Part shown: positions 1 to 64,000 of the stretch, in pieces
Layout of the letters: each line of letters begins with the position of its first letter
Position numbering within the stretch: position 1 is the first letter of the stretch
Source: Alcaligenes aquatilis
GTDB taxonomy: Bacteria; Pseudomonadota; Gammaproteobacteria; Burkholderiales; Burkholderiaceae_B
Length of the DNA stretch: 64,000 nt
NCBI RefSeq assembly: GCF_003076515.1
Contig: NZ_CP022390.1
Span: 3,721,642-3,785,641 of the forward strand
Reading direction: 5' to 3'
Notes under the pieces: model-generated
Seen by the model: only the letters and a program-made list of their open reading frames with translations
The model's database searches: none
Told to the model about the DNA's origin: nothing
Position numbers and translations under genes: made by a program

Positions 1-17
1 ATTGGACGGAGGCGTTG

Positions 18-641
18 GTGAGTACGAATGAGGGAGCGGTTTACGCTCAACAAGGGTTTGGGTCGACGCTGGAGCCTAAAGCTCCGTATGGCTTGTTGAT
101 TATTGATCTGGTGAATGGTTTTGCTGACCCGGCGGTGTTTGGTGGTGGCAATATCCCTGAAGCCATCGAGAACACGCAGACCTTGCTGGCAACGGCACGT
201 GAACAGGGCTGGCCGGTGGCGCACACTCGTATCGTGTATGCGGACGATGGCGCTGATAACAACATCTTCAGCATCAAAGTCCCCGGCATGTTGGGTCTGA
301 CTGAAGACGCACACAACAGCCACATCGTGCCGGAGTTGGCTCCTGCACCCGGTGAATTTATTGTTCGCAAGAATGTGCCGTCGGCCTTCTTTGGTACGCC
401 TTTGGCTGCGTGGCTGACCCAACGTGGTGTGCAAACACTGCTGGTCGCCGGTGCGGTTACCAGCGGTTGCGTACGTTCCAGCGTGGTTGATGCGATGCAA
501 CTGGGCTTCCGCCCCTTGGTGGTATCGGACTGCGTGGGTGACCGTGCAATTGGCCCGCATGAGGCCAACTTGTTCGACATGCGTCAGAAGTACGCCACCG
601 TAGCGACGCGGGAAGAAGCGATGAAGTTGATTGGAGTGTAA
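18..641 (+). CDS. Isochorismatase-fold cysteine amidohydrolase, probably maleamate amidase (NicF-like)
   Basis: This 207-residue protein has the cysteine hydrolase fold of the isochorismatase/N-carbamoylsarcosine amidase superfamily. The expected catalytic triad is visible: Asp30 in IIDLVNGFAD, Lys118 in FIVRKNVPSAFF and Cys151 in AVTSGCVRSS. The GGGNIPEAIENT and DCVGDRAIGPHEANLFDM blocks remind me of maleamate amidohydrolase NicF of nicotinate degradation, which converts maleamate to maleate and ammonia. That substrate is inferred, because the neighbouring genes that would settle it lie outside the window. GTG at 18 was chosen over TTG at 15 because a GGAGG at 8-12 is correctly spaced for it. 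It is probably a cytoplasmic enzyme and the last gene of an operon entering from the left. Confidence 0.75.
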   Translation: MSTNEGAVYAQQGFGSTLEPKAPYGLLIIDLVNGFADPAVFGGGNIPEAIENTQTLLATAREQGWPVAHTRIVYADDGADNNIFSIKVPGMLGLTEDAHNSHIVPELAPAPGEFIVRKNVPSAFFGTPLAAWLTQRGVQTLLVAGAVTSGCVRSSVVDAMQLGFRPLVVSDCVGDRAIGPHEANLFDMRQKYATVATREEAMKLIGV

Positions 642-800
642 GGCTTGGTGTTTTTAAGCCTTTGAGAAGAACGATGTGCTTCGTCATTTTTTAGCAGTTT
701 GATTGACGGAGCCTGTGTCGTCCTTTTAGCAAGTCTGTGTCTACGGATTTGTGATCGAGTATCGGTGGTCTGCCGCTTGGGGGCAGGCTGTCGGACCTGC

Positions 801-837
801 GCCCCTGGGAGCCGGATGGCTCTCGGGGGCTTTTTTT
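801..837 (+). terminator. Strong rho-independent terminator
   Basis: A GCCCC...GAGCC stem closes with GGCTC...GGGGC around a GGAT loop and is followed by seven T at 831-837. It lies 160 bases after the amidohydrolase stop, farther than usual. It may therefore end a separate short transcript starting near 700. Confidence 0.75.
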
Positions 838-869
838 GGCTTTGCGTAGCAGTGGAAAGTTTTCTTGTA

Positions 870-1073
870 GGGCCCCTGTGTGGCTTGTCTTGGCGGGTCC
901 CTTGCTCACGCCGTGCGTGGGTGCCCTTGTCAGTGCGCCGTTGCGGGCGGGCGGTGAACTCGGAGCGCGACTGCTCACCCGGACCGGCCGCAGGCGTGCT
1001 CCTTAAACAGCACACCTTTTGCATCCCGCCTCGTTACTCTGCCCGTGGCAAGAACCCTGACGCACCCGCCAAG
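870..1073 (+). repeat. Palindromic repeat family B, copy 1 (expanded)
   Basis: The left arm begins TTTTCTTGTA and includes a 24-base block at 882-905 (GGCTTGTCTTGGCGGGTCCC and on) that is identical to 4832-4855. The right arm at about 1046-1073 (CAAGAACCCTGACGCACCCG and on) matches the right arm of copy 2. Here the arms are separated by about 130 extra bases that are absent from copy 2. Both copies lie in the same orientation and bracket the autotransporter gene. Confidence 0.7.
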
Positions 1074-1180
1074 CCGCATTAGTGAACGCGCAAATAGTGG
1101 TGGGGGAACGCTTTGTGCATGTGCATCAGCGCCTCCCACCGTTTCAAGCAACAGTCACGTTTCCTGGCAAGTGGCTATTC

Positions 1181-4100
1181 TTAAAACGCCCAGCGCAGAT
1201 TCATCTGCCCTTGTAGCGACGAATATCCACCGCCGAACTGTGAGCTGATGCCGGTGCCAATCGACAGACGCTCACTGCGTTGCCAGGTCAGGCCTGCACG
1301 CAGACTCATCGTGTCGCGGGGCAGCACGCTATTGCGGGTGTTGAACGCCGTCTCCGTGGACGCAATGGCGAAACGGGCTGCTTGGGTCAGGTCGCGATCC
1401 AGCCATTCGTGATTCCAGCCCACGTCAACGTTCACGGCCAGCTTACTGCCATCAGTCAGGTCGCGATTCCATTGCGCCGTCAGCCCCAGGCTGGAGCGCA
1501 AGGCATCGACGCGCTTGCTGTCCAGGTGAAGGCGCGTGGCTGCATTACCCGATTCGTCGACTGATGGCCGGGACACCAAGGCATAGTTCATGTTGGCAAA
1601 GGGGCCTAGCGATAAGGAGGGGTTCAGCTCCCAAAGGTAGCCTGTGCCTGCGTCAATCGACAGATTGCGCCCCGTCCAGTCAGACGAGTGCGTGGCCTGA
1701 TAGTCTCCAATGGCAATTTGCCTGCGCATATCGGCTTGTTCTAGCCCCAGTCGCAGCCCGCTGAATCCAAAAAGGCCTTCCCGTGCACCGGGGCGGTATT
1801 GCAGATGGGCAGCCAAGCCAAATGCGGTGGCTTTGCTCTTGCCGGAGTACGGGGCATCCGGTTTGACCGATAGATCTGAAATATCAAGCTGTGCTCCCAC
1901 CGCGAAGTCGGGGGCCGACTCCAGGGCGCGCCCAGCTCCGACGATCAGGCCATAGCTGTTGGCATCGTAGCCAAGCATGGAACCTCGCGTGTTCTGATCG
2001 CCACTGGAACCGAACACCAAGGCGTAGCCCTGCCAGTCGGTGCCGGGCCGCAACATGCTTTGGCTCAGTCCTTGGCGCGCGGTTTGCATGATCGAACGCT
2101 CATGCATCAGAGAGGCGGCCATCGCCGCACTGTAGCCAGCCGGTGAAATCTGATCCAGGGCAGCGGGTATTTGTGAGCCGTCCTTGGCCGAGAAGTCGAG
2201 TTCCTGGAACAGGGTTTGCGCGGGTGCCGGTGCGGCGGCGGCCAGCTTGACCAAAGCCTTGCCGGCTTCTCGTTGGTTGTCGTCGCCGCCATATTGGCTA
2301 TAGGCATTGTCGGCGCGGGTGGCAGACAAGCGGTAGCGTTCATTGCCTAAAGGGGCAGCGTCAAACTGCAAGGTAGGCGATACGGGGGCGATCTGGGTGG
2401 CGTTGAAGCTGCCGCTGTAGCTGGCGGCTTCTACAAATGAGCCTGTGTCGACGGACCAGGCGTTTTGATACCAGTCCGCCACGGGCGTCAGTTGCAGCGT
2501 TCCGGCCAAATCGGCATGACCACTGACGGCAAGTGCGTCGTGATCGCCTTTACCATCAAATTCGGCTAATAGGCGGCCCGTTGCTGTTTGTTGGAAGTCG
2601 CCATTTACCTGAATGCGCCCGACTGAGTTACCAGGCGTCAGGGTGCCGGCGTTAATCAGGGCCTGACCGCTGGCCAGATCGAAGCGGGCATTGCCGCCCA
2701 ATGTCGCCGCTTCGTGGATGGCGGCACTGTGGACCTGCACGTTACCGTTCAGTTGTGTCGTACCGCCGTCAAATGACAGGGTCAGATTGTCTTTGCCTGT
2801 GATGTTCCCGGCGTAGCTCAAGTGAAAGTTGGTATCGGCTTGATCGATGCTGCGGCCCCTATGATCGGCAGCCTGCCCAAACGACAGCGTAGTCAGACGT
2901 AGCTGGTTCTGGTCGTCGCGTTGCGCATACTGCGAGATGATATCGCCTTCAATCTGGGTGCCCTGCATCAGGTTGATGCGCCCGACGTAGGCATTGTCAG
3001 AAATCAGGATGGCAGCTTCCTGGCCTGCGATCCGCCCGCTAATGTCGGCTTGTTTAACCAGGGGGCCGTTCAGCTCGGGGAGCAGGGCTTGATCGACGCC
3101 TTCAATACTGCGTATATAGGAACCACGACGCTCGGTATGGTTGCCCAGGGAGTTGGTGCCAAAGTCAAAACGCAGGCCGACACCTTGAGGGCCAGTAGCC
3201 TGGATGTCGCCGCGATGCACCAGCGTATGCCCACGGCCGTAGGCAAATTGAATACCTTGCCCGTTCAAGCCATCTGCGTAGATTCTGACGCCTGGGTCGA
3301 TAACAAGCGTGTTGTTCTGACCATCGACCCGTATGCCTGCACCACCTGAGCCGGCTGCCAGCAGGTCAGCCGCTTGTCGGACCTGATTGTTGCTGCCGTA
3401 GATATGCAGGCCCAGACCCAGTGTGGATTGGTTGTATTGGCCTGGAAGGTACTGCGTGCCTTTGGCATTACGGGCAAAGAAGCCTTGGGTATTGACCAGC
3501 TCAAGGCCATCGCCGTAGATTGAGCGCCCAAAGAAGTTGGCCCGGTCAATGGTGTAGCCCAGATCTTGCAGTACTGCCAATTCAGCTTCCATGAAGCCTG
3601 AATAGTTGCGGTAGTTCTGGTGGCTCATGACGCTGTTTTGAAGCTCGATATGGCTCATGAAGTTGTTGTCTATGCCGCCACCTTCACCCAGCATCTTTAC
3701 GGGCACACCACGCAGGCCACCAGCCAGCACTTGTTCGATGTGCGTTCCGGTCAGATAGCCCTTGTCCTGACGCACATCAAAAGCGTCGGGGTCGTAGGAG
3801 TTGTCGCAGCCATCGCACAGAATCTTCTGGCCAGCGCGTGCCGGTTTGCCATTGTCGTCTCTTAGCAGTTGGGTCCAGCTACTGAGTTGGCTTTCAAAGT
3901 AGGGTTGGGTCTCATCCAAACTGCCTCTGTCCTCCACGCTGCTTAAAATGCCCAGCCCATGGGCAATTTCGTGAACGGCTGTCAGCAGTACGCTGTCTTT
4001 TCCGCTAAGGGGAGTTTGTGTAAACGCCTGGTTTGCTGCGTAATCGTCTTGGCCCAGGCCAAAAAAGCCATGTCCACCAAAGGGCAGTGTGCCGGTTGCA

Positions 4101-4480
4101 GGCGACAGGCCGAACATGTTTTGCTGCATCTGCGTCAGTGCGCTTTGACCGCCATTGGCGGTGGGCGAGCCTCCGTAGGCATTGCCCGGGTCATTAATCG
4201 TGCCGATATTGACGATGGTCGCAGGGTTGTCGCCTTGGGGCTGCAATATTTCAGCCCAATAGCCCATGCCTTCAAGGAGCTGTTCTTTATAGGCTTGATG
4301 GCCCTCCCAGCTCCAGAATGACGTTTCGTCATTGTCGAATGAACCGTCGTTCATATCGAAAAACCGTGCGATAAACACGGTGCGCCCCGCTGCATTTGTA
4401 ACGGTTCTGTCTTCCAGGGCATGAGCTGCCAGGGGCGCAATAGCAAGCGCCAGGGCGGTATACAGTTTTGTTAGTTTCAT
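1181..4480 (-). CDS. Autotransporter with N-terminal zinc-metallopeptidase motif
   Basis: A type V secreted surface protein of 1,099 residues. Residues 1-21 are a Sec signal peptide (MKLTKLYTALALAIAPLAA). Residues about 24-330 form a globular domain with HEIAHGLGIL at 170, the zinc-binding HExxH of metallopeptidases, plus a CDGC pair about 65 residues further on. Residues about 340-790 are Gly/Asn-rich and repetitive, as in a beta-helix passenger. The last 280 or so residues look like the outer-membrane autotransporter barrel and end NLRWAF with the expected terminal Phe. ATG 4480 was chosen because the signal peptide begins there; an upstream in-frame GTG at 4519 adds 13 residues. The gene stands alone, flanked by two repeat B copies. 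The third zinc ligand is not evident, so protease activity is inferred. Confidence 0.85.
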   Translation of the reverse strand: MKLTKLYTALALAIAPLAAHALEDRTVTNAAGRTVFIARFFDMNDGSFDNDETSFWSWEGHQAYKEQLLEGMGYWAEILQPQGDNPATIVNIGTINDPGNAYGGSPTANGGQSALTQMQQNMFGLSPATGTLPFGGHGFFGLGQDDYAANQAFTQTPLSGKDSVLLTAVHEIAHGLGILSSVEDRGSLDETQPYFESQLSSWTQLLRDDNGKPARAGQKILCDGCDNSYDPDAFDVRQDKGYLTGTHIEQVLAGGLRGVPVKMLGEGGGIDNNFMSHIELQNSVMSHQNYRNYSGFMEAELAVLQDLGYTIDRANFFGRSIYGDGLELVNTQGFFARNAKGTQYLPGQYNQSTLGLGLHIYGSNNQVRQAADLLAAGSGGAGIRVDGQNNTLVIDPGVRIYADGLNGQGIQFAYGRGHTLVHRGDIQATGPQGVGLRFDFGTNSLGNHTERRGSYIRSIEGVDQALLPELNGPLVKQADISGRIAGQEAAILISDNAYVGRINLMQGTQIEGDIISQYAQRDDQNQLRLTTLSFGQAADHRGRSIDQADTNFHLSYAGNITGKDNLTLSFDGGTTQLNGNVQVHSAAIHEAATLGGNARFDLASGQALINAGTLTPGNSVGRIQVNGDFQQTATGRLLAEFDGKGDHDALAVSGHADLAGTLQLTPVADWYQNAWSVDTGSFVEAASYSGSFNATQIAPVSPTLQFDAAPLGNERYRLSATRADNAYSQYGGDDNQREAGKALVKLAAAAPAPAQTLFQELDFSAKDGSQIPAALDQISPAGYSAAMAASLMHERSIMQTARQGLSQSMLRPGTDWQGYALVFGSSGDQNTRGSMLGYDANSYGLIVGAGRALESAPDFAVGAQLDISDLSVKPDAPYSGKSKATAFGLAAHLQYRPGAREGLFGFSGLRLGLEQADMRRQIAIGDYQATHSSDWTGRNLSIDAGTGYLWELNPSLSLGPFANMNYALVSRPSVDESGNAATRLHLDSKRVDALRSSLGLTAQWNRDLTDGSKLAVNVDVGWNHEWLDRDLTQAARFAIASTETAFNTRNSVLPRDTMSLRAGLTWQRSERLSIGTGISSQFGGGYSSLQGQMNLRWAF

Positions 4481-4809
4481 TGTTGAGCAGGTGTTGAATG
4501 CGCGAGATATTGTTTGCACTGAATGGCCCCTGAGGTAGAGGAAACAGTTTGATTAGCGTGGGGCGTTCATTGTTGCTGCATCGGGGCTGGCGGATGAAAG
4601 GGATTCCTTCGGCCTGCGTCGGGAAAATATAACAGATGGTGTCAAATAGATATTGTTGGTTTTAAACCTTTGGCCCTCCTTTTTAAACGCGGGGTATCTG
4701 CTTTTTTCGAATTTCGAATTTTTGGCTTAGGGGTGAGGTAAGGGAGCGTTTTTTGGGACGGCGTGCTTTTGGGCGTGCCGTTTGCGCTTTGCATGGTGGC
4801 GGTGGATGG

Positions 4810-4918
4810 TTTTCTTGTGCGGCCCGGGTTCGGCTTGTCTTGGCGGGTCCCTTGCCCACGCTGTCCGCGGCAAGAGCCCTGACTCGCCCGCCAAGCTGTA
4901 CCCGGTTCCACAAGAAAA
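4810..4918 (+). repeat. Palindromic repeat family B, copy 2 (compact)
   Basis: This is a complete stem-loop element. The outer arms are TTTTCTTGTG (4810-4819) and CACAAGAAAA (4909-4918). The middle arms are CTTGGCGGG and CCCGCCAAG, and the inner arms are CTTGCC and GGCAAG. It shares a 24-base exact block with copy 1 downstream of the same autotransporter gene. The two copies are direct repeats relative to each other. Confidence 0.75.
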
Positions 4919-5030
4919 CAAGCAACACGGTTTAAAGCCCAAACGGCACTGCAGAGGGGAGTCAAAGGTGGAGCCTAAGATCGGATGGTTGGAGAAAGTA
5001 AGGGAGGGGGAGGGTAAAAAGCCATTGTGA

Positions 5031-5268
5031 GCCGTTCAGTCGGCCTGCTGGGGTGTAGGGGCGGATCAGAGTACTTGCCGCGGTCAGGAGATAGCGTAGG
5101 GGTGTAAGCATCCTGCTGTTTGAGCGGGGCGCTTGTGGTTCGTCCGGGGGACGAACCACCCCGCGAGTTCAGGATGCGCCCGTAGCTATCTCCTGATAAG
5201 GGCACCGGTGCGTAGCACCGGCAAGTGCTCAGCCCCGACACCCCAGCAGGCCGACTGAATGGCGTCTT
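5031..5268 (+). repeat. Structured palindromic element family A, copy 1
   Basis: A multi-stem palindrome of about 233 bases. The outer 26-bp stem runs from GCCGTTCAGTCGG (5031) to CCGACTGAATGGC (5263) with one G-T pair. Inside it are GAGTACTTGCCG (5069-5080) with CGGCAAGTGCTC (5219-5230), TCAGGAGATAGC (5084-5095) with GCTATCTCCTGA (5185-5196), GCATCCTG with CAGGATGC, and a terminal hairpin GTGGTTCGTC/GACGAACCAC (5135-5159). A GGCGTCTTT follows the outer stem. It is homologous to 33738-33975: the loops are conserved and the stem arms are replaced. Confidence 0.85.
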
Positions 5269-5401
5269 TACAGAGACTTCTTTGATCCACTCATCATGGC
5301 TCTTTAACCATGCTTGTCCCCTCAGGCTTCTTTCTATTAGTCTAGTGAACGACGCAATACGCATTGTCGACGAGACATTACCTAGTTCAAAAGGAGCCAG
5401 G

Positions 5402-6016
5402 ATGGCAGGGCAGCAGCATGTATCCGGGGTGACGGGCATTATTCTGGCGGCGGGCCTGGGGCAGCGCTTCGACCCTTCGGGTCAGCAGTTGAAGTTATTG
5501 GCCAAGATGGACGATGGCAGAACGATGGTGCGCCGTGTCTGTGAGACGGCCTTGTCTGTGCTCGATGAGGTGCTGATTGTTTGTGATGTGTATGAGCAGA
5601 TTTTGCGTCAGGAGCTGGACGACTTGCCGATCAGTTTCGTTCAGGCGCCTGCTGCCATCCGCGGTATGGGAGTCAGCCTGAAAGCCGGGATACAGGCTTG
5701 CAGTCCCCAATATGGTTATGTCGTTTTACTGGCCGATATGCCTTGGTTGCGGCCAAGCTCTGTGGCGGCAGTCGCTCAGGCGGTGCAGGATGGGGCCGGG
5801 ATCGTGCGTCCCGTTTTCAATGGGCAGACGGGCAATCCCGTCGGCTTTGGTCTGGCGTGGCGTCAACCGCTTCTGGCGCTTTCAGACGAGCAAGGCGCGC
5901 GGGCCTTGTTACAGGCCAATAAGGATCAGACCTTGTGGGTGCCTTTAGTGGATGAGGGCATCTTGCGCGATGTGGACACCCCCGGTGATTTGGCGATGTC
6001 CCGGACGTCGAATTAA
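5402..6016 (+). CDS. MobA/MocA-like nucleotidyltransferase
   Basis: This 204-residue protein belongs to the MobA-like NTP transferase family, which includes the molybdenum cofactor cytidylyl- and guanylyltransferases. The N-terminal IILAAGLGQRF is the nucleotide-binding signature. LLADMPWL contains the metal-binding Asp of the LxDMP motif, and PVFNGQTGNPVGF matches the family's GHPVLF-type loop. MocA, which makes the cytidine dinucleotide cofactor for xanthine-dehydrogenase-type enzymes, is the closest fit, but no molybdoenzyme gene adjoins it. ATG 5402 was chosen for its AAGGAG at 5391-5396. The stop codon overlaps the convergent ycgR stop over a shared TTAA (6013-6016). Confidence 0.75.
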   Translation: MAGQQHVSGVTGIILAAGLGQRFDPSGQQLKLLAKMDDGRTMVRRVCETALSVLDEVLIVCDVYEQILRQELDDLPISFVQAPAAIRGMGVSLKAGIQACSPQYGYVVLLADMPWLRPSSVAAVAQAVQDGAGIVRPVFNGQTGNPVGFGLAWRQPLLALSDEQGARALLQANKDQTLWVPLVDEGILRDVDTPGDLAMSRTSN

Positions 6017-6753
6017 CCGTGACCGCGCTGTTTGGCGATCTGTTGGCGTTCCAGGCGGCTGATGTAGTGCTGAATGGCCATCTGCGTGGAGGCTGATAGA
6101 TCAATAAACGTACAGCCCAAACGGTGAATTTGTTTACCGTTCGCTAGTTGTTGTGTCTCGGTACGCGCCACTTGTAGAGCCACGACAAAAGAACCGGCCT
6201 GCGGCAGCTCCAGCAGGGACTCGGTTTTATGCGCACCAATCACCTCTGCCAGGCTTTGCGATTCGTCCACCAAGGACAAGCCGCCGCCACTGATATCGTG
6301 CAGCAGAAAACTCTTGGCTTCGTTATTCAAGCGCAAGATCACCATAGCCGGCTCGCTGACAGGCACGGTGACGCGGAAGAATTCGCGTCGTTGTAAGCGG
6401 CGGATGGATTCGGGAATTGGGATCGCCAGGGCCGGCTGCCCTTCGTAGGACACGACCTCTGGTGTAGGCCCTTGAAATGTCACCTTGATCTTGTCTATCG
6501 AGGTCTCGAAACTGGTGTGTTCGGACTGCAACAGATTGCGGGTTTTTTCTTCTTTGTTGGCGGTATCGATCACCACCACATTGTTGTCCAGATCAATATC
6601 TAAAATGGTGGTCACAATCCGGTCATTGCCCCGATTGGCCTCCATGTGCAAGAGAAGGCCCCCTTTTTCGATGGCCCGTAAAACACGCAGAATTTCAAAC
6701 TTGGACTGGATCTGATACGGATCGTCTTCGATAGGAGGCAACTGAGAGGTCAT
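6013..6753 (-). CDS. ycgR: c-di-GMP-binding flagellar brake protein YcgR
   Basis: YcgR slows the flagellar motor when it binds cyclic di-GMP. The 246-residue length and two-domain layout fit: an N-terminal YcgR domain (about 10-110) and a C-terminal PilZ domain (about 118-235). The c-di-GMP contacts are visible as QRREFFR at 121-127 (the RxxxR motif) and DISGGG at 153-158 (the D/NxSxxG motif). No flagellar genes lie nearby. A diguanylate cyclase at 32.2-33.3 kb is a possible but unproven source of the ligand. The gene is convergent with the MobA-like gene and their stop codons overlap. Confidence 0.88.
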   Translation of the reverse strand: MTSQLPPIEDDPYQIQSKFEILRVLRAIEKGGLLLHMEANRGNDRIVTTILDIDLDNNVVVIDTANKEEKTRNLLQSEHTSFETSIDKIKVTFQGPTPEVVSYEGQPALAIPIPESIRRLQRREFFRVTVPVSEPAMVILRLNNEAKSFLLHDISGGGLSLVDESQSLAEVIGAHKTESLLELPQAGSFVVALQVARTETQQLANGKQIHRLGCTFIDLSASTQMAIQHYISRLERQQIAKQRGHG

Positions 6754-6863
6754 GAGGGGCGCAGGAAAAAAAGTCGGTCAATAACTGTAAGGGATTGTAC
6801 GCGCCAGATTAACACTCTGGGCTTGTTTGGAGTATGGCAGCAATTGATTAGCGTCCTAAGTAT

Positions 6864-7784
6864 TTAAACTGGGTTTACATGCTGCAAAGCACAGCGTGCT
6901 GCTGCTAAATCCCAGGCTGCAGAGCCTACGGATTTGAAGAATAAAGGTTTATCTCTGGGTGCTGGCGTGCGCAGCACTTGATGAATGCTGTGGACTTGGT
7001 CCCAGGCTACGTTGGCCTGAATCAGGTCGCCAGCTTCTTGGTGCGCTGCGCAGACATCATCCGCGTAGAGGTGGCTGGCTAGCAGGGTATGGGGCTCGAA
7101 TTCAGCCATATCAGCCTGGAATGCTCCTACGCCAATCAACAGGCGGTCCAGGCGGGCAGGCTCGTGATAGACCGGTGTCAAGCTGGATGTCAGGGTAATC
7201 AGGACATCCGTTTTTTCAGGAATGGCCGCAGCAGCCTGAACCCGATCTCCAAACTGATTTTGCAAGGATGTGGCCACCGCTTGGGCACGGCCAATATTGC
7301 GGCCTGTCAGGGTGACGCGGGCCTGAGGGTACAGCGTCATGATGGCATCGCAGTGTGCCTGGGCTTGCTGCCCGTATCCCAGTAAGGTGATGTGTTCGGG
7401 GCCATGAGGCCACAGTGCCTGAATCCCCAACATGGATACGGCGGCAGTACGACGTTTGGACAAGGTGGGGGCATCCAGGACCAGCAAGGGTAAGCCATGT
7501 TGAGCGTCGTAGACGCTGACCAGGCCCTGGATGCTGCCAAGACCTTGTTGCTGATTGTCCAGCATCACATTAACCAGTTTGTGCACACCGATATCGTGAG
7601 AGACCGCAGGCATGGACAGCATTTTTCCTGCCGTTGGGTAGCTCAGAACTTGCCGGGTGGGGGCGACGATAGTGCCAGCGGCATATTGGGCCATGGCTTT
7701 GCCTAACTGGGCGACCAGCTCCGGATAAGGCAGAGCGCGGGCAGTCTCTTCAGGGGACAGGACGGTATAGCAAGCGTGTGTCAT
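6864..7784 (-). CDS. Ornithine cyclodeaminase/mu-crystallin family imine reductase
   Basis: A 306-residue NAD(P)-dependent enzyme of the ornithine cyclodeaminase/mu-crystallin family. The N-terminal half carries the substrate region (APTRQVLSYP, GKMLSMPAVS, GVHKLVNV), and the Rossmann dinucleotide fold starts at ITLLGYGQQAQAH. Members with this overall sequence usually reduce Δ1-pyrroline-2-carboxylate or Δ1-piperideine-2-carboxylate to proline or pipecolate rather than deaminating ornithine. The latter would feed the pipecolate oxidase cluster at 40-44 kb. That link is inference. ATG 7784 follows a TGGAGA ribosome site; the longer TTG-type frame to 7862 has none. The gene is monocistronic. 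Confidence 0.7.
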   Translation of the reverse strand: MTHACYTVLSPEETARALPYPELVAQLGKAMAQYAAGTIVAPTRQVLSYPTAGKMLSMPAVSHDIGVHKLVNVMLDNQQQGLGSIQGLVSVYDAQHGLPLLVLDAPTLSKRRTAAVSMLGIQALWPHGPEHITLLGYGQQAQAHCDAIMTLYPQARVTLTGRNIGRAQAVATSLQNQFGDRVQAAAAIPEKTDVLITLTSSLTPVYHEPARLDRLLIGVGAFQADMAEFEPHTLLASHLYADDVCAAHQEAGDLIQANVAWDQVHSIHQVLRTPAPRDKPLFFKSVGSAAWDLAAARCALQHVNPV

Positions 7785-7996
7785 TCCAGAATCTCCAGGG
7801 AGTCGATCTGTGTGGCGTGCCGAACTATCAATCCAGTGTAGCGTAGGCCCAGCCCAGAGCAATAGGGCTTTGGCGTCCGTGACCTATTGACCCACCTTGA
7901 CAATTAAGCTGCCCCGTCTGACGGTTTGTCACGGCATAATGAGAACCGATATCAGCACCCGTTGACGCACGGTGCCATGCATTGGGGAGAAAAATA

Positions 7997-8413
7997 ATGA
8001 GTTTGCTTAATTCTGTTGTGTCGGCCTTGTCGGCTACGGATTCCAAATCCAAAGAGCAGGGCGCCTTGTTGCCTGCGCTGATTCAGGTGATCAGCACGTA
8101 TCCAGGTGGTTTGAGCGGCCTGATTGAACGCTTTCGCGCGGGTGGTTTTGGTGAAGTGGTCTCGTCCTGGATTTCGCAGGGCAGCAATCAGGAAATTGGC
8201 CAGCAGGACTTGCTGAGCGTGATGGGTCAACCAGCGATCAAGCAATTAGAAGATTTGTCGGGTCTGAACCAGCAAAGCGTGCTGGAGAACCTGAAGATCA
8301 TGTTGCCGTCCTTGATCAATCAAGCCAGCCCGAATGGTCAGTTTGATCCGTCCCACATTACCGATGCCAGCAGCTTGCTGGGCGGTTTGGCACAGCTATT
8401 TCGCAAGTCCTGA
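7997..8413 (+). CDS. YidB/DUF937 family protein
   Basis: A 138-residue protein resembling the YidB family (DUF937), small helical proteins of unknown function found across Proteobacteria. The central segment with QGALLPALIQVISTYPGGLS and the tail HITDASSLLGGLAQLF are typical. It is Gln/Ser/Leu rich with no signal peptide or membrane helix, so it is probably cytoplasmic. ATG 7997 is preceded by GGGGAGA at 7984-7990. The gene is single and ends at a bidirectional terminator shared with metY. No function is claimed. Confidence 0.7.
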   Translation: MSLLNSVVSALSATDSKSKEQGALLPALIQVISTYPGGLSGLIERFRAGGFGEVVSSWISQGSNQEIGQQDLLSVMGQPAIKQLEDLSGLNQQSVLENLKIMLPSLINQASPNGQFDPSHITDASSLLGGLAQLFRKS

Positions 8414-8465
8414 TGAGCTTGCGCCAGTAACACGGCCAGCCTGATGGCTGTGTCGAGAAAATATC

Positions 8466-8507
8466 AAAAAGCCTGGAGTCGGTGCTATGCCGATTCCAGG
8501 CTTTTTT
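8466..8507. terminator. Bidirectional terminator between yidB-like gene and metY
   Basis: AAAAAGCCTGGAGTCGG pairs with CCGATTCCAGGCTTTTTT through a short loop, with one G-T pair. It has A-runs on the left and T-runs on the right, so it can end transcription from both convergent genes. Confidence 0.85.
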
Positions 8508-8562
8508 AGCTTGATGCGGACAAACCTGCACAGCTATTGCGGCCTGTACAGGATTTCTGGTT

Positions 8563-9843
8563 TTAGCCGCGTGCCGCTGCTTCCAGGGCTTGTTCCAGGT
8601 CAGCCAGAATGTCGTCGATATGTTCCAGGCCCACGGATAGGCGAACCATGTCCTCGCTCACGCCTACCGCCGCCAGTTCTTCGGCGTTCAGTTGACGGTG
8701 TGTGGTGCTGGCAGGGTGGCAAGCCAGGGATTTGGCATCGCCAATATTGACCAGGCGCAGCACCAGATTCAGTGCGTCGATAAAGCGGGTACCCGCTTCA
8801 ATACCGCCTTTGATACCAAAGGACAGAATCGCTGCAGGTTTGCCGCCCATGTAGCGCTTGGCCAGTTCGTGGTCAGGATGGTCAGCCAGACCTGCGTACT
8901 TGACCCAAGATACCTGTGGGTGGGCGTTCAGATACTCGGCCACTTTCAAGGCGTTTTCGGTGTGGCGTTCCATGCGCAAAGGCAAGGTTTCGATGCCTTG
9001 CAGGATCTGGAAGGCGCTCAAGGGAGCCAAGGCAGCGCCGGTATTGCGCAGCGGAGCCACGCGGCAGCGGCCAATGAAGGCGGCCGGGCCGAAGGCTTCG
9101 GTGTAAACCACGCCGTGGTAGGACGGATCAGGTGTGTTCAGGATGGCAAAGCGCTCTTTGTGCTCGGCCCAAGGGAATTTGCCGGAGTCCACTACCATGC
9201 CAGCGATGGTCGTGCCATGACCGCCCATGTATTTGGTCAGCGAGTGCACCACGATGTCGGCACCGTGTTCGATAGGACGGCACAGGGCAGGGGAGGCAAC
9301 GGTATTGTCGACAATCAGGGGGACGCCATGACGGTGGGCGGCATCGGCCAGCGCACGGATATCAATGATGTTGCCAGCCGGGTTGCCGATGGTTTCGCAA
9401 AATACAGCGCGGGTGCGGTCGTCAATCAGGGCTTCCAGCGCGTCGATGTCGTTGGGCTGGGCAAATTTGACGGTAATGCCTTGGCGCGGGAAGGAGTGTG
9501 CGAACAGGTTGTAGGTGCCGCCGTACAACTTACTGACAGACACAATGTTGTCGCCAGCCTCTGCAATCGTTTGGATAGCATACGTGATGGCCGCCATGCC
9601 AGAGGCGACAGCCAATCCCGCAATCCCGCCTTCCAGTGCTGCGACACGCTCTTCGAGCACAGCATTGGTGGGGTTCATGATGCGGGTGTAAATATTGCCG
9701 GGTACCTTCAGGTCAAACAGATCCGCGCCGTGTTGCGTATTGTCGAAAGCGTAGGAAGTGGTCTGATAAATCGGAACAGCAACAGCTTTTGTGGTCGGAT
9801 CTGGCTGATAGCCAGCATGAATGGCAAGCGTCTCTAGTTTCAT
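8563..9843 (-). CDS. metY: O-acetylhomoserine sulfhydrylase
   Basis: A PLP enzyme of 426 residues that makes homocysteine from O-acetylhomoserine and sulfide, the direct sulfhydrylation route to methionine. It has the Cys/Met metabolism fold: [21 protein letters not shown] binds cofactor, and the Schiff-base lysine is K204 in [10 protein letters not shown]. The 420-430 residue length and the extra loops ([20 protein letters not shown]) separate it from the shorter cystathionine gamma-synthases. The ATG at 9843 has only a weak ribosome site. It is divergent from asmA, and a 17-bp dyad at 9932-9948 lies in the shared promoter region. Sulfide would come from the cys genes at 46-49 kb. Confidence 0.9.
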
Positions 9844-9931
9844 GATTGGTTCTGGAATTGATGATCAAGTGGCTTATATAGGATAGAGCAAGCATAACCC
9901 CTGTATGTCGTGAAATGTATCTAAGGCTGCC

Positions 9932-9948
9932 GACATTAATAATATGTC
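9932..9948. promoter_or_regulatory. Inverted repeat GACAT-N7-ATGTC upstream of metY
   Basis: GACATTAATAATATGTC is a perfect 5-bp inverted repeat with a 7-base spacer, about 90 bases upstream of the metY start. This geometry fits a LysR-type activator such as a MetR or CysB homologue. The regulator is not identifiable from the sequence alone. Confidence 0.4.
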
Positions 9949-10116
9949 TTTATTTCCTTCGGTAATAATGGCGTATTACTGACAACCGACTCTGCTTTTT
10001 AGAATACGGGTGGATATTTCTTATTTTCGTTACTTACCAATCGCCCGACATGGGTTAGCATTTCGTATCCGGGCAGATGGCGTGTTGCATCCTGCCCCGA
10101 GGTCCTAGAGGCTTAC

Positions 10117-12831
10117 ATGAAAGTATGGTTTAAGCGGGGCTTATTCAGCCTCGTCGTTTTAGCTATTGTCACGGTGGTAGGCGGGGCGATTTTCCTGCTG
10201 ACATTCAATCCCAATTCGTACAAACAGAAGCTGGCTGATATCGTCCAGCAAAAGTATCAACGTACGCTCAAGATTGACGGTGATATCGAACTTTCTTTAT
10301 TTCCCCGCATCGGCCTGTCCGTGCAGGGGCTGTCCCTGTCTGACCGTAATTCGGAAGATCCCTTCGCTTCTTTGGAAAGCGCCCGCTTTGCCGTGGCGCT
10401 TTGGCCGTTGATCAATAACCGTCTGGTGGTCGATCATGTCGCTGTTACGGGCTTTAAAGCCTGGATTGTGCGCGATGAAGAAGGCAAGTTGAATTTTGAT
10501 GACCTGCTGCAGGCACCACCCGCTGGTCCACCACTGCCGGTGGCTCGTTCTGGCGTGTCTTTGCTGCCCGCTGCCCAAGCGGCCGAGGCTCCACAGGAAA
10601 ACCCCGTTGAGCCCGCACCTGAATCCTTGCCGGTTCCTGAGTTGATTGCCAAGCGTTCCGGTAGCGAGACGGATTTCCAGATTGATATTGCGGGTCTGAG
10701 CCTTAAGGGGGGCGAGATCCATTACTTCAGCAAACGCAGCAATGTGATTGGCCGTTTGCTACAGCTGGAAGTGAATACGGGCCGCATGACCTTTGGTCAG
10801 CCTTTTGATGTGGCGTTCAAAAGCCGCCTGTCGGGTGACTATCCCCTGGCAGACGGTGTGCTGGAGGGGCAGGGGCAACTGAGTCTGGACCCCGCTTCCA
10901 AATCCTATGGCGCCCAGAAACTGAATGTGAGCTTTGTCGGTGATCTGGACGAGTTGCAGGCGCAAAGTCTGACCGTTAAGGGTAATGTGGCTTACAAGTC
11001 CGCCCAGCGTCAGTTCAGCGCCACCAATCTGGATACACAATTGCAAGGTCAGTGGCGGGGCGCTTATCCAGTCAGCGATCTGAGCGCTTCGCTGAGCACG
11101 CCCAAGATGCAGATCGACAGCGTCAGCGATCTGGTGTCGTTCGAAAAGCTGGCTTTGCGTGTTCGTGGCAAGAATGAAGATCAGGACCTGGATCTGGCCT
11201 TGGATGTGCCTCGCATCCAGGTATCGCCTGCCCAAGCGGAAGGATCGCCTGTCGTTGCCAGCCTGAAAGTCAGCGGCCCCCGAGTTTTGGGGCTGGGCTT
11301 GACCTTGCAGGGTTTGTCCGGCAACAGCCAGGAATTGATCTTTGAGCAGGCCAAGCTGGATGGTGCGATCAAACAGGGCAGCCGTGTCGCTCAGTTCAAG
11401 GCAAGCTCCCCCTTGCAGTGGCAACCCTCAAATGAATGGCTGCGTCTGCCGGAGATTCAAGCCAATATTCGTGTTGAAGACCAAGCCGATGCAGGTAGCC
11501 GTTTTGAAATGCCTATCATCGGTCAAGCTGACCTGAACAAAGGCAAGCAGGAATACAGTGCGCAGTTAAGCAGCAGCACCGAGCAGGCTCAAGGCAGTCT
11601 TGATGTGACTTTGCACGATAAGGGCAAGGGTCCCTTGCTGGATGCGATCCTGAAAGCTGACAAGCTGGATTTGGATGAACTGCGCTCGATTTTCTGGGCG
11701 ACGGCCCCTGAAGTGGTACCCACAACAGAGCCGGAACCCCAGGCGCAGGCACCTGAAGCGGCCACCGAGCAGGCGCCAGCTAAAGAGGGCGGTGAACAGG
11801 CCGAGCAGCCCAAGGCCGAAGAGGCAGATGCCGCAGCACCAGCAGAGCAAGAACCCGACGCGGCTTTGTCCTACCCATGGCTGGACAAGGTTACTTTTGA
11901 TCTGCGTTTTGAAATCGAAAAACTGCGCAGCCTGGGTGTGGTGATGGATCAGGTCAAGGCCCAGATCAAGAACCAGGGCCAGGTGGTCAGTTTGTCCCAG
12001 TTCACTGCACAGGCTTATGAAGGCCAGTTCCAGGCCAAGGCCAAGGTTGAGCCAGGCAAGCGTTTTGAGCTGGGTCTGAAGCTGCAACAAATGCAGGTTG
12101 GATCGCTCTTGCTGGATGCTTTCGGCAATGATTATTTGGCAGGCAAGGGCAATGTGAGCCTGGACCTGAAGGCTCAAGGCGCCACGCAGCAAGAACGTCT
12201 GAATGCGCTCGAAGGCGGCCTGACTGTCGATTTGCAGGATGGCAGTTGGCGCAGCGTAGACCTGGACCAAAGTGTGCGTGATATTAATGAGGCCGTACGC
12301 AATGCTTTTAGCGGCCAGATTCCTTTGTTGCTGCCCGAGTCTGACCCCTTGCGTCGCACGGTGTTGAACCGTCTGCAAGGCAATTTGGATATCAAGAAAG
12401 GGCAAGCCACCTTCCGCAATTTCCGCGCAACCACGCCAATATTGACGGTGACCACGGCCAAAGGTGCCAAGCTGGATTTGGTGTCCCAGCAAGCGGATGT
12501 AACCTTGCAGGTGCGTTTGAACCGTAACAACCTGGATGCCGAAGAGCGCAAGTCTTTCCAGGATCTGCGCAATGTGCTGATCCCTATCCATATTTCTGGA
12601 CCTTGGGCAGCGTTGTCCTACCAGATTCAGTGGAAGGACATTGCCAGCAACTCCATCAAGAAAGCGCTGCAGGACGGTTTGCTGGATTTGTTGAGCCAGC
12701 AAGTCTCGGAGGCCAAGGCAGAGTCCAGGCCCGATGTGAAATCCGAGGTGGAACAGATCATCAAGAAAGAGCTGCAAGACAAGGTGCCGCAAACCGTCGG
12801 CGAAGCCATGAAACAATGGTTCAAGCCATGA
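10117..12831 (+). CDS. asmA: AsmA family outer-membrane biogenesis protein
   Basis: A 904-residue inner-membrane-anchored protein of the AsmA family. These proteins span the periplasm as long beta-groove structures and affect lipid traffic to the outer membrane. A single transmembrane helix at about residues 8-30 is followed by the AsmA N-terminal domain (FNPNSYKQKLADIVQQKYQR, then DGDIELSLFPRIGLSVQGLS). The conserved AsmA C-terminal domain lies at about 600-830. Residues about 530-585 form an acidic Glu/Ala/Pro/Gln-rich low-complexity insert, and a second such linker lies near 150-175. The stop codon overlaps the next start as ATGA, so the downstream MOSC-like gene is probably translationally coupled. 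Confidence 0.85.
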   Translation: MKVWFKRGLFSLVVLAIVTVVGGAIFLLTFNPNSYKQKLADIVQQKYQRTLKIDGDIELSLFPRIGLSVQGLSLSDRNSEDPFASLESARFAVALWPLINNRLVVDHVAVTGFKAWIVRDEEGKLNFDDLLQAPPAGPPLPVARSGVSLLPAAQAAEAPQENPVEPAPESLPVPELIAKRSGSETDFQIDIAGLSLKGGEIHYFSKRSNVIGRLLQLEVNTGRMTFGQPFDVAFKSRLSGDYPLADGVLEGQGQLSLDPASKSYGAQKLNVSFVGDLDELQAQSLTVKGNVAYKSAQRQFSATNLDTQLQGQWRGAYPVSDLSASLSTPKMQIDSVSDLVSFEKLALRVRGKNEDQDLDLALDVPRIQVSPAQAEGSPVVASLKVSGPRVLGLGLTLQGLSGNSQELIFEQAKLDGAIKQGSRVAQFKASSPLQWQPSNEWLRLPEIQANIRVEDQADAGSRFEMPIIGQADLNKGKQEYSAQLSSSTEQAQGSLDVTLHDKGKGPLLDAILKADKLDLDELRSIFWATAPEVVPTTEPEPQAQAPEAATEQAPAKEGGEQAEQPKAEEADAAAPAEQEPDAALSYPWLDKVTFDLRFEIEKLRSLGVVMDQVKAQIKNQGQVVSLSQFTAQAYEGQFQAKAKVEPGKRFELGLKLQQMQVGSLLLDAFGNDYLAGKGNVSLDLKAQGATQQERLNALEGGLTVDLQDGSWRSVDLDQSVRDINEAVRNAFSGQIPLLLPESDPLRRTVLNRLQGNLDIKKGQATFRNFRATTPILTVTTAKGAKLDLVSQQADVTLQVRLNRNNLDAEERKSFQDLRNVLIPIHISGPWAALSYQIQWKDIASNSIKKALQDGLLDLLSQQVSEAKAESRPDVKSEVEQIIKKELQDKVPQTVGEAMKQWFKP

Positions 12832-13235
12832 GTGCGAGGGACGTGGTGAGTTTGCCCCAAGAGACGGTTTGCCTGTTGCAAGGCGGTCCGGCTCTAAGTG
12901 GCAGCAAGGCACTGGCCTGCAAGGGGCGCTGGGTATTGGGGGATGATCAGGGGCGGGTTCTGGCTGCTGATGCGTTGCCCGCTTTGGCAGGGTTAAGCGT
13001 AGAGCTGCGTTTTGGTCAACTGGTGCTGCGCGCTCCCGGTATGCTGCGTCTGGAAATTGAAGTGGACGTCATCGAGGACGATCCGGATTCTTTTTCCCTG
13101 TGGCAGGAAAATGGCCAGCCCGTGCAATTGGTGGATGAAGGGGATTTGCCTGCACATTGGTTCAGCCGCTATACAGGCCAGCCCTTGCGGTTGCTAAAGC
13201 GTTTGTCGCAAACGACTAAGCCACCTGCGCTGTGA
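12828..13235 (+). CDS. Stand-alone MOSC N-terminal (beta-barrel) domain protein
   Basis: A 135-residue protein that looks like only the N-terminal beta-barrel domain of MOSC proteins. Typical features are KGRWVLGDDQGRVLAADALP near the start, a LVLRAPGMLRLEIEV strand, and the closing block with LPAHWFSRYTGQPLRLLKR. The catalytic MOSC domain, which carries the sulfur-carrier cysteine, is absent. It starts at the ATGA overlap with asmA (12828-12831). The alternative ATG at 12816 is in the same frame. The role is unknown. A strong terminator follows at 13248, so this is the end of the asmA operon. Confidence 0.6.
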   Translation: MSARDVVSLPQETVCLLQGGPALSGSKALACKGRWVLGDDQGRVLAADALPALAGLSVELRFGQLVLRAPGMLRLEIEVDVIEDDPDSFSLWQENGQPVQLVDEGDLPAHWFSRYTGQPLRLLKRLSQTTKPPAL

Positions 13236-13247
13236 CCCCACATATCA

Positions 13248-13278
13248 CAAGCCCTGCCATGAGCAGGGCTTGTTTTTT
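13248..13278 (+). terminator. Rho-independent terminator of the asmA operon
   Basis: CAAGCCCTGC and GCAGGGCTTG pair around CATGA (13248-13272) and are followed by a run of T. There is no A-run on the left, so it serves the plus strand. Confidence 0.85.
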
Positions 13279-13282
13279 CTGT

Positions 13283-13540
13283 TTATGTCGTGGGTTCGGA
13301 CTGTAGCCGGTGATAGCGAGCCAGCAGGGTTTCCTGGCTTTCCTGGTGTTGGGGGTGAACTTCGATGCACTCGACCGGACACACCACCACACACTGTGGC
13401 TCGTCAAAGTGGCCAACGCATTCCGTACACAGGTTGGGATTGATCTCGTAGATCTCCTCACCCATGTAAATAGCCAGATTGGGGCACTGCGGCTCACAAA
13501 CGTCGCAGTTAATGCATTCTTCAGTAATGTGCAGTGCCAT
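13283..13540 (-). CDS. YfhL-type 4Fe-4S ferredoxin
   Basis: An 85-residue bacterial ferredoxin with two [4Fe-4S] sites. The first motif is CINCDVCEPQCP. The second, CTECVGHFDEPQCVVVCP, has the insertion between its second and third cysteines that marks the YfhL/Alvin type. A charged tail follows. It is a soluble low-potential electron carrier; the partner is not evident. It lies 93 bases upstream of coaD in the same direction, an order also seen in related betaproteobacteria, but the two genes need not share a transcript. Confidence 0.9.
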   Translation of the reverse strand: MALHITEECINCDVCEPQCPNLAIYMGEEIYEINPNLCTECVGHFDEPQCVVVCPVECIEVHPQHQESQETLLARYHRLQSEPTT

Positions 13541-13625
13541 CGCGCAGTGTCCTGATAAACGTGGTCCTTGGATTTGACCAGTCGGTCACCTTACAGTGTA
13601 GTACGGACCGCTGCACAGGGCGAGT

Positions 13626-14782
<1,157 letters not shown>

Positions 14783-14837
14783 TAGCGCTTTGATCGGATA
14801 ATGTGGTCATTCAACAGAATTTTCTAGTGTAAATCGT

Positions 14838-16313
14838 ATGTTCAGTTTTTTTAAAAGAAAGAAGGCCAAGCCAGAGCCACAAGTCACTCAAACGGAGCTG
14901 ACCGAGCCGCTTTCTCCTGCTCAGCCCGAGGCTGACGCATCCCCTGCAGTATCGCAGGAGCAAACTACGCCGATTCAAACGCCGGTGGCCCCGCCTGCTG
15001 TGGTGTTGGATAGTCAGGCTGAACATCGCGCTGCGTCCGAGTCTACGCCCACGCAGCCAGCGGTGCCACAACCGGCCCCGGCCAGTGTCCCGATGCCCGA
15101 GCCTGCGCGTGTCTATGAGCCGGACGGTCAGCCCGTACCCGAACCCGTTCGTACCCCTGAGCCGGAAGTGCCGCCGGTTCCAGAGCCAAGCCGTGCTCCG
15201 GAACCCGAAGTTGTGCCGGTGCCTGAGCCCGAGGTGCAACCGATTCCTGAGCCAGAGCCGCAGCCAGAACCTGAGGTGCAGCCGATTCCTGAACCGGTGC
15301 CGCCGCCAGAGCCAGAGATTGTTCCTGTTCCTGCCCCACAGCCCGAGCCAGTACCTGCTCCTGCCCCAGAGCCAGAGGCCGCCGCCCCAGTGGTAAAAAC
15401 CTCCTGGATGTCTCGCCTGAAACAGGGTTTGTCGCGCACAGGTCAAAGCCTGAGCAGCCTGTTTGTCGGTGCCAAGGTTGATGAATCGCTGTTCGAGGAA
15501 CTGGAAGACGCCTTGCTGATGGCGGACGCGGGAGTCGAGGCGACCGAGAAACTGATTACCGCTTTGCGCGCCCGTGTTCGCAAGGAAAAAGTCAGTGATG
15601 CGGCCCAGGTCAAACAGATCCTGTGCGATATTCTGACTGATCACTTGAAGCCCTTGGAGAAATCCTTTCCTTTGGAGTCGAGCAAGCCGCTGGTTGTCAT
15701 GATTGCCGGGGTGAACGGTGCAGGTAAAACCACGTCTATCGGCAAGTTGGCGCACACCTTCCAGGAACAGGGCGCAAAAGTCCTGTTGGCTGCTGGTGAT
15801 ACTTTCCGGGCTGCCGCTCGTGAACAACTGATTGAGTGGGGAACCCGCAATAATGTCAGCGTTATTGCCCAAGACGGTGGTGACCCGGCTGCAGTGGCTT
15901 TTGATGCGGTACATGCAGGCCGCGCCCGTGATATGGGGGTGGTCATGGTGGATACCGCCGGTCGCTTGCCGACCCAACTGCATCTGATGGAAGAGCTCAA
16001 GAAGATCAAGCGTGTCATCGGCAAGGCTGATGGTCAGGCTCCCCATGAGATTTTGTTGGTTGTAGATGGCAACACTGGCCAGAATGCCATTTCCCAGATT
16101 CGCGCATTTGATGCCGCGTTGGGTTTGACGGGTTTGGTTGTGACCAAGCTGGACGGTACGGCCAAAGGCGGGACGCTGGCTGCCGTTGCCGCCTGTGCGC
16201 AAGGCGTACGTCCTATTCCGGTCTACTGGATTGGCGTGGGCGAGGGCATGCAGGATCTGCAGGCGTTTGTGGCCCGTGAATTTGCGTCGGCCTTGTTGGG
16301 CATGAACGCTTAA
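14838..16313 (+). CDS. ftsY: Signal recognition particle receptor FtsY
   Basis: FtsY is the GTPase receptor that docks SRP-ribosome complexes at the inner membrane. This form has 491 residues. An unusually Pro/Glu-rich N-terminal A domain (about 1-185) opens with a basic patch, [14 protein letters not shown], likely to contact lipid. The four-helix N domain (about 186-280) and the GTPase G domain follow: P-loop [14 protein letters not shown] near 292, DTAGR near 372, [10 protein letters not shown] near 435. Repeated EPEP-type units at about 95-180 form the linker. The repeat composition keeps the opposite strand open, which is not a gene. Confidence 0.95.
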
Positions 16314-16335
16314 GCCAAGTTTGGTTGCACAGAAA

Positions 16336-16370
16336 AACCGGCGATGTCTCTAAAGGCATCGCCGGTTTTT
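16336..16370 (+). terminator. ftsY terminator
   Basis: AACCGGCGATG and CATCGCCGGTT form an 11-bp stem ending in a T-run. An A-run on the left could also let it act on the convergent CYTH-CHAD transcript. Confidence 0.85.
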
Positions 16371-16449
16371 TATGGCTGGACTGTCCAAGGGGACAAGTGC
16401 CACCTGGTGGGCCCCAAAGGCTCAGGGGGCTGTTTAGTGGCCTGGGGGT

Positions 16450-17979
16450 TTAGCGTCGTAGCAGTTCAATTTGTGGTTGATGCTGATCCAAGGCATTGAG
16501 CGCATGCTGGGCATGGGCGGCACGTCCTTGGCGGGCATGGGTCAGCCAGTCTCGTGCGAACTGGGCTTGCTCGGGGTTGGCCGCATGTTGGGCATACCAG
16601 TCCAGGGCCACGTCCACGTCGGTCACTGCACCAATCAAGGCCTGACATTCGCGTAGCACTTTGTGCAGCCCCTGTTTGTCGGCTGCGCTGGGCAAGAACT
16701 CCAGGCAGTAGCGCAGGCTCTTGATCCGGTTGCGCAAACGATGTTGCTTGTCCTGACTGATCTGCGCAAAGCGCTGGCCGCGTAGTTGAATCGTTTGAAA
16801 CCAGCGGCTGATACGCGCTTCCACCAGATGTTCGGGCTGGGCCACACCATTGAGTTCCAGCGTGGGGCCACAGATCAGGCTTTGCAGATTACTCAATAGC
16901 AAGGATTGGAACTCGGCAGCGCTGGCCAATTGCACAGGGTCATGCTCCAGGTGGGCCGGAATGGGTTCGGGAGCCGGGCCAGGCATGCCTGCTTGCAGCA
17001 GCAAGGGGGTAATTTCCAGGTGCACCAGGTCGTGGTCACGCGCCTGGCCAAACAAGCCGAAATAATGCGTCAGACGGGTATTGGCGTAGCCTTCGCTGGC
17101 CGACAGCCACATTTTGAACAACTTGCGGCAGGAGCGCAGGCGGCGCAGGCCCACGCGCATCAAGGCCAGATAGTCGGCCTGGCGGGAGGAGTCTGGGCGT
17201 ATGCCATCCACGCCCGCCAGCAAAGCAGCATTGCGAATGACCTGCTCCAGGCTCATGGTGGCGCTCAGGCTGTAGAACTGTTCCAGCTCTTCGGTGTCGA
17301 CAAAATGCGGCTTGGGTAAATCGTAGGCTTTGCGCGTCAAGGCGGCAGCAACCTGCTCGGGTGACAGGTCCAGGCTTTCGGATTTGGCCCGCCGGCGATC
17401 CACTAGGCTGGCCAGTGCATCGCCGCGCTCGGACTTGCTGCGCATCTCCAGAATCAGGCCATGCTTGTACAGCCAGCGCTGGCCGACTTCAAACATGGTC
17501 AGGCTCTCGCCGCGAATCAGCTCAATTTCCAGCTCGTTGACCTGTAGTGTCAAGCCATTGGATTCGATGTGACCTACGTCATAGGCCAGCTCCAGCTCCG
17601 ACTGTCCCTGCTTGATCAGGGCCAGTTCGCGCTGGATTCGGGTTTGATAGCGGGCTTGAATCTGATCCGCGTAGCGGGACAGTGCTGTATGGGCAGGCGT
17701 GTCCTGATACAGGCTCAGATCCAGCTTCGGGCCTGGGCGGGGGTGATTGAGTTCAATGCGGGACAGGGTGTCAGGACCGGGCAGCTTGACGGTTTGAACC
17801 CATTGCTCGCCTTCCTTGCGCAGTCGCAGGGCGATACTTGAGCGCGCCAAATCGCGTTCGGGCGTGTCAAAGTAAATGGCATTTAAGGTAATGCTTCCCG
17901 TGCGTACCGCGTCAAAGGCGGTCAATAAACCGGGACGGGCACTCTCGGGTACAAAAAATTTCAGTTCTTGTTCTAGCAC
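16450..17979 (-). CDS. CYTH-CHAD domain protein (probable inorganic triphosphatase)
   Basis: A 509-residue protein with an N-terminal CYTH domain (about 1-205) and a C-terminal CHAD domain (about 220-500). CYTH shows EQELKFFV (the ExExK motif), IYFDTPERDLARSSIALRLR and repeated Glu/Arg strands lining the triphosphate tunnel. CHAD is helical and rich in His/Arg (VGLRRLRSCRKLFK, RNRIKSLRYCLEFL), fit for binding polyphosphate. E. coli YgiF with this layout hydrolyses inorganic triphosphate. The start is uncertain. GTG 17979 puts ExExK at the N terminus as in the family, while a TTG at 18027 would add 16 unlikely residues. Confidence 0.85.
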   Translation of the reverse strand: MLEQELKFFVPESARPGLLTAFDAVRTGSITLNAIYFDTPERDLARSSIALRLRKEGEQWVQTVKLPGPDTLSRIELNHPRPGPKLDLSLYQDTPAHTALSRYADQIQARYQTRIQRELALIKQGQSELELAYDVGHIESNGLTLQVNELEIELIRGESLTMFEVGQRWLYKHGLILEMRSKSERGDALASLVDRRRAKSESLDLSPEQVAAALTRKAYDLPKPHFVDTEELEQFYSLSATMSLEQVIRNAALLAGVDGIRPDSSRQADYLALMRVGLRRLRSCRKLFKMWLSASEGYANTRLTHYFGLFGQARDHDLVHLEITPLLLQAGMPGPAPEPIPAHLEHDPVQLASAAEFQSLLLSNLQSLICGPTLELNGVAQPEHLVEARISRWFQTIQLRGQRFAQISQDKQHRLRNRIKSLRYCLEFLPSAADKQGLHKVLRECQALIGAVTDVDVALDWYAQHAANPEQAQFARDWLTHARQGRAAHAQHALNALDQHQPQIELLRR

Positions 17980-18086
17980 AGCATCGCACTCGAGAAATCG
18001 CCCACAACAGGTGGGCGGATAAAACAATTATTTTGCATGTAAACCCGTCAAACTTGAAGTAGCGACACCCCTATAAGTGTGTGCAG

Positions 18087-18926
18087 TCATGTCAAGTTTG
18101 ATAAAGGCGGAGTGCCCAGCGGTTCGCGCCAGCCCAATTGATGCGAAATGCTGTTGGCGCACTGGCGCAATTGGGCCAGGATGGGGCTGTCGATACTGGC
18201 ATCAAACAGCGTGCTGGGCCCCAGACTGGTCAAGGCCAGCACAATCTGGCCAGAGTGATCGAACACGGGGACGGACAGGGCATCGATACCGGGAAGGGGG
18301 TTGCCCAGTGCCTGGGCCACACCTTGCTCGCGGATTTTTTCCAGCATGGCCGCCAGCTCGTTGGGGCTGGGGCGCAGCGGGCTGATGCTGGTGACAACGG
18401 CACTGTCGCCCGCTTCGCGCTCAATGTAGTGGCGAGCCACTTCCGGGGGGAGCCAGGCAGCAAAGACGTGGCCGGTCGCCGTATGCAACATGGACATCAC
18501 CGTGCCGCAGCGCATGTTCACATGGACCGGATAGCTGGCCTCGCTGATATGAACCATGGTGGGGCCGTGTGAGCCCAGCACCGCCAAACCCAATGTATGC
18601 CCAATGCGCGAGGCCCAGGCCTGAACCAGGGGCAGGGCAATCTTGACCGGGTTCTGGCTTTGCAGGCTGACCAAACCCATCTGCAAGGCAAAAGGCCCCA
18701 GCTCGTACAGCCCGGTCGCCGGAGCCTGCTGTACCAGTCCTACGTTGGTAAAGCTGACCAGATAAGGGTGGGCTTTGGCCGAGCTCATTCCAGCTTGCGT
18801 GGCCAGATCACGCAGCATCATGGGTTGTCCGCTGTCCACCAGCACTTTCAACAGGCCAAAGCCCGTTTCAATGGATTGAATACGGCGACGTTTTTCGTCC
18901 AGCGCAGGCAAAGTGGGTTCGGTCAT
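18087..18926 (-). CDS. IclR family transcriptional regulator
   Basis: A 279-residue IclR-type regulator. The winged helix-turn-helix lies at about 15-75 (SIETGFGLLKVLVDSGQPMM, then LRDLATQAGMSSAKAHPYLVSF). The C-terminal effector-binding domain includes HTLGLAVLGSHGPTMVHIS and ends near ISHQLGW. It is divergent from ribBA across 115 bases but is unlikely to regulate riboflavin synthesis. The true target is not apparent. Confidence 0.85.
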   Translation of the reverse strand: MTEPTLPALDEKRRRIQSIETGFGLLKVLVDSGQPMMLRDLATQAGMSSAKAHPYLVSFTNVGLVQQAPATGLYELGPFALQMGLVSLQSQNPVKIALPLVQAWASRIGHTLGLAVLGSHGPTMVHISEASYPVHVNMRCGTVMSMLHTATGHVFAAWLPPEVARHYIEREAGDSAVVTSISPLRPSPNELAAMLEKIREQGVAQALGNPLPGIDALSVPVFDHSGQIVLALTSLGPSTLFDASIDSPILAQLRQCANSISHQLGWREPLGTPPLSNLT

Positions 18927-19041
18927 AGGGGTTTGGGGCGGTTTGACACGGTCTTTAAGTGTACCGACTAATGAAGCTGCCCGCCGGGGCCCGGGTGTCG
19001 TAAAATGGCCTTAATTATTATCTGTCTGAGCAAAGAGCACG

Positions 19042-20208
19042 ATGAATCAAGAAATTCAGTCCGACGCTGGTCAACTGGGCACCAGTCCAATCGCTCCCGT
19101 TCCAGAGATTGTGGAAGAGCTGCGCGCAGGGCGCATGGTTATTCTGGTTGACGAAGAGGACCGTGAAAACGAAGGCGACCTGGTCATGGCTGCCGAGTTC
19201 GTGAATGCTGAAGCGATCAACTTCATGGTGACGCATGGCCGCGGTCTGGTTTGCCTGACCCTGACCGAAGAGCGATGCCGCCAACTGGATTTGCCTTTGA
19301 TGGCCACCCGCAACGGCACGCGTTTTGGCACCAACTTCACGGTGTCGATTGAAGCGGCTGAGGGCGTGGAAACCGGTATTTCCGCTGCTGACCGCGCCCG
19401 CACCGTGCAAGCGGCTGTGGCCCGGGATGCGCGCCCAATTGATCTGGTGCAGCCCGGTCACATTTTTCCGTTGAAGGCGGCCAAAGGTGGCGTGCTGGTG
19501 CGTGCCGGTCATACCGAAGCGGGTTGTGACTTGACGGCGATGGCGGGTTTGACTCCGGCCGCTGTTATCTGCGAAGTGCTCAATCCAGACGGAACCATGG
19601 CACGCTTGCCGGATTTGCTGGTGTTTGCTCGCGAGCATGGCATCAAGGTTGGCACCATCGCAGACCTGATTCAGTACCGTAGCGAACACGAGTCCATGAT
19701 CGAGCGTTTGCACAAAAAGCCCGTAAAAACGCCTTATGGCGAATTTGAGTGCCATGCCTACCGCGACCTGTCTTCCGGTGGTTTGCACCTGGCATTGGTT
19801 CACGGTGAAATCAGCCCGGACGTGGAAACTCTGGTCCGTGTGCATGAACCGACTACCGTGCTGGATGTCTTGATCGAGGGCGATGTGGGCCACAGTTGGA
19901 CCTTGCCAGTGGCTTTGCGTACTGTAGCCACATCCGACAGCGGTGTTGTGTTGTTGATGAATTGCCAGAACTCCGAAGAAGAGAGTTTTGAGCAGATTCA
20001 GGCTTGGGGTGCAGACAGTCCGGCCCAGGCGCCACGCGGTCGTCCTAGCCGCAATGATTTGCGCACGTATGGAATTGGTGCACAAATTTTGCGTGACCTC
20101 AATGTCGGCAAAGCCCGTTTGATGTCGCGACCACGTAAAATGCCAAGCATGGCCGGGTTTGCATTGACCGTGACGGGTTACCATAGCGAACCAGATTCTC
20201 AATCCTAA
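19042..20208 (+). CDS. ribBA: 3,4-dihydroxy-2-butanone-4-phosphate synthase with degenerate GTP cyclohydrolase II domain
   Basis: A fusion of 388 residues. The N-terminal RibB half (about 20-220) is intact: [30 protein letters not shown] and [14 protein letters not shown] supply the metal and substrate ligands for making dihydroxybutanone phosphate from ribulose 5-phosphate. The C-terminal half aligns with RibA from [13 protein letters not shown], but the three zinc cysteines expected after VRVH are missing ([13 protein letters not shown] and on). GTP cyclohydrolase II activity is therefore unlikely, and a separate ribA should exist elsewhere. It is the first gene of a ribBA-ribH-nusB-thiL-pgpA-pncC run. 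No FMN riboswitch fits in the 115-base leader. Confidence 0.9.
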
Positions 20209-20222
20209 GCGGAGCTTCCAAC

Positions 20223-20741
20223 ATGAATCCTTACATTGTTACCCCTGACCTGAATGGGGAAGGTCTGCACATTGGTATTGTGCGTGCACGTTTCAACGAG
20301 TCTATCGGCCTGGCCGAGTTGGAAGCCTGCCTCAAAGAGCTGGAGGCTCTGGGCGTGGACGAGCGCGACGTGACTGTTCTGTCCGTACCTGGCGCGCTGG
20401 AATTGGGCATCACCCTGGGCCAGATGGCTGAAACCGGCGAGTTCGATGCTCTGATCGCTCTGGGTGCCGTTATCCGCGGTGATACCTACCACTTTGAAGT
20501 GGTCAGCAATGAAAGCGCTTCGGCCATTACTCAGGTCTCCCTGGCAACCGGTATTCCTGTTGCCAACGGTGTACTGACCACCAACACAGATGAACAAGCC
20601 GAAGTTCGCGCTGCTGAGAAAGGTCGCGATTGCGCCCGTACAGCGGTCGAGCTGGGCAATCTTATCGCCGTCCTCGAACCCGAGCTGGACGACGATGAGG
20701 ACGAAGATTACGAGGACGAAGATCTTGACGACGACAAATAA
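20223..20741 (+). CDS. ribH: 6,7-dimethyl-8-ribityllumazine synthase
   Basis: RibH condenses dihydroxybutanone phosphate with the pyrimidine intermediate to give lumazine, the riboflavin precursor. The 172-residue protein has the family landmarks [14 protein letters not shown] start ([13 protein letters not shown]), [24 protein letters not shown] with the catalytic His, and [15 protein letters not shown] 14-residue acidic tail of Asp/Glu/Tyr ends the protein, an extension also common in related genera. It begins 14 bases after ribBA. The nusB start lies inside the acidic tail. Confidence 0.95.
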
Positions 20742-21210
20742 AGTCCCGGCCAGTAAGGCCAACGGACGATCCGCGCGCCGCCGCTCGCGCGAATTTGCCC
20801 TGCAGGGCATCTACTCCTGGCTTTTGCGAGGCGCGGATGGCCTGCAGGAAGCCACCTCCATCGACGCCCATATTCGGGGCGACGAGGAGTTTGGCGAAGC
20901 CGATGCAGCCTGGTTCAAAACCTTGCTGTTTGGTGTGATGCGCGAAGCTCCTGTGCTGCGCGAACGTTTTTTGCCTTATGTTGATCGTCCTTTGGAAGAA
21001 CTCTCTCCCATCGAACATGGCATCTTGCTCATTGGCAGTTACGAACTGGTGCATCACGTTGAAGTGCCTTACCGTGTTGCCATTAACGAAGCTGTCGAGC
21101 TGGCCAAGTCCTTCGGCGGTACTGATGGCTTCAAATTCGTGAACGGCGTGCTGGACAAGCTGGCCGCCGACGTACGCGCCCCCGAAGTTGCCAAGCAGGC
21201 CCGCCGCTAA
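20725..21210 (+). CDS. nusB: Transcription antitermination factor NusB
   Basis: NusB binds boxA RNA with NusE to promote antitermination, mainly in rRNA operons. The 161-residue protein has the basic start [18 protein letters not shown] and the conserved [21 protein letters not shown] and [27 protein letters not shown]. The start chosen is TTG 20725, overlapping ribH by 17 bases behind GAGGA. The only in-frame ATG, at 20590, would add 45 residues encoded entirely within ribH and not expected for NusB. The adjoining riboflavin genes match the common ribH-nusB order. Confidence 0.92.
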
Positions 21211-21223
21211 AACGGGGCGTGCC

Positions 21224-22186
21224 GTGCTGAACGAGTTCGGTCTTATCCAGCAGTATTTCAATCGTCCCGCTCCCGAAGGCTATTTGGGAGTGGGCGATGA
21301 TTGCGCCCTTTTTACGCCTACACCCGGCTGGCAACTGGCCAGCAGCGTCGATCTTCTGATCGAAGGGCAACATTTCTTTGCCGATGTGGACCCCTTTTTG
21401 TTGGGACACAAGGCGCTGGCCGTGAATCTGTCGGATCTGGGCGCCATGGGAGCCAAACCACGAGCCTGTCTATTGGCCCTGTCCCTGCCCGAAGTCCGGC
21501 CTGAATGGCTGCAAGCATTTTCCCAAGGTTTGTTCCAACTGGCCGATCAGGCGCATTGCCCCTTGATTGGTGGTGATACCACGCGCAGCAAGCAAGGGGT
21601 GGTGATCAGTATTACGGTGCTGGGTGAGGTCCGGGCGGGGCAGGCTTTGCAACGCAGCGCCGCCCAGCCCGGTGACGATATCTGGTTGACGGGGACGCTG
21701 GGGGCGGCAGACATTGCCTTGCGGCTTTTGCAAGGACGCCTGGCCACTGACCCCGATCGCCTGGCTGCCAGCCGCCCAGCGTTGGAACAACCTTGGCCGC
21801 CGTATCGCCTGGGGCATGCCCTGGCAGGTTTGGCCCATGCCGCCATTGATGTGTCTGATGGCCTGGTCCAGGATCTGGGTCATATCGCCAAAGCCAGTCA
21901 ATGCGCCGCCCATCTGGATTGGAACGCTTTGCCGCTGGACTCATCCCTGAAGGGCTTGCCTGCTGATTTGCAACGTGAAGCGGTTCTGGTTGGCGGCGAC
22001 GTTTTTCAACTGTGTTTCACCGCAGAACCCCTACATCGGGAATCCATCATGGCGCTGGCCCTGCGCGAAGGCGTGCCGCTCAGCCGTATCGGCTCCATGC
22101 ACGCCGGTAGCGGGGTGTATGTGCGTGATCAACAGGGTTTGCATCCTGCCCCTGCCCAGGGCGGTTTCGATCATTTTGGTGGCTGA
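21224..22186 (+). CDS. thiL: Thiamine-monophosphate kinase
   Basis: ThiL phosphorylates thiamine monophosphate to the active diphosphate. Typical motifs are NEFGLIQQYF at the start, GVGDDCAL, SSVDLLIEGQHFF, NLSDLGAMGAKP, GGDTTRS and AIDVSDGLVQDLGHI. The usual GGEDYEL-type motif near residue 255 is GGDVFQL here, a departure at a normally constant spot, though the rest looks functional. GTG 21224 was chosen because the family starts at the NEFGLI segment; an ATG 36 bases upstream adds a nonconserved stretch overlapping nusB. The length is 320 residues. Confidence 0.9.
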   Translation: MLNEFGLIQQYFNRPAPEGYLGVGDDCALFTPTPGWQLASSVDLLIEGQHFFADVDPFLLGHKALAVNLSDLGAMGAKPRACLLALSLPEVRPEWLQAFSQGLFQLADQAHCPLIGGDTTRSKQGVVISITVLGEVRAGQALQRSAAQPGDDIWLTGTLGAADIALRLLQGRLATDPDRLAASRPALEQPWPPYRLGHALAGLAHAAIDVSDGLVQDLGHIAKASQCAAHLDWNALPLDSSLKGLPADLQREAVLVGGDVFQLCFTAEPLHRESIMALALREGVPLSRIGSMHAGSGVYVRDQQGLHPAPAQGGFDHFGG

Positions 22187-22195
22187 GTCTGTGTC

Positions 22196-22717
22196 ATGAG
22201 CACATTTCCTGATCCTTCCTTGAATCCGATTCAACGTCCTACCCTGGATTGGGTGGTGAAAAAGCCTTGGCGCTTGATCGCCTTCGGTGGTGGCACTGGC
22301 GTGTTGCGCCCAGGGCCGGGTACCTGGGGCACGGTACTGGCCTGGGTCTTGTGGGTCTTGGGTCTGCATGTGCTGACCGACACGCAAATGGCTATTTTCT
22401 TGCCGGTCTCCTTTTTCATTGGTTGCTGGGCTTGCCACCGCACAGGCTACGACCTGGGCGTGTCTGATCACAGCGGCATGAACTGGGATGAGATGGTGGC
22501 CTTCTGGCTGGTGTTGTGGCTGATTCCGCAGACCTGGCTGGCACAGGGCATCGCATTCGTGTTATTTCGTTTTTTTGATATTCTCAAACCTGCGCCGATT
22601 CGCTATTTTGATCGTCGTCTGCATAATGGGTTTGGCGTTATGTGGGATGATCTCCTGGCGGCAGGCTACACCTTGTTGCTGATGGCTGTCTTGGTACGTT
22701 TTGGAGTTTTCTCATGA
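22196..22717 (+). CDS. pgpA: Phosphatidylglycerophosphatase A
   Basis: PgpA removes the phosphate from phosphatidylglycerophosphate to give phosphatidylglycerol. This is a 173-residue inner-membrane protein with GGGTGVLRPGPGTWGTVLA near residue 30, several hydrophobic helices and the conserved HSGMNWDEMVAFW and FRFFDILKPAPIRYFDRRLHNGFGVMWDD acidic and basic residues of the family. Its stop overlaps the pncC start as ATGA at 22714-22717. Confidence 0.93.
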   Translation: MSTFPDPSLNPIQRPTLDWVVKKPWRLIAFGGGTGVLRPGPGTWGTVLAWVLWVLGLHVLTDTQMAIFLPVSFFIGCWACHRTGYDLGVSDHSGMNWDEMVAFWLVLWLIPQTWLAQGIAFVLFRFFDILKPAPIRYFDRRLHNGFGVMWDDLLAAGYTLLLMAVLVRFGVFS

Positions 22718-23220
22718 GCGATTACGAGCACGGCAATGCTGCCCTGGCCCTGGGGCAAGCCCTTAAAGATCGCGGCTGGATGGTCGCCTGCGCCGAGTCA
22801 TGTACCGGTGGCCTGCTGGCTGCTGCCTTGACGGACTTGCCCGGCTCCAGCGCCTGGTTTGAGCGCGGTCTGGTCACGTACAGCAACAAGGCCAAGGTTC
22901 AGGAGCTGGGCGTGAATCAGGATACCCTGGATCGATTTGGGGCAGTCAGCGAAGAAACCGCCATGGAAATGGCGGCGGGTGCGCTGGAAGCTACCGCAGA
23001 TGCCGAGTTGGCTATTTCCACGACCGGCATTGCCGGCCCGGACGGAGCCACGCCAGGCAAGCCGGTTGGTCTGGTGTGCTTTGGTTTTGCGCAGCGCCGT
23101 GGCGATGGCATTGTGACCCGCGCCTCTGCCCGTATCTTTGACGGTGATCGTGCTCAAATTCGTCAGCAGGCTGTGGAATACGCCTTGACCAGTGCGCTGA
23201 CCATGCTCAATCCGGCCTGA
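22714..23220 (+). CDS. pncC: Nicotinamide-nucleotide amidase (CinA C-terminal domain)
   Basis: PncC deamidates nicotinamide mononucleotide to nicotinate mononucleotide and so recycles NAD. This is the 168-residue stand-alone CinA_C form: ACAESCTGGLLAAALTDLPG with the catalytic Ser, VTYSNKAKVQELGV, GAVSEETAMEMAAGA, and ISTTGIAGPDGATPGKPVGLV. Its coupling with pgpA and thiL is common in Betaproteobacteria. The convergent IclR gene ends three bases beyond its stop. Confidence 0.93.
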   Translation: MSDYEHGNAALALGQALKDRGWMVACAESCTGGLLAAALTDLPGSSAWFERGLVTYSNKAKVQELGVNQDTLDRFGAVSEETAMEMAAGALEATADAELAISTTGIAGPDGATPGKPVGLVCFGFAQRRGDGIVTRASARIFDGDRAQIRQQAVEYALTSALTMLNPA

Positions 23221-23222
23221 TC

Positions 23223-24023
23223 TTAGGCCGGTAACATCAAACCCAGCTGCCGGGCGCTCGAACGCAGTTCGGGCAGGCAGCGCCGGATCAACTGTTCTTC
23301 AGTGTCCTGCCAGTCTTTGATACTGATGCTCATCCCCGCGACAACACGTCCGCTGGCACTGCGCACGGGTACGCCAATTGCCGTCAAACCCAGCTCCAGC
23401 TCTTCCTTGATCAAGGAATAATCCTTTTCCTGCACCTGTTTCAATTCGCGCAGCAAAGCCTCGCGAGTATGGGCGGTGTATTGCGTCATGATCTTGAAAG
23501 GTGCCAGCTCCAGGTAAGCATCCAGTTTGCTGGGTGGCAACTGCGACAGCAGCATTCGCCCGATCGAGGTGCAGTGGGCAGGTAAACGGCTTCCCAAGCC
23601 CAGAGACACGGTTAGTACGCGCTGCCGTTGTGCGCGTGCCAGATACAGAATCTCGTCCCCGTCCAGCAAGGCCAGCGCACAGGTTTCACCAACACGATCA
23701 CTTAAATCGTCCAGTATGGGTTGCGCCAGGCTGACGATGGAGGTCGAGGAAAAATAGGCATGGCCCAATTGCAAAATTGCCGGACGCAGTTTCCAGAACG
23801 CGCCTTCCTGCTCTGCATAACCCAGGGCTTGCAAAGTGTAGAGGCAGCGTTGCACCACTGCTCGCGCCAGGCCGGTTTTCAGGGCAATTTCTGCGGCCCG
23901 CAATGGCCGCCTTCTGTCTGAAAACGCCGTAATCACCTGCAGGCCACGGGCTAGCGACTGCATATAGTCCGGGTCGCCTTTGTAGTTGTTGGCGGGGGGA
24001 ATTGTCTCTTTGTTGATGGTCAT
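23223..24023 (-). CDS. IclR family regulator (PcaR/PcaU/PobR type)
   Basis: A 266-residue regulator. The N-terminal DYMQSLARGLQVITAFSDRR followed by LRAAEIALKTGLARAVVQRCLYTLQALGY is the winged helix of the subgroup that controls protocatechuate and p-hydroxybenzoate catabolism. The effector domain ends RSSARQLGLML. It is divergent from a Bug receptor and CoA-transferase pair. Two GTTCGATTA-N-CGAAC palindromes in the shared 149-base gap (24052-24066 and 24137-24151) resemble the GTTCGATAATCGCAC box I recall for PcaR/PcaU. It is therefore probably both autoregulated and a regulator of its neighbours. Confidence 0.85.
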   Translation of the reverse strand: MTINKETIPPANNYKGDPDYMQSLARGLQVITAFSDRRRPLRAAEIALKTGLARAVVQRCLYTLQALGYAEQEGAFWKLRPAILQLGHAYFSSTSIVSLAQPILDDLSDRVGETCALALLDGDEILYLARAQRQRVLTVSLGLGSRLPAHCTSIGRMLLSQLPPSKLDAYLELAPFKIMTQYTAHTREALLRELKQVQEKDYSLIKEELELGLTAIGVPVRSASGRVVAGMSISIKDWQDTEEQLIRRCLPELRSSARQLGLMLPA

Positions 24024-24051
24024 TGCGTGATAGGGGGCAAGATTCAGTTTT

Positions 24052-24066
24052 GTTCGATTAGCGAAC
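24052..24066. promoter_or_regulatory. IclR-type operator, site 1
   Basis: GTTCGATTAGCGAAC is a 5-bp inverted repeat (GTTCG/CGAAC) close to the IclR start, placed to autoregulate that gene. It differs from site 2 at a single base. Confidence 0.65.
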
Positions 24067-24136
24067 CAAACGGAATTTATAAGAATTATCGATGATAAAT
24101 TGTAAAAAAAACAAGACTTAGCAATTAAATAATCAA

Positions 24137-24151
24137 GTTCGATTATCGAAC
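24137..24151. promoter_or_regulatory. IclR-type operator, site 2
   Basis: GTTCGATTATCGAAC is a perfect 15-base palindrome ending 21 bases before the Bug-receptor ATG. It is 85 bases, about eight helical turns, from site 1, so two bound dimers would face the same side of the DNA. Confidence 0.7.
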
Positions 24152-24172
24152 AAAATAAGTTTGGAGAGATTC

Positions 24173-25159
24173 ATGAATAAAGTCCTAGCCCGTAAAGTGG
24201 CTCCTTTGCTAACCGGCATGGGTTTGTTGTTTTGTTCTTTGGGAGCGCAGGCCGCGTACCCGGACAAGCCTATTCGTCTGGTTGTGCCCTTTACACCGGG
24301 CGGCGTGACGGACGTGATTGCCCGAGGTGTCGCCAAGGAAATGTCCAAAGATCTGGGCCAGACCATCGTTGTGGAGAACAAGCCCGGTGCCAGCGGCATT
24401 ATTGCGACGGACTTCGTTGCAAAATCTGCCCCCGATGGTTATACCGTCTTGCTGGCCGCTGTTGGTCAGGCCGTCGTGAACAACCACCTCTACAAGAAAC
24501 TGCCTTACGATCCAGCGCAGGATCTGACGGCTGTTTCCCTGGTGGCTGAAGGACAGAACGTGCTGGTGGTCAATGCTCAGCAAAGCCCCTTTAAGACAGG
24601 TGAAGAGCTGATCAACTACGCTCGCTCCAAGCCTGAAGAGCTGACTTACGCCTCCTTTGGTAACGGCTCTTCCTCGCACTTGTCGGCAGCCGCCTTTACC
24701 ACGATGGCCAATATCGATGTTATCCATGCTCCCTACCGTGGCAGTGCACCTGCCATGACCGATTTGCTGGGTGGCCATATCTCCTTCATGTTCGATAGCA
24801 TGGGTACGGCGATTACACATATCAAGGCCAATACCGTGCGCCCCTTGGCCGTGTCCGGCCCGGAGCGTTCTTCCTTGTTGCCAGAGGTGCCCACCTTTGC
24901 CGAGCTGGGTCTGAATCAGGGCTATAACGTGACGGCCTGGTTTGGTTTCCATGTCAGTAGTGGCACGCCTCCTGAAATCGTCGAGCGCCTGAGCCAGTCC
25001 ATGAGAACGGTCAGTGAGAACACCGAGTTTGTTGAAGGCTTCCGTCGTCAGGGCGTGGATATCCTTTCCTCCACCCCTGCTGAGTATGCCGAGTTCCTGC
25101 GTCAGGAAGACGAAAAGTTGGGCAGCCTGATCAAGCAGGCCAATATCACGCTGGACTAA
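24173..25159 (+). CDS. Tripartite tricarboxylate transporter (Bug family) solute-binding protein
   Basis: A 328-residue periplasmic receptor of the Bug family that is expanded in Alcaligenaceae. The signal peptide MNKVLARKVAPLLTGMGLLF runs to a likely cut after GAQA. The mature part opens AYPDKPIRLVVPFTPGG and keeps the ligand-loop features VENKPGASG and APYRGSAPAMTDLLGGHI. Membrane partners (TctA/TctB) are not adjacent, as is common for Bug proteins. ATG 24173 follows GGAGAG. It is probably co-transcribed with the CoA-transferase 25 bases downstream, so its ligand may be a carboxylic acid destined for CoA activation; this is inference. Confidence 0.9.
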   Translation: MNKVLARKVAPLLTGMGLLFCSLGAQAAYPDKPIRLVVPFTPGGVTDVIARGVAKEMSKDLGQTIVVENKPGASGIIATDFVAKSAPDGYTVLLAAVGQAVVNNHLYKKLPYDPAQDLTAVSLVAEGQNVLVVNAQQSPFKTGEELINYARSKPEELTYASFGNGSSSHLSAAAFTTMANIDVIHAPYRGSAPAMTDLLGGHISFMFDSMGTAITHIKANTVRPLAVSGPERSSLLPEVPTFAELGLNQGYNVTAWFGFHVSSGTPPEIVERLSQSMRTVSENTEFVEGFRRQGVDILSSTPAEYAEFLRQEDEKLGSLIKQANITLD

Positions 25160-25184
25160 TCGTTTTTGAATGGAGCACTGTAAC

Positions 25185-26432
25185 GTGAGCGATCAGCACG
25201 TCTCGCAGGCAATACGTCCTGCCCCTTTGGATGGCATCCGGGTTCTGGATCTGACACGCATTCTGGCTGGCCCATGGTGCACGCAGAACCTGGCTGATCT
25301 GGGGGCGAATGTCTACAAGATAGAGCGGCCCGAAACTGGCGACGATACGCGCGCCTGGGGCCCGCCCTTTTTGCAGACACCGGATAAGGAGGATACGGCT
25401 GAGGCGGCCTACTACCTGTCGGCCAACCGTAACAAGCAGTCGATCAGCCTGGATATTGCCAGTCAGGAGGGCGCGGATGTGGTGCGTGCCATGGCACGGG
25501 AATGCGACATCCTGGTCGAGAACTTCAAGGTGGGTGGTCTGGCCAAATATGGCCTGGACTATGCCAGCCTGAAAGCGATCAACCCGCGTCTGATCTATTG
25601 CTCGATTACCGGCTTTGGCCAGACCGGCCCTTATGCCGAACGTCCGGGTTATGACTTCATGATCCAGGCCATGGGTGGGATGATGAGCCTGACCGGAGAG
25701 CGTGATGACAAGCCCGGCGGTGGCCCCCAGAAAGCGGGGGTTGCTGTCGCGGACTTGATGACGGGTATGTATGCCACCAGCAGCATTCTGGCCGCCTTGT
25801 TTGAACGCTCACGCAGCGGCTTGGGGCAGCATATCGACATTGCCTTGCTGGACTGTCAGGTTGCCATGTTGGCTAACCAGAATATGAACTATCTGGTGAG
25901 CGGGCAGGCCCCGAAGCGGGCTGGTAATGCGCATCAGAACCTGGTGCCCTATCAGGTGTTCCCAACGAAAGATGGCCACATCATTGTGGCTATCGGCAAT
26001 AATCGGCAGTTCGCGGCTTACTGCGAAGCGATTGGCCATCCGGAAGTCGTGGAGGACGAACGTTTCCGTATCAACAGCCAGCGGGTCAAGCACCGGGATG
26101 AGCTAGAGCAGATCCTGAGCGCCGCGATGCAAAAGCATCCTAGTGCGTATTGGTTGGAAGCCCTGGACAAGATTGGCGTACCAGCCGGGCCTATCAATGA
26201 TCTGCATGGGGTGTTCTCGCATCCGCAGGTTCAGGCCCGGAATATGCGTATCGAGCTGGCTCACAGCCAGGCGGGCAAGGTCAGCATGACGGCCAGCCCC
26301 ATGCGTTTTTCAGATAGCCCAGTGTCTTACCGCATGGCTCCGCCGCAATTGGGTGAGCATACCGAGCAGGCTCTGCAGAGTGTATTGGGGGCCGATAGCC
26401 CGGAGCTGAAGCAGTGGCGCGACCGGAACTAG
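25185..26432 (+). CDS. CaiB/BaiF family (class III) CoA-transferase
   Basis: A 415-residue class III CoA-transferase, which moves CoA between carboxylic acids through an aspartyl intermediate. LDGIRVLDLTRILAGPWCTQ at the start, NRNKQSISLDI, ENFKVGGLAKYGLDY and YCSITGFGQTGPYAERPGYD are the family signatures. The catalytic Asp is expected in the DFMIQAMGG region. GTG 25185 was chosen because a GGAG at 25172-25175 is spaced for it, whereas the ATG at 25170 has none. Together with the Bug receptor and the PcaR-like regulator it suggests uptake and CoA activation of an unknown organic acid. Confidence 0.9.
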   Translation: MSDQHVSQAIRPAPLDGIRVLDLTRILAGPWCTQNLADLGANVYKIERPETGDDTRAWGPPFLQTPDKEDTAEAAYYLSANRNKQSISLDIASQEGADVVRAMARECDILVENFKVGGLAKYGLDYASLKAINPRLIYCSITGFGQTGPYAERPGYDFMIQAMGGMMSLTGERDDKPGGGPQKAGVAVADLMTGMYATSSILAALFERSRSGLGQHIDIALLDCQVAMLANQNMNYLVSGQAPKRAGNAHQNLVPYQVFPTKDGHIIVAIGNNRQFAAYCEAIGHPEVVEDERFRINSQRVKHRDELEQILSAAMQKHPSAYWLEALDKIGVPAGPINDLHGVFSHPQVQARNMRIELAHSQAGKVSMTASPMRFSDSPVSYRMAPPQLGEHTEQALQSVLGADSPELKQWRDRN

Positions 26433-26677
26433 GCTTGAGCTCAGCTTAAAAGCCAAAACTCTCATCAGAATTGGAACCTGTGCCAGAGCCGAAGTAGGGG
26501 CCTGGTTTAGTGTTTAGGCTTGTGGCTGGAGCAGTGTCGGATCGATACTCTCGTTCGGCAGCTTGAAATACAGCTCAGACCCTAGACCAGGGCTGGTAGC
26601 TTAGCAGGGGCTGAACTTGTTTCTTGTGTTTAAGCTTCAGACTGAGCCCGAGCCGGATTTATGGTTCGTAGCTTAAT

Positions 26678-26723
26678 AAAAAGCCCTGCTCATTTGGGAT
26701 TGAATCCAAGTGAGCGGGGCTTT
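26678..26723. terminator. Bidirectional terminator
   Basis: AAAAAGCCCTGCTCA pairs with TGAGCGGGGCTTT across an 18-base loop. The flanking A and T runs suit both the CoA-transferase transcript and the oncoming pyrF transcript. Confidence 0.75.
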
Positions 26724-26742
26724 CTTGTCTCTACACTAACTG

Positions 26743-26769
26743 CTGTCGCTGTCGCTGTCGCTGTCGCTG
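26743..26769. repeat. Tandem CTGTCG hexanucleotide repeat
   Basis: Four exact CTGTCG units (26743-26766) followed by a partial CTG. It lies in the 3' region of pyrF, outside any credible gene. Confidence 0.8.
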
Positions 26770-26806
26770 CCTCCGAACTTATTGAGCAAGCAGGAAGGGC
26801 CAGGAA

Positions 26807-27634
26807 TTACCGTTTCTTGTTGCGCGCGTCATTAATGGCATTGCGCGTGGCAATCGCCGCTGCTTGAGCCGCATCACGCCAGTCATCCCCACGGCTGGCG
26901 TACAGAATGGCGCGCGACGAGTTGATCATCATGCCGTTACCTTGGGAGTCCATACCAGCAGCAACGGTTGCGTCCACATCGCCACCCTGGGCACCAATGC
27001 CGGGCACCAGCAAAGGCATATCGCCAATACGGGCACGCACCTTGCCGATTTCGTCGGGGAAGGTGGCGCCCACGACCAAAGCACATTGACCATTCGTATT
27101 CCACTTTTCTGCCACCAGGCTGGCCACGTGCAAGTACAGCGGGGTACCGTCAGCCATTTCCATGAATTGCAGGTCTGAGCCGCCGGGGTTGGAAGTGCGG
27201 CACAACACGATCACGCCTTTGTCCTTGTGTTCCAGGTAGGGCTCTACCGAGTCAAAGCCCATGTAGGGGCTGACGGTGACGGCATCAGCGCGATAGCGCT
27301 CAAAGGCTTCGCGTGCGTATTGTTCGGCGGTCGACCCCACGTCCCCACGCTTGGCATCGAGCACGATGGGCAGATGAGGGTAGCGGCTGCGAATGTAGTC
27401 GCACAGATCTTGCAACTGATCCTCGGCTCCCTGAGCGGCAAAGTAGGCAATCTGGGGTTTGATGCCACAGGTGTAGTCGGCGGTGACGTCCACAATCGCT
27501 TTGCAGAACTCATAAATCGCGCCGGGTTTGCTGGCCAATTCCAAAGGCAAGCGGGCAGGGTCTGGGTCCAGACCCACCATCAACATGGATTGGTTGTCCG
27601 TCCAGGCACGGTTCAGTTTTTCTATGAATGTCAT
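26807..27634 (-). CDS. pyrF: Orotidine 5'-phosphate decarboxylase
   Basis: PyrF decarboxylates OMP to UMP, the last step of de novo pyrimidine synthesis. This is the longer (275-residue) group-2 form. [49 protein letters not shown] (catalytic Lys/Asp) and [16 protein letters not shown] are diagnostic. It starts 5 bases after the dgkA stop position on the same strand side: dgkA lies immediately upstream in coordinates but is transcribed before the groEL direction ends, so pyrF and dgkA run in the same direction, dgkA first. They probably form one transcript. Confidence 0.95.
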
Positions 27635-27639
27635 GGGAA

Positions 27640-28023
27640 TCAGGAAAGTAAACGGCTATACAAAAAGCTGAGCCAGACGGCACCAGCAAAAATAAGGGAC
27701 AGCAGCACGGCAGCACTGGCCAGATCCTTGGCCCGCCCGATCAAGGGGTGGTGCTCCAGGGTAATCGTATCGGCCAGGGCCTCCAGGGCCGAGTTCAGCA
27801 GCTCCACCACCAGCACAAAGACCAGTGCGCCCAGCAAGACCAGAATTTCCGCCGGGGTTTGCCCCAGCCAGAATGCCAGTGGCGTCAGGATGACAGCCAA
27901 GGCCAGTTCCTGGCGAAAGGCGGCCTCATGGCGCAGGGCTGCGGCCAGACCCTGGCTGGAGTAGCGCAAGGCATTGAACAGGCGGCCCAAACCACCTTTG
28001 CTTTTGAATGGAGAGTCTGACAT
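27640..28023 (-). CDS. dgkA: Diacylglycerol kinase
   Basis: DgkA is a small trimeric inner-membrane kinase that phosphorylates diacylglycerol for lipid recycling. The 127-residue protein has a basic N terminus ([16 protein letters not shown]), the conserved [12 protein letters not shown], three hydrophobic helices, and [15 protein letters not shown] with the catalytic Glu and Asn. ATG 28023 begins the conserved protein; the frame remains open to 28215 only through the groEL terminator region. It precedes pyrF by five bases on the minus strand. Confidence 0.9.
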
Positions 28024-28073
28024 GAAGGAAACAGCAGATTGAAGTGCCCTGATTATAGGGGTTTGCTTGGACG

Positions 28074-28107
28074 AAAAAAAACCGGATGGAAAAATCCATC
28101 CGGTTTT
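28074..28107 (-). terminator. groESL operon terminator
   Basis: ACCGGATGGA and TCCATCCGGT form a 10-bp stem. Read on the minus strand it is followed by eight T, 70 bases after the groEL stop. Confidence 0.88.
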
Positions 28108-28177
28108 TGTACTAAAAGCGTGGCGATCAGGGCAGAAGTGATCAATTTCCGCCCGGATCGGGGTGCTGATGTGTGGC

Positions 28178-30146
<1,969 letters not shown>

Positions 30147-30206
30147 GGAGAAACTCCTGTTTAAAGATGACTTTAGTTGTTGGTCCGATTTTGGGGGCGA
30201 GGTGCT

Positions 30207-30233
30207 TTAGCACTCAACCCCTTCGAGTGCTAA
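30207..30233. promoter_or_regulatory. CIRCE operator (HrcA site)
   Basis: TTAGCACTC, nine bases, then GAGTGCTAA is the exact consensus CIRCE inverted repeat bound by the HrcA repressor. Its right end touches the groES -10 box at 30233, so bound HrcA would block transcription start. This shows HrcA control of groESL. Confidence 0.97.
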
Positions 30234-30261
30234 TTATAGGGACGACTTTCCTAATTTCAAG
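30233..30261 (-). promoter_or_regulatory. groES promoter
   Basis: On the minus strand TTGAAA (-35, 30255-30260) and TATAAT (-10, 30233-30238) are 16 bases apart. The -35 box sits in CTTGAAA and the -10 follows CCC, so the same sequence partly fits the heat-shock sigma-32 consensus. Dual sigma-70/sigma-32 use is possible. Confidence 0.75.
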
Positions 30262-30531
30262 AGCACCAGGGTCGGGTTGTTACATATTTGTCCTGGGGCG
30301 TGAATTTACTGGATGTTAGCGGGGGAGACGCCATCAGTACCCGTACTCAAGGCAATCAGCTTGCTCATCGTGTTGAAGTTGCGTGTAGTAGCAACGACCT
30401 TGAGCTTTTTCTCGATACCGGCTTGCGCACACGATATAGGCGATGTCATCAATGACGCGGACCTGATTTAGCGGCAGTACGGACCATGCTGCCGACCAGG
30501 CGCATGACATCTTCGTGAGGAGCTTTATCAA

Positions 30532-30573
30532 AAAACAGGCCGACTCTTCAAGGGGGGCGGCCTGTTTTTTGTC
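30532..30573. terminator. Terminator-like hairpin
   Basis: AAAAAACAGGCCG and CGGCCTGTTTTTT form a strong symmetrical stem that can act on both strands. It probably ends the oncoming amidase transcript, whose stop lies at 30654. Confidence 0.7.
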
Positions 30574-30653
30574 GGGCTGAGGGCATTTGGCCATGGCCTG
30601 CTATTCAGCCTGGTGTTGTAGCCTGTGGATTGCTTAATCCGCCTTTACATCGT

Positions 30654-32072
30654 TTATGCCCGTTTGCTCAAATCCGGCGCAGGTGTCGCTGGCAGCAAAG
30701 GATCAATCGCCCGGCACAGAGCCAGCAACAGATCATCGGCACCGATGCCCGCTTCAATCAACATCCCCACGGGCAAACCGCCTGACAGGCCGATAGGCAG
30801 GGAGATGCCTGGTGCACCCAGGTTAGAGCCCACGTCGGTGCGCGAGATATAGGTGTTGAACGTAGGCACCGCCTTGCCGTTCATCATGGTGGTTTCATCA
30901 TCGCCAATCGGGCAGGCGGTCAGCGGGCTGGTTGGGAAGATCAAGCCACTCACATTGGACTGGCGCAGCAGGTCTGCATAAGCTTGTTGCATCAGCGGGC
31001 GGTCTACATGCAGCGCCTCTTCGTAAGCTTCCTGGCTGATGGTGTAGTCGCCGGTAATGGCATCGAAAATCTCTTTCACATCGGGGCTATGGATGCCGGC
31101 AATTAGCTCGTCCAGACCGATGCCGTACTTGTTCTCGGCCAGATACAAAGGCAGATGCTGCAAGGTCTCGTACAGCACAATCGGCATGCCAACGCGAGCA
31201 TTGATCTTCAGAACCGGGGACAGATCGACATCGACCAGCGTGACACCGGCTTTTTGCAAATCATCCAGAAAGGCCAGGGTGACGTCGGCTACACCGGCAT
31301 CCATCTCTTTCCAGAAGCTGTCACGGGGCACACCCAGGCGCAGTTCCTTCAAGGAGGGAGTGGCCAGGATGGAAGGGGTTTTCTGGCAGAGCAGGCTATC
31401 GAGCAAACTGATGTCAGCCAGACTGCGGGCCATGGGGCCTGCCGTATCGCGGGTAGGGGACAAAGGCACAATGCCCTGGCCCGAATAACGGCCCACCGTA
31501 GGACGGAAACCGTACAGACCACAAAGCGCGGCAGGCAGGCGTACCGATGCGCCTGTATCCGTGCCCAAGCCAGCCGGGAATTGACGGGCTGCCACCACCG
31601 TTGCGGTGCCGCCGGAAGAACCACCGGGAATACGGTTCGGGTCATACGGGTTGCGGCTGGGGCCGGTGGTGGCGTTATTGGTCGTAATGCCAAAAGCCAG
31701 CTCGTGCATCACGGACTTGGCGGGCAGCACAGCACCGGCTTTACGCAATTGTGCGACGACATCCGCATCTTTCAGCGGCACGCGGCCTTGCAGCGCACCG
31801 GTGCTGGATGTGGTGGGCATGTCCGTGGTGTTCAGATTGTCTTTCAGTACCAAAGGTACACCATCCAGCGCCAAGGCTTGGCCACGGGCGCGGCGTGCGT
31901 CGGACTGATCTGCCTGCTGGTAAAACAGCTCCGAGTTCAAATGCGCCAGGCCGCCCAAGTGGGCCATTTCTTGTGACTGTTTGAGCAGCTCATCGGCAAT
32001 CTCGCGGGCGCTGAACAGGCTGTTTTCCAGACCTGCCAGCAGTTCACTGGCACTACGTTCGGTAAGGGACAT
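30654..32072 (-). CDS. Amidase (amidase signature family)
   Basis: A 472-residue hydrolase of the amidase signature family. The Ser-cisSer-Lys triad is in place: K77 in LVLKDNLNT, S152 in PGGSSGGTAT and S176 in TDTGASVRLPA. The last 25 residues of the 150-180 block (GLGTDTGASVRLPAALCG) are the classical signature. It resembles mandelamide and indoleacetamide hydrolases more than GatA, and no gatB or gatC is nearby. The substrate is unknown. An AGGAGA precedes ATG 32072. It is a single gene. Confidence 0.85.
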   Translation of the reverse strand: MSLTERSASELLAGLENSLFSAREIADELLKQSQEMAHLGGLAHLNSELFYQQADQSDARRARGQALALDGVPLVLKDNLNTTDMPTTSSTGALQGRVPLKDADVVAQLRKAGAVLPAKSVMHELAFGITTNNATTGPSRNPYDPNRIPGGSSGGTATVVAARQFPAGLGTDTGASVRLPAALCGLYGFRPTVGRYSGQGIVPLSPTRDTAGPMARSLADISLLDSLLCQKTPSILATPSLKELRLGVPRDSFWKEMDAGVADVTLAFLDDLQKAGVTLVDVDLSPVLKINARVGMPIVLYETLQHLPLYLAENKYGIGLDELIAGIHSPDVKEIFDAITGDYTISQEAYEEALHVDRPLMQQAYADLLRQSNVSGLIFPTSPLTACPIGDDETTMMNGKAVPTFNTYISRTDVGSNLGAPGISLPIGLSGGLPVGMLIEAGIGADDLLLALCRAIDPLLPATPAPDLSKRA

Positions 32073-32195
32073 GGGGTCTCCTGGGAAAGCGTGAACGCTT
32101 CCGGTTTTTACTGTAATAGTTCGATCAATCAGCCTCTAACAGGGCTGTCTTGAAAAAGAGAGACAGTAAGGGTATCAGCAAGCCGCAGGGATCGC

Positions 32196-33344
32196 TCAGG
32201 AAGCCTTCCAAATGACCTTGTTGCGGCCAGCATGCTTGGCCTCATACAAAAGCCGGTCTGCTTGTTCAATAGCCTGATTGATGTCGCCATTGCTGTTTAG
32301 TTGCACTACCCCGAAACTGGCCGTCAGTGTGTGCGCCGTGGCGGGGATATGCAGATTCATCGCACTGCTGCGCAAACGTTCGGCAACCAGTACGGCGGTG
32401 TGCAAACTGGTACTGCGTATCAGCAAGACAAATTCCTCTCCCCCGAAGCGGGCTGCCAAATCATCCTGTCGCACTGTACGGGCCAGTAAAGCTCCGAACT
32501 CCTTCAAGGCCCGGTCGCCTGCCGCATGGCCCCAGGTGTCATTGACGATCTTGAAGTGGTCCAGATCGCAGATGATGACCGCCCAGCCGGTATGCCCATA
32601 TCGCTCCAGCCGTTTTTTAACCTGCTCGAAAAACGCGCGGCGGTTCAATAAACGGGTCAAAGGATCTTGGCTGCGCTCATGGTCTAGTGTCTGCACAATC
32701 GACATTGCTGTGCTGGTCAAGATGGCCAGTGCGATCCAAATGCTGATGAACATATTGGCAGCCAGCATCAAGAGCCAAAAACCGGATTGGGTCAGATCGG
32801 GCTGGATTTCACGCGGGATCAGCGTGGTCAGCGCCAACGCACGAAAAAAAGCGTAGAGCAGTGTCGTCAGATAAGAAGCCCGCAACAGCGCTGCCAAAGG
32901 AATAGGACGCGTGCGGCTAGACAATAGGATCGACTTGGCGGGCAGGGCGATCAGCAGGGCCAGGCTCCAGCCCAGTATCTGCAAACGTAGCCAGAGATCA
33001 TCATGGATCTGGGAGAAATAAAAAAGCCCCCCCAGCGTGATAAACATGATCGTGCCAGCCAACCTGGGGGGAGAGCGCCCACCAAAACGCACAGCAACCC
33101 CATGCGCCAAGGCCCAGACACCAAACAGATACATCGTCGACAAGGGGACTGTCCAGCGTGCTAAATGCTCATTGGGCATCAGGCTGTGGATCCCCAACGG
33201 AATAGCCGTAGAGATATACCCCGAGGCAATCCAGAGAAGATAACGATGATCACGTAGACGACTCCAGCAGTAAATCATGGCCACGCCCAGTAATGCTGCA
33301 CAGGCAGGGACGATCAGAACGAAATACTGGTTGGGAGAGGACAC
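32196..33344 (-). CDS. Membrane-bound diguanylate cyclase (GGDEF)
   Basis: A 382-residue enzyme that makes cyclic di-GMP from two GTP. About six hydrophobic helices fill residues 1-200. The GGDEF domain then runs from DPLTRLLNRRAFFEQVKKRL to the end. The active-site motif is GGEEF at 301-305. RQDD lies five residues before it and is the RxxD inhibitory site, so product feedback is expected. There is no EAL domain. The ligand sensed by the membrane part is unknown. YcgR at 6.0-6.8 kb is a possible receptor for its product. Confidence 0.9.
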   Translation of the reverse strand: MSSPNQYFVLIVPACAALLGVAMIYCWSRLRDHRYLLWIASGYISTAIPLGIHSLMPNEHLARWTVPLSTMYLFGVWALAHGVAVRFGGRSPPRLAGTIMFITLGGLFYFSQIHDDLWLRLQILGWSLALLIALPAKSILLSSRTRPIPLAALLRASYLTTLLYAFFRALALTTLIPREIQPDLTQSGFWLLMLAANMFISIWIALAILTSTAMSIVQTLDHERSQDPLTRLLNRRAFFEQVKKRLERYGHTGWAVIICDLDHFKIVNDTWGHAAGDRALKEFGALLARTVRQDDLAARFGGEEFVLLIRSTSLHTAVLVAERLRSSAMNLHIPATAHTLTASFGVVQLNSNGDINQAIEQADRLLYEAKHAGRNKVIWKAS

Positions 33345-33737
33345 GGTGTGTTCTCGTTTGTTAAGAAGAGTTGAGTATCGGCGTTACAACAATTGTAACG
33401 ATATTGTTGCAGTACAGAAGCTTATCGATTGAGAACAAACAGTTTAATCAGAGAAAAGAAGATGTTTTGATCTGCTTTGTGAGCCGGTTTCCGTTAAGGG
33501 AAAGCGCCGTAGAATAAGAAGAGAGAGAAAAACAAAGGATTGTTTACCTTACCTAAAGAAAAAATCAGGAATACTTTCCGAATTAAGTCCAAAAACAGAC
33601 AGCCGAGCTAGTCCACTCCCCGCGACATTTTTCATGACAAGAAACCGGGCCACAAAAACTACCACTGAATCCATCACTAACTAGCCAGAAACGTGGCATT
33701 ACAGTTACGTTTCACCCCTCCGTTGCTTACGATGCGA

Positions 33738-33975
33738 GCCGCTTGGAGCCCTGTCAGGGTGTCGGGGCGATTCAGAGTACTTGCCGCGGTCGGTTCTGAA
33801 ATCCGGGATGCAAGCCCTGTGTTGTTTGAGCGGGGCGTTTGTGGTTCGTCCGGGGGACGAGCCACCCCGCGAGTTCACAGGGCGCCCGGATTTCAGAACT
33901 GACAAGGGCACCGGCGCGCAGCACCGGCAAGTGCTCAGCCCGGACACCCTGACAGGGCTCCAAGCGGCGTCTTTT
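33738..33975 (+). repeat. Structured palindromic element family A, copy 2
   Basis: Homologue of 5031-5268 and of nearly the same length. The outer 26-bp stem, GCCGCTTGGAGCC (33738) with GGCTCCAAGCGGC (33968), is perfect. GAGTACTTGCCG (33775-33786) pairs with CGGCAAGTGCTC (33925-33936), keeping the same T-G mismatch as copy 1. The variable arms are GTTCTGAAATCCGGG (33793-33807) and CCCGGATTTCAGAAC (33885-33899). GCCCTGTG pairs with CACAGGGC. The terminal hairpin is GTGGTTCGTC/GACGAGCCAC (33841-33865). GGCGTCTTTTT follows the outer stem. Confidence 0.85.
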
Positions 33976-34118
33976 TGACAAGATCCGAGTACCGAATAAG
34001 GCATCCGACCGACTTTCTAAGCGTCTCTTTGTTTGTTCAATCATTGAGCCGACACATGGCATCTAAAAACAAACATCTTCTCTTACCTGCGTTTAGTTCT
34101 TGAAAAACAGAACAGCAG

Positions 34119-34158
34119 AACAAAAAAGAAGAAGGGGAGAGCCCAAATCGCTCTCCCC
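34119..34158 (-). terminator. Pirin gene terminator
   Basis: On the minus strand GGGGAGAGC and GCTCTCCCC form a 9-bp stem followed by a T-rich tail (TTCTTCTTTTTTG), 25 bases after the pirin stop. Confidence 0.75.
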
Positions 34159-34182
34159 ATCCTTAAAACGCTTCATCAGCAA

Positions 34183-34884
34183 TTACTGCGCCGTCTCAAC
34201 CAGCACCAGTTCAGCATCCTCCAGCGCCTGAATTTCCAGCGTCGTCTCATTGCGAATCGCCGCCCCGTCACGGGCATTTAACTCCAGACCATTCACCGAA
34301 ACCCGCCCAGTGGCAGGCACCAGATAAGCCAGATGTTCGGCAGGCAAAGACAAAGTCGTGCTTTGGCCTTTCTTCAAGGTCGCCCCCAGCACACGAGCCT
34401 GGGCGCGAATCGGCAATGCCTCCGCGTCCCCCTCAAAGCCACTGGCCAAGGCTACAAACTGCCCCGAACGCTCATCCTTGGGAAAAGGCTTGGCACCCCA
34501 GGCAGGTGGCAAACCACGACGCTCTGGCTGAATCCAGATCTGGAAAATTCGTGTCGTGCCCGTTTCCAGGTTGTACTCCGCATGGCGAATGCCCGTGCCG
34601 GCACTCATCACCTGCACATCCCCCGCTTCGGTACGGCCCTTATTGCCCAAACTGTCCTGATGGCTGATGGCCCCTTCACGCACATACGTAATGATCTCCA
34701 TATCGGCATGATCGTGAGGCGGAAACCCGGTGTTGGATGCAATCGTGTCGTCATTCCAGACACGCAGGGCGCCCCAGCTCATGCGAGCGGGATCGTAGTA
34801 ATTCGCGAAAGAGAAATGGTGTTTGGCGTCCAGCCAACCGTGGTTGGCGCCGCCCAGTTCATTAAAAGGCCGATGTTCAATCAT
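34183..34884 (-). CDS. Pirin family protein (quercetinase-like cupin)
   Basis: A 233-residue bicupin of the pirin family (YhhW/YhaK type). Metal ligands are visible in FPPHDHADMEIITYV (two His and the Glu) and in GTGIRHAEYN. Some members oxidise quercetin, others are redox sensors, so the substrate is open. AAGGAG precedes the ATG. It is divergently paired with a LysR gene, the same partnership as yhaK/yhaJ of E. coli. The shared promoter contains nested inverted repeats (34915-34967), so control by that regulator is likely. Confidence 0.88.
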   Translation of the reverse strand: MIEHRPFNELGGANHGWLDAKHHFSFANYYDPARMSWGALRVWNDDTIASNTGFPPHDHADMEIITYVREGAISHQDSLGNKGRTEAGDVQVMSAGTGIRHAEYNLETGTTRIFQIWIQPERRGLPPAWGAKPFPKDERSGQFVALASGFEGDAEALPIRAQARVLGATLKKGQSTTLSLPAEHLAYLVPATGRVSVNGLELNARDGAAIRNETTLEIQALEDAELVLVETAQ

Positions 34885-34914
34885 GGCGCGCTCCTTAATA
34901 TTGGATACTAAAAA

Positions 34915-34967
34915 GAATTCTATGCGCCTTGCTGATTGAATAAAATAGAATCAATAGCATAGAATTC
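34915..34967. promoter_or_regulatory. Nested inverted repeats in pirin/LysR divergent promoter
   Basis: GAATTCTATGC (34915-34925) is exactly mirrored by GCATAGAATTC (34957-34967). Between them lies a second dyad with ATTGA and TCAAT ends around AATAAAATAGAA. The spacing fits two LysR-type half-site pairs in the 97-base gap. Confidence 0.6.
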
Positions 34968-34981
34968 ATTCCAAAATTGAT

Positions 34982-35899
34982 ATGAAAACACTTCCGGACC
35001 TCCAGGCATGGGCCATCTTCGCCACCGTGGCGGAAACCGGCTCTTTTGCCCAGGCCGCTGAAGTCCTGGGCCTGTCCCAGCCCACCGTCTCCAAGGCAAT
35101 CACCCGGCTGGAAAAACAACTGCAGGTTTCCCTGTTCCATCGAACCTCTCGACGCCTGTCCTTGACAGAAACCGGGCAAGCCAGCTTGCAGCAGGCCCAA
35201 ACCGTTCTGGCTGCTGGACAAAGCGCCGAAGCCTTGGCGCGTGATCAAAAAGAAAGCTTGCAAGGCCGTATCAAGATCGCCGCTCCTATGTCCTTTGGAT
35301 TGGAGCATCTGGCTCCCTTGCTGCCGGTTTTCATGCAACAGCACCCGGCTGTCCTGCTGGACCTGCACTTTAATGATGCCCAGGTGAACATTGTTGAACA
35401 GGGTTTCGACCTGGCCCTGCGCATCTCGGCCATGGATGATTCCAGTCTCCTGGTGCGTCGTCTGTGCAATCTGCGCTTGCGCCTGGTCGCCGCCCCTCGT
35501 TACTTGGCCAAATACGGTAGACCCACTCACCCCAGCGACCTGGCCCAGCATATGAGCCTGCGCTACGCCTACGAGCGACGCGGCAGTGTCTGGCGCTTTC
35601 AGCAGGGGGAGGAGTACTACTCCCAAACCGTGCCTTGTGCCTTGCAAGTCAACAACGCCCAAGCCTTGATTCCGCCCTTGCTGCAGGGCTTGGGGCTAAG
35701 CGTGCTGCCGCAATTTCTGTTGGGCGATATGCTCGAGCAAGGCCAATTGGAAGTTGTATTGCCGCAATGGGATCTGCCCAGTCTGACCTTGCATCTGTTG
35801 ACGCCTCCGGGCCGGTCTCGTCCGGCGCGTGTGCAAGCTTTTATTGATTTTCTGATCGCCGGGTTTGCGCAAGCACCCTGGGCCGATTCCGGCCAGTAA
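34982..35899 (+). CDS. LysR family transcriptional regulator
   Basis: A 305-residue LysR protein. The helix-turn-helix spans about 5-60 (LQAWAIFATVAETGSFAQAA then LSQPTVSKAITRLEKQLQ), with the effector-binding domain from about 90. FHRTSRRLSLTETGQ is typical of the CrgA/AaeR-like group. It is divergent from the pirin gene and probably controls it. Confidence 0.9.
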   Translation: MKTLPDLQAWAIFATVAETGSFAQAAEVLGLSQPTVSKAITRLEKQLQVSLFHRTSRRLSLTETGQASLQQAQTVLAAGQSAEALARDQKESLQGRIKIAAPMSFGLEHLAPLLPVFMQQHPAVLLDLHFNDAQVNIVEQGFDLALRISAMDDSSLLVRRLCNLRLRLVAAPRYLAKYGRPTHPSDLAQHMSLRYAYERRGSVWRFQQGEEYYSQTVPCALQVNNAQALIPPLLQGLGLSVLPQFLLGDMLEQGQLEVVLPQWDLPSLTLHLLTPPGRSRPARVQAFIDFLIAGFAQAPWADSGQ

Positions 35900-35960
35900 G
35901 AAACAACCTGTATTTTGCCGCTAGACTGTCTGGTCCACTCTTGTTTTCTAGGAGATCAGT

Positions 35961-36428
35961 ATGGATAAACGTCCTCCCTTGCCACCTTTCGATCTGGAGA
36001 GTGCTCGCCAGAAAGTGCGTGCTGCCGAGGATGCCTGGAACAGCCGTGACCCAGTCAAGGTTTCGCAGGCTTATACCGTGGATACGCGCTGGCGCAATCG
36101 CAGCGAATTTCCACAGGGACGCGATCAGGTTCAAGCTTTTTTAGAACGCAAATGGCAAAAAGAACGCGAATACCGTTTGATTAAAGAACTCTGGGCCTGG
36201 CATGAAAATAGAATTGCCGTGCGTTTTGCCTACGAATGGCAAGATGAATACGGGCAGTGGTGGCGCAGTTATGGAAATGAAAACTGGGAGTTTGATGAAA
36301 ATGGCTATATGGCGGTACGCCATGCCAGTATTAATGACCTGGATATTACCGAGTCCGAGCGCAAATTCCATTGGCCCTTGGGCCGACGCCCCGACGAGCA
36401 TCCCAGCCTGAGTGAATTAGGCCTGTAA
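35961..36428 (+). CDS. NTF2-like protein of the DUF1348 family
   Basis: A 155-residue protein rich in Trp, Arg and Glu with the NTF2-like cone fold of DUF1348: [24 protein letters not shown] near the start, [20 protein letters not shown] in the middle, and [20 protein letters not shown] late. The function of this family is unknown. It has no signal peptide. A TAGGAG box precedes ATG 35961. It may follow the LysR gene on one transcript and ends at the 36490 terminator. Confidence 0.85.
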
Positions 36429-36489
36429 TTCCCAGCCCGGATACTAGCGGATCTGGGCTATTGTGATGAATAAACAGCCATCAACATAA

Positions 36490-36527
36490 AAAGTCCGGTT
36501 TGTATTGTGCAAAACCGGATTTTTTTA
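36490..36527 (+). terminator. Rho-independent terminator
   Basis: TCCGGTTT and AAACCGGA form an 8-bp stem followed by seven T, about 65 bases after the DUF1348 gene. Confidence 0.85.
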
Positions 36528-36676
36528 AATCTTTAATCTTGATGCCTCATTCATGGCATATCTAAAAGAATGATGGACAAAATGTTGAGGTTTCCCTGTT
36601 CGCAATCAAAGACATGCGGGCAGATAAATGGTTTAGTGTTGGGTTAGCTTCATTCATCTCCAAGGAGTCATCTATC

Positions 36677-37669
36677 ATGAATCACCCTGCTGGCTTGGAT
36701 ACGGCCCTTGCGGCTGCTGATCGCACTGGGCCTTCCAGTCATTATTCCCGATTGATCGAGCAAGCGCGCAAAGAGCCCAGTCGGATTTGTGTGGTGGCTC
36801 ATCCTTGCGACGATGTGTCCCTGGGGGCCGCTTTGCAGGCACGGGCCCAAGGTCTGTTCGAGATTGTGCTGGTTGGCCCACAAGCCCGTTTGCATTCCGT
36901 GGCGGCAGAGCATGGTTTCAGCCTGGAAGGGGTGACCTTGATCGATACTCCTCATAGCCATGCTTCGGCAGAACGGGCCGTAGAAGAAGTGCTGGCCGGA
37001 CGTGCGCAGTTGCTGATGAAAGGTAGCCTGCATACGGACGAGCTGATTGAGGCCGTGCTCTGCACCCAGGGCAAAGGCTTGCGTACGGGGCGCCGCCTCA
37101 GTCATGTGTTTATCATGGATGTGCCCAGCTACCCCGTGCCTTTGTTTGTGACCGATGGCGCTATCAATATCTTTCCTGACCTGAGCACCAAGGCAGACAT
37201 CGTGCAAAACGCGATTGATCTGCACCACGGCCTGGGCCTGGGTAAACCGCTGGTCGCTATTTTGTCTGCGGTCGAGCAAGTGACAGAAAAAATCCCAAGC
37301 ACGCTGGAAGCGGCTGCCTTGTGCAAGATGGCTGATCGCGGCCAGATTACGGGCGGTGTGTTGGATGGCCCCCTGGCGCTGGATAATGCCATTAGTCCCG
37401 AAGCGGCGCGTATCAAAGGGATTGTGTCGCCGGTGGCGGGTAAGGCGCAGATTCTGGTGGCCCCTGATCTGGAAGCGGGCAATATGCTGGCTAAAAACCT
37501 GACCTTCCTGTCCGGCGCGCAGGCCGCCGGTATTGTGATGGGCGCACGCGTGCCCATCATTCTGACCAGCCGTGCCGATAGTGCCCAGACCCGCATGGCC
37601 TCTTGCGCTGTTGCCAGCATTTACGCCGGTTATCTGGAGCGTAAAGTTGCTCTGGAGGCCAAGCACTAA
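36677..37669 (+). CDS. pta: Phosphate acetyltransferase (short, Ptb/Pta type)
   Basis: A 330-residue acyl-transferase that converts acetyl-CoA and phosphate to acetyl phosphate, or the reverse. It has only the catalytic PTA/PTB domain, without the N-terminal DRTGG regions of E. coli Pta. Recognisable parts are AHPCDDVSLGAAL, the LLMKGSLHTDELIEAVL block, HVFIMDVPSYPVPLFVTDGAINI and GIVSPVAGKAQILVAPDLEAGNML. Phosphotransbutyrylase-type specificity cannot be excluded. ATG 36677 follows AAGGAG. Its TAA overlaps the ackA ATG by one base, so the two are coupled. Confidence 0.88.
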   Translation: MNHPAGLDTALAAADRTGPSSHYSRLIEQARKEPSRICVVAHPCDDVSLGAALQARAQGLFEIVLVGPQARLHSVAAEHGFSLEGVTLIDTPHSHASAERAVEEVLAGRAQLLMKGSLHTDELIEAVLCTQGKGLRTGRRLSHVFIMDVPSYPVPLFVTDGAINIFPDLSTKADIVQNAIDLHHGLGLGKPLVAILSAVEQVTEKIPSTLEAAALCKMADRGQITGGVLDGPLALDNAISPEAARIKGIVSPVAGKAQILVAPDLEAGNMLAKNLTFLSGAQAAGIVMGARVPIILTSRADSAQTRMASCAVASIYAGYLERKVALEAKH

Positions 37670-38856
37670 TGAGCGAGCAGATTCTGGTCATTAATGCAGG
37701 CAGCTCCAGCCTGAAGTTCCATATGTACAAGGTTCAGCCGGGCGACCAACTGGATTTTGAATTTGGGGGGCAGGTTTCGGGCATTGGCAGTAAGCAGCCT
37801 GCTTTCAAGGTCAAGGATGCTCAAGGTCAATCCATGATCAAGCAGGACCTGGATGGTGAACAGGCCAAAGACTTGCACACCGCTCAGGCTTTGGTGGCGC
37901 GCTGGTTGCTGGAGCATGTCGATGGCCGGCCTATTGCGGTGGGCCATCGCATCGTGCATGGGGGCTCTCGCTATGACAGCAGTGTGCCTTTGACGCCGCA
38001 GGTGCTGGAATATCTGGACAGCCTGTCGCCTCTGGCGCCACTGCATCAGCAGAACAATCTGGCCCCAGTTCGCGTGATTTTTGAACATTATCCAGAGATT
38101 TTCCAGGTAGCGTGTCTGGACACGGCCTTCCACCAAGGGCATGTCCCGTATTTGCAGCATTTTGCCTTGCCGGAGCGTTTCTTTGAGCAGGGTGTACGGC
38201 GCTACGGTTTTCACGGTTTGTCCTACCAGTATATTTCCCAGCACTTGCGCCGGGAATTCCCCGAGTTGGCCGACGGACGTGTCGTCGTTGCTCACTTGGG
38301 TTCCGGGGCCTCGGCTTGCGCTTTGAAAGAAGGTCGTAGCGTTCACACCACCATGGGCTTTACGGCGCTGGATGGCTTGCCGATGGGCACGCGTCCAGGT
38401 CGTCTGGATGCCGGTGTGGTGCTGTGGATGTTGGAGCAGGGCATGGAGCATGACGAGATCCAGTCCGTGCTCTACACCCAGTCCGGTCTGAAAGGCTTGT
38501 CCGGCGATCAAGCCGATATGCGCGCTTTGGAAGCCTCGCACGATCCTCGTGCCAAGCTGGCGGTGGACTACTTTTGCTACCACACGGCTGACAATCTGGC
38601 GGGCTTGTGTGTGGCCTTGAAGGGGCTGGATACTTTGGTGTTTACAGCCGGGATTGGCGAGCACAGCCCATCTATTCGTGCGGGTATTGCCAAGCACCTG
38701 GAGTGGATGGGTGTGCAGATTGATCCGACGCGTAACCAGTCAGGACAAACCGTCATTTCGACAGACGACAGTCCGGTCAAGGTCCTGGTCATTCCAACCA
38801 ACGAAGAGCGGGTCATAGCCGAGCAGTCTCTCGCCTTGGTGCGGGAACGGTCATAG
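37669..38856 (+). CDS. ackA: Acetate kinase
   Basis: AckA interconverts acetyl phosphate and ADP with acetate and ATP. The 395-residue protein begins ILVINAGSSSLKFHMY and keeps GHRIVHGG, CLDTAFHQGHVPYLQHFALP, RRYGFHGLSYQYI and VVAHLGSGASACAL, followed by FTAGIGEHSPSIRA. It overlaps pta by one base. Together with the CoA-transferase at 56 kb the window offers two routes between acetyl-CoA and acetate. Confidence 0.95.
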   Translation: MSEQILVINAGSSSLKFHMYKVQPGDQLDFEFGGQVSGIGSKQPAFKVKDAQGQSMIKQDLDGEQAKDLHTAQALVARWLLEHVDGRPIAVGHRIVHGGSRYDSSVPLTPQVLEYLDSLSPLAPLHQQNNLAPVRVIFEHYPEIFQVACLDTAFHQGHVPYLQHFALPERFFEQGVRRYGFHGLSYQYISQHLRREFPELADGRVVVAHLGSGASACALKEGRSVHTTMGFTALDGLPMGTRPGRLDAGVVLWMLEQGMEHDEIQSVLYTQSGLKGLSGDQADMRALEASHDPRAKLAVDYFCYHTADNLAGLCVALKGLDTLVFTAGIGEHSPSIRAGIAKHLEWMGVQIDPTRNQSGQTVISTDDSPVKVLVIPTNEERVIAEQSLALVRERS

Positions 38857-38885
38857 CACCACCGTAGCGGTTTGATGCCCCGGCC

Positions 38886-39791
38886 TCAGTCCGGGGCGCG
38901 TTCATGCGCGATTTCCGCTTGTAGCCATTGCCGAAATGCGATCAATGGTGGGTAGTCGCCGCGTCCCGCCGGACAGGCTAGGTAGTAAGCCTCCGTGTTC
39001 AGGCAGGGTGAGTCCAGAGCCAGGACCAAGTCTCCGCGACTGAGCTCCTGTTTGAACAGAAATGTGGGCAGTAAGGCAATCCCAAGGTTGGAGATAGCCG
39101 CTTGTGTAATCAGCGCAAACTGATCAAGCAGCATGCCGTGAATATGCACGTTCTCCACGCCGTTGGCGTTGAACCAACGCTCCCAGGCATCGGGCCTTGA
39201 GACCAGATGCAGCAAAGGTGCCTTGAGCAAGTCAGCGGCCGTCTGGAACTGATAGTGCTCGCGAAGGGCGGAACTGCAGGCCGGCACCACGGTTTCTGAC
39301 ATTAGAAAATCCAGATTCGCCCCCGGCCAGTCGGGCAGGCCGTAATGGATGGCGGCATCCACATTTTCCATATGAAAGTCAAACGGTTGCAGGCGCGTCA
39401 GCAGGTTGATGGTGATGCCGGGGTAGGCAGCCACAAATTCTGGCAGTCGGGGGGCAAGCCAACGAGTCCCGAACGTGGGCAAGATGGCCAGGTTCAGCGT
39501 TCCGCCATGCGGATTGGCCTTGAACCCCAGGGTGGCGTTGGCAATGCGTCGAAGAGCATCGCTGAGTTCTTGGGCGTATGTGCTACCCGCCTGAGTCAGA
39601 CGAACCGTCTGGCGCTCTCTGACGAAAAGATCCGCGCCCAATATTCCTTCCAGCAGTCTGATCTGTCTACTGACGGCGCTTTGGGTCAGGTTCAGCTCGC
39701 TCGCTGCTGCCGTGAAACTGCCTAGCCGTGCGGCGGCCTCAAAGGCAATCAGGACGTGCATGGGAGGAAGAAAACGTTTGGGAATGGACAT
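38886..39791 (-). CDS. LysR family regulator of the pipecolate/lysine cluster (GcvA-like)
   Basis: A 301-residue LysR protein of the GcvA-like group: LPPMHVLIAFEAAARLGSFTA, then SELNLTQSAVSRQIRLLEG for the recognition helix, and an effector domain with FGTRWLAPRLPEF. It is divergent from hglS across 244 bases. In Pseudomonas putida a LysR gene likewise adjoins hglS, amaB and amaA, so it probably senses a lysine-degradation intermediate. A dyad at 39817-39839 beside its own start is the likely operator. Confidence 0.87.
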   Translation of the reverse strand: MSIPKRFLPPMHVLIAFEAAARLGSFTAAASELNLTQSAVSRQIRLLEGILGADLFVRERQTVRLTQAGSTYAQELSDALRRIANATLGFKANPHGGTLNLAILPTFGTRWLAPRLPEFVAAYPGITINLLTRLQPFDFHMENVDAAIHYGLPDWPGANLDFLMSETVVPACSSALREHYQFQTAADLLKAPLLHLVSRPDAWERWFNANGVENVHIHGMLLDQFALITQAAISNLGIALLPTFLFKQELSRGDLVLALDSPCLNTEAYYLACPAGRGDYPPLIAFRQWLQAEIAHERAPD

Positions 39792-39816
39792 GCTCGTTTG
39801 CTAAGGGAAAACGTTT

Positions 39817-39839
39817 AGTCATTCTAGTTAGGAATGACT
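39817..39839. promoter_or_regulatory. LysR-type operator between LysR gene and hglS
   Basis: AGTCATTC-TAGTTAG-GAATGACT is a perfect 8-bp inverted repeat with a 7-base spacer. Its core ATTC-N7-GAAT fits the T-N11-A rule for LysR proteins. It lies 26 bases upstream of the regulator's ATG. Confidence 0.65.
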
Positions 39840-40035
39840 TGAGTTGGAATCATCGTTTGACCCCTCTTGCCTGTACTCACAGAATGAGGTGCAAGATAGT
39901 TAAGTATTTCAGGCTTATAAGATGACGGACTTCCGCTGGCTGTGGTGTGAAGGAGTGCATGCGGGTACACGGAAGTGATTCACTAATGGACTGACCTTGC
40001 CTTGTCGCCAGGTCATGCAATTTGCTGGCGGTTCT

Positions 40036-41424
40036 ATGGACACCTCTGTTTTTGTTTCTAAGGACGAAATCCGTTCCCGATTCTCAGGCGCCATGTCGGC
40101 CATGTATCAGCAGGAGGTGCCGCAGTACGGGGCCTTGTTGAGCCTGGTGCACGAGATCAACGCCAGTGTGCTCAAGCATGATCCAGCACTGCACAGCGCC
40201 TTGCGACAGCAGTCGGAGTTGACCCGTCTGGATGTGGAGCGCCACGGCGCCATTCGGGTCGGTACCGCGGCGGAGCTCAAAGGGATTGCCACGATCTTTG
40301 CCGTCATGGGTATGTATCCCGTTGGCTATTACGATCTGTCGGTGGCGGGCGTACCCGTTCACTCCACCGCGTTTCGCCCTGTGGACGACCACGCATTACA
40401 AACCAACCCCTTCCGGGTGTTTACCTCTTTGCTCAGACTGGAGCTGATAGAGGATGCGAACCTGCGGGCGCAGGCGGCTGCAATCTTGTCGCAACGGTCT
40501 ATTTTTCCGTCCGGCTTGCTGGAGTTGGCGGAACAGGCGCAGGTGGCCGGTGGCTTGACCGAACCGCAGGCCAAGGAATTTGTGGCCGCCGCCACCGCCG
40601 TATTTCGCTGGCATCGCCAAGCGACTGTCGATCAGGACACGTATCGCAAATTGCATGCGGCACATCGTCTGGTGGCCGATATTGTGTGTTTCAAGGGCCC
40701 CCATATCAATCACCTGACTCCCCGAACCCTAGATATTGATGCGGTACAAGAGGCCATGCCCCAACGGGGTATTCCCGCCAAAGAGCTGATCGAAGGCCCA
40801 CCGCGCAGGCGCCATCCCATTCTGTTGCGCCAAACCAGTTTCAAAGCTTTGGAAGAGGAGATCGAGTTTGTCGGTCAGGCTGGGGTGGGGTCTCATACCG
40901 CGCGTTTTGGTGAGATAGAGCAACGCGGCGTGGCCTTGACCCAGGCGGGCCGGGCACTTTACGACTCCTTGTTGGCGCAAACCAGAGATGCCGGGCAGCA
41001 AGCCGCTACTACGCAGACGTATGCTGAACGTCTCCAGCACGTGTTTGCCCAGTTCCCAGATGACAGCGATGAAATGTACGAGCGTGGGCTGGCTTTTTTT
41101 CGGTTTGAGCCACGGGACCCTGCTATCTGGCAGCAGGAACTGGCTGCCGGCCGGCCCTGGAACCTGCCTGATTTGATCAAGCGTGGCGTGGTCGCATTGC
41201 GCCCCATTACTTACGAGGATTTCTTGCCGGTTAGCGCGGCGGGGATTTTTCAGTCCAATCTGGGCGATGCGGAACAAAAAAACTACGTGTCGCAGGCGGC
41301 CCGATCTGAGTTTGAACGTGATCTGGGTAGCCCCGTGCTGGACGAAATTGAACTTTACCGCGCTGCTCAGACGCGTTCCGAGCACGCCTTGCATCAGCGC
41401 TTTCTGGCGGAGTCGGGCGCATGA
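40036..41424 (+). CDS. hglS: 2-oxoadipate dioxygenase/decarboxylase
   Basis: HglS (YdcJ, DUF1338 family) is an Fe(II) enzyme converting 2-oxoadipate, oxygen-dependently, to D-2-hydroxyglutarate and CO2, in lysine catabolism. The 462-residue protein shows the DUF1338 landmarks: a first metal His in AGVPVHSTAFRP, then FKGPHINHLTPRTLDID with His ligands, and the Arg/Glu-rich FVGQAGVGSHTARFGEIEQRG. ATG 40036 (MDTSVFVSKDEIRSRF) follows a GGCGG; an earlier in-frame start at 39997 is less likely. Its stop overlaps the next start (ATGA at 41421). Function is inferred from family and from the P. putida gene neighbourhood. Confidence 0.85.
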   Translation: MDTSVFVSKDEIRSRFSGAMSAMYQQEVPQYGALLSLVHEINASVLKHDPALHSALRQQSELTRLDVERHGAIRVGTAAELKGIATIFAVMGMYPVGYYDLSVAGVPVHSTAFRPVDDHALQTNPFRVFTSLLRLELIEDANLRAQAAAILSQRSIFPSGLLELAEQAQVAGGLTEPQAKEFVAAATAVFRWHRQATVDQDTYRKLHAAHRLVADIVCFKGPHINHLTPRTLDIDAVQEAMPQRGIPAKELIEGPPRRRHPILLRQTSFKALEEEIEFVGQAGVGSHTARFGEIEQRGVALTQAGRALYDSLLAQTRDAGQQAATTQTYAERLQHVFAQFPDDSDEMYERGLAFFRFEPRDPAIWQQELAAGRPWNLPDLIKRGVVALRPITYEDFLPVSAAGIFQSNLGDAEQKNYVSQAARSEFERDLGSPVLDEIELYRAAQTRSEHALHQRFLAESGA

Positions 41425-42725
41425 AAGCGGACCAGCGCAGTCACGGACTCTGGCAGGCCTCAGCGCCACCCGCTCCGGTCTGCGAGCGTTTGCAAGGCCC
41501 TGTCCAAGCGGATGTCGCGGTTATTGGCGCCGGATTCACCGGTTTGTCCGCGGCCTTGCATCTGGCTCAGGCCGGAGTGCGGGTGGTGGTTCTGGAAGGG
41601 GCGCAGATCGGGTTTGGAGGGTCGGGACGCAATGTGGGTCTGGTCAATGCTGGCCTGTGGCTTGAGCCAGAGGCACTGCTCAAGACATTGGGCGCGCATT
41701 ACGGGGGGCGCCTGTTGCATTTGTTAAGTGGGGCACCGGCTGCCGTGTATGAATTGGTGGCCCAACACCGGATGGATTGTCAGGCCGTGCAGACCGGCAC
41801 TTTGCACTGTGCGGTAGGCGCGGGCGGTCTGCGTAATATCCGGAAGCGTTGGCGCCAATGGCAAGACCTTGGGGCGCCGGTCGAGTTGCTCAATCAAACA
41901 CAAGTGGCTGCGGCTACCGGAACGACCGCTTATGCGGGCGCTTTGCTGGACCGGCGCGCGGGCACGCTCCAGCCTTTAGCCTATGTTCGAGGTCTGGCCC
42001 GGGCTGCGATCACGGCGGGGGCCCGCATTTATGAGCAAAGTGCCGTCAGGCGGGTTGAGGACGGCCGCACGCACTGGGTGTTGCAGACGCAGGACGGTGA
42101 AGTGTTGGCGCCCTGGGTCCTTGTGGCGACCAATGCTTATACCAGTGAGGTCTGGCCAGATCTGCCCGCAGAGCTGGTGCGTCTGCCGTATTTCAACGTG
42201 GCTACGCAACCGCTGGATGCCACACTGCGCGCCCAGATTCTGCCGGGAGGGCAGGGCGCATGGGATACGCGTTCAGTTTTATCCTCGTACCGTTTCGATC
42301 AAGCGGGTCGCCTGGTGTTTGGCAGTGTGGGGGCATTGCGTGAACGTGGACGGGCGATACATACGGCGTGGGCGCAACGCGCATTGCAGCATTTGTTTCC
42401 GGCCCTGCGGCATGTGCAGTTTGAGTATGAATGGTATGGCTGGATAGGGATGACCTCCGATGCCGTGCCCCGCCTGCACCAACTGGGGCGACAGGTCCTG
42501 TCCTTTAGTGGTTACAACGGGCGAGGCATTGCCCCTGGGACGGTCTTTGGGCGCGAGCTGGCACATTTGATTTTGGGTCGGATCAAGGTGGAGGACCTAC
42601 CTTTACCTGTGTCCCCACTCAAACCGGTCCCATGCAAGCCGGTGAAAGAGGCGGTTTATGAATATGGCGCGCAGTTGGCGCATCTTGTCGGTGCCCGCAG
42701 TGTCCAGGGGCAGCGTCGGTCTTGA
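41421..42725 (+). CDS. FAD-dependent oxidase, probable L-pipecolate oxidase (AmaA-like)
   Basis: A 434-residue DAO-family flavoenzyme. The N-terminal FAD-binding fold is VAVIGAGFTGLSAALHLAQA, with GFGGSGRNVGLVNAG following, and the C-terminal FSGYNGRGIAPGTVFGRELA contacts the flavin. Its position between hglS and an aminoadipate semialdehyde dehydrogenase points to AmaA, which oxidises L-pipecolate to Δ1-piperideine-6-carboxylate. By sequence alone gamma-glutamylputrescine oxidase (PuuB-like) is an alternative. The start is coupled to hglS by ATGA. Confidence 0.75.
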   Translation: MKADQRSHGLWQASAPPAPVCERLQGPVQADVAVIGAGFTGLSAALHLAQAGVRVVVLEGAQIGFGGSGRNVGLVNAGLWLEPEALLKTLGAHYGGRLLHLLSGAPAAVYELVAQHRMDCQAVQTGTLHCAVGAGGLRNIRKRWRQWQDLGAPVELLNQTQVAAATGTTAYAGALLDRRAGTLQPLAYVRGLARAAITAGARIYEQSAVRRVEDGRTHWVLQTQDGEVLAPWVLVATNAYTSEVWPDLPAELVRLPYFNVATQPLDATLRAQILPGGQGAWDTRSVLSSYRFDQAGRLVFGSVGALRERGRAIHTAWAQRALQHLFPALRHVQFEYEWYGWIGMTSDAVPRLHQLGRQVLSFSGYNGRGIAPGTVFGRELAHLILGRIKVEDLPLPVSPLKPVPCKPVKEAVYEYGAQLAHLVGARSVQGQRRS

Positions 42726-42753
42726 GGACAGACTTTTTTTATGAGGTACAAGC

Positions 42754-44283
42754 ATGACTCACACAGCCATAACTCACACAAGCGAACTGGCGCATTCCAC
42801 CCTGGCCCAATTGGGTGTGACGGCTGCGCTCGATGTTCCAGGGGGAATGTCGGTGCGCTCGCCTATTGACGGGGACATTCTGGCCCATCTGCGGCCTCAC
42901 AGCAGCCAGGAGCTTAGCAAGGCGATTGCCCGGGCCCATGATGCCTGGCAGGTGTGGCGTACCGTGCCTGCACCGGCACGAGGTGAGCTGGTTCGATTGC
43001 TGGGCCAGGAACTGCGGGCCGAGAAGCAGGCTTTGGGCCAGTTGATTTCCCTGGAAGCTGGAAAGATCACGAGTGAAGGCTTGGGCGAAGTCCAGGAAAT
43101 GATTGATATCTGCGACTTTGCGGTGGGGCTGTCCCGACAGCTCTATGGTTTGACCATTGCTTCTGAACGGCCCGGCCATCGCATGCTGGAAACCTGGCAT
43201 CCCTTGGGAGTGGTTGGGGTGATCACCGCCTTCAATTTTCCCATGGCGGTGTGGGCCTGGAATACCGCCCTGGCCTTGGTGTGTGGTGATGCCGTGATTT
43301 GGAAGCCCTCCGAAAAAACACCCTTGTCCGCCTTGGCGTGCCAGGCGGTCTTTGAGCGGGCAATGGCGCGTTATGAGGCCGGGCCGGCGCACCTGAGCCA
43401 GGTGCTGATTGGCGGGCGCGAAGCCGGAGAGATACTGGTCGATGACCCCCGGGTTGCGCTGGTGTCGGCCACCGGCAGCACGCGGATGGGCCGGGAAGTG
43501 GGGCCTCGTGTGGCGCGTCGTTTCGGGCGTGTTTTGCTGGAGCTGGGAGGCAATAACGCCGTTATTGTCACGCCTAATGCGGATTTGGATCTGGCGGTCC
43601 GGGGGATTGTCTTCGCGGCAGTCGGGACGGCGGGGCAGCGTTGTACCAGCACGCGACGCTTGATTGTGCATCGCAGTATCAGTGAACAACTGGTGGAGCG
43701 GCTCAAGCAGGTGTATGGCAAGCTCAGGATTGGTAATCCTTTGCAGGAAGGAACGTTGCTGGGGCCTTTAGTTGATCAGGCCGCCTTTGACGCGATGCAA
43801 ACTGCACTGGATGCGGCGCGTGCTCAAGGGGGGCGGGTGACCGGTGGAGAGCGGGTACTGGAGGATGAGTTTGCATCGGCTTATTACGTCAGGCCAGCCA
43901 TCGTGGAAATGGACAGGCAAACCGATACGGTACGGCAGGAAACCTTTGCGCCTATTTTGTATGTGCTGCGCTACGAGGAACTGTCCGAGGCGCTGGCGTT
44001 GCAAAACGATGTTCCACAAGGCTTGTCGTCCGCCATTTTCAGTAATGACTTGCGTGAAACCGAGGCGTTTTTGTCGGCCAGTGGTTCCGATTGCGGTATT
44101 GCCAACGTCAATATTGGCACGTCCGGGGCGGAGATCGGCGGTGCCTTTGGTGGGGACAAGGAAACCGGCGGGGGCCGCGAGTCCGGTTCCGATGCCTGGC
44201 GTGCCTATATGCGCCGGGCGACCAACACCATCAACTACTCCCGGGAGTTGCCTTTGGCGCAGGGGGTGAAGTTCGATCTCTGA
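42754..44283 (+). CDS. amaB: L-aminoadipate semialdehyde (piperideine-6-carboxylate) dehydrogenase
   Basis: A 509-residue aldehyde dehydrogenase of the ALDH7 (antiquitin) group. The general base is E263 in LELGGNNA and the nucleophile C297 in GTAGQRCTSTRR. AFNFPMAVWAWNTALALVCGD and NIGTSGAEIGGAFGGDKETG are typical of ALDH7. Members oxidise 2-aminoadipate 6-semialdehyde, in equilibrium with piperideine-6-carboxylate, to 2-aminoadipate. That fits the flanking oxidase and hglS. It starts 28 bases after the oxidase, in one operon. Confidence 0.88.
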   Translation: MTHTAITHTSELAHSTLAQLGVTAALDVPGGMSVRSPIDGDILAHLRPHSSQELSKAIARAHDAWQVWRTVPAPARGELVRLLGQELRAEKQALGQLISLEAGKITSEGLGEVQEMIDICDFAVGLSRQLYGLTIASERPGHRMLETWHPLGVVGVITAFNFPMAVWAWNTALALVCGDAVIWKPSEKTPLSALACQAVFERAMARYEAGPAHLSQVLIGGREAGEILVDDPRVALVSATGSTRMGREVGPRVARRFGRVLLELGGNNAVIVTPNADLDLAVRGIVFAAVGTAGQRCTSTRRLIVHRSISEQLVERLKQVYGKLRIGNPLQEGTLLGPLVDQAAFDAMQTALDAARAQGGRVTGGERVLEDEFASAYYVRPAIVEMDRQTDTVRQETFAPILYVLRYEELSEALALQNDVPQGLSSAIFSNDLRETEAFLSASGSDCGIANVNIGTSGAEIGGAFGGDKETGGGRESGSDAWRAYMRRATNTINYSRELPLAQGVKFDL

Positions 44284-44437
44284 CGCTGCTTGAGTGTTCA
44301 GACGGAGGGCCCGAGCCACTACTGGGCAGGGCCTGGCTGTTGGGTGACGGGCGCCTATAGCAAGCGAAGCATATCGTCGGGGCGCCTCGGGTGGGTCAGA
44401 ACTGACCCGCCAGTGAATAAAAAGCGAGGAGACAATA

Positions 44438-45841
44438 ATGACCATGCCTGAACAGGCAGGCCAGGGTGCGCTCGCGCCCGGCCTGAACTCAAGACAGATG
44501 TCCATGATTTCTATCGCGGGGATCATCGGTGCCGGACTGTTCATTGGATCGGCCAATGCCATCGCGAAGACCGGGCCGGCAGCGGTACTGTCCTATATCT
44601 TGACGGGAGCATTGGTGCTGCTGGTCATGCGTATGTTGGGCGAGATGGCTGTCGCCAATCCGGATAGCGGTTCATTTTCCACCTATGCCGCGCGGGCGAT
44701 CGGGCCCTGGGCGGGTTTTTCCATTGGCTGGCTGTATTGGTGGTTCTGGGGCTTGATCATTCCCGTCGAAGCCATTGCTGGAGCCTATATCCTGCATCAA
44801 TGGATGCCGGATATCCCTTCGTGGTTGTTTTCCATTGTCATCATGGTCGCCTTGTCGGTGACCAATCTGTTTAGCGTCAAGAATTTTGGCGAGTTTGAGT
44901 TCTGGTTTGCTTTGATCAAGGTGCTGGCCATCATTGTGTTTATTGTGGCTTGTCTGTGCGCCCTGACTGGTTTCTGGCCCTGGGTTGAGGGGGGCAAGGT
45001 GCCGATGATTCCCGTGTTCAGCAATTTCGCGCCGCAGGGCATGGGGGCCGTGCTGGCGGGCATTCTGATTACGATGTTTTCATTTTTTGGGGCGGAGATC
45101 GTGACGATTGCCGCCGCCGAAACCGATAAGCCCCAGGAAAAGATACGTAAGGCGACCAATCTGGTGGTCTACCGTATTTCCCTGTTTTATGTGTTGTCGA
45201 TTTCCTTGATTGTGCTGATCGTCGGTTACGACGATCCCAGGCTGATGCAGGTGGGGTCATTTCAGCGCACGCTGGAAGTTCTCCGCTTGCCCGAGGCCAA
45301 GCTGGTAGTGGATGTGGTGGTACTGATCGCGGTGACTTCCTGCATGAACTCCGGCTTGTACACGGCCTCTCGGATGATTTATTCCCTGTCCGTCCGTGGT
45401 GATGCCCCTGCTTGTATTGCCAGGGTATCGTCCAAAGGTGTGCCTTATAACGCCGTGCTTGTATCGACCTTGGCCGGTTTTGCAGGATGTCTGGTCAATT
45501 ATCTCTTGCCCGGACAGGTGTTTTCGTTCTTGCTGTCCACAACGGGGGCGATTGCCCTGATCGTTTATCTGGTCATTGCCGTGTCCCAACTACTGTCGCG
45601 TCGCCAGGCGGAAAACGCAGGCATAGATTTGCCATTCAAGATGTGGCTTTTCCCCTGGCTGACCTATTTGTCCATCACGCTGATTCTGGCAGTGCTGGTG
45701 TATATGGCGATGGTGGAGGCGTACCGTTATCAGTTAGCCATGACGTTGGGCGTGAGTGCGTGTATTGTGCTGGCGGCCTTTATAAGGCTCAGGCGCGGTT
45801 CGGGACAGCTCCCGCCAGTCAGACAGCAAGGGGCGTTGTGA
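44438..45841 (+). CDS. APC family amino acid permease
   Basis: A 467-residue inner-membrane transporter with about 12 hydrophobic helices. MSMISIAGIIGAGLFIGSANA near the N terminus is the substrate/sodium-site helix of the AAT subfamily of GABA, lysine, aromatic and proline permeases. EMAVANPDSGSFSTYAARAIGPWAGF follows. It is 154 bases after amaB in the same direction. Uptake of lysine or pipecolate for the cluster is the reasonable inference, but sequence alone does not fix the substrate. Confidence 0.85.
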   Translation: MTMPEQAGQGALAPGLNSRQMSMISIAGIIGAGLFIGSANAIAKTGPAAVLSYILTGALVLLVMRMLGEMAVANPDSGSFSTYAARAIGPWAGFSIGWLYWWFWGLIIPVEAIAGAYILHQWMPDIPSWLFSIVIMVALSVTNLFSVKNFGEFEFWFALIKVLAIIVFIVACLCALTGFWPWVEGGKVPMIPVFSNFAPQGMGAVLAGILITMFSFFGAEIVTIAAAETDKPQEKIRKATNLVVYRISLFYVLSISLIVLIVGYDDPRLMQVGSFQRTLEVLRLPEAKLVVDVVVLIAVTSCMNSGLYTASRMIYSLSVRGDAPACIARVSSKGVPYNAVLVSTLAGFAGCLVNYLLPGQVFSFLLSTTGAIALIVYLVIAVSQLLSRRQAENAGIDLPFKMWLFPWLTYLSITLILAVLVYMAMVEAYRYQLAMTLGVSACIVLAAFIRLRRGSGQLPPVRQQGAL

Positions 45842-45889
45842 TCCTATGTGGTGCCTGCGGCAAGGCTTGGGTCTGCCGCAGGCTGGTCT

Positions 45890-47191
45890 TTATACGCGCT
45901 TTTGGACCAGGCCAGCCGCCACGGTCTGGTTTGTGCTGGGGTCGATCAAGATGAAAGAGCCGGTACTGGAATGATCCTGATAATCGTCCAGCACCAGCAG
46001 GTCGCGGCTGACCAGGCTGACACGGCCAATATCATTCAGGGACAAGGTGCCGGTGGCTTGCTGCTCTTGCAAACTATGTACATCGCGCAAGGCATGAACG
46101 GCTTGCACCTTGGCTTGCGTCAGACGAGTGCCTTGCTTTAACCAGTAAGAGCGGGTGGTATTCAAGGCTTGCTCGTCCAGCCAACATAGCTGCGCATCAA
46201 AGTGTTTGCTGGTGTTGACGTCCTCATGGGCCAGTGTCAGCAAATCGCCCCGTGAAATATCCAACTCACGATCCAATACCACGGTCACCGCGTCCCCGTC
46301 GCTGACTGAACCTTGTTCCGTGCCAGCGCGAAATAATTGTGTGATGACGGCGGTTTTCCCGCTAGGCCATACTTGAACGCTATCGCCCACATGCAGGCGG
46401 CCACCATTGAGCTGACCGGCATAGCCCCGAAAGCCGTCAGTGCGGCTGCCACCATGACGCGCTACCCATTGCACAAACAATCGGGCAGGGCGCTGAATGT
46501 TCTCGCGCAGATCCAGCGATTCGAGTAAAGGCAGCAGCGGCAAGCCTTGATACCAAGGTGTGTGCGGCGATGCCTGGGTGATGTTCTCACCCTTCAAGGC
46601 TGAAAGCGGAATGATGTGAAAGTGTTCAATCCCCAGCTGCGTAGCCAGTTGCCGATAGGCGGCATGAATGCGGTCGAACACGGCCTGATCCCAATTGACC
46701 AGGTCCATCTTGTTCACCGCGACCACGATATGACGCAGGCCCAGCAGTTTGGCAACGGTGCTGTGGCGCTTGGTCTGGGTCAGTAGCTCCCCGTCTTGGG
46801 CGCGATGTGCATCAATCAGAATGATGGCAGCCTGCGCGGTGGAGGCACCCGTAATCATGTTGCGGGTGTACTGCTCGTGGCCGGGGGTATCGGCCACGAT
46901 GAACTTGCGTTTGGGAGTCGCGAAGTAGCGGTAGGCCACATCAATGGTGATGCCTTGTTCGCGCTCCGCTTCCAGGCCATCGGTTAGCAGGGCCAGATCG
47001 GGTTCGGCGTCCTCACCGCGCTTGTACTTGGAGCGTTGGATGGCCGCTATCTGGTCGGCAAACACGCCCTGGCTGTCCACCAGCAAACGGCCAATCAAGG
47101 TGGATTTTCCGTCGTCCACGGAGCCAGCAGTAATCAGACGCAGCACGCCTTGATCGGCAGCCTGCAGCCAGGCGTCATTGACGGTATTCAT
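45890..47191 (-). CDS. cysN: Sulfate adenylyltransferase subunit 1 (GTPase)
   Basis: CysN couples GTP hydrolysis to CysD-catalysed formation of adenosine phosphosulfate from sulfate and ATP. The 433-residue protein has the translation-factor G domain: ITAGSVDDGKSTLIGRLL, LEAEREQGITIDVAYRYF, DTPGHEQYTRNMITGAS and VAVNKMDLV. EF-Tu-like beta domains follow. No fused CysC kinase domain is present. Its ATG overlaps the cysD stop by one base, giving coupled synthesis of the complex. Confidence 0.95.
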   Translation of the reverse strand: MNTVNDAWLQAADQGVLRLITAGSVDDGKSTLIGRLLVDSQGVFADQIAAIQRSKYKRGEDAEPDLALLTDGLEAEREQGITIDVAYRYFATPKRKFIVADTPGHEQYTRNMITGASTAQAAIILIDAHRAQDGELLTQTKRHSTVAKLLGLRHIVVAVNKMDLVNWDQAVFDRIHAAYRQLATQLGIEHFHIIPLSALKGENITQASPHTPWYQGLPLLPLLESLDLRENIQRPARLFVQWVARHGGSRTDGFRGYAGQLNGGRLHVGDSVQVWPSGKTAVITQLFRAGTEQGSVSDGDAVTVVLDRELDISRGDLLTLAHEDVNTSKHFDAQLCWLDEQALNTTRSYWLKQGTRLTQAKVQAVHALRDVHSLQEQQATGTLSLNDIGRVSLVSRDLLVLDDYQDHSSTGSFILIDPSTNQTVAAGLVQKRV

Positions 47192-48102
47192 TAGAAATAT
47201 CCTTGTTTCTTGCGGTGTTCCATGGAGGCCTCAGACGTCTGGTCATCCATACGGGTGGCACCGCGTTCGGTAATCGTGGCCAAGGCGGTTTCAGCAATAA
47301 TGTCCTGCACGGATGCGGCGGTAGAGAGCACTGGGCAGGTGCAGGAAATATCGCCTACGGTGCGAAAACGCACATCGCGCCATTCGGGGGTTTCGCCATC
47401 GAGCAAGGGAGTCAGCGGGGTGATGGGAACGATCAGGCCCTGACGCTCCACCACTTCGCGCGAGTGGGTGTAGTAGATGGACGGCAGATCAATGGCTTCA
47501 CGCTGGATGTATTGCCAGACGTCCAGTTCGGTCCAGTTGGAAATCGGGAAGACGCGCAGGTTCTCGCCCTTGTGAATACGGGTGTTGAACAAGTGCCACA
47601 GCTCGGGGCGTTGTGCTTTGGGGTCCCATTGGCCGAACTCGTCGCGAAAGGACACGATGCGCTCTTTGGCACGGGCTTTTTCTTCGTCGCGGCGGGCACC
47701 ACCGAAACAGGCATCAAAGCCAAATTCGGCAATGGCTTCCAGCAAGGTGACCGCTTGGGCGCCGTTGCGGCTGGCTGTCTCGTGACGCAGCACCACGGTG
47801 CCGCGCGCAATGGAATCTTCCACGCTGCGTACTATCAGCTCGGCGTTCAGTTCAGCGGCGCGGCGGTCCCGAAATTCGATCACTTCCGGGTAATTGTGGC
47901 CGGTGTCCACATGCATCAAGGGAAACGGCAGCGGGCCAGGCGCAAAGGCTTTTTGGGCCAGTTGCAGCAGCACGGCGGAATCCTTGCCGCCGGAGAACAG
48001 CAGCACGGGTTTTTCAGCTTCGGCGGCGATTTCGCGCAGAATAAAAATGGCCTCGGCTTCCAGCCAGTCCAGATGAGTACGGGTAGAGAGTGGTTCGCCC
48101 AT
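47191..48102 (-). CDS. cysD: Sulfate adenylyltransferase subunit 2
   Basis: CysD is the catalytic ATP sulfurylase subunit. The 303-residue protein carries the PP-loop LLFSGGKDSAVLLQLAQKAF near residue 35, HVDTGHNYPEVIEFRD, CFGGARRDEEKARAKERI and FPISNWTELDVWQYI, and ends in the family's MEHRKKQGYF. It sits in cysH-cysD-cysN order, nine bases after cysH. Confidence 0.96.
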   Translation of the reverse strand: MGEPLSTRTHLDWLEAEAIFILREIAAEAEKPVLLFSGGKDSAVLLQLAQKAFAPGPLPFPLMHVDTGHNYPEVIEFRDRRAAELNAELIVRSVEDSIARGTVVLRHETASRNGAQAVTLLEAIAEFGFDACFGGARRDEEKARAKERIVSFRDEFGQWDPKAQRPELWHLFNTRIHKGENLRVFPISNWTELDVWQYIQREAIDLPSIYYTHSREVVERQGLIVPITPLTPLLDGETPEWRDVRFRTVGDISCTCPVLSTAASVQDIIAETALATITERGATRMDDQTSEASMEHRKKQGYF

Positions 48103-48111
48103 GGGGTTCCT

Positions 48112-48849
48112 TCAGGTGTTGACACGGCTATTCAGATTGCTGGCATGCAGGCCGCATTCCAGGCTGTCGCGCTGTTCCCACCACCAGCGCCCGGCGCGCA
48201 CGTCTTCACCGGGGCGAATGGCACGCGTACAGGGCTCGCAGCCTATGGAGGGGTAGCCCTGGTCGTGCAGTGAGTTGTAGGGGATGCTTAAGCCACGGAT
48301 CACGGCCCACACATCGTCCTGAGTCCATTCGATCAAGGGGTTGAATTTCTGCAGTCCAAAGACGCTGTCGTATTCCTTGCTGGACAGCTCGGTACGGCTG
48401 GCGGTTTGCTCGCGGCGCTGGCCGGTAATCCAGGCCGATCGGCCTTGCAAGGCACGGCGCAAGGGTTCCACTTTGCGGATCGCGCAGCATTCCTTGCGCA
48501 GCTCCACGCTTTCGTAGAAAGCATGCGTGCCATGGGTGCGGACGTGTTCTTGTACCCGCTCCGGATCAGGATGAAAAAACAGGATGGGGCGTTCATAGTG
48601 CTCCTGGATATGGCGGCCCAGTTGCAAGGTCTCTGCGTGAAGGCGGCCGGTATCCAGGGTGATCGTGTCCAGCTCGGGGGTGTAGATGGACATGGCATGA
48701 AACAGCACCATGTCTTCGGCGGCCAGGGAACTGGCCAGAACGGCATCCGTGTGTTCGCGTGCGATGATTTGCAGATCGTCGCGTAGCTGTTTCCACAGCA
48801 TCAGTGGCCGGGCGCTCAGGGCAGTCGCGGCAGGGGCTTGGGCGGGCAT
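48112..48849 (-). CDS. cysH: Adenylylsulfate (APS) reductase, CysH family
   Basis: A 245-residue reductase that converts activated sulfate to sulfite. It has ASSLAAEDMVLFH, TLDTGRLHAETL and a C-terminal ECGLH with the catalytic Cys. The paired cysteines ELRKECCAIRK and SIGCEPCTRAI bind a [4Fe-4S] cluster, which marks assimilatory APS reductases rather than the PAPS-specific E. coli type. That agrees with the absence of cysC. ATG 48849 (MPAQAPAATAL) follows AAGGA. Sulfite reductase is not adjacent. Confidence 0.92.
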   Translation of the reverse strand: MPAQAPAATALSARPLMLWKQLRDDLQIIAREHTDAVLASSLAAEDMVLFHAMSIYTPELDTITLDTGRLHAETLQLGRHIQEHYERPILFFHPDPERVQEHVRTHGTHAFYESVELRKECCAIRKVEPLRRALQGRSAWITGQRREQTASRTELSSKEYDSVFGLQKFNPLIEWTQDDVWAVIRGLSIPYNSLHDQGYPSIGCEPCTRAIRPGEDVRAGRWWWEQRDSLECGLHASNLNSRVNT

Positions 48850-49036
48850 GATCAGATGTCCTTGCGGCAATACCAGCACCGCCCCTGCTCAAAACGGAGT
48901 CACGTGGGCCGCGCTATTGCCTTGCATTGGTTCATGGGATGATGAGCCAGTGTGCTTGCGCGAGCCCACGCTGGGAACGAAGTATTAGTTAGGTGAATAT
49001 GCTCTTGCTGTATTTAGCCGCCTTGTCATTGCGTTT

Positions 49037-49927
49037 TCAGGCGCGTCGGCTGGCCGCAATAATGGCAATGATGACGATGCAGGACAGCCAGGTCAGCAGG
49101 TCCACTTGCTCGCTTAACCATACGGCGGAGATCAGCACGGTCAGAAAAGGCTGGGCCAGTTGTACCTGTCCAATACGGGCCACCCCACCCATGGCCATCG
49201 CCTTGTACCAGGGGAAAAAACCCAGCAAGGACGAGAATAGGGCCAGGTAGAGCAGGGCCATGACAGACTGGGCGGCAGGCATTTCTGTCATGGAAAAAGC
49301 GAGCCCCAAGGTGGCAGGAATGGTCAGCGGCAAGCTGGCGGCCAGGCACCAGCAAATGGTGCGCCAGCCTCCCAGGGTGCGAGCCACACGGCCACCTTCG
49401 GCATAGCCTACGCCAGACATGAACACAGCCAGGGCCAACCAGATATCGCCGGTTTGCAGCGCGCCTTCACCAATATAGAAAGCGTAAAGCAGTACCAGTA
49501 TGGCACCGAGCAGGCTCAACATCCAGAAGCGGCGACTTAAGGGCTCATTGCTACGGGCCGATGAAACAATCGCGGTCGCCAGAGGAATCAGCCCGCTTAA
49601 CACGGCCCCGTGCGAGGACGGTACCGTCTGCATGGCAATTGAAGAGAACACAGGCCAGCCCACGATCACACCCGTACACGAAAGGGCAATACCACGCCAT
49701 TCCGATGCCGTGGGGCGGCGGCTGCGGGTGGCCAGCAAGATGAGGGCTGCGCACACCCCGCCGATACTGGCTCGTGCCATCCCCACCAGCCAAGGGTCAA
49801 AGCTTTGCACCGCCAGCCGTGTCATGGGCAAGGTGAAGGCAAAGACGATAACCCCGATAAAAGCGTAGACATAGATCAGCAGTGCTGGGGTGGAACTGGG
49901 CATGGGAAGGCTGGTGCTGCGGCTCAT
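49037..49927 (-). CDS. EamA/DMT family transporter
   Basis: A 296-residue inner-membrane protein with ten hydrophobic helices in two EamA repeats. It ends near WLSCIVIIAIIAASRRA. Members are mostly metabolite or amino acid exporters. It is divergent from a MocR regulator across about 150 bases, a frequent pairing that suggests regulation by it. ATG 49927 (MSRSTSLPMP) is preferred to a GTG at 49939. The substrate is unknown. Confidence 0.87.
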   Translation of the reverse strand: MSRSTSLPMPSSTPALLIYVYAFIGVIVFAFTLPMTRLAVQSFDPWLVGMARASIGGVCAALILLATRSRRPTASEWRGIALSCTGVIVGWPVFSSIAMQTVPSSHGAVLSGLIPLATAIVSSARSNEPLSRRFWMLSLLGAILVLLYAFYIGEGALQTGDIWLALAVFMSGVGYAEGGRVARTLGGWRTICWCLAASLPLTIPATLGLAFSMTEMPAAQSVMALLYLALFSSLLGFFPWYKAMAMGGVARIGQVQLAQPFLTVLISAVWLSEQVDLLTWLSCIVIIAIIAASRRA

Positions 49928-49988
49928 GAAAATCACCACGGATAGGAAATAGGTTGATCACAGCTTTGAGCTTAAAATAAATAGGCGG

Positions 49989-50052
49989 TACAGTTACGAT
50001 ACAGTTCATCAGTCAGTCGATCAGACTGTATTGGTCGCATCACCGCTACAGT
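49989..50052. promoter_or_regulatory. Cluster of TACAGT boxes, candidate MocR operator
   Basis: Four copies of TACAGT/ACTGTA occur between the divergent EamA and MocR genes: direct repeats at 49989-49994 and 50000-50005, an inverted copy at 50025-50030 and another direct copy at 50047-50052. MocR regulators typically bind paired direct repeats of this kind. Confidence 0.55.
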
Positions 50053-50079
50053 CGGTTTTCACGATTAAAGGTCAGCATC

Positions 50080-51516
50080 ATGGAATGGTTGGATTGGCAG
50101 CCCGTGCGGGGTTCGGACGTGACACTAAGCGATCAGTTGGTTGCCTGGGTGCAGCAAGCCCTGCATTTGCGCTATCGGGGCGGCAGCCGGCTCCCTTCGG
50201 TGCGTCGATTGGCGCAGTCTGCTGGGGTCAGCCCCCATACCGTAGTGGCTGCGTACGACAAGTTGATGGCCTTGGGCCTGGTGGAGTCTCGACCCGGTTC
50301 AGGTTTCTTTGTGCGGGTGCGTAGCTCTGGGCGCCTGCGTTCCGAATCCTTGCACGTAGAAAAGAATGAGCCACGCAAGATAGATGTGAACTGGATGCTG
50401 AACAGTTTTATGGGGCAGAGCGACAGCGCGGGCATTCCCCGCCAGTGGCTGGACAACGACATGATTCTGGCGGCCTTGCGGCAGGTCAGCCGTAGCGCGG
50501 GCTCCAACTTGCTGGGCTATGGGCATTCACATGGCTATCGTCCCTTGCGCCAGCATATTGCGGGGCAACTGGAAGACAGCGGCATACAGGCGGATCCCGA
50601 TACCCAGCTTGTCTTGTGTAGTGGCGTGACCCAGGCGCTGGATTTGCTTTTGCGCCATTGGTTGCGTCCGGGTGATGCGGTTGTTGTGGAAGATCCAGCC
50701 TGGTATTTGCTGTTTGCTCGTTTGGCTGTGGTGGATGTGCGGGTGTTCAGTGTGCCACGCCGTGCAGATGGTCCGGATCTGGCTGTATTGGAGCAACTGG
50801 CGCGTGAGCATCGTCCACGTCTGGTCATTCTGAATACCGTGGTGCATAACCCCACCGGCTTTAGTTTGAGCCCGGCGGCGGCGCACAGCATTCTGACCTT
50901 GGCTCAGACCTGGGACTTTCACATTATTGAAGACGATACCTATAGCGAGCTGCATGCCAGTCCTGCCTGTCGTCTGGCTCAGTTGGACCAGTTGAACCGC
51001 GTCACCTTGGTAGGGGGCTATTCCAAGGTGATGGCTGCTGGTTTGCGGGTAGCTTACATGGCAGCGGCTCCCGAGCTTTTACAGGCTTTGGTGAATTTGA
51101 AAATGTTGGCGGGGCTGACCTCGCCGGAATTGGGCGAGCGGGTCATTCACCGAGTGCTGGTAGACGGTGCCTATCGCAAGCATCTGGATCGCTTGCGTCG
51201 TCATACTGATCGCGATAGGCACAGAACGTTGGAGCAACTGGCTCACTTGGGTTTGGCTCCGGACGCGCCGCCCCAGGCGGGCATGTTTGTTTGGGTGGAT
51301 ACGGGCGTGGATACGGAAAGTTTGGTGCGCGCTTTGGGGCGTCCAGGCCATTTATTGGTGCCAGGGGCCTTGTTTTGTCCGCAACAGCAACTATCTACTT
51401 ATATGCGCATTAATGTTTCTTTAGGCGATGATGCGCAGTTTTGGCAGGATTTTGCCCGTTGTTTAGTCAATGCCCAGCAATCCTCCAGTCCTGCGCTCAG
51501 CGAAGTAGCCTTATAG
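50080..51516 (+). CDS. MocR-type regulator (GntR winged helix fused to aminotransferase domain)
   Basis: A 478-residue MocR/PdxR-type protein. The GntR winged helix is at about 10-75 (SRLPSVRRLAQSAGVSPHTV, AAYDKLMALGLVESRPGSGFF). A linker follows, and then a fold-type I aminotransferase domain at about 110-465. The PLP lysine is K316 in GGYSKVMAAGLRVAYM, so cofactor binding is expected. Such proteins sense PLP-amino acid adducts. The divergent EamA exporter is the likely target. Confidence 0.9.
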   Translation: MEWLDWQPVRGSDVTLSDQLVAWVQQALHLRYRGGSRLPSVRRLAQSAGVSPHTVVAAYDKLMALGLVESRPGSGFFVRVRSSGRLRSESLHVEKNEPRKIDVNWMLNSFMGQSDSAGIPRQWLDNDMILAALRQVSRSAGSNLLGYGHSHGYRPLRQHIAGQLEDSGIQADPDTQLVLCSGVTQALDLLLRHWLRPGDAVVVEDPAWYLLFARLAVVDVRVFSVPRRADGPDLAVLEQLAREHRPRLVILNTVVHNPTGFSLSPAAAHSILTLAQTWDFHIIEDDTYSELHASPACRLAQLDQLNRVTLVGGYSKVMAAGLRVAYMAAAPELLQALVNLKMLAGLTSPELGERVIHRVLVDGAYRKHLDRLRRHTDRDRHRTLEQLAHLGLAPDAPPQAGMFVWVDTGVDTESLVRALGRPGHLLVPGALFCPQQQLSTYMRINVSLGDDAQFWQDFARCLVNAQQSSSPALSEVAL

Positions 51517-51602
51517 CTTGAACGCTGATAGTTGCACTGTCATCTCGCTCTGTTAGCATAAGTCTGTGCGACGCATAGAAAGAAGTTTTTATGCGACGTG
51601 CG

Positions 51603-51640
51603 ATAGCTAATAGCAATGAGCGTTATTGCATTAATCAATT
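51603..51640. promoter_or_regulatory. Probable OxyR binding site upstream of ahpC
   Basis: ATAG at 51603, GCAAT (51613-51617), a 7-base gap, ATTGC (51625-51629) and AATCAAT further right give four half-sites at about 11-base spacing. That is the OxyR tetramer pattern. It abuts the ahpC -35 box, the position for activation. Confidence 0.6.
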
Positions 51641-51668
51641 TTACTAATCGTCAGTGGCTTCCTATAAT
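51640..51668 (+). promoter_or_regulatory. ahpC promoter
   Basis: TTTACT (51640-51645) and a perfect TATAAT (51663-51668) are 17 bases apart. The weak -35 box suits an activator-dependent promoter. It lies 40 bases before the ahpC start. Confidence 0.65.
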
Positions 51669-51707
51669 GGCTTTACTGTCAATGATTAATCACTCACCGG
51701 AGCAAAT

Positions 51708-52271
51708 ATGTCTTTGATCAACACCGTCATCAAACCTTTTAAAGCACAAGCTTTTCACAACGGCAAATTTATCGAAGTCAGCAACGAAACCGTTGCCGGT
51801 AAGTGGGCTGTTTTTGTTTTCTACCCAGCCGACTTTACGTTTGTTTGCCCAACCGAACTGGAAGACTTGGCCGACAACTACGCCGAGTTCCAAAAAATGG
51901 GCGTAGAGGTTTACTCCGTGTCCACCGACACTCACTTTGCTCACAAAGCATGGCACGACACCTCGGAAGCCATCAGCAAAGTGAACTACCCAATGATCGG
52001 TGACCCTACTCATCAGCTGTCGCGCAACTTTGACGTGCTGATCGAAGAAGAAGGTATCGCTTTGCGCGGTACGTTCGTAGTGAACCCAGAAGGCGAAATC
52101 AAGGTTCTGGAAATCCACGACAACGGTATCGGCCGTGTGGCTTCCGAGCTGCTGCGCAAAGTTAAGGCTGCTCAGTACATCGCCGCTCACCCCGGTGAAG
52201 TTTGCCCAGCCAAATGGGAAGAAGGCGCCAAGACGCTGACTCCTTCCCTGGATCTGGTTGGCAAGATCTAA
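51708..52271 (+). CDS. ahpC: Alkyl hydroperoxide reductase subunit C (peroxiredoxin)
   Basis: A typical 2-Cys peroxiredoxin of 187 residues that reduces hydrogen peroxide and organic peroxides. The peroxidatic Cys47 is in [13 protein letters not shown] and the resolving Cys166 in [13 protein letters not shown]. Codon use is strongly biased, as expected for a very abundant protein. It is followed by ahpF, its reductase, after a 116-base gap with a stable hairpin. Confidence 0.97.
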
Positions 52272-52324
52272 GACCTTTTAAACACGGGTCTTAAGCGGTG
52301 GTCGGCGCGCTGCGCCGTCACCCC

Positions 52325-52347
52325 GGTGCCTGACCGGTTCAGGCACC
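52325..52347 (+). promoter_or_regulatory. Stable hairpin between ahpC and ahpF
   Basis: GGTGCCTGA and TCAGGCACC form a perfect 9-bp stem with a 5-base loop and no T-run. In an mRNA it could protect the ahpC 3' end or partly stop transcription, giving less AhpF than AhpC. Confidence 0.5.
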
Positions 52348-52387
52348 TCAAGTTGTTTCGTTCAGTACAGGATAAAGGGCGTTTCAC

Positions 52388-53980
52388 ATGTTAGATGCAA
52401 ACATCAAAACTCAATTGAAGGCATATCTCGAGAAGATCACGCAACCGATCGAGATCGTTGTGACGCTGGATACTGGCGCCAAGTCCGTCGAGCTGCGCGA
52501 ACTGTTGCAAGAAATTGATGGTCTGTCCGACAAGACCAGCTATCGCGAAGATGCGGATGCGCAAGAGCGCAAGCCTTCCTTCCAAATTAACCGTCCCGGT
52601 ACCGACATTAGCGTGAGCTTTGCGGGTATTCCGATGGGACACGAATTTACCTCTTTGATCCTGGCCCTGCTGCAAGTGGGTGGCCATGAGATCAAACTGG
52701 ATGCCGCTGTGATTGAGCAGATCCGTAATCTGCCCGGCGACTTTGTTTTTGAAACGTATTTCTCGCTGTCGTGCCAGAACTGTCCTGACGTAGTGCAGGC
52801 CTTGAATGCCATGTCCGTGATCAACCCACGTATCAAGCACGTGGCCATTGACGGAGCCCTGTTCCAGGACGAGGTTCAGCAGCGCAACATCATGTCGGTT
52901 CCGGCCGTGTTCTTGAATGGCGAAATGTTCCATCAAGGCCGTGCCAGTGCTGAAGAGTTGCTGGCCAAGCTGGATACGGGCGATAACTCGGCTCGTGCTG
53001 AAGCCTTGAATGCCAAGGACGAGTTTGATGTCCTGATCGTCGGCGGTGGTCCTGCTGGTGCAGCCGCGGCTGTGTACGCTGCTCGCAAGGGTATTCGTAC
53101 GGGTGTATTGGCCGAGCGTTTCGGTGGTCAGGTTCTGGACACCATGTCTATCGAGAACTACATCTCGGTGGTCGAGACCAATGGTCCTGCCTTTGCCACC
53201 GCGCTGGAGCAACACGTTAAAACGTACGATGTGGACATCATGAATCTGCATCGTGCCAAGGGTATTCGCCGCGAAGGCAAGAAAGTCATCGTAGATGTGG
53301 ATGGCGGCGCTCAACTGAAAGCCAAGTCCGTGATTCTGGCTACCGGTGCCCGCTGGCGTGAATTGAATGTGCCTGGCGAACAGGATTACCGTAACCGTGG
53401 TGTGGCGTACTGCCCGCACTGTGATGGTCCGCTGTTCAAGGGCAAGGATGTAGCGGTGGTCGGTGGTGGTAACTCCGGTGTCGAGGCGGCGATTGACCTG
53501 GCTGGGTTGGTCAAGCACGTTACCTTGATTGAGTTTGGCGATGCCTTGCGCGCTGACCAGGTTTTGCAGAACAAGCTGCGCAGCATGCCTAATGTGACGA
53601 TCATTACTCAGGCTCAGACGACGGAAGTTCTGGGTGACGGCGCCAAGGTTGTTGGTTTGAATTACCTGGATCGTCAGACCCAGCAAGCCAAGAGCATCAA
53701 GCTGGACGGTGTGTTCGTTCAGATTGGTCTGGTACCCAACACGGAATGGCTCAAGGGCAGCGATGTGGCTTTGTCACGCCATGGCGAGATCGAGGTTGAT
53801 GTACGCGGCGCTACTTCGCTGACAGGTGTATTTGCTGCAGGCGACGTGACGACTGTGCCTTACAAGCAGATCGTGATTGCTGCCGGTGAAGGTGCCAAGG
53901 CTGCCTTGAGCGCGTTTGATTACCTGATCCGTAGTTCGGCTGAAGTTGAAGAACCGGCTGCGGAGCAAGTGACTGCTTAA
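52388..53980 (+). CDS. ahpF: Alkyl hydroperoxide reductase subunit F
   Basis: AhpF is the NADH-dependent flavoprotein that recharges AhpC. The 530-residue protein has an N-terminal tandem thioredoxin-fold domain with C129-x-x-C132 (LSCQNCPDV). A thioredoxin-reductase-like part follows, with the FAD motif [18 protein letters not shown] near 217, the second redox pair CPHC at 342-345 and the NADH motif [12 protein letters not shown]. The C-terminal FAD block is [17 protein letters not shown]. It forms the ahpCF operon and ends at the 54013 terminator. Confidence 0.97.
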
Positions 53981-54459
53981 GTCTTTCTGATTGTTGGATC
54001 TTGCTGTTCAAGAAGGCCACCCTGTTTAGGGTGGTCTTTTTTTGTTTTTCACCGAATGTGATTAGAGGCTGCTGTTAGGCATTAGATGTGAAGAAGACGC
54101 GACCCGCATCGCTTGGAGATGCGCTTGAGTCAATAAGATATTCAGGGTGAACGTGAGAACGTGCCAAGACTGTAGCAAGTCGCTAGAGGAATGGATGCTG
54201 ATGCTTGCAAAAGGATTTGGCGTTTAGGGTATGGTTTCGGGAAAATCAGGCCGTTTGTAGGGACGTTATTTGTTATTATTCCGGTATGTCACAGGACATA
54301 AATGAGTTCCATTTTGTCGCTACATGTCGCTATGAATCTAGCAAAGCCGCCTCAGCATTGATCAGGGTTATTGGGTGTTTTCTAACGGTTCAGCGGTGTG
54401 TGTAGGCCAAAGGACGTCATTTTCCTTGTATCTAGACTCTCATACATAGAGGACATTCA
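53981..54459. other. Intergenic region downstream of ahpF
   Basis: This 479-base gap starts with the ahpF terminator. The remainder has lower GC and no credible gene. It contains a 16-base dyad TATGTC-ACAG-GACATA (54285-54300) and a repeated TGTCGCTA word at about 54315-54332, both of unknown role, in front of the 54460 gene. Confidence 0.55.
54013..54043 (+). terminator. ahpCF terminator
   Basis: GCCACCC and GGGTGGT pair around TGTTTA and are followed by CTTTTTTT. Confidence 0.88.
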
Positions 54460-54696
54460 ATGATCAACGTCACACTCTTTCATGACGGATGCAATATTTG
54501 CTTGGGTATTGACGAGCTGATGCGCGGCGTTTTCTCGACACCCGGGCATCACTACCAGGCATTCAATCTCTCGCAGCAGCAGGAAGGTGTTGCCGATGCG
54601 CTTGCCGCTGGAGTGACGCGACTGCCCTCGTTATTAATCGATGGTCGGGTGTTAAGGCTGGATGATCATTCGCCGATCGAACATTATGTGAAGTAG
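54460..54696 (+). CDS. Small thioredoxin-fold protein with CxxC
   Basis: A 78-residue protein reminiscent of glutaredoxin or thioredoxin mini-domains. It has a first strand INVTLFHDGCNICLG with a CxxC active-site-like pair, a helix, and the cis-Pro region GVTRLPSLLIDGRVLRL, as in redox proteins that scan a client thiol. There is no signal peptide. AGAGGA precedes the ATG. It stands alone after ahpCF, so a peroxide-stress link is only a guess. Confidence 0.65.
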   Translation: MINVTLFHDGCNICLGIDELMRGVFSTPGHHYQAFNLSQQQEGVADALAAGVTRLPSLLIDGRVLRLDDHSPIEHYVK

Positions 54697-54782
54697 TGTC
54701 GATTCAGGCGTACCATCGCGTCTAGCGTTCAGGCCGATGCATACAGTTGGTGTCGTTTCGGAAAATAAAACGTCGTGGAAGA

Positions 54783-54818
54783 AAAAGGAGCAAGGTAGCC
54801 ATCACCTTGTTCCTTTTT
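54783..54818. terminator. Bidirectional terminator
   Basis: AAAAGGAGCAAGGT and ACCTTGTTCCTTTT form a 14-bp stem with one G-T pair and A/T tails on either side. Its right edge overlaps the stop of the convergent LysR gene. Confidence 0.8.
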
Positions 54819-55725
54819 ATTGATCGCCATCTACCTCAGGCCAACTACCCCCCAGCACATCCGTACAAACCTGCAGCCATGCTCGGGCGGCTTGCGACAG
54901 ATACCGTCCATTCCATAGCAGCGCCACTTCCCAGTTCAGCGCCGGCTCCACCACTTCTTTGGCAACCCAGTCCCCCGGTTCCAGCCGAGACAGAAACGGC
55001 TGGGGCAGCAAAGCCACCCCCATTCCCGCCTGTGCCATGGAAGCCACCCAATCCCATTGATTGCTTTGTGCCGCAATATTCGCCTGCAGTCCTGCATGGG
55101 CAAAGGCACGCCGCAACATACGGGTCAAGGCGTAGTCTTCACCCAGAAAAATCAAGGGATGCTTTTCCAGCTCCCGCAGCTTGATCTTCTTTTGTGTCCC
55201 CGTCAGCGTGTCTTTGTGGCCTATTGCCCAAACCGCATGTTTGGCTACCGGGGTGGCCGATACATTCAACTCCGGTCCCAAGGGCAGAATACTGAGGCCC
55301 ATTTCAACTGTGCCTGCAGCTACCATGCGCTCAATCCCCATGCCGGTCTCTTCGTGCAGGATCAGCTCGATCTGCGGATGTCGATTCTTGAAGGTCTTGA
55401 GCACTTCTGTGAACAGCACATTAATCATGGGCGGAATGCCCAGATCCAGGCGACCGCGTTGCAAGGCCTGAACTTCGTGAACTTCTCGCAGCAAGCCCTG
55501 CATGCTCTGCAAAACCTCCTGTCCGCGCTCCAGCACAATTTTGCCGCAATCGGTCAGTTGTAATTGCCGATGATCGCGGATCAGCAAGGGCTCGCCCAGT
55601 TCATCTTCCAGCTGCTTGACCATCTTGCTGATGGTCGATTGCGTCACGTTCAGGCTCTGCGCAGCTTGCGTAAAGCTTTGATGTTTAACGGTTTCAATGA
55701 AGTATCTCAAGGATCGGATATCCAT
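54817..55725 (-). CDS. LysR family transcriptional regulator (CynR-like)
   Basis: A 302-residue LysR protein with MDIRSLRYFIETVKHQSFTQAA and SLNVTQSTISKMVKQLEDEL as the DNA-binding helices. The effector domain carries LDLGIPPMINVLFTEVLKTF. It is divergent from the CoA-transferase gene across 262 AT-rich bases and is a candidate regulator of it. The effector is unknown. Confidence 0.87.
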   Translation of the reverse strand: MDIRSLRYFIETVKHQSFTQAAQSLNVTQSTISKMVKQLEDELGEPLLIRDHRQLQLTDCGKIVLERGQEVLQSMQGLLREVHEVQALQRGRLDLGIPPMINVLFTEVLKTFKNRHPQIELILHEETGMGIERMVAAGTVEMGLSILPLGPELNVSATPVAKHAVWAIGHKDTLTGTQKKIKLRELEKHPLIFLGEDYALTRMLRRAFAHAGLQANIAAQSNQWDWVASMAQAGMGVALLPQPFLSRLEPGDWVAKEVVEPALNWEVALLWNGRYLSQAARAWLQVCTDVLGGSWPEVDGDQ

Positions 55726-55987
55726 GATTGGCTGGCCTTTATTTATGATTTTTACGACTTATTGCTAGTTATTTTATTCATTATGGCGATGCTATGCTGG
55801 CTTTGTTCATAAAACATAAACGCCTGTTGTCAGGGCGATTTCGGCTTTTTCTCTCCGGCTCATACAGCCACTATTTTTAAAGCGTGATGTCGTTCTGTTG
55901 CGTGAAGATCTCGCCTGGCGCTTTCGGCCCTGGCTCCTTCCGAAAGCAACAACAGGTAGATCAATGACACAGAGACAGGAGCACACG

Positions 55988-57511
55988 ATGTTCAAGGATC
56001 GCATTCGTTCCCCCGAATTGGAAGGCAAGGTCATGACCGCTCAGGAGGCAGCCGCCTTCTTTAAAGACGGGATGAATGTCGGGATGAGTGGTTTTACCCG
56101 CGCCGGAGACTGTAAGGTCATGCCTCGTGCCTTGGCCGAGCGGGCCCAGACTGAGCCATTAAAACTGAATGTGGTGACCGGCGCCTCGCTGGGTAATGAT
56201 AGCGATGGCTTGATGGCTGAGGCCGGTGTTCTGGCCCGCCGCTCGCCGTTTCAAGTGGACTCGGTGCTGCGCCGTCATATCAATGAAGGCAAAGTCCTGT
56301 TTACTGACCAGCACTTGTCGCTGACAGTGGAGCACATGCGTTCGGGCAACTTGCCTGCCATCGACATTGCCGTCATTGAAGCGGTTGCCATTACTGAAAC
56401 CGGCGCGATTGTGCCGACGACTTCGGTAGGCAATTCGGCCAGCTTTGCCCAGCAAGCCAAACACATCATTGTTGAGCTGAATCTGAGCATGCCGGTAGAG
56501 ATGGAAGGCTTGCACGATATCTATGTGCCCGAAGCCCGCCCCAATCGCCAGCCGATTGAACTGACGGATGTGGACCAACGTATTGGCACCACCGCCATTC
56601 AGGTGGATCCTTCCCGCATCGTGGGTATTGTGGTGACTGATGCGATGGACAGCCCCTCCAGTGTGCTGCCACCGGATGAGGAAACGCAGGCGATTGCCGG
56701 TCACATTATCGAGTTCCTGAAAGGCGAAGTGGATGCTGGTCGTATGAGCCACTCTTTGCTGCCCTTGCAGGTGGGTATCGGTACGATTGCCAATGCCGTC
56801 ACTTATGGCCTGCTGGATTCTCCCTTCACTGATCTGAAGATGTACTCGGAAGTCTTGCAGGACAGTGCAATTGCCATGCTGGACTCAGGCCAGTTGAGCT
56901 TTGCCTCGGCCTCGTCCTTGACCTTGTCCGCTCCCAAAATGGCGCAGTTCCTGGAAGGTCTGGATAACTACCGCGACAAGCTGGTGCTGCGCCCTCAGGA
57001 AATCAGTAATCATCCAGAGTTGGTGCGTCGCCTGGGCATCATTGCGATCAACACCGCCCTGGAATTTGATATCTACGGCAATGTGAACTCCACCCACGTC
57101 TGTGGCACCCACATGATGAATGGCATTGGTGGCTCTGGCGACTTTGCCCGTAATGCACACCTGTCTATTTTTGTCAGCAAGTCTGTCGCCAAAGATGGCG
57201 CCATCTCCAGTGTGGTGCCGATGGCCTCGCACGTAGACCACTGCGAGCACGATGTAGCCGTACTGGTTTCTGAATGGGGTCTGGCGGATTTGCGTGGTCT
57301 GGCTCCCCGTGAGCGTGCCCGCGTGATCATCGAGAAATGTGCCCACCCTGACTACCGTCCCGCTTTGTTGGACTATGTTGAACGCGCCAGCCAACGTGGC
57401 GGTCACACGCCCCACATCCTGGAAGAGGCCCTGTCCTGGCACGTTCGTTTCCAGCAGGAAGGCACGATGAAACAGGAGCAGTTCCAGACACAGGAGCTTG
57501 CTACTGCGTAG
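55988..57511 (+). CDS. Acetyl-CoA hydrolase/succinyl-CoA:acetate CoA-transferase family protein
   Basis: A 507-residue class I CoA-transferase of the AarC/Cat1/Ach1 family, which moves CoA between succinyl-CoA (or propionyl-CoA) and acetate. Diagnostic blocks are GMSGFTRAGDCKVMPRALAE, AEAGVLARRSPFQVD, the central IAVIEAVAITETGAIVPTTS, and NSTHVCGTHMMNGIGGSGDF. ATG 55988 (MFKDRIRSPELEG) follows AGGAG; the frame is open 30 codons further upstream without support. It is probably under the divergent LysR gene. It complements pta-ackA for acetate assimilation. Confidence 0.88.
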   Translation: MFKDRIRSPELEGKVMTAQEAAAFFKDGMNVGMSGFTRAGDCKVMPRALAERAQTEPLKLNVVTGASLGNDSDGLMAEAGVLARRSPFQVDSVLRRHINEGKVLFTDQHLSLTVEHMRSGNLPAIDIAVIEAVAITETGAIVPTTSVGNSASFAQQAKHIIVELNLSMPVEMEGLHDIYVPEARPNRQPIELTDVDQRIGTTAIQVDPSRIVGIVVTDAMDSPSSVLPPDEETQAIAGHIIEFLKGEVDAGRMSHSLLPLQVGIGTIANAVTYGLLDSPFTDLKMYSEVLQDSAIAMLDSGQLSFASASSLTLSAPKMAQFLEGLDNYRDKLVLRPQEISNHPELVRRLGIIAINTALEFDIYGNVNSTHVCGTHMMNGIGGSGDFARNAHLSIFVSKSVAKDGAISSVVPMASHVDHCEHDVAVLVSEWGLADLRGLAPRERARVIIEKCAHPDYRPALLDYVERASQRGGHTPHILEEALSWHVRFQQEGTMKQEQFQTQELATA

Positions 57512-57578
57512 TCCATCAGGTCTGGTAATGCGTTGCCGAGTCAGTCCGGTAGCGTAGACCTTACAAGCTGACCTGATC

Positions 57579-57616
57579 GCCCCTGGCACTCCACCCGTGT
57601 CAGGGGCATTTTTTTA
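57579..57616 (+). terminator. CoA-transferase terminator
   Basis: GCCCCTGGCAC and GTGTCAGGGGC form a strong stem around TCCACCC and are followed by a run of T. Confidence 0.88.
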
Positions 57617-57657
57617 GCGCTAAAATTGCTGATTCTGCTGCGTTTCGCGAGGCCGGC

Positions 57658-58293
57658 GTGCTTGAACAAATCGGTATAGTCAATTTTTGGGCCTTTGTCG
57701 TGGGTACGGTGTTTATCGTGCTGTTACCCGGGCCCAATTCTTTATATGTCTTGGCCAGTGGCGCCGGGCATGGTGTGCGTGAAGGCTATAAAGCGGCCTT
57801 TGGCGTTGTCGTGGGCGATGGCATCTTGATGACCTTGACAGCCCTGGGCGCCGCCTCGCTGCTCAAGACGCTACCCATGTTGCATACGGGTATACGTTGG
57901 TTGGGTGCGGCCTATTTGTTGTATCTGGGTGTGCGGCTCTTGCAGTCGGCCTTCAGGCAAGGCGGCCCGGTGCAGTCCGTAGACACGCGTTTGCGCCACG
58001 ACACCCGCTTTCGCAAGGCCTTGCTCCTGAGTTTGTTGAACCCCAAAGCCATCCTGTTCTTCCTGTCCTTTTTCGTGCAGTTTGTGGACCCGTCCAAAGG
58101 TCACACGGGCTTGGCTTTTATGCTGCTGGGTCTGGTGGTGGAGCTGATCAGTATTTGTTATTTGTCTTTGCTGATTTTTGGCGGCAATCGCCTGGCAGGC
58201 ATTTTTCGACGTCATCAGCGTCTGTCCCGTATGGGCAATGGCTCGGTGGGGCTGCTGTTTATGGGCTTTGCTGCCCGTATGATCAGCGACTAG
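57658..58293 (+). CDS. LysE/RhtB family translocator (LeuE-like)
   Basis: A 211-residue inner-membrane exporter with six hydrophobic helices. VLLPGPNSLYVLASGAGHG is the PGPN motif of the LysE/RhtB family, and LSLLNPKAILFFLSFFVQF is a second signature. It most resembles leucine exporter LeuE. GTG 57658 has GAGG five bases upstream. It is followed after 64 bases by diaminopimelate dehydrogenase. A lysine-pathway link is tempting, but LeuE-type proteins export several amino acids. Confidence 0.85.
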   Translation: MLEQIGIVNFWAFVVGTVFIVLLPGPNSLYVLASGAGHGVREGYKAAFGVVVGDGILMTLTALGAASLLKTLPMLHTGIRWLGAAYLLYLGVRLLQSAFRQGGPVQSVDTRLRHDTRFRKALLLSLLNPKAILFFLSFFVQFVDPSKGHTGLAFMLLGLVVELISICYLSLLIFGGNRLAGIFRRHQRLSRMGNGSVGLLFMGFAARMISD

Positions 58294-58357
58294 GCCAGCC
58301 GCTTCAGAGCGCAGCAGTTCTGACAGCACTTATTTATCAGATTTAAGGAAAACACCC

Positions 58358-59344
58358 ATGAGTAGCAAAATCCGTGTCGGTATTGCAGGTTACGGCAATC
58401 TGGGACGAGGCGTAGAGCTGGCCCTGGCACAAAACCCGGACATGGAGCTGGTCAGCGTTTTTACTCGTCGCGACCCTGCTTCCTTGCAACTGCAAAGTGC
58501 AGGCGTGCCCGTACGTGCCCTGGACCAGATCGAACAGTACCGCAATGATATCGATGTGCTGATTCTCTGTGGTGGCTCTAAAAATGACCTGCCCGAGCAA
58601 GGCCCGGCCCTGGCACGCTGGTTCACAACCGTGGACAGTTTTGATACCCACGCCCGTATCCCCGAGTACTACGCAGCTGTCGATGCGGCCGCTCAAGGCG
58701 CTGGTACCACGGCTTTGATCGCGGTGGGTTGGGACCCGGGCCTGTTCTCGCTGAATCGTCTGTATGGCGAATGTGTCTTGCCCGTTGGTCAGACCTACAC
58801 CTTCTGGGGCAAGGGGCTGAGCCAAGGACACTCCGATGCAATTCGTCGTGTCGCCGGTGTGGCCGGTGGCGTGCAATACACCCTGCCTATCGAGGCCGCA
58901 GTACAGCGCGTACGCAACGGTGAGCAGCCTGAACTTAGCACCCGTGAAAAGCATAAGCGTCAGTGTTTTGTGGTGCTGGAGCAGGGCGCGGATGCCGATA
59001 CGGTGCGAGAAGCGATTGTCACCATGCCTGACTACTTTGCTGACTACGACACCGAAGTGAACTTTATCGACGCTGAAACACTGGCTCGTGACCACGCAGC
59101 TATGCCACACGGGGGGTTCGTGATCCGTAGCGGCCAATCGGGTTCGGGCTCGCAGCAAGTGGTGGAGTATGCGCTGAATCTGGGCAGCAATCCGGAGTTC
59201 ACGTCCAGCGTGTTGGTCGCTTACGCGCGCGCTGCATACCGCATGAACAAGAGCGGTCAGATTGGTGCCCAGACTGTCCTGGATGTGGCCCCAGGCCTGC
59301 TCTCGCCCAAGTCGGCCGCACAGTTGCGTAAAGAGCTGTTGTAA
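58358..59344 (+). CDS. ddh: meso-Diaminopimelate D-dehydrogenase
   Basis: Ddh aminates tetrahydrodipicolinate directly to meso-diaminopimelate with NADPH, a one-step alternative to the succinylase route of lysine and peptidoglycan synthesis. The 328-residue length is right. RVGIAGYGNLGRGVELAL is the Rossmann motif, VFTRRDP binds the NADPH phosphate, and GWDPGLFSLNRLYGE, the FWGKGLSQGHSDAIRR block and HGGFVIRSG line the substrate site. AAGGAAA precedes the ATG. The enzyme is patchily distributed in bacteria. Its direction in vivo is not shown by sequence. Confidence 0.88.
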   Translation: MSSKIRVGIAGYGNLGRGVELALAQNPDMELVSVFTRRDPASLQLQSAGVPVRALDQIEQYRNDIDVLILCGGSKNDLPEQGPALARWFTTVDSFDTHARIPEYYAAVDAAAQGAGTTALIAVGWDPGLFSLNRLYGECVLPVGQTYTFWGKGLSQGHSDAIRRVAGVAGGVQYTLPIEAAVQRVRNGEQPELSTREKHKRQCFVVLEQGADADTVREAIVTMPDYFADYDTEVNFIDAETLARDHAAMPHGGFVIRSGQSGSGSQQVVEYALNLGSNPEFTSSVLVAYARAAYRMNKSGQIGAQTVLDVAPGLLSPKSAAQLRKELL

Positions 59345-59362
59345 GTTCTGTGCCCAAGTATC

Positions 59363-59403
59363 GGCCCGGTTCAGCCTGCCTGATCCGGGCCATTTGTCTT
59401 GTT
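59363..59403 (+). terminator. Weak terminator after ddh
   Basis: GGCCCGG-TTCAG and CTGA-TCCGGGCC form a good stem, but the following tract is only ATTTGTCTTGTTT. Confidence 0.55.
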
Positions 59404-59478
59404 TGATTTCAGGCGAATGATTCGGTGCGCCAATAAAGGGTAAAATAGCGCCCACTTCTTATTATTTTGAGTATTCTC

Positions 59479-59670
59479 ATGCGCTTACTGATCGCACTAT
59501 TGTTGCCGTGGTTAGGATTTTTCACGATTGGTCGTCCAGTGGCGGGTATTATTTGCCTGATCTTGCAGTTGACCCTTATCGGATGGATCCCTGCCGCGAT
59601 TTGGGCGGTATACGCTCTTAGCCAATACAAGACTGATAAGAAAATCGAGCAAGCCCTGGGCAAGCGTTAA
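59479..59670 (+). CDS. YqaE/PMP3 family small membrane protein
   Basis: A 63-residue protein with two hydrophobic helices (LLIALLLPWLGFFTIGR and IICLILQLTLIGWIPAAIWA) and a basic tail. The Pro, Gly and Trp positions fit the PMP3/YqaE family of stress-induced membrane peptides, which bear on membrane potential and ion tolerance. ATG 59479 was chosen over an in-frame TTG at 59467. It stands alone between terminators. Confidence 0.8.
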   Translation: MRLLIALLLPWLGFFTIGRPVAGIICLILQLTLIGWIPAAIWAVYALSQYKTDKKIEQALGKR

Positions 59671-59691
59671 ACCCTGAGCTTTTCTTTTTCT

Positions 59692-59740
59692 ACGTCTGAG
59701 CAGGCCATGATGGGCTTGCTCAGACGTTTTATATTTTTTT
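59692..59740 (+). terminator. Terminator after PMP3-like gene
   Basis: ACGTCTGAGCAGGCC and GGGCTTGCTCAGACGT form a long stem followed by TTTATATTTTTTT. It ends just before the ABC transporter operon. Confidence 0.82.
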
Positions 59741-59752
59741 GCTGATACAGCC

Positions 59753-61339
59753 ATGACCCCATCGTCTCCCGTGGGCCATTCTTCTGAGTCTGGTGAGCAA
59801 ACGGTATCCGTAGACCCCAAGGCTGTGCCACGCCTGGAACTTCGCGCTATCACCAAGGCCTATCCGGCGGTGGTGGCCAACGACAATATTTCCTTGTCTA
59901 TTCTGCCGGGGCAAATTCATGCCGTGCTGGGAGAGAATGGCGCGGGCAAGTCCACCCTGATGAAGATCATCTACGGGGTGGTCAAACCAGATCAGGGCCA
60001 GATTCTGTGGGACGGTCAGCCCGTTCAGATCAGCAGCCCGGCGGCAGCCCGACAACTGGGCATTGGTATGGTGTTCCAGCACTTTTCCTTGTTTGACACC
60101 CTGACGGTCACGGAAAACATTGCGCTGGGTTTGCCTGCTTCCACTAATATGCAGGAGCTGGCGGGCCGCATTAGCGAGACTGCCAGTCAATACGGGCTGG
60201 ATCTGGACCCGCAACGCCACATTCATACCTTGTCCGTGGGTGAGTGCCAGCGGGTGGAAATTGTGCGTGCCTTGCTGGGCAAGCCCAAGCTGCTGATTCT
60301 GGATGAACCGACATCGGTACTGACGCCGCAGGCGGTGCGCCGTTTGTTCGGCACCTTGCGTCAGTTGGCCGCAGAAGGTTGCAGCATTGTCTATATCAGC
60401 CACAAGCTCGATGAGATCCGCGAGCTGTGCCATGCCTGTACGGTCATGCGCATGGGCAAGGTCACGGGTTACTGCGATCCCCGCGAGGAAACCACGGCCA
60501 GCCTATCGCGCCTGATGATTGGTGCTGAACCTCAGTCGCTGGGTGAGCGCAGCATGCAGCAAGGCGGCACGCTCTTGCAGGTACGTCATCTGCAATTGAA
60601 CAAATCTCATCCGTTTGCCTGCGAATTGCAGGATGTCAGTTTTGATCTGCACCAGGGCGAAATTCTGGGTGTGGCCGGTATTTCCGGCAATGGTCAGCAG
60701 GAGTTGCTGGCGGCCTTGTCGGGTGAAGATACCCGCGCGCAGGCAGACATGATTTTGCTGGACGGCCAGGCGATTGGCCAGCGTGATGCGGCCTGGCGAC
60801 GTGACCAGGGCATGGGTTTTGTCCCCGAAGAGCGCCTGGGGCGCGGTGCGGTGCCAGAGTTGTCTCTGGCCCAAAATCTGCTGCTATCTCATCAAAACCC
60901 GGAAACGGTAAAACGGGGTTTTCTGCGCTTTTCCAGCATCCGCCGTCTGGCAGGCGGGATTATCAAGCGGTTCCGCGTCAAAACCTCCAACGAGCAGGCC
61001 GCTGCCAACAGCCTGTCGGGCGGGAATTTGCAAAAATACATTATTGGCCGTGAAGTCACCCGTCAGCCGCGCATTCTGGTGATTGCCCAGCCAACCTGGG
61101 GCGTAGACGTCGGGGCCGCTGCCCAGATTCACGCCGAGCTGCTGGCTCTGCGCGATGCGGGCTGTGCCTTGCTGGTGATCTCCGAAGAGCTGGACGAATT
61201 GTTTGCGATTGCCGATCGCCTGATTGTTATCTCCAAAGGTCGTATGTCTCCTTCTATTCCCGTGGCGCAAGCCAGTGTTGATCAGATTGGGCAATGGATG
61301 AGCGGTTTGTGGGAGGAGGGTGAGCATGTTCAGGCTTGA
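59753..61339 (+). CDS. Nucleoside-type ABC transporter ATPase (two fused ATPase domains)
   Basis: A 528-residue protein of the RbsA/YufO class with two nucleotide-binding domains. Domain 1 has Walker A GENGAGKST at 60-68, a signature LSVGECQRVEI and Walker B LLILDEPTSVL. Domain 2 has the usual degenerate Walker A (GISGNGQQELL) and signature LSGGNLQKYIIGREV. The following permeases and BMP receptor identify a nucleoside/purine importer of the BmpA-YufO-P-Q kind. The N-terminal 25 residues are a non-conserved extension. It overlaps the first permease by 14 bases. Confidence 0.9.
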   Translation: MTPSSPVGHSSESGEQTVSVDPKAVPRLELRAITKAYPAVVANDNISLSILPGQIHAVLGENGAGKSTLMKIIYGVVKPDQGQILWDGQPVQISSPAAARQLGIGMVFQHFSLFDTLTVTENIALGLPASTNMQELAGRISETASQYGLDLDPQRHIHTLSVGECQRVEIVRALLGKPKLLILDEPTSVLTPQAVRRLFGTLRQLAAEGCSIVYISHKLDEIRELCHACTVMRMGKVTGYCDPREETTASLSRLMIGAEPQSLGERSMQQGGTLLQVRHLQLNKSHPFACELQDVSFDLHQGEILGVAGISGNGQQELLAALSGEDTRAQADMILLDGQAIGQRDAAWRRDQGMGFVPEERLGRGAVPELSLAQNLLLSHQNPETVKRGFLRFSSIRRLAGGIIKRFRVKTSNEQAAANSLSGGNLQKYIIGREVTRQPRILVIAQPTWGVDVGAAAQIHAELLALRDAGCALLVISEELDELFAIADRLIVISKGRMSPSIPVAQASVDQIGQWMSGLWEEGEHVQA

Positions 61340-62387
61340 GACTCGTGCCACGCCCTCTACCTTGATGGCCTGGTGTTCGCCTTTGTTGGCGGTCTTGTTG
61401 ACCATGGTGGTTGCCGGAACCTTGTTCTGGTCCTTGGGCAAAGATCCCCTGGCGGGCCTGAATGTGTTTTTTCTGGAGCCTTTGCGTGACCTGAATGGTT
61501 GGGCAGAGGTAGGCGTCAAGCTGATTCCTTTGCTGCTGATCTCTGTCGGTCTGGCGATTTGCTTTCGGGCCAATATCTTCAATATCGGGGCAGAAGGGCA
61601 GTTGGTGATGGGCGCTTTGGCAGCCGGAGCCTTTGTTTTGCAGGTAGACAATGGCGAGAACGGCGGCTTTTTTCTGATTAGCATTGCCTTGGCCTGCGGC
61701 ATGCTCGGTGGCATGGCCTGGGCGGCGATTGTGGCTTTCCTGAAAGATCGCTTCAATGCCAACGAGATTCTGGTGTCCCTGATGCTGGTCTATGTGGCCC
61801 AGCACCTGCTCAGCTACCTGGTGCATGGTGCCTTGCGTGATCCTGACGGTTTTGGTTTTCCGCAATCCAGTCTGTTTTCTGATGGGTTTCTCTTGCCTGC
61901 CGTCTTGCCGGGTACGCGTTTGCATACTGGTATTGTGCTGGCGCTGATTGCCTCGGTTGCTGCATGGCTTTTCCTGACACGCAGCATGGCCGGTTTCCGC
62001 TTGCGAGTGGGCGGTATGGCGCCGTTGGCGGCTCGTTACGCGGGTTTTTCTTCCCGTAAGGCCTTGTGGAGTTCTTTGCTGATTTCAGGTGCACTGGCCG
62101 GTCTGGCCGGAGCCGCAGAGGTGATGGGGCCAGTCGGGCAATTGACCCCTTCTATTTCACCCGGCTATGGTTTTGCGGCCATCATCGTGGCTTTTGTGGG
62201 GCGACTGCACCCACTGGGACTGATTTTCTCTTCGTTTGTGATGTCTTTGCTGTATATCGGTGGGGAACTGGCTCAAAGTCGATTGGGCCTGCCCAATGCG
62301 ATTACCGGCATTTTCCAGGGCATCCTCTTGTTTTCCTTGTTGGCTTGTGACGTGCTCATCACCAAGCGTTTGGTCTGGAGAAAGTAA
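61326..62387 (+). CDS. ABC transporter permease (YufP-like)
   Basis: A 353-residue inner-membrane permease with about eight to ten helices. LAICFRANIFNIGAEGQLVMGALAAG is the BPD_transp_2 signature of nucleoside, sugar and branched amino acid importers. DRFNANEILVSLMLVYVAQHLL is typical of YufP. ATG 61326 was chosen since GGAGG at 61313-61317 is ideally spaced, whereas a GTG at 61320 is too close. Its stop overlaps the next start (TAATG at 62387). Confidence 0.9.
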   Translation: MFRLETRATPSTLMAWCSPLLAVLLTMVVAGTLFWSLGKDPLAGLNVFFLEPLRDLNGWAEVGVKLIPLLLISVGLAICFRANIFNIGAEGQLVMGALAAGAFVLQVDNGENGGFFLISIALACGMLGGMAWAAIVAFLKDRFNANEILVSLMLVYVAQHLLSYLVHGALRDPDGFGFPQSSLFSDGFLLPAVLPGTRLHTGIVLALIASVAAWLFLTRSMAGFRLRVGGMAPLAARYAGFSSRKALWSSLLISGALAGLAGAAEVMGPVGQLTPSISPGYGFAAIIVAFVGRLHPLGLIFSSFVMSLLYIGGELAQSRLGLPNAITGIFQGILLFSLLACDVLITKRLVWRK

Positions 62388-63304
62388 TGGACGCGATTGC
62401 ACCTTTGCTAGCCGCAACCATCAACGCAGGCACCCCATTGCTCCTGGCGGCCTTGGGTTTGCTGATCAATGAAAAATCGGGCGTTATCAATCTGGGCTCG
62501 GAAGGCATGATGCTGATGGCCGCCATTGTGGGCTTTGCTGTGGCCGTGCAAACAGGCAGCCCGGCCTTGGGCTTTGTGCTCGGCGCGGTTGTGGGGGCCG
62601 TGATGGCCGCTGCCTTTGCTTGGTTGACGGTCTGGCTAGGCGCGAATCAGGTGGCTTGTGGCTTGGCCTTATCGCTATTTGGGGTCGGGGCCTCGGCCTA
62701 TATCGGTCTGCCTTTCACCGGCAACTCTCTGACTGTCACCAAGCTATCCATTCCGGTTCTGAAAGATATTCCCCTGATTGGGCCAGCGTTCTTCCAGCAA
62801 CACTATATGGTGTATGTCTCCTGGGTGCTGTGCATTGCCGTGGCCTGGTTTTTGGCCCGTACACGTTCTGGCTTGGTCTTGCGCGCAGTGGGTGAGTCGC
62901 CTGCTTCAGCGCATTCGCTCGGTTATAACGTGCGCTACATTCGCCTGGGCGCCTTGATGTTCGGGGGTGCTTGCTGCGGTTTGGCTGGTGCCTTCATCTG
63001 TCTGGTCTACACACCCATGTGGGTAGAGAATATGGTCGCTGGGCGTGGCTGGATTGCTCTGGCGTTGACGACCTTTGCAACCTGGCGTCCCTGGCGCGTC
63101 ATGCTGGGCGCTTACTTGTTCGGTGGGGTCACGATCCTGACCTATCATGCGCAGGCTCTGGGTGTTCCGGTAGCCTCGCAATTGCTGGCCATGATGCCGT
63201 ATCTGGCCACGATTATTGTGCTGGTTTTAATTTCTCGAAACGCTAACTGGATCAGGTTGAATATGCCTGCATCGCTTGGCAAAAACTTCAATCCCAACAA
63301 CTAG
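62387..63304 (+). CDS. ABC transporter permease (YufQ-like)
   Basis: The second permease, 305 residues and about eight helices. LLAALGLLINEKSGVINLGSEGMMLM near the N terminus is the family signature. GANQVACGLALSLFGVGASAYIG and RTRSGLVLRAVGESPASAHSLGYNV follow. It pairs with the preceding permease as a heterodimer and overlaps it by one base. Confidence 0.92.
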   Translation: MDAIAPLLAATINAGTPLLLAALGLLINEKSGVINLGSEGMMLMAAIVGFAVAVQTGSPALGFVLGAVVGAVMAAAFAWLTVWLGANQVACGLALSLFGVGASAYIGLPFTGNSLTVTKLSIPVLKDIPLIGPAFFQQHYMVYVSWVLCIAVAWFLARTRSGLVLRAVGESPASAHSLGYNVRYIRLGALMFGGACCGLAGAFICLVYTPMWVENMVAGRGWIALALTTFATWRPWRVMLGAYLFGGVTILTYHAQALGVPVASQLLAMMPYLATIIVLVLISRNANWIRLNMPASLGKNFNPNN

Positions 63305-63313
63305 AGGACTGAC

Positions 63314-64000
63314 ATGACTGGAAACTTTATGCGCAAGGCCCTGATGGCCGCTGCCATCGCTTCCCCCCTGGCCGCCTTGCCTGTGTCCGCTCAGGCAAAC
63401 GATCAAGAACCCCTGAAAATCGGTTTTGTGTATGTCAGCCCTATCGGTGAAGCCGGTTGGACTTGGCAGCAGGATATTGGCCGTCTGCAAATGGAAGAGG
63501 CCCTGAAAGGCCGTGTGGTTACTCAGTACGTGGAAAACGTGCCTGAAGGCGCCGATGCAGAGCGTGTCATTCGTGATCTGGCCCAGCAAGGCAACAAGCT
63601 GATTTTCACGACCTCGTTTGGCTACATGAACCAGACGCAGAAAGTGGCCAAGCAGTTTCCAGACGTGAAATTCGTCCACTCCACTGGCTACAAAACAGCG
63701 CCTAACGTGGCGACCACCAACGCCCGTTTCTACGAGTCCCGTTACCTGGCTGGCGTGCTGGCGGGCAAGATGACCAAATCCAATGTGGTCGGTTACGTGG
63801 GTGCTCATCCCATTCCTGAAGTGTTGCAAGGTATCAACGCCTTTGCTATCGGTTTGAAGAGCGTGAACCCCGAAGCCCAGGTGCGCGTGGTGTGGGCCAA
63901 TAGCTGGTACGACCCAGGTAAAGAACGTGATGCGGCTGTGACCTTGCTGGGTCAGGGCGCAGACGTGGTGACTCACCACACCGACTCCACTGCCACCGTG
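63314..64000 (+). CDS. BMP family ABC transporter substrate-binding protein (truncated by window end)
   Basis: The periplasmic receptor of the preceding ABC system. 229 codons are present and the frame is still open at base 64000. The signal peptide MTGNFMRKALMAAAIASPLA to about ALPVSAQA is followed by KIGFVYVSPIGEAGWTWQQD, the start typical of the Med/BMP (basic membrane protein) family of nucleoside receptors. TTNARFYESRYLAGVLAGKM and VGAHPIPEVLQGINAF match the family core. AGAGGA precedes ATG 63314. The receptor is usually first in such operons; here it comes last. Confidence 0.9.
   Translation, partial: MTGNFMRKALMAAAIASPLAALPVSAQANDQEPLKIGFVYVSPIGEAGWTWQQDIGRLQMEEALKGRVVTQYVENVPEGADAERVIRDLAQQGNKLIFTTSFGYMNQTQKVAKQFPDVKFVHSTGYKTAPNVATTNARFYESRYLAGVLAGKMTKSNVVGYVGAHPIPEVLQGINAFAIGLKSVNPEAQVRVVWANSWYDPGKERDAAVTLLGQGADVVTHHTDSTATV

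Follow-up and report, generated by a model that had tools for sequence, protein, structure and literature searches.

Introduction

The closest described systems are dispersed palindromic repeats. According to PMC3733652, the REP sequences, with their BIME and REPIN arrangements and RAYT genes, are dispersed, extragenic and palindromic, lie mostly 3′ of genes and form dimers in opposite orientation. The TIR families of TIRYT genes (Di Nocera et al. 2013) share the opposite orientation and the 3′ location according to the same paper; they are longer dimeric repeats, of which some, e.g. in Stenotrophomonas, are self-complementary (PMC3733652). ERIC-like palindromic MITEs are described there as intergenic, non-coding sequences of 70–300 bp (PMC3733652). 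Further papers on known relatives were also considered (PMC8632094, PMC2267715, PMC12306157, PMC2817692).

In the present work, we examine a palindromic element of Alcaligenes that lies in a window of 64 kb, by which we mean the whole stretch of DNA that was analysed. While REPs are simple palindromes of 20–40 bp with a GTAG or CGTC tag, the monomer of this element measures about 200–260 nt and comprises several helices, its internal loops being conserved and its stems free to vary; by its length it is not a REP. The ERIC-like MITEs keep one conserved sequence along their arms, whereas the arms of the element, which is likewise intergenic, hairpin-forming and non-coding, vary freely with compensation. 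Strong covariation and conserved loops are features that it has in common with the structured RNA families of Rfam 15, but neither the window nor any of 27 further loci scored above a gathering threshold there, and a single listed hit was at chance level, with 16.6 bits where the threshold is 168. A search of open-licence papers, by sequence strings and by words, did not find the repeat family described either.

We will show that the element occurs in many copies with covarying stems, is under selection on one strand, pairs head to head and is located 3′ of genes, that it has spread recently in one genome, and that in Alcaligenes it is retained at fixed loci and exchanges modules. The explanation that we favor, with a confidence that stops just short of even, is a dispersed element that resembles REPs and BIMEs but is of a new and much larger type and acts via a folded transcript, where the RNA action and the mode of spreading are the inferred parts.

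Fold and copies in the window

An earlier reading of the sequence alone (below, the sequence-only reading) had described copy 1 as a multi-stem palindrome with an outer stem, a middle stem, a terminal hairpin and a T-rich end, and had compared it with copy 2. The palindrome is real. Its arms at 5031–5068 and 5226–5263 (38 nt) are 89% complementary, and the predicted RNA fold has an energy of −169.3 kcal mol−1 (z = −14.6), with none of 200 shuffles equally low. For copy 2, the arms of 31 nt are 97% complementary and the z value is −13.1, again with 0 of 200 shuffles reaching the same level. The similarity between the two copies is 82% across 152 nt and 86% across 42 nt, and the conserved blocks and the swapped yet complementary stem arms are as they had been described.

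The stems and the hairpin listed in that reading all exist, and the fold has more parts than these. Overall, it forms a long hairpin that is interrupted by internal loops and bears a single side hairpin, and it comprises the outer stem P1, P2 (GAGTACTTGCC/GGCAAGTGCTC), P3, P4, P5, P6 and the apical P7 (the labels are our own and follow the predicted fold). The T-rich end, on the other hand, is weak in copy 1 (GGCGTCTTTACAGAG). By eye, no consistent T-run follows 22 full or partial copies, nor 40 copies of the genomes G049 and G041, and an intrinsic terminator, in which a T-run comes immediately after a G+C-rich hairpin, was therefore discarded. As regards the unpaired GTAG or CGTC tag of REPs, many Alcaligenes copies end in GGCGTCTT, which contains CGTC; the copies of G049 end in CTTAAGAAC and those of G041 close to GGGGCTAGAAGG.

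The features are collected in Table 1. The sequence-only reading had missed two relatives in the window, as well as the fact that copies often form head-to-head pairs. The relative nearest to copy 1 has lost the inner stems. Compared with stretches that overlap or adjoin the minus-strand model matches at 3698935, 3673724 and 3722534, it shows 92% identity over 59 nt and 81–84% over 70–75 nt. It was not reported by the covariance model R1, and the first consensus pattern made for it gave zero matches. An open reading frame of 1112 aa at 1181–4519 (−), presumably an autotransporter, is flanked by two minus-strand relatives of the element.

Table 1. Position, strand and basis of the element copies and their parts in the window.
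Feature	Position	Strand	Basis
Element copy 1	5031–5268	+	Arms, genome search and fold; top covariance-model match of the window, 191.2 bits
Outer stem P1, 5′ arm; sequence specific to the locus	5031–5061	+	RNA fold; partner at about 5232–5263
P1 outer stem, 3′ arm	5232–5263	+	RNA fold
Structured core, region modelled by R1	5066–5233	+	Model match 3726707–3726874 in own genome (G000)
P4, 5′ arm TCAGGAGATAGC	5084–5095	+	Fold, pairs with 5185–5196; swapped as a module in other copies
P7 apical hairpin GTGGTTCGTCC-GGG-GGACGAACCAC	5135–5159	+	Sequence and fold
P3 hairpin ACCGGTGC-GTA-GCACCGG, on the 3′ side	5204–5221	+	Sequence and fold
Copy with an internal deletion, which probably forms a head-to-head pair with copy 1	4805–4920	−	DNA similarity
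Diverged element copy	893–1060	−	R1 match 3722534–3722701, 97.8 bits, E 4.5e-18
Element copy 2	33738–33975	+	R1 core match 33772–33939; orthologous place occupied in other Alcaligenes species

Covariation and selection on one strand

Nineteen full copies of the own genome were aligned, both at full length (A1) and over the core (A2). A1 has 52 invariant columns, many of them in or beside the internal-loop blocks, among which GATGCAAG, TGTTTGAG, GAGTT and GACAAGGG are conserved. In the 19-copy alignment, 64 of 84 stem pairs change on both sides. The covariation score is 0.605, compared to 0.181 (sd 0.010) in shuffled alignments and at most 0.127 with the partners slid, and 93.8% of the cells are paired (72.0% in shuffles). 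Loss of complementarity in the arms of further copies would have spoken against the sequence-only reading; the arms of most copies have kept it. Some copies are decayed or partial.

It is important to point out that a DNA palindrome would likewise keep its arms complementary, and the mismatches inside the stems were therefore counted. The aligner weighs G–T and A–C mismatches equally, and the strand is the one that reads TTTGAG...GAGTT. With 123 elements, 249 G–T and 54 A–C mismatches were found. A set of 212 Alcaligenaceae elements (106 from Alcaligenes, 38 from other genera, 35 from named stretches, 16 from G049 and 17 from G041) gave 421 versus 80, and 319 versus 80 when recurrent mismatch positions were dropped; orthologous copies are non-independent in these tests, as also in the stem counts at orthologous loci given below. 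The class-wide relatives contribute just two usable elements (3 versus 2), which is too few to tell anything.

Since copies lie in both genome orientations, a bias of the replication strands should cancel, and the bias thus follows the element and not the replicon. The excess of G–T over A–C on one strand means therefore that selection sees a folded single strand, and upkeep of a symmetric palindrome alone is disfavored by the asymmetry. As far as mismatch counts can tell, RNA would be the simplest candidate for the strand that is kept folded, and it could also be single-stranded DNA. The interior G–T cells amount to ca 2.4% of the Watson–Crick cells, a share that is higher in typical RNA and that would suit single-stranded DNA as well. 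The sequence-only reading had left the choice between a structured RNA and a protein-recognised mobile palindrome. The one-strand fold speaks for RNA or single-stranded DNA rather than for a double-stranded palindrome that is recognised by its symmetry. Spread is also visible in G049 (see below).

Distribution

Further copies, whose absence from related genomes would have spoken against the sequence-only reading, were found both in the own genome and in related ones. In the own genome, a single contig of 3.84 Mb, the DNA search led to 28 places, some of them only arms or fragments, and the R1 core model to 25 matches, 21 of which exceed 140 bits. The relatives sample, which includes the own genome, comprises 121 genomes from 91 genera, and R1 matches are present in 37 of these genomes and 21 of the genera; at most 23 candidates were scored per genome, and the copy counts are thus lower bounds. 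The highest counts are 56 (G041), 44 (G033) and 30 (G049). In the own genus, 9 of 10 genomes have a match, and in the remaining one (G005) a match to the mobA-like gene (E 1e-30) is also absent.

A general pattern run across 84,980 species genomes hit 57 stretches, every one in Alcaligenaceae, the family of Alcaligenes: in Alcaligenes itself, Paralcaligenes, Pusillimonas, Parapusillimonas, Pollutimonas, Candidimonas and others. In the order-wide sample, R1 matches occur in 4 of 399 genomes (own included), which are those of the own family and G343 only. A second model, R2, built from 74 diverse copies, matches 26 further genomes of the 368 in the class-wide sample; these matches are weaker, come from many families and are often multi-copy, and the loops are the same as in the Alcaligenaceae forms. 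In both samples at most seven candidates were scored per genome, so that copy counts are again lower bounds.

Most of the class-wide relatives whose sequences were inspected (L334–L361) carry an additional hairpin on the 3′ side of the core, which is A+T-rich and of the type CTTTCTTTGGTTACTTTCTTTG...CAAAGAAAGTAAC. This hairpin also occurs at six places of the Ilyobacter polytropus megaplasmid without the core; the one place inspected there has no core match. In Variovorax paradoxus, a dimer whose two copies enclose a further, weak match of 18.8 bits lies on a 2.5-Mb replicon classed among plasmids, and nothing is annotated beneath it. Searches of plasmids and phages for the Alcaligenaceae forms gave zero matches, and three viral contigs that matched loose patterns gave no model match.

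Head-to-head pairs and gene context

We now turn to the arrangement of the copies. Neighbors less than 1 kb apart in the own genome are minus-then-plus in 5 of 5 cases, i.e. with their 5′ ends facing, and the same head-to-head order is found in 14 of 14 cases in the 57 named stretches, in 19 of 19 at 60 Alcaligenes loci (some of which were picked for holding two copies) and in 16 of 18 at the class-wide loci. The two exceptions, one plus-then-minus and one plus-plus, both lie inside a five-copy cluster of G628. The claim on orientation rests on the own genome, the class-wide loci and the named stretches, among which orthologous places are shared. The spacers measured between paired copies are 49–530 nt, and in view of these short distances a gene carried between the facing copies was rejected. 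Larger gaps of about 1 kb were also seen. At L074:1667–2655 (G010), a minus and a plus copy enclose two small open reading frames, which resemble an antitoxin and a RelE/ParE-type toxin, and further such gaps between facing copies occur at L342 and L356.

Clusters are mostly single (114 of 143), a count made with a regular expression that may miss diverged partners; some of these have a decayed partner, as in the window. Of 118 clusters with genes on both sides, 56 lie in convergent, 54 in tandem and 8 in divergent gaps. This count uses crude gene calls (longest open frames) and leaves aside 25 of the 143 clusters, which have no neighbor on one side; it combines three overlapping sets, so that some places occur twice, and some loci were fetched as apparent pairs. 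The element is thus extragenic, situated mainly 3′ of genes and dimeric in opposite orientation, as are REP/BIME-like dispersed dimers. In tandem contexts, 21 single copies have the same and 25 the opposite orientation, so that neither is preferred.

Spread, fixed loci and module exchange

The 20 copies fetched from G049 differ in 3.9% of their paired cells, yet their flanks differ. Near-identical copies in different flanks show that the element has spread, and recently so, within this one genome. Paired two-base switches occur in both P4 arms of these copies, with one intermediate. On the 5′ side of many of them (L160–L179) lies a leader that is conserved only loosely, contains units of the type CGCAGGCCTGCGATCGCCCAAAAAA and is sometimes doubled. 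Beside many G041 copies (flanks of L180–L199), small palindromes such as GCCACCCACAAGGGGTGGCGCTAC recur that resemble GTAG-type REPs, and short tandem repeats (TACTGGC, CTT, GTCTTT, TTGGCT and GTT units) adjoin several Alcaligenes copies (L017, L020, L021, L097, L105).

The sampled Alcaligenes copies form 40 groups, of which 26 occur in at least two species; in two of these, several places are lumped together. For P1 at these orthologous loci we count 234 double Watson–Crick changes, 217 G–T, 48 A–C and 212 other-mismatch cells, and 173, 182, 41 and 158, respectively, in the 24 groups left without the merged ones, where it should be noted that the ratios use the RNAalifold structure, which favors G–U, while the strand tests above do not. 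The flanks of the orthologous loci differ at 21.7% of the positions. The other-mismatch cells (212), together with the decayed and partial copies, count against the explanation that we favor.

Species differ at the pirin locus in P4–P7, the inner module, which has one form in G000 and G002 and another in G003, G006 and G007, with the P1 stem unchanged, and at another orthologous locus the inner module is exchanged likewise. Such exchange between copies, which the sequence-only reading had missed, explains part of the concerted change. In species without a copy at the mobA or the pirin locus, the flanks differ too, and a sharp empty site, from which a target-site duplication as in MITEs could be read, was not found. 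Upstream of the mobA-like gene, where the window has two copies, L116 (G007), L117 (G006) and L120 (G008) have a gene pair, presumably a toxin–antitoxin of the VapC/Phd type, and in L120 a partial element copy lies beside it.

Alternative explanations

The favored explanation can be put as follows. The element would work through its folded single strand, most likely as RNA in the 3′ regions of genes, and the fixed internal loops would be bound by a common factor, which may be an RNase, an RNA-binding protein or the transcription machinery. A head-to-head pair would give one sense copy to transcripts arriving from either side. The spread would be that of a REP/BIME-like non-autonomous element, with an enzyme possibly helping in trans. 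Observations that count against it are the lack of a promoter-like block common to the 5′ flanks, the lack of an orientation preference in tandem contexts and the low share of interior G–T cells.

The most serious competitor, which we consider somewhat doubtful, is a non-autonomous mobile element whose single-stranded-DNA hairpin would be recognised by a HUH (Y1)-like transposase, as in the REP/RAYT or TIR systems; the pairs would then be the transposing dimer and the Alcaligenes copies its relics. The opposite-orientation dimers and the 3′ location are those reported for the REP and TIR families in PMC3733652, and the one-strand selection and the recent amplification in G049 fit as well. However, REP/RAYT systems have a Y1 transposase, whereas Y1_Tnp, the only family tested, has no match in any of 10 Alcaligenes genomes, and a RAYT/Y1 partner was therefore rejected for the genus. 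No copy was found in the fetched flanks of 39 Y1_Tnp loci, though only 5 of these come from known carrier genomes (G059, G010, G028, G032 and G063). Old copies at fixed loci, moreover, still keep their pairing. At these loci the element differs from the TIR families, some of which may nevertheless be the same as it or include a class-wide relative. Another enzyme considered as a partner was a reverse transcriptase. RVT_1 is present in other carriers, e.g. G004, G006, G007 and G049, but was not found in seven (G000–G003, G008, G009 and G010), and such a partner was rejected on this basis.

Another option, in our judgement an unlikely one, is that each copy is a small-RNA gene in its own right, so that a pair would hold two of them, both transcribed outwards from the spacer, and that their products bind one and the same protein. 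The facing 5′ ends of the head-to-head pairs, the conserved internal loops, the one-strand selection and the retention at orthologous loci would all be expected of such genes. Against this, inspection by eye of the 5′ flanks in the 25 groups (of 40) with a recognised 5′ end gave no common promoter-like block, the clusters are mostly single, with the caveat on diverged partners given above, and the terminator T-run is inconsistent.

Finally, upkeep at the DNA level, in which template switching (reportedly able to maintain hairpins, according to one study) and gene conversion would keep the arms complementary without selection on the fold, could account for the concerted multi-base changes in both arms of otherwise near-identical copies and for the whole inner modules exchanged at orthologous loci, but it should be strand-symmetric and would yield neither G–T mismatches at 4–5 times the number of A–C nor strongly conserved internal loops, and we regard it as very improbable.

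Conclusions

The palindromes dispersed in bacterial genomes are short as a rule and are assessed by their sequence, while the present family is much larger and held together by its fold. Because the stems are the most variable part and are kept complementary by compensation, repeat tools that work on sequence would tend to miss it. The asymmetry between the strands makes an old question testable, namely whether such a palindrome is a DNA site or an RNA element, and the orthologous copies with exchanged modules constitute a natural experiment on the way in which pairing is maintained in long hairpins.

On a wider scale, one can conceive of mobile elements of structured RNA (or of single-stranded DNA) that form an ancient class across the beta- and gammaproteobacteria, in which selfish-looking dimers were recruited as bidirectional RNA devices of 3′ regions; a host factor would read nothing but the fold and a few bases in the internal loops, which would leave the stems free to vary. 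We put this forward as a conjecture, possible rather than probable. If the elements do act on transcripts, the carrier genomes would hold up to dozens of undescribed 3′-region elements.
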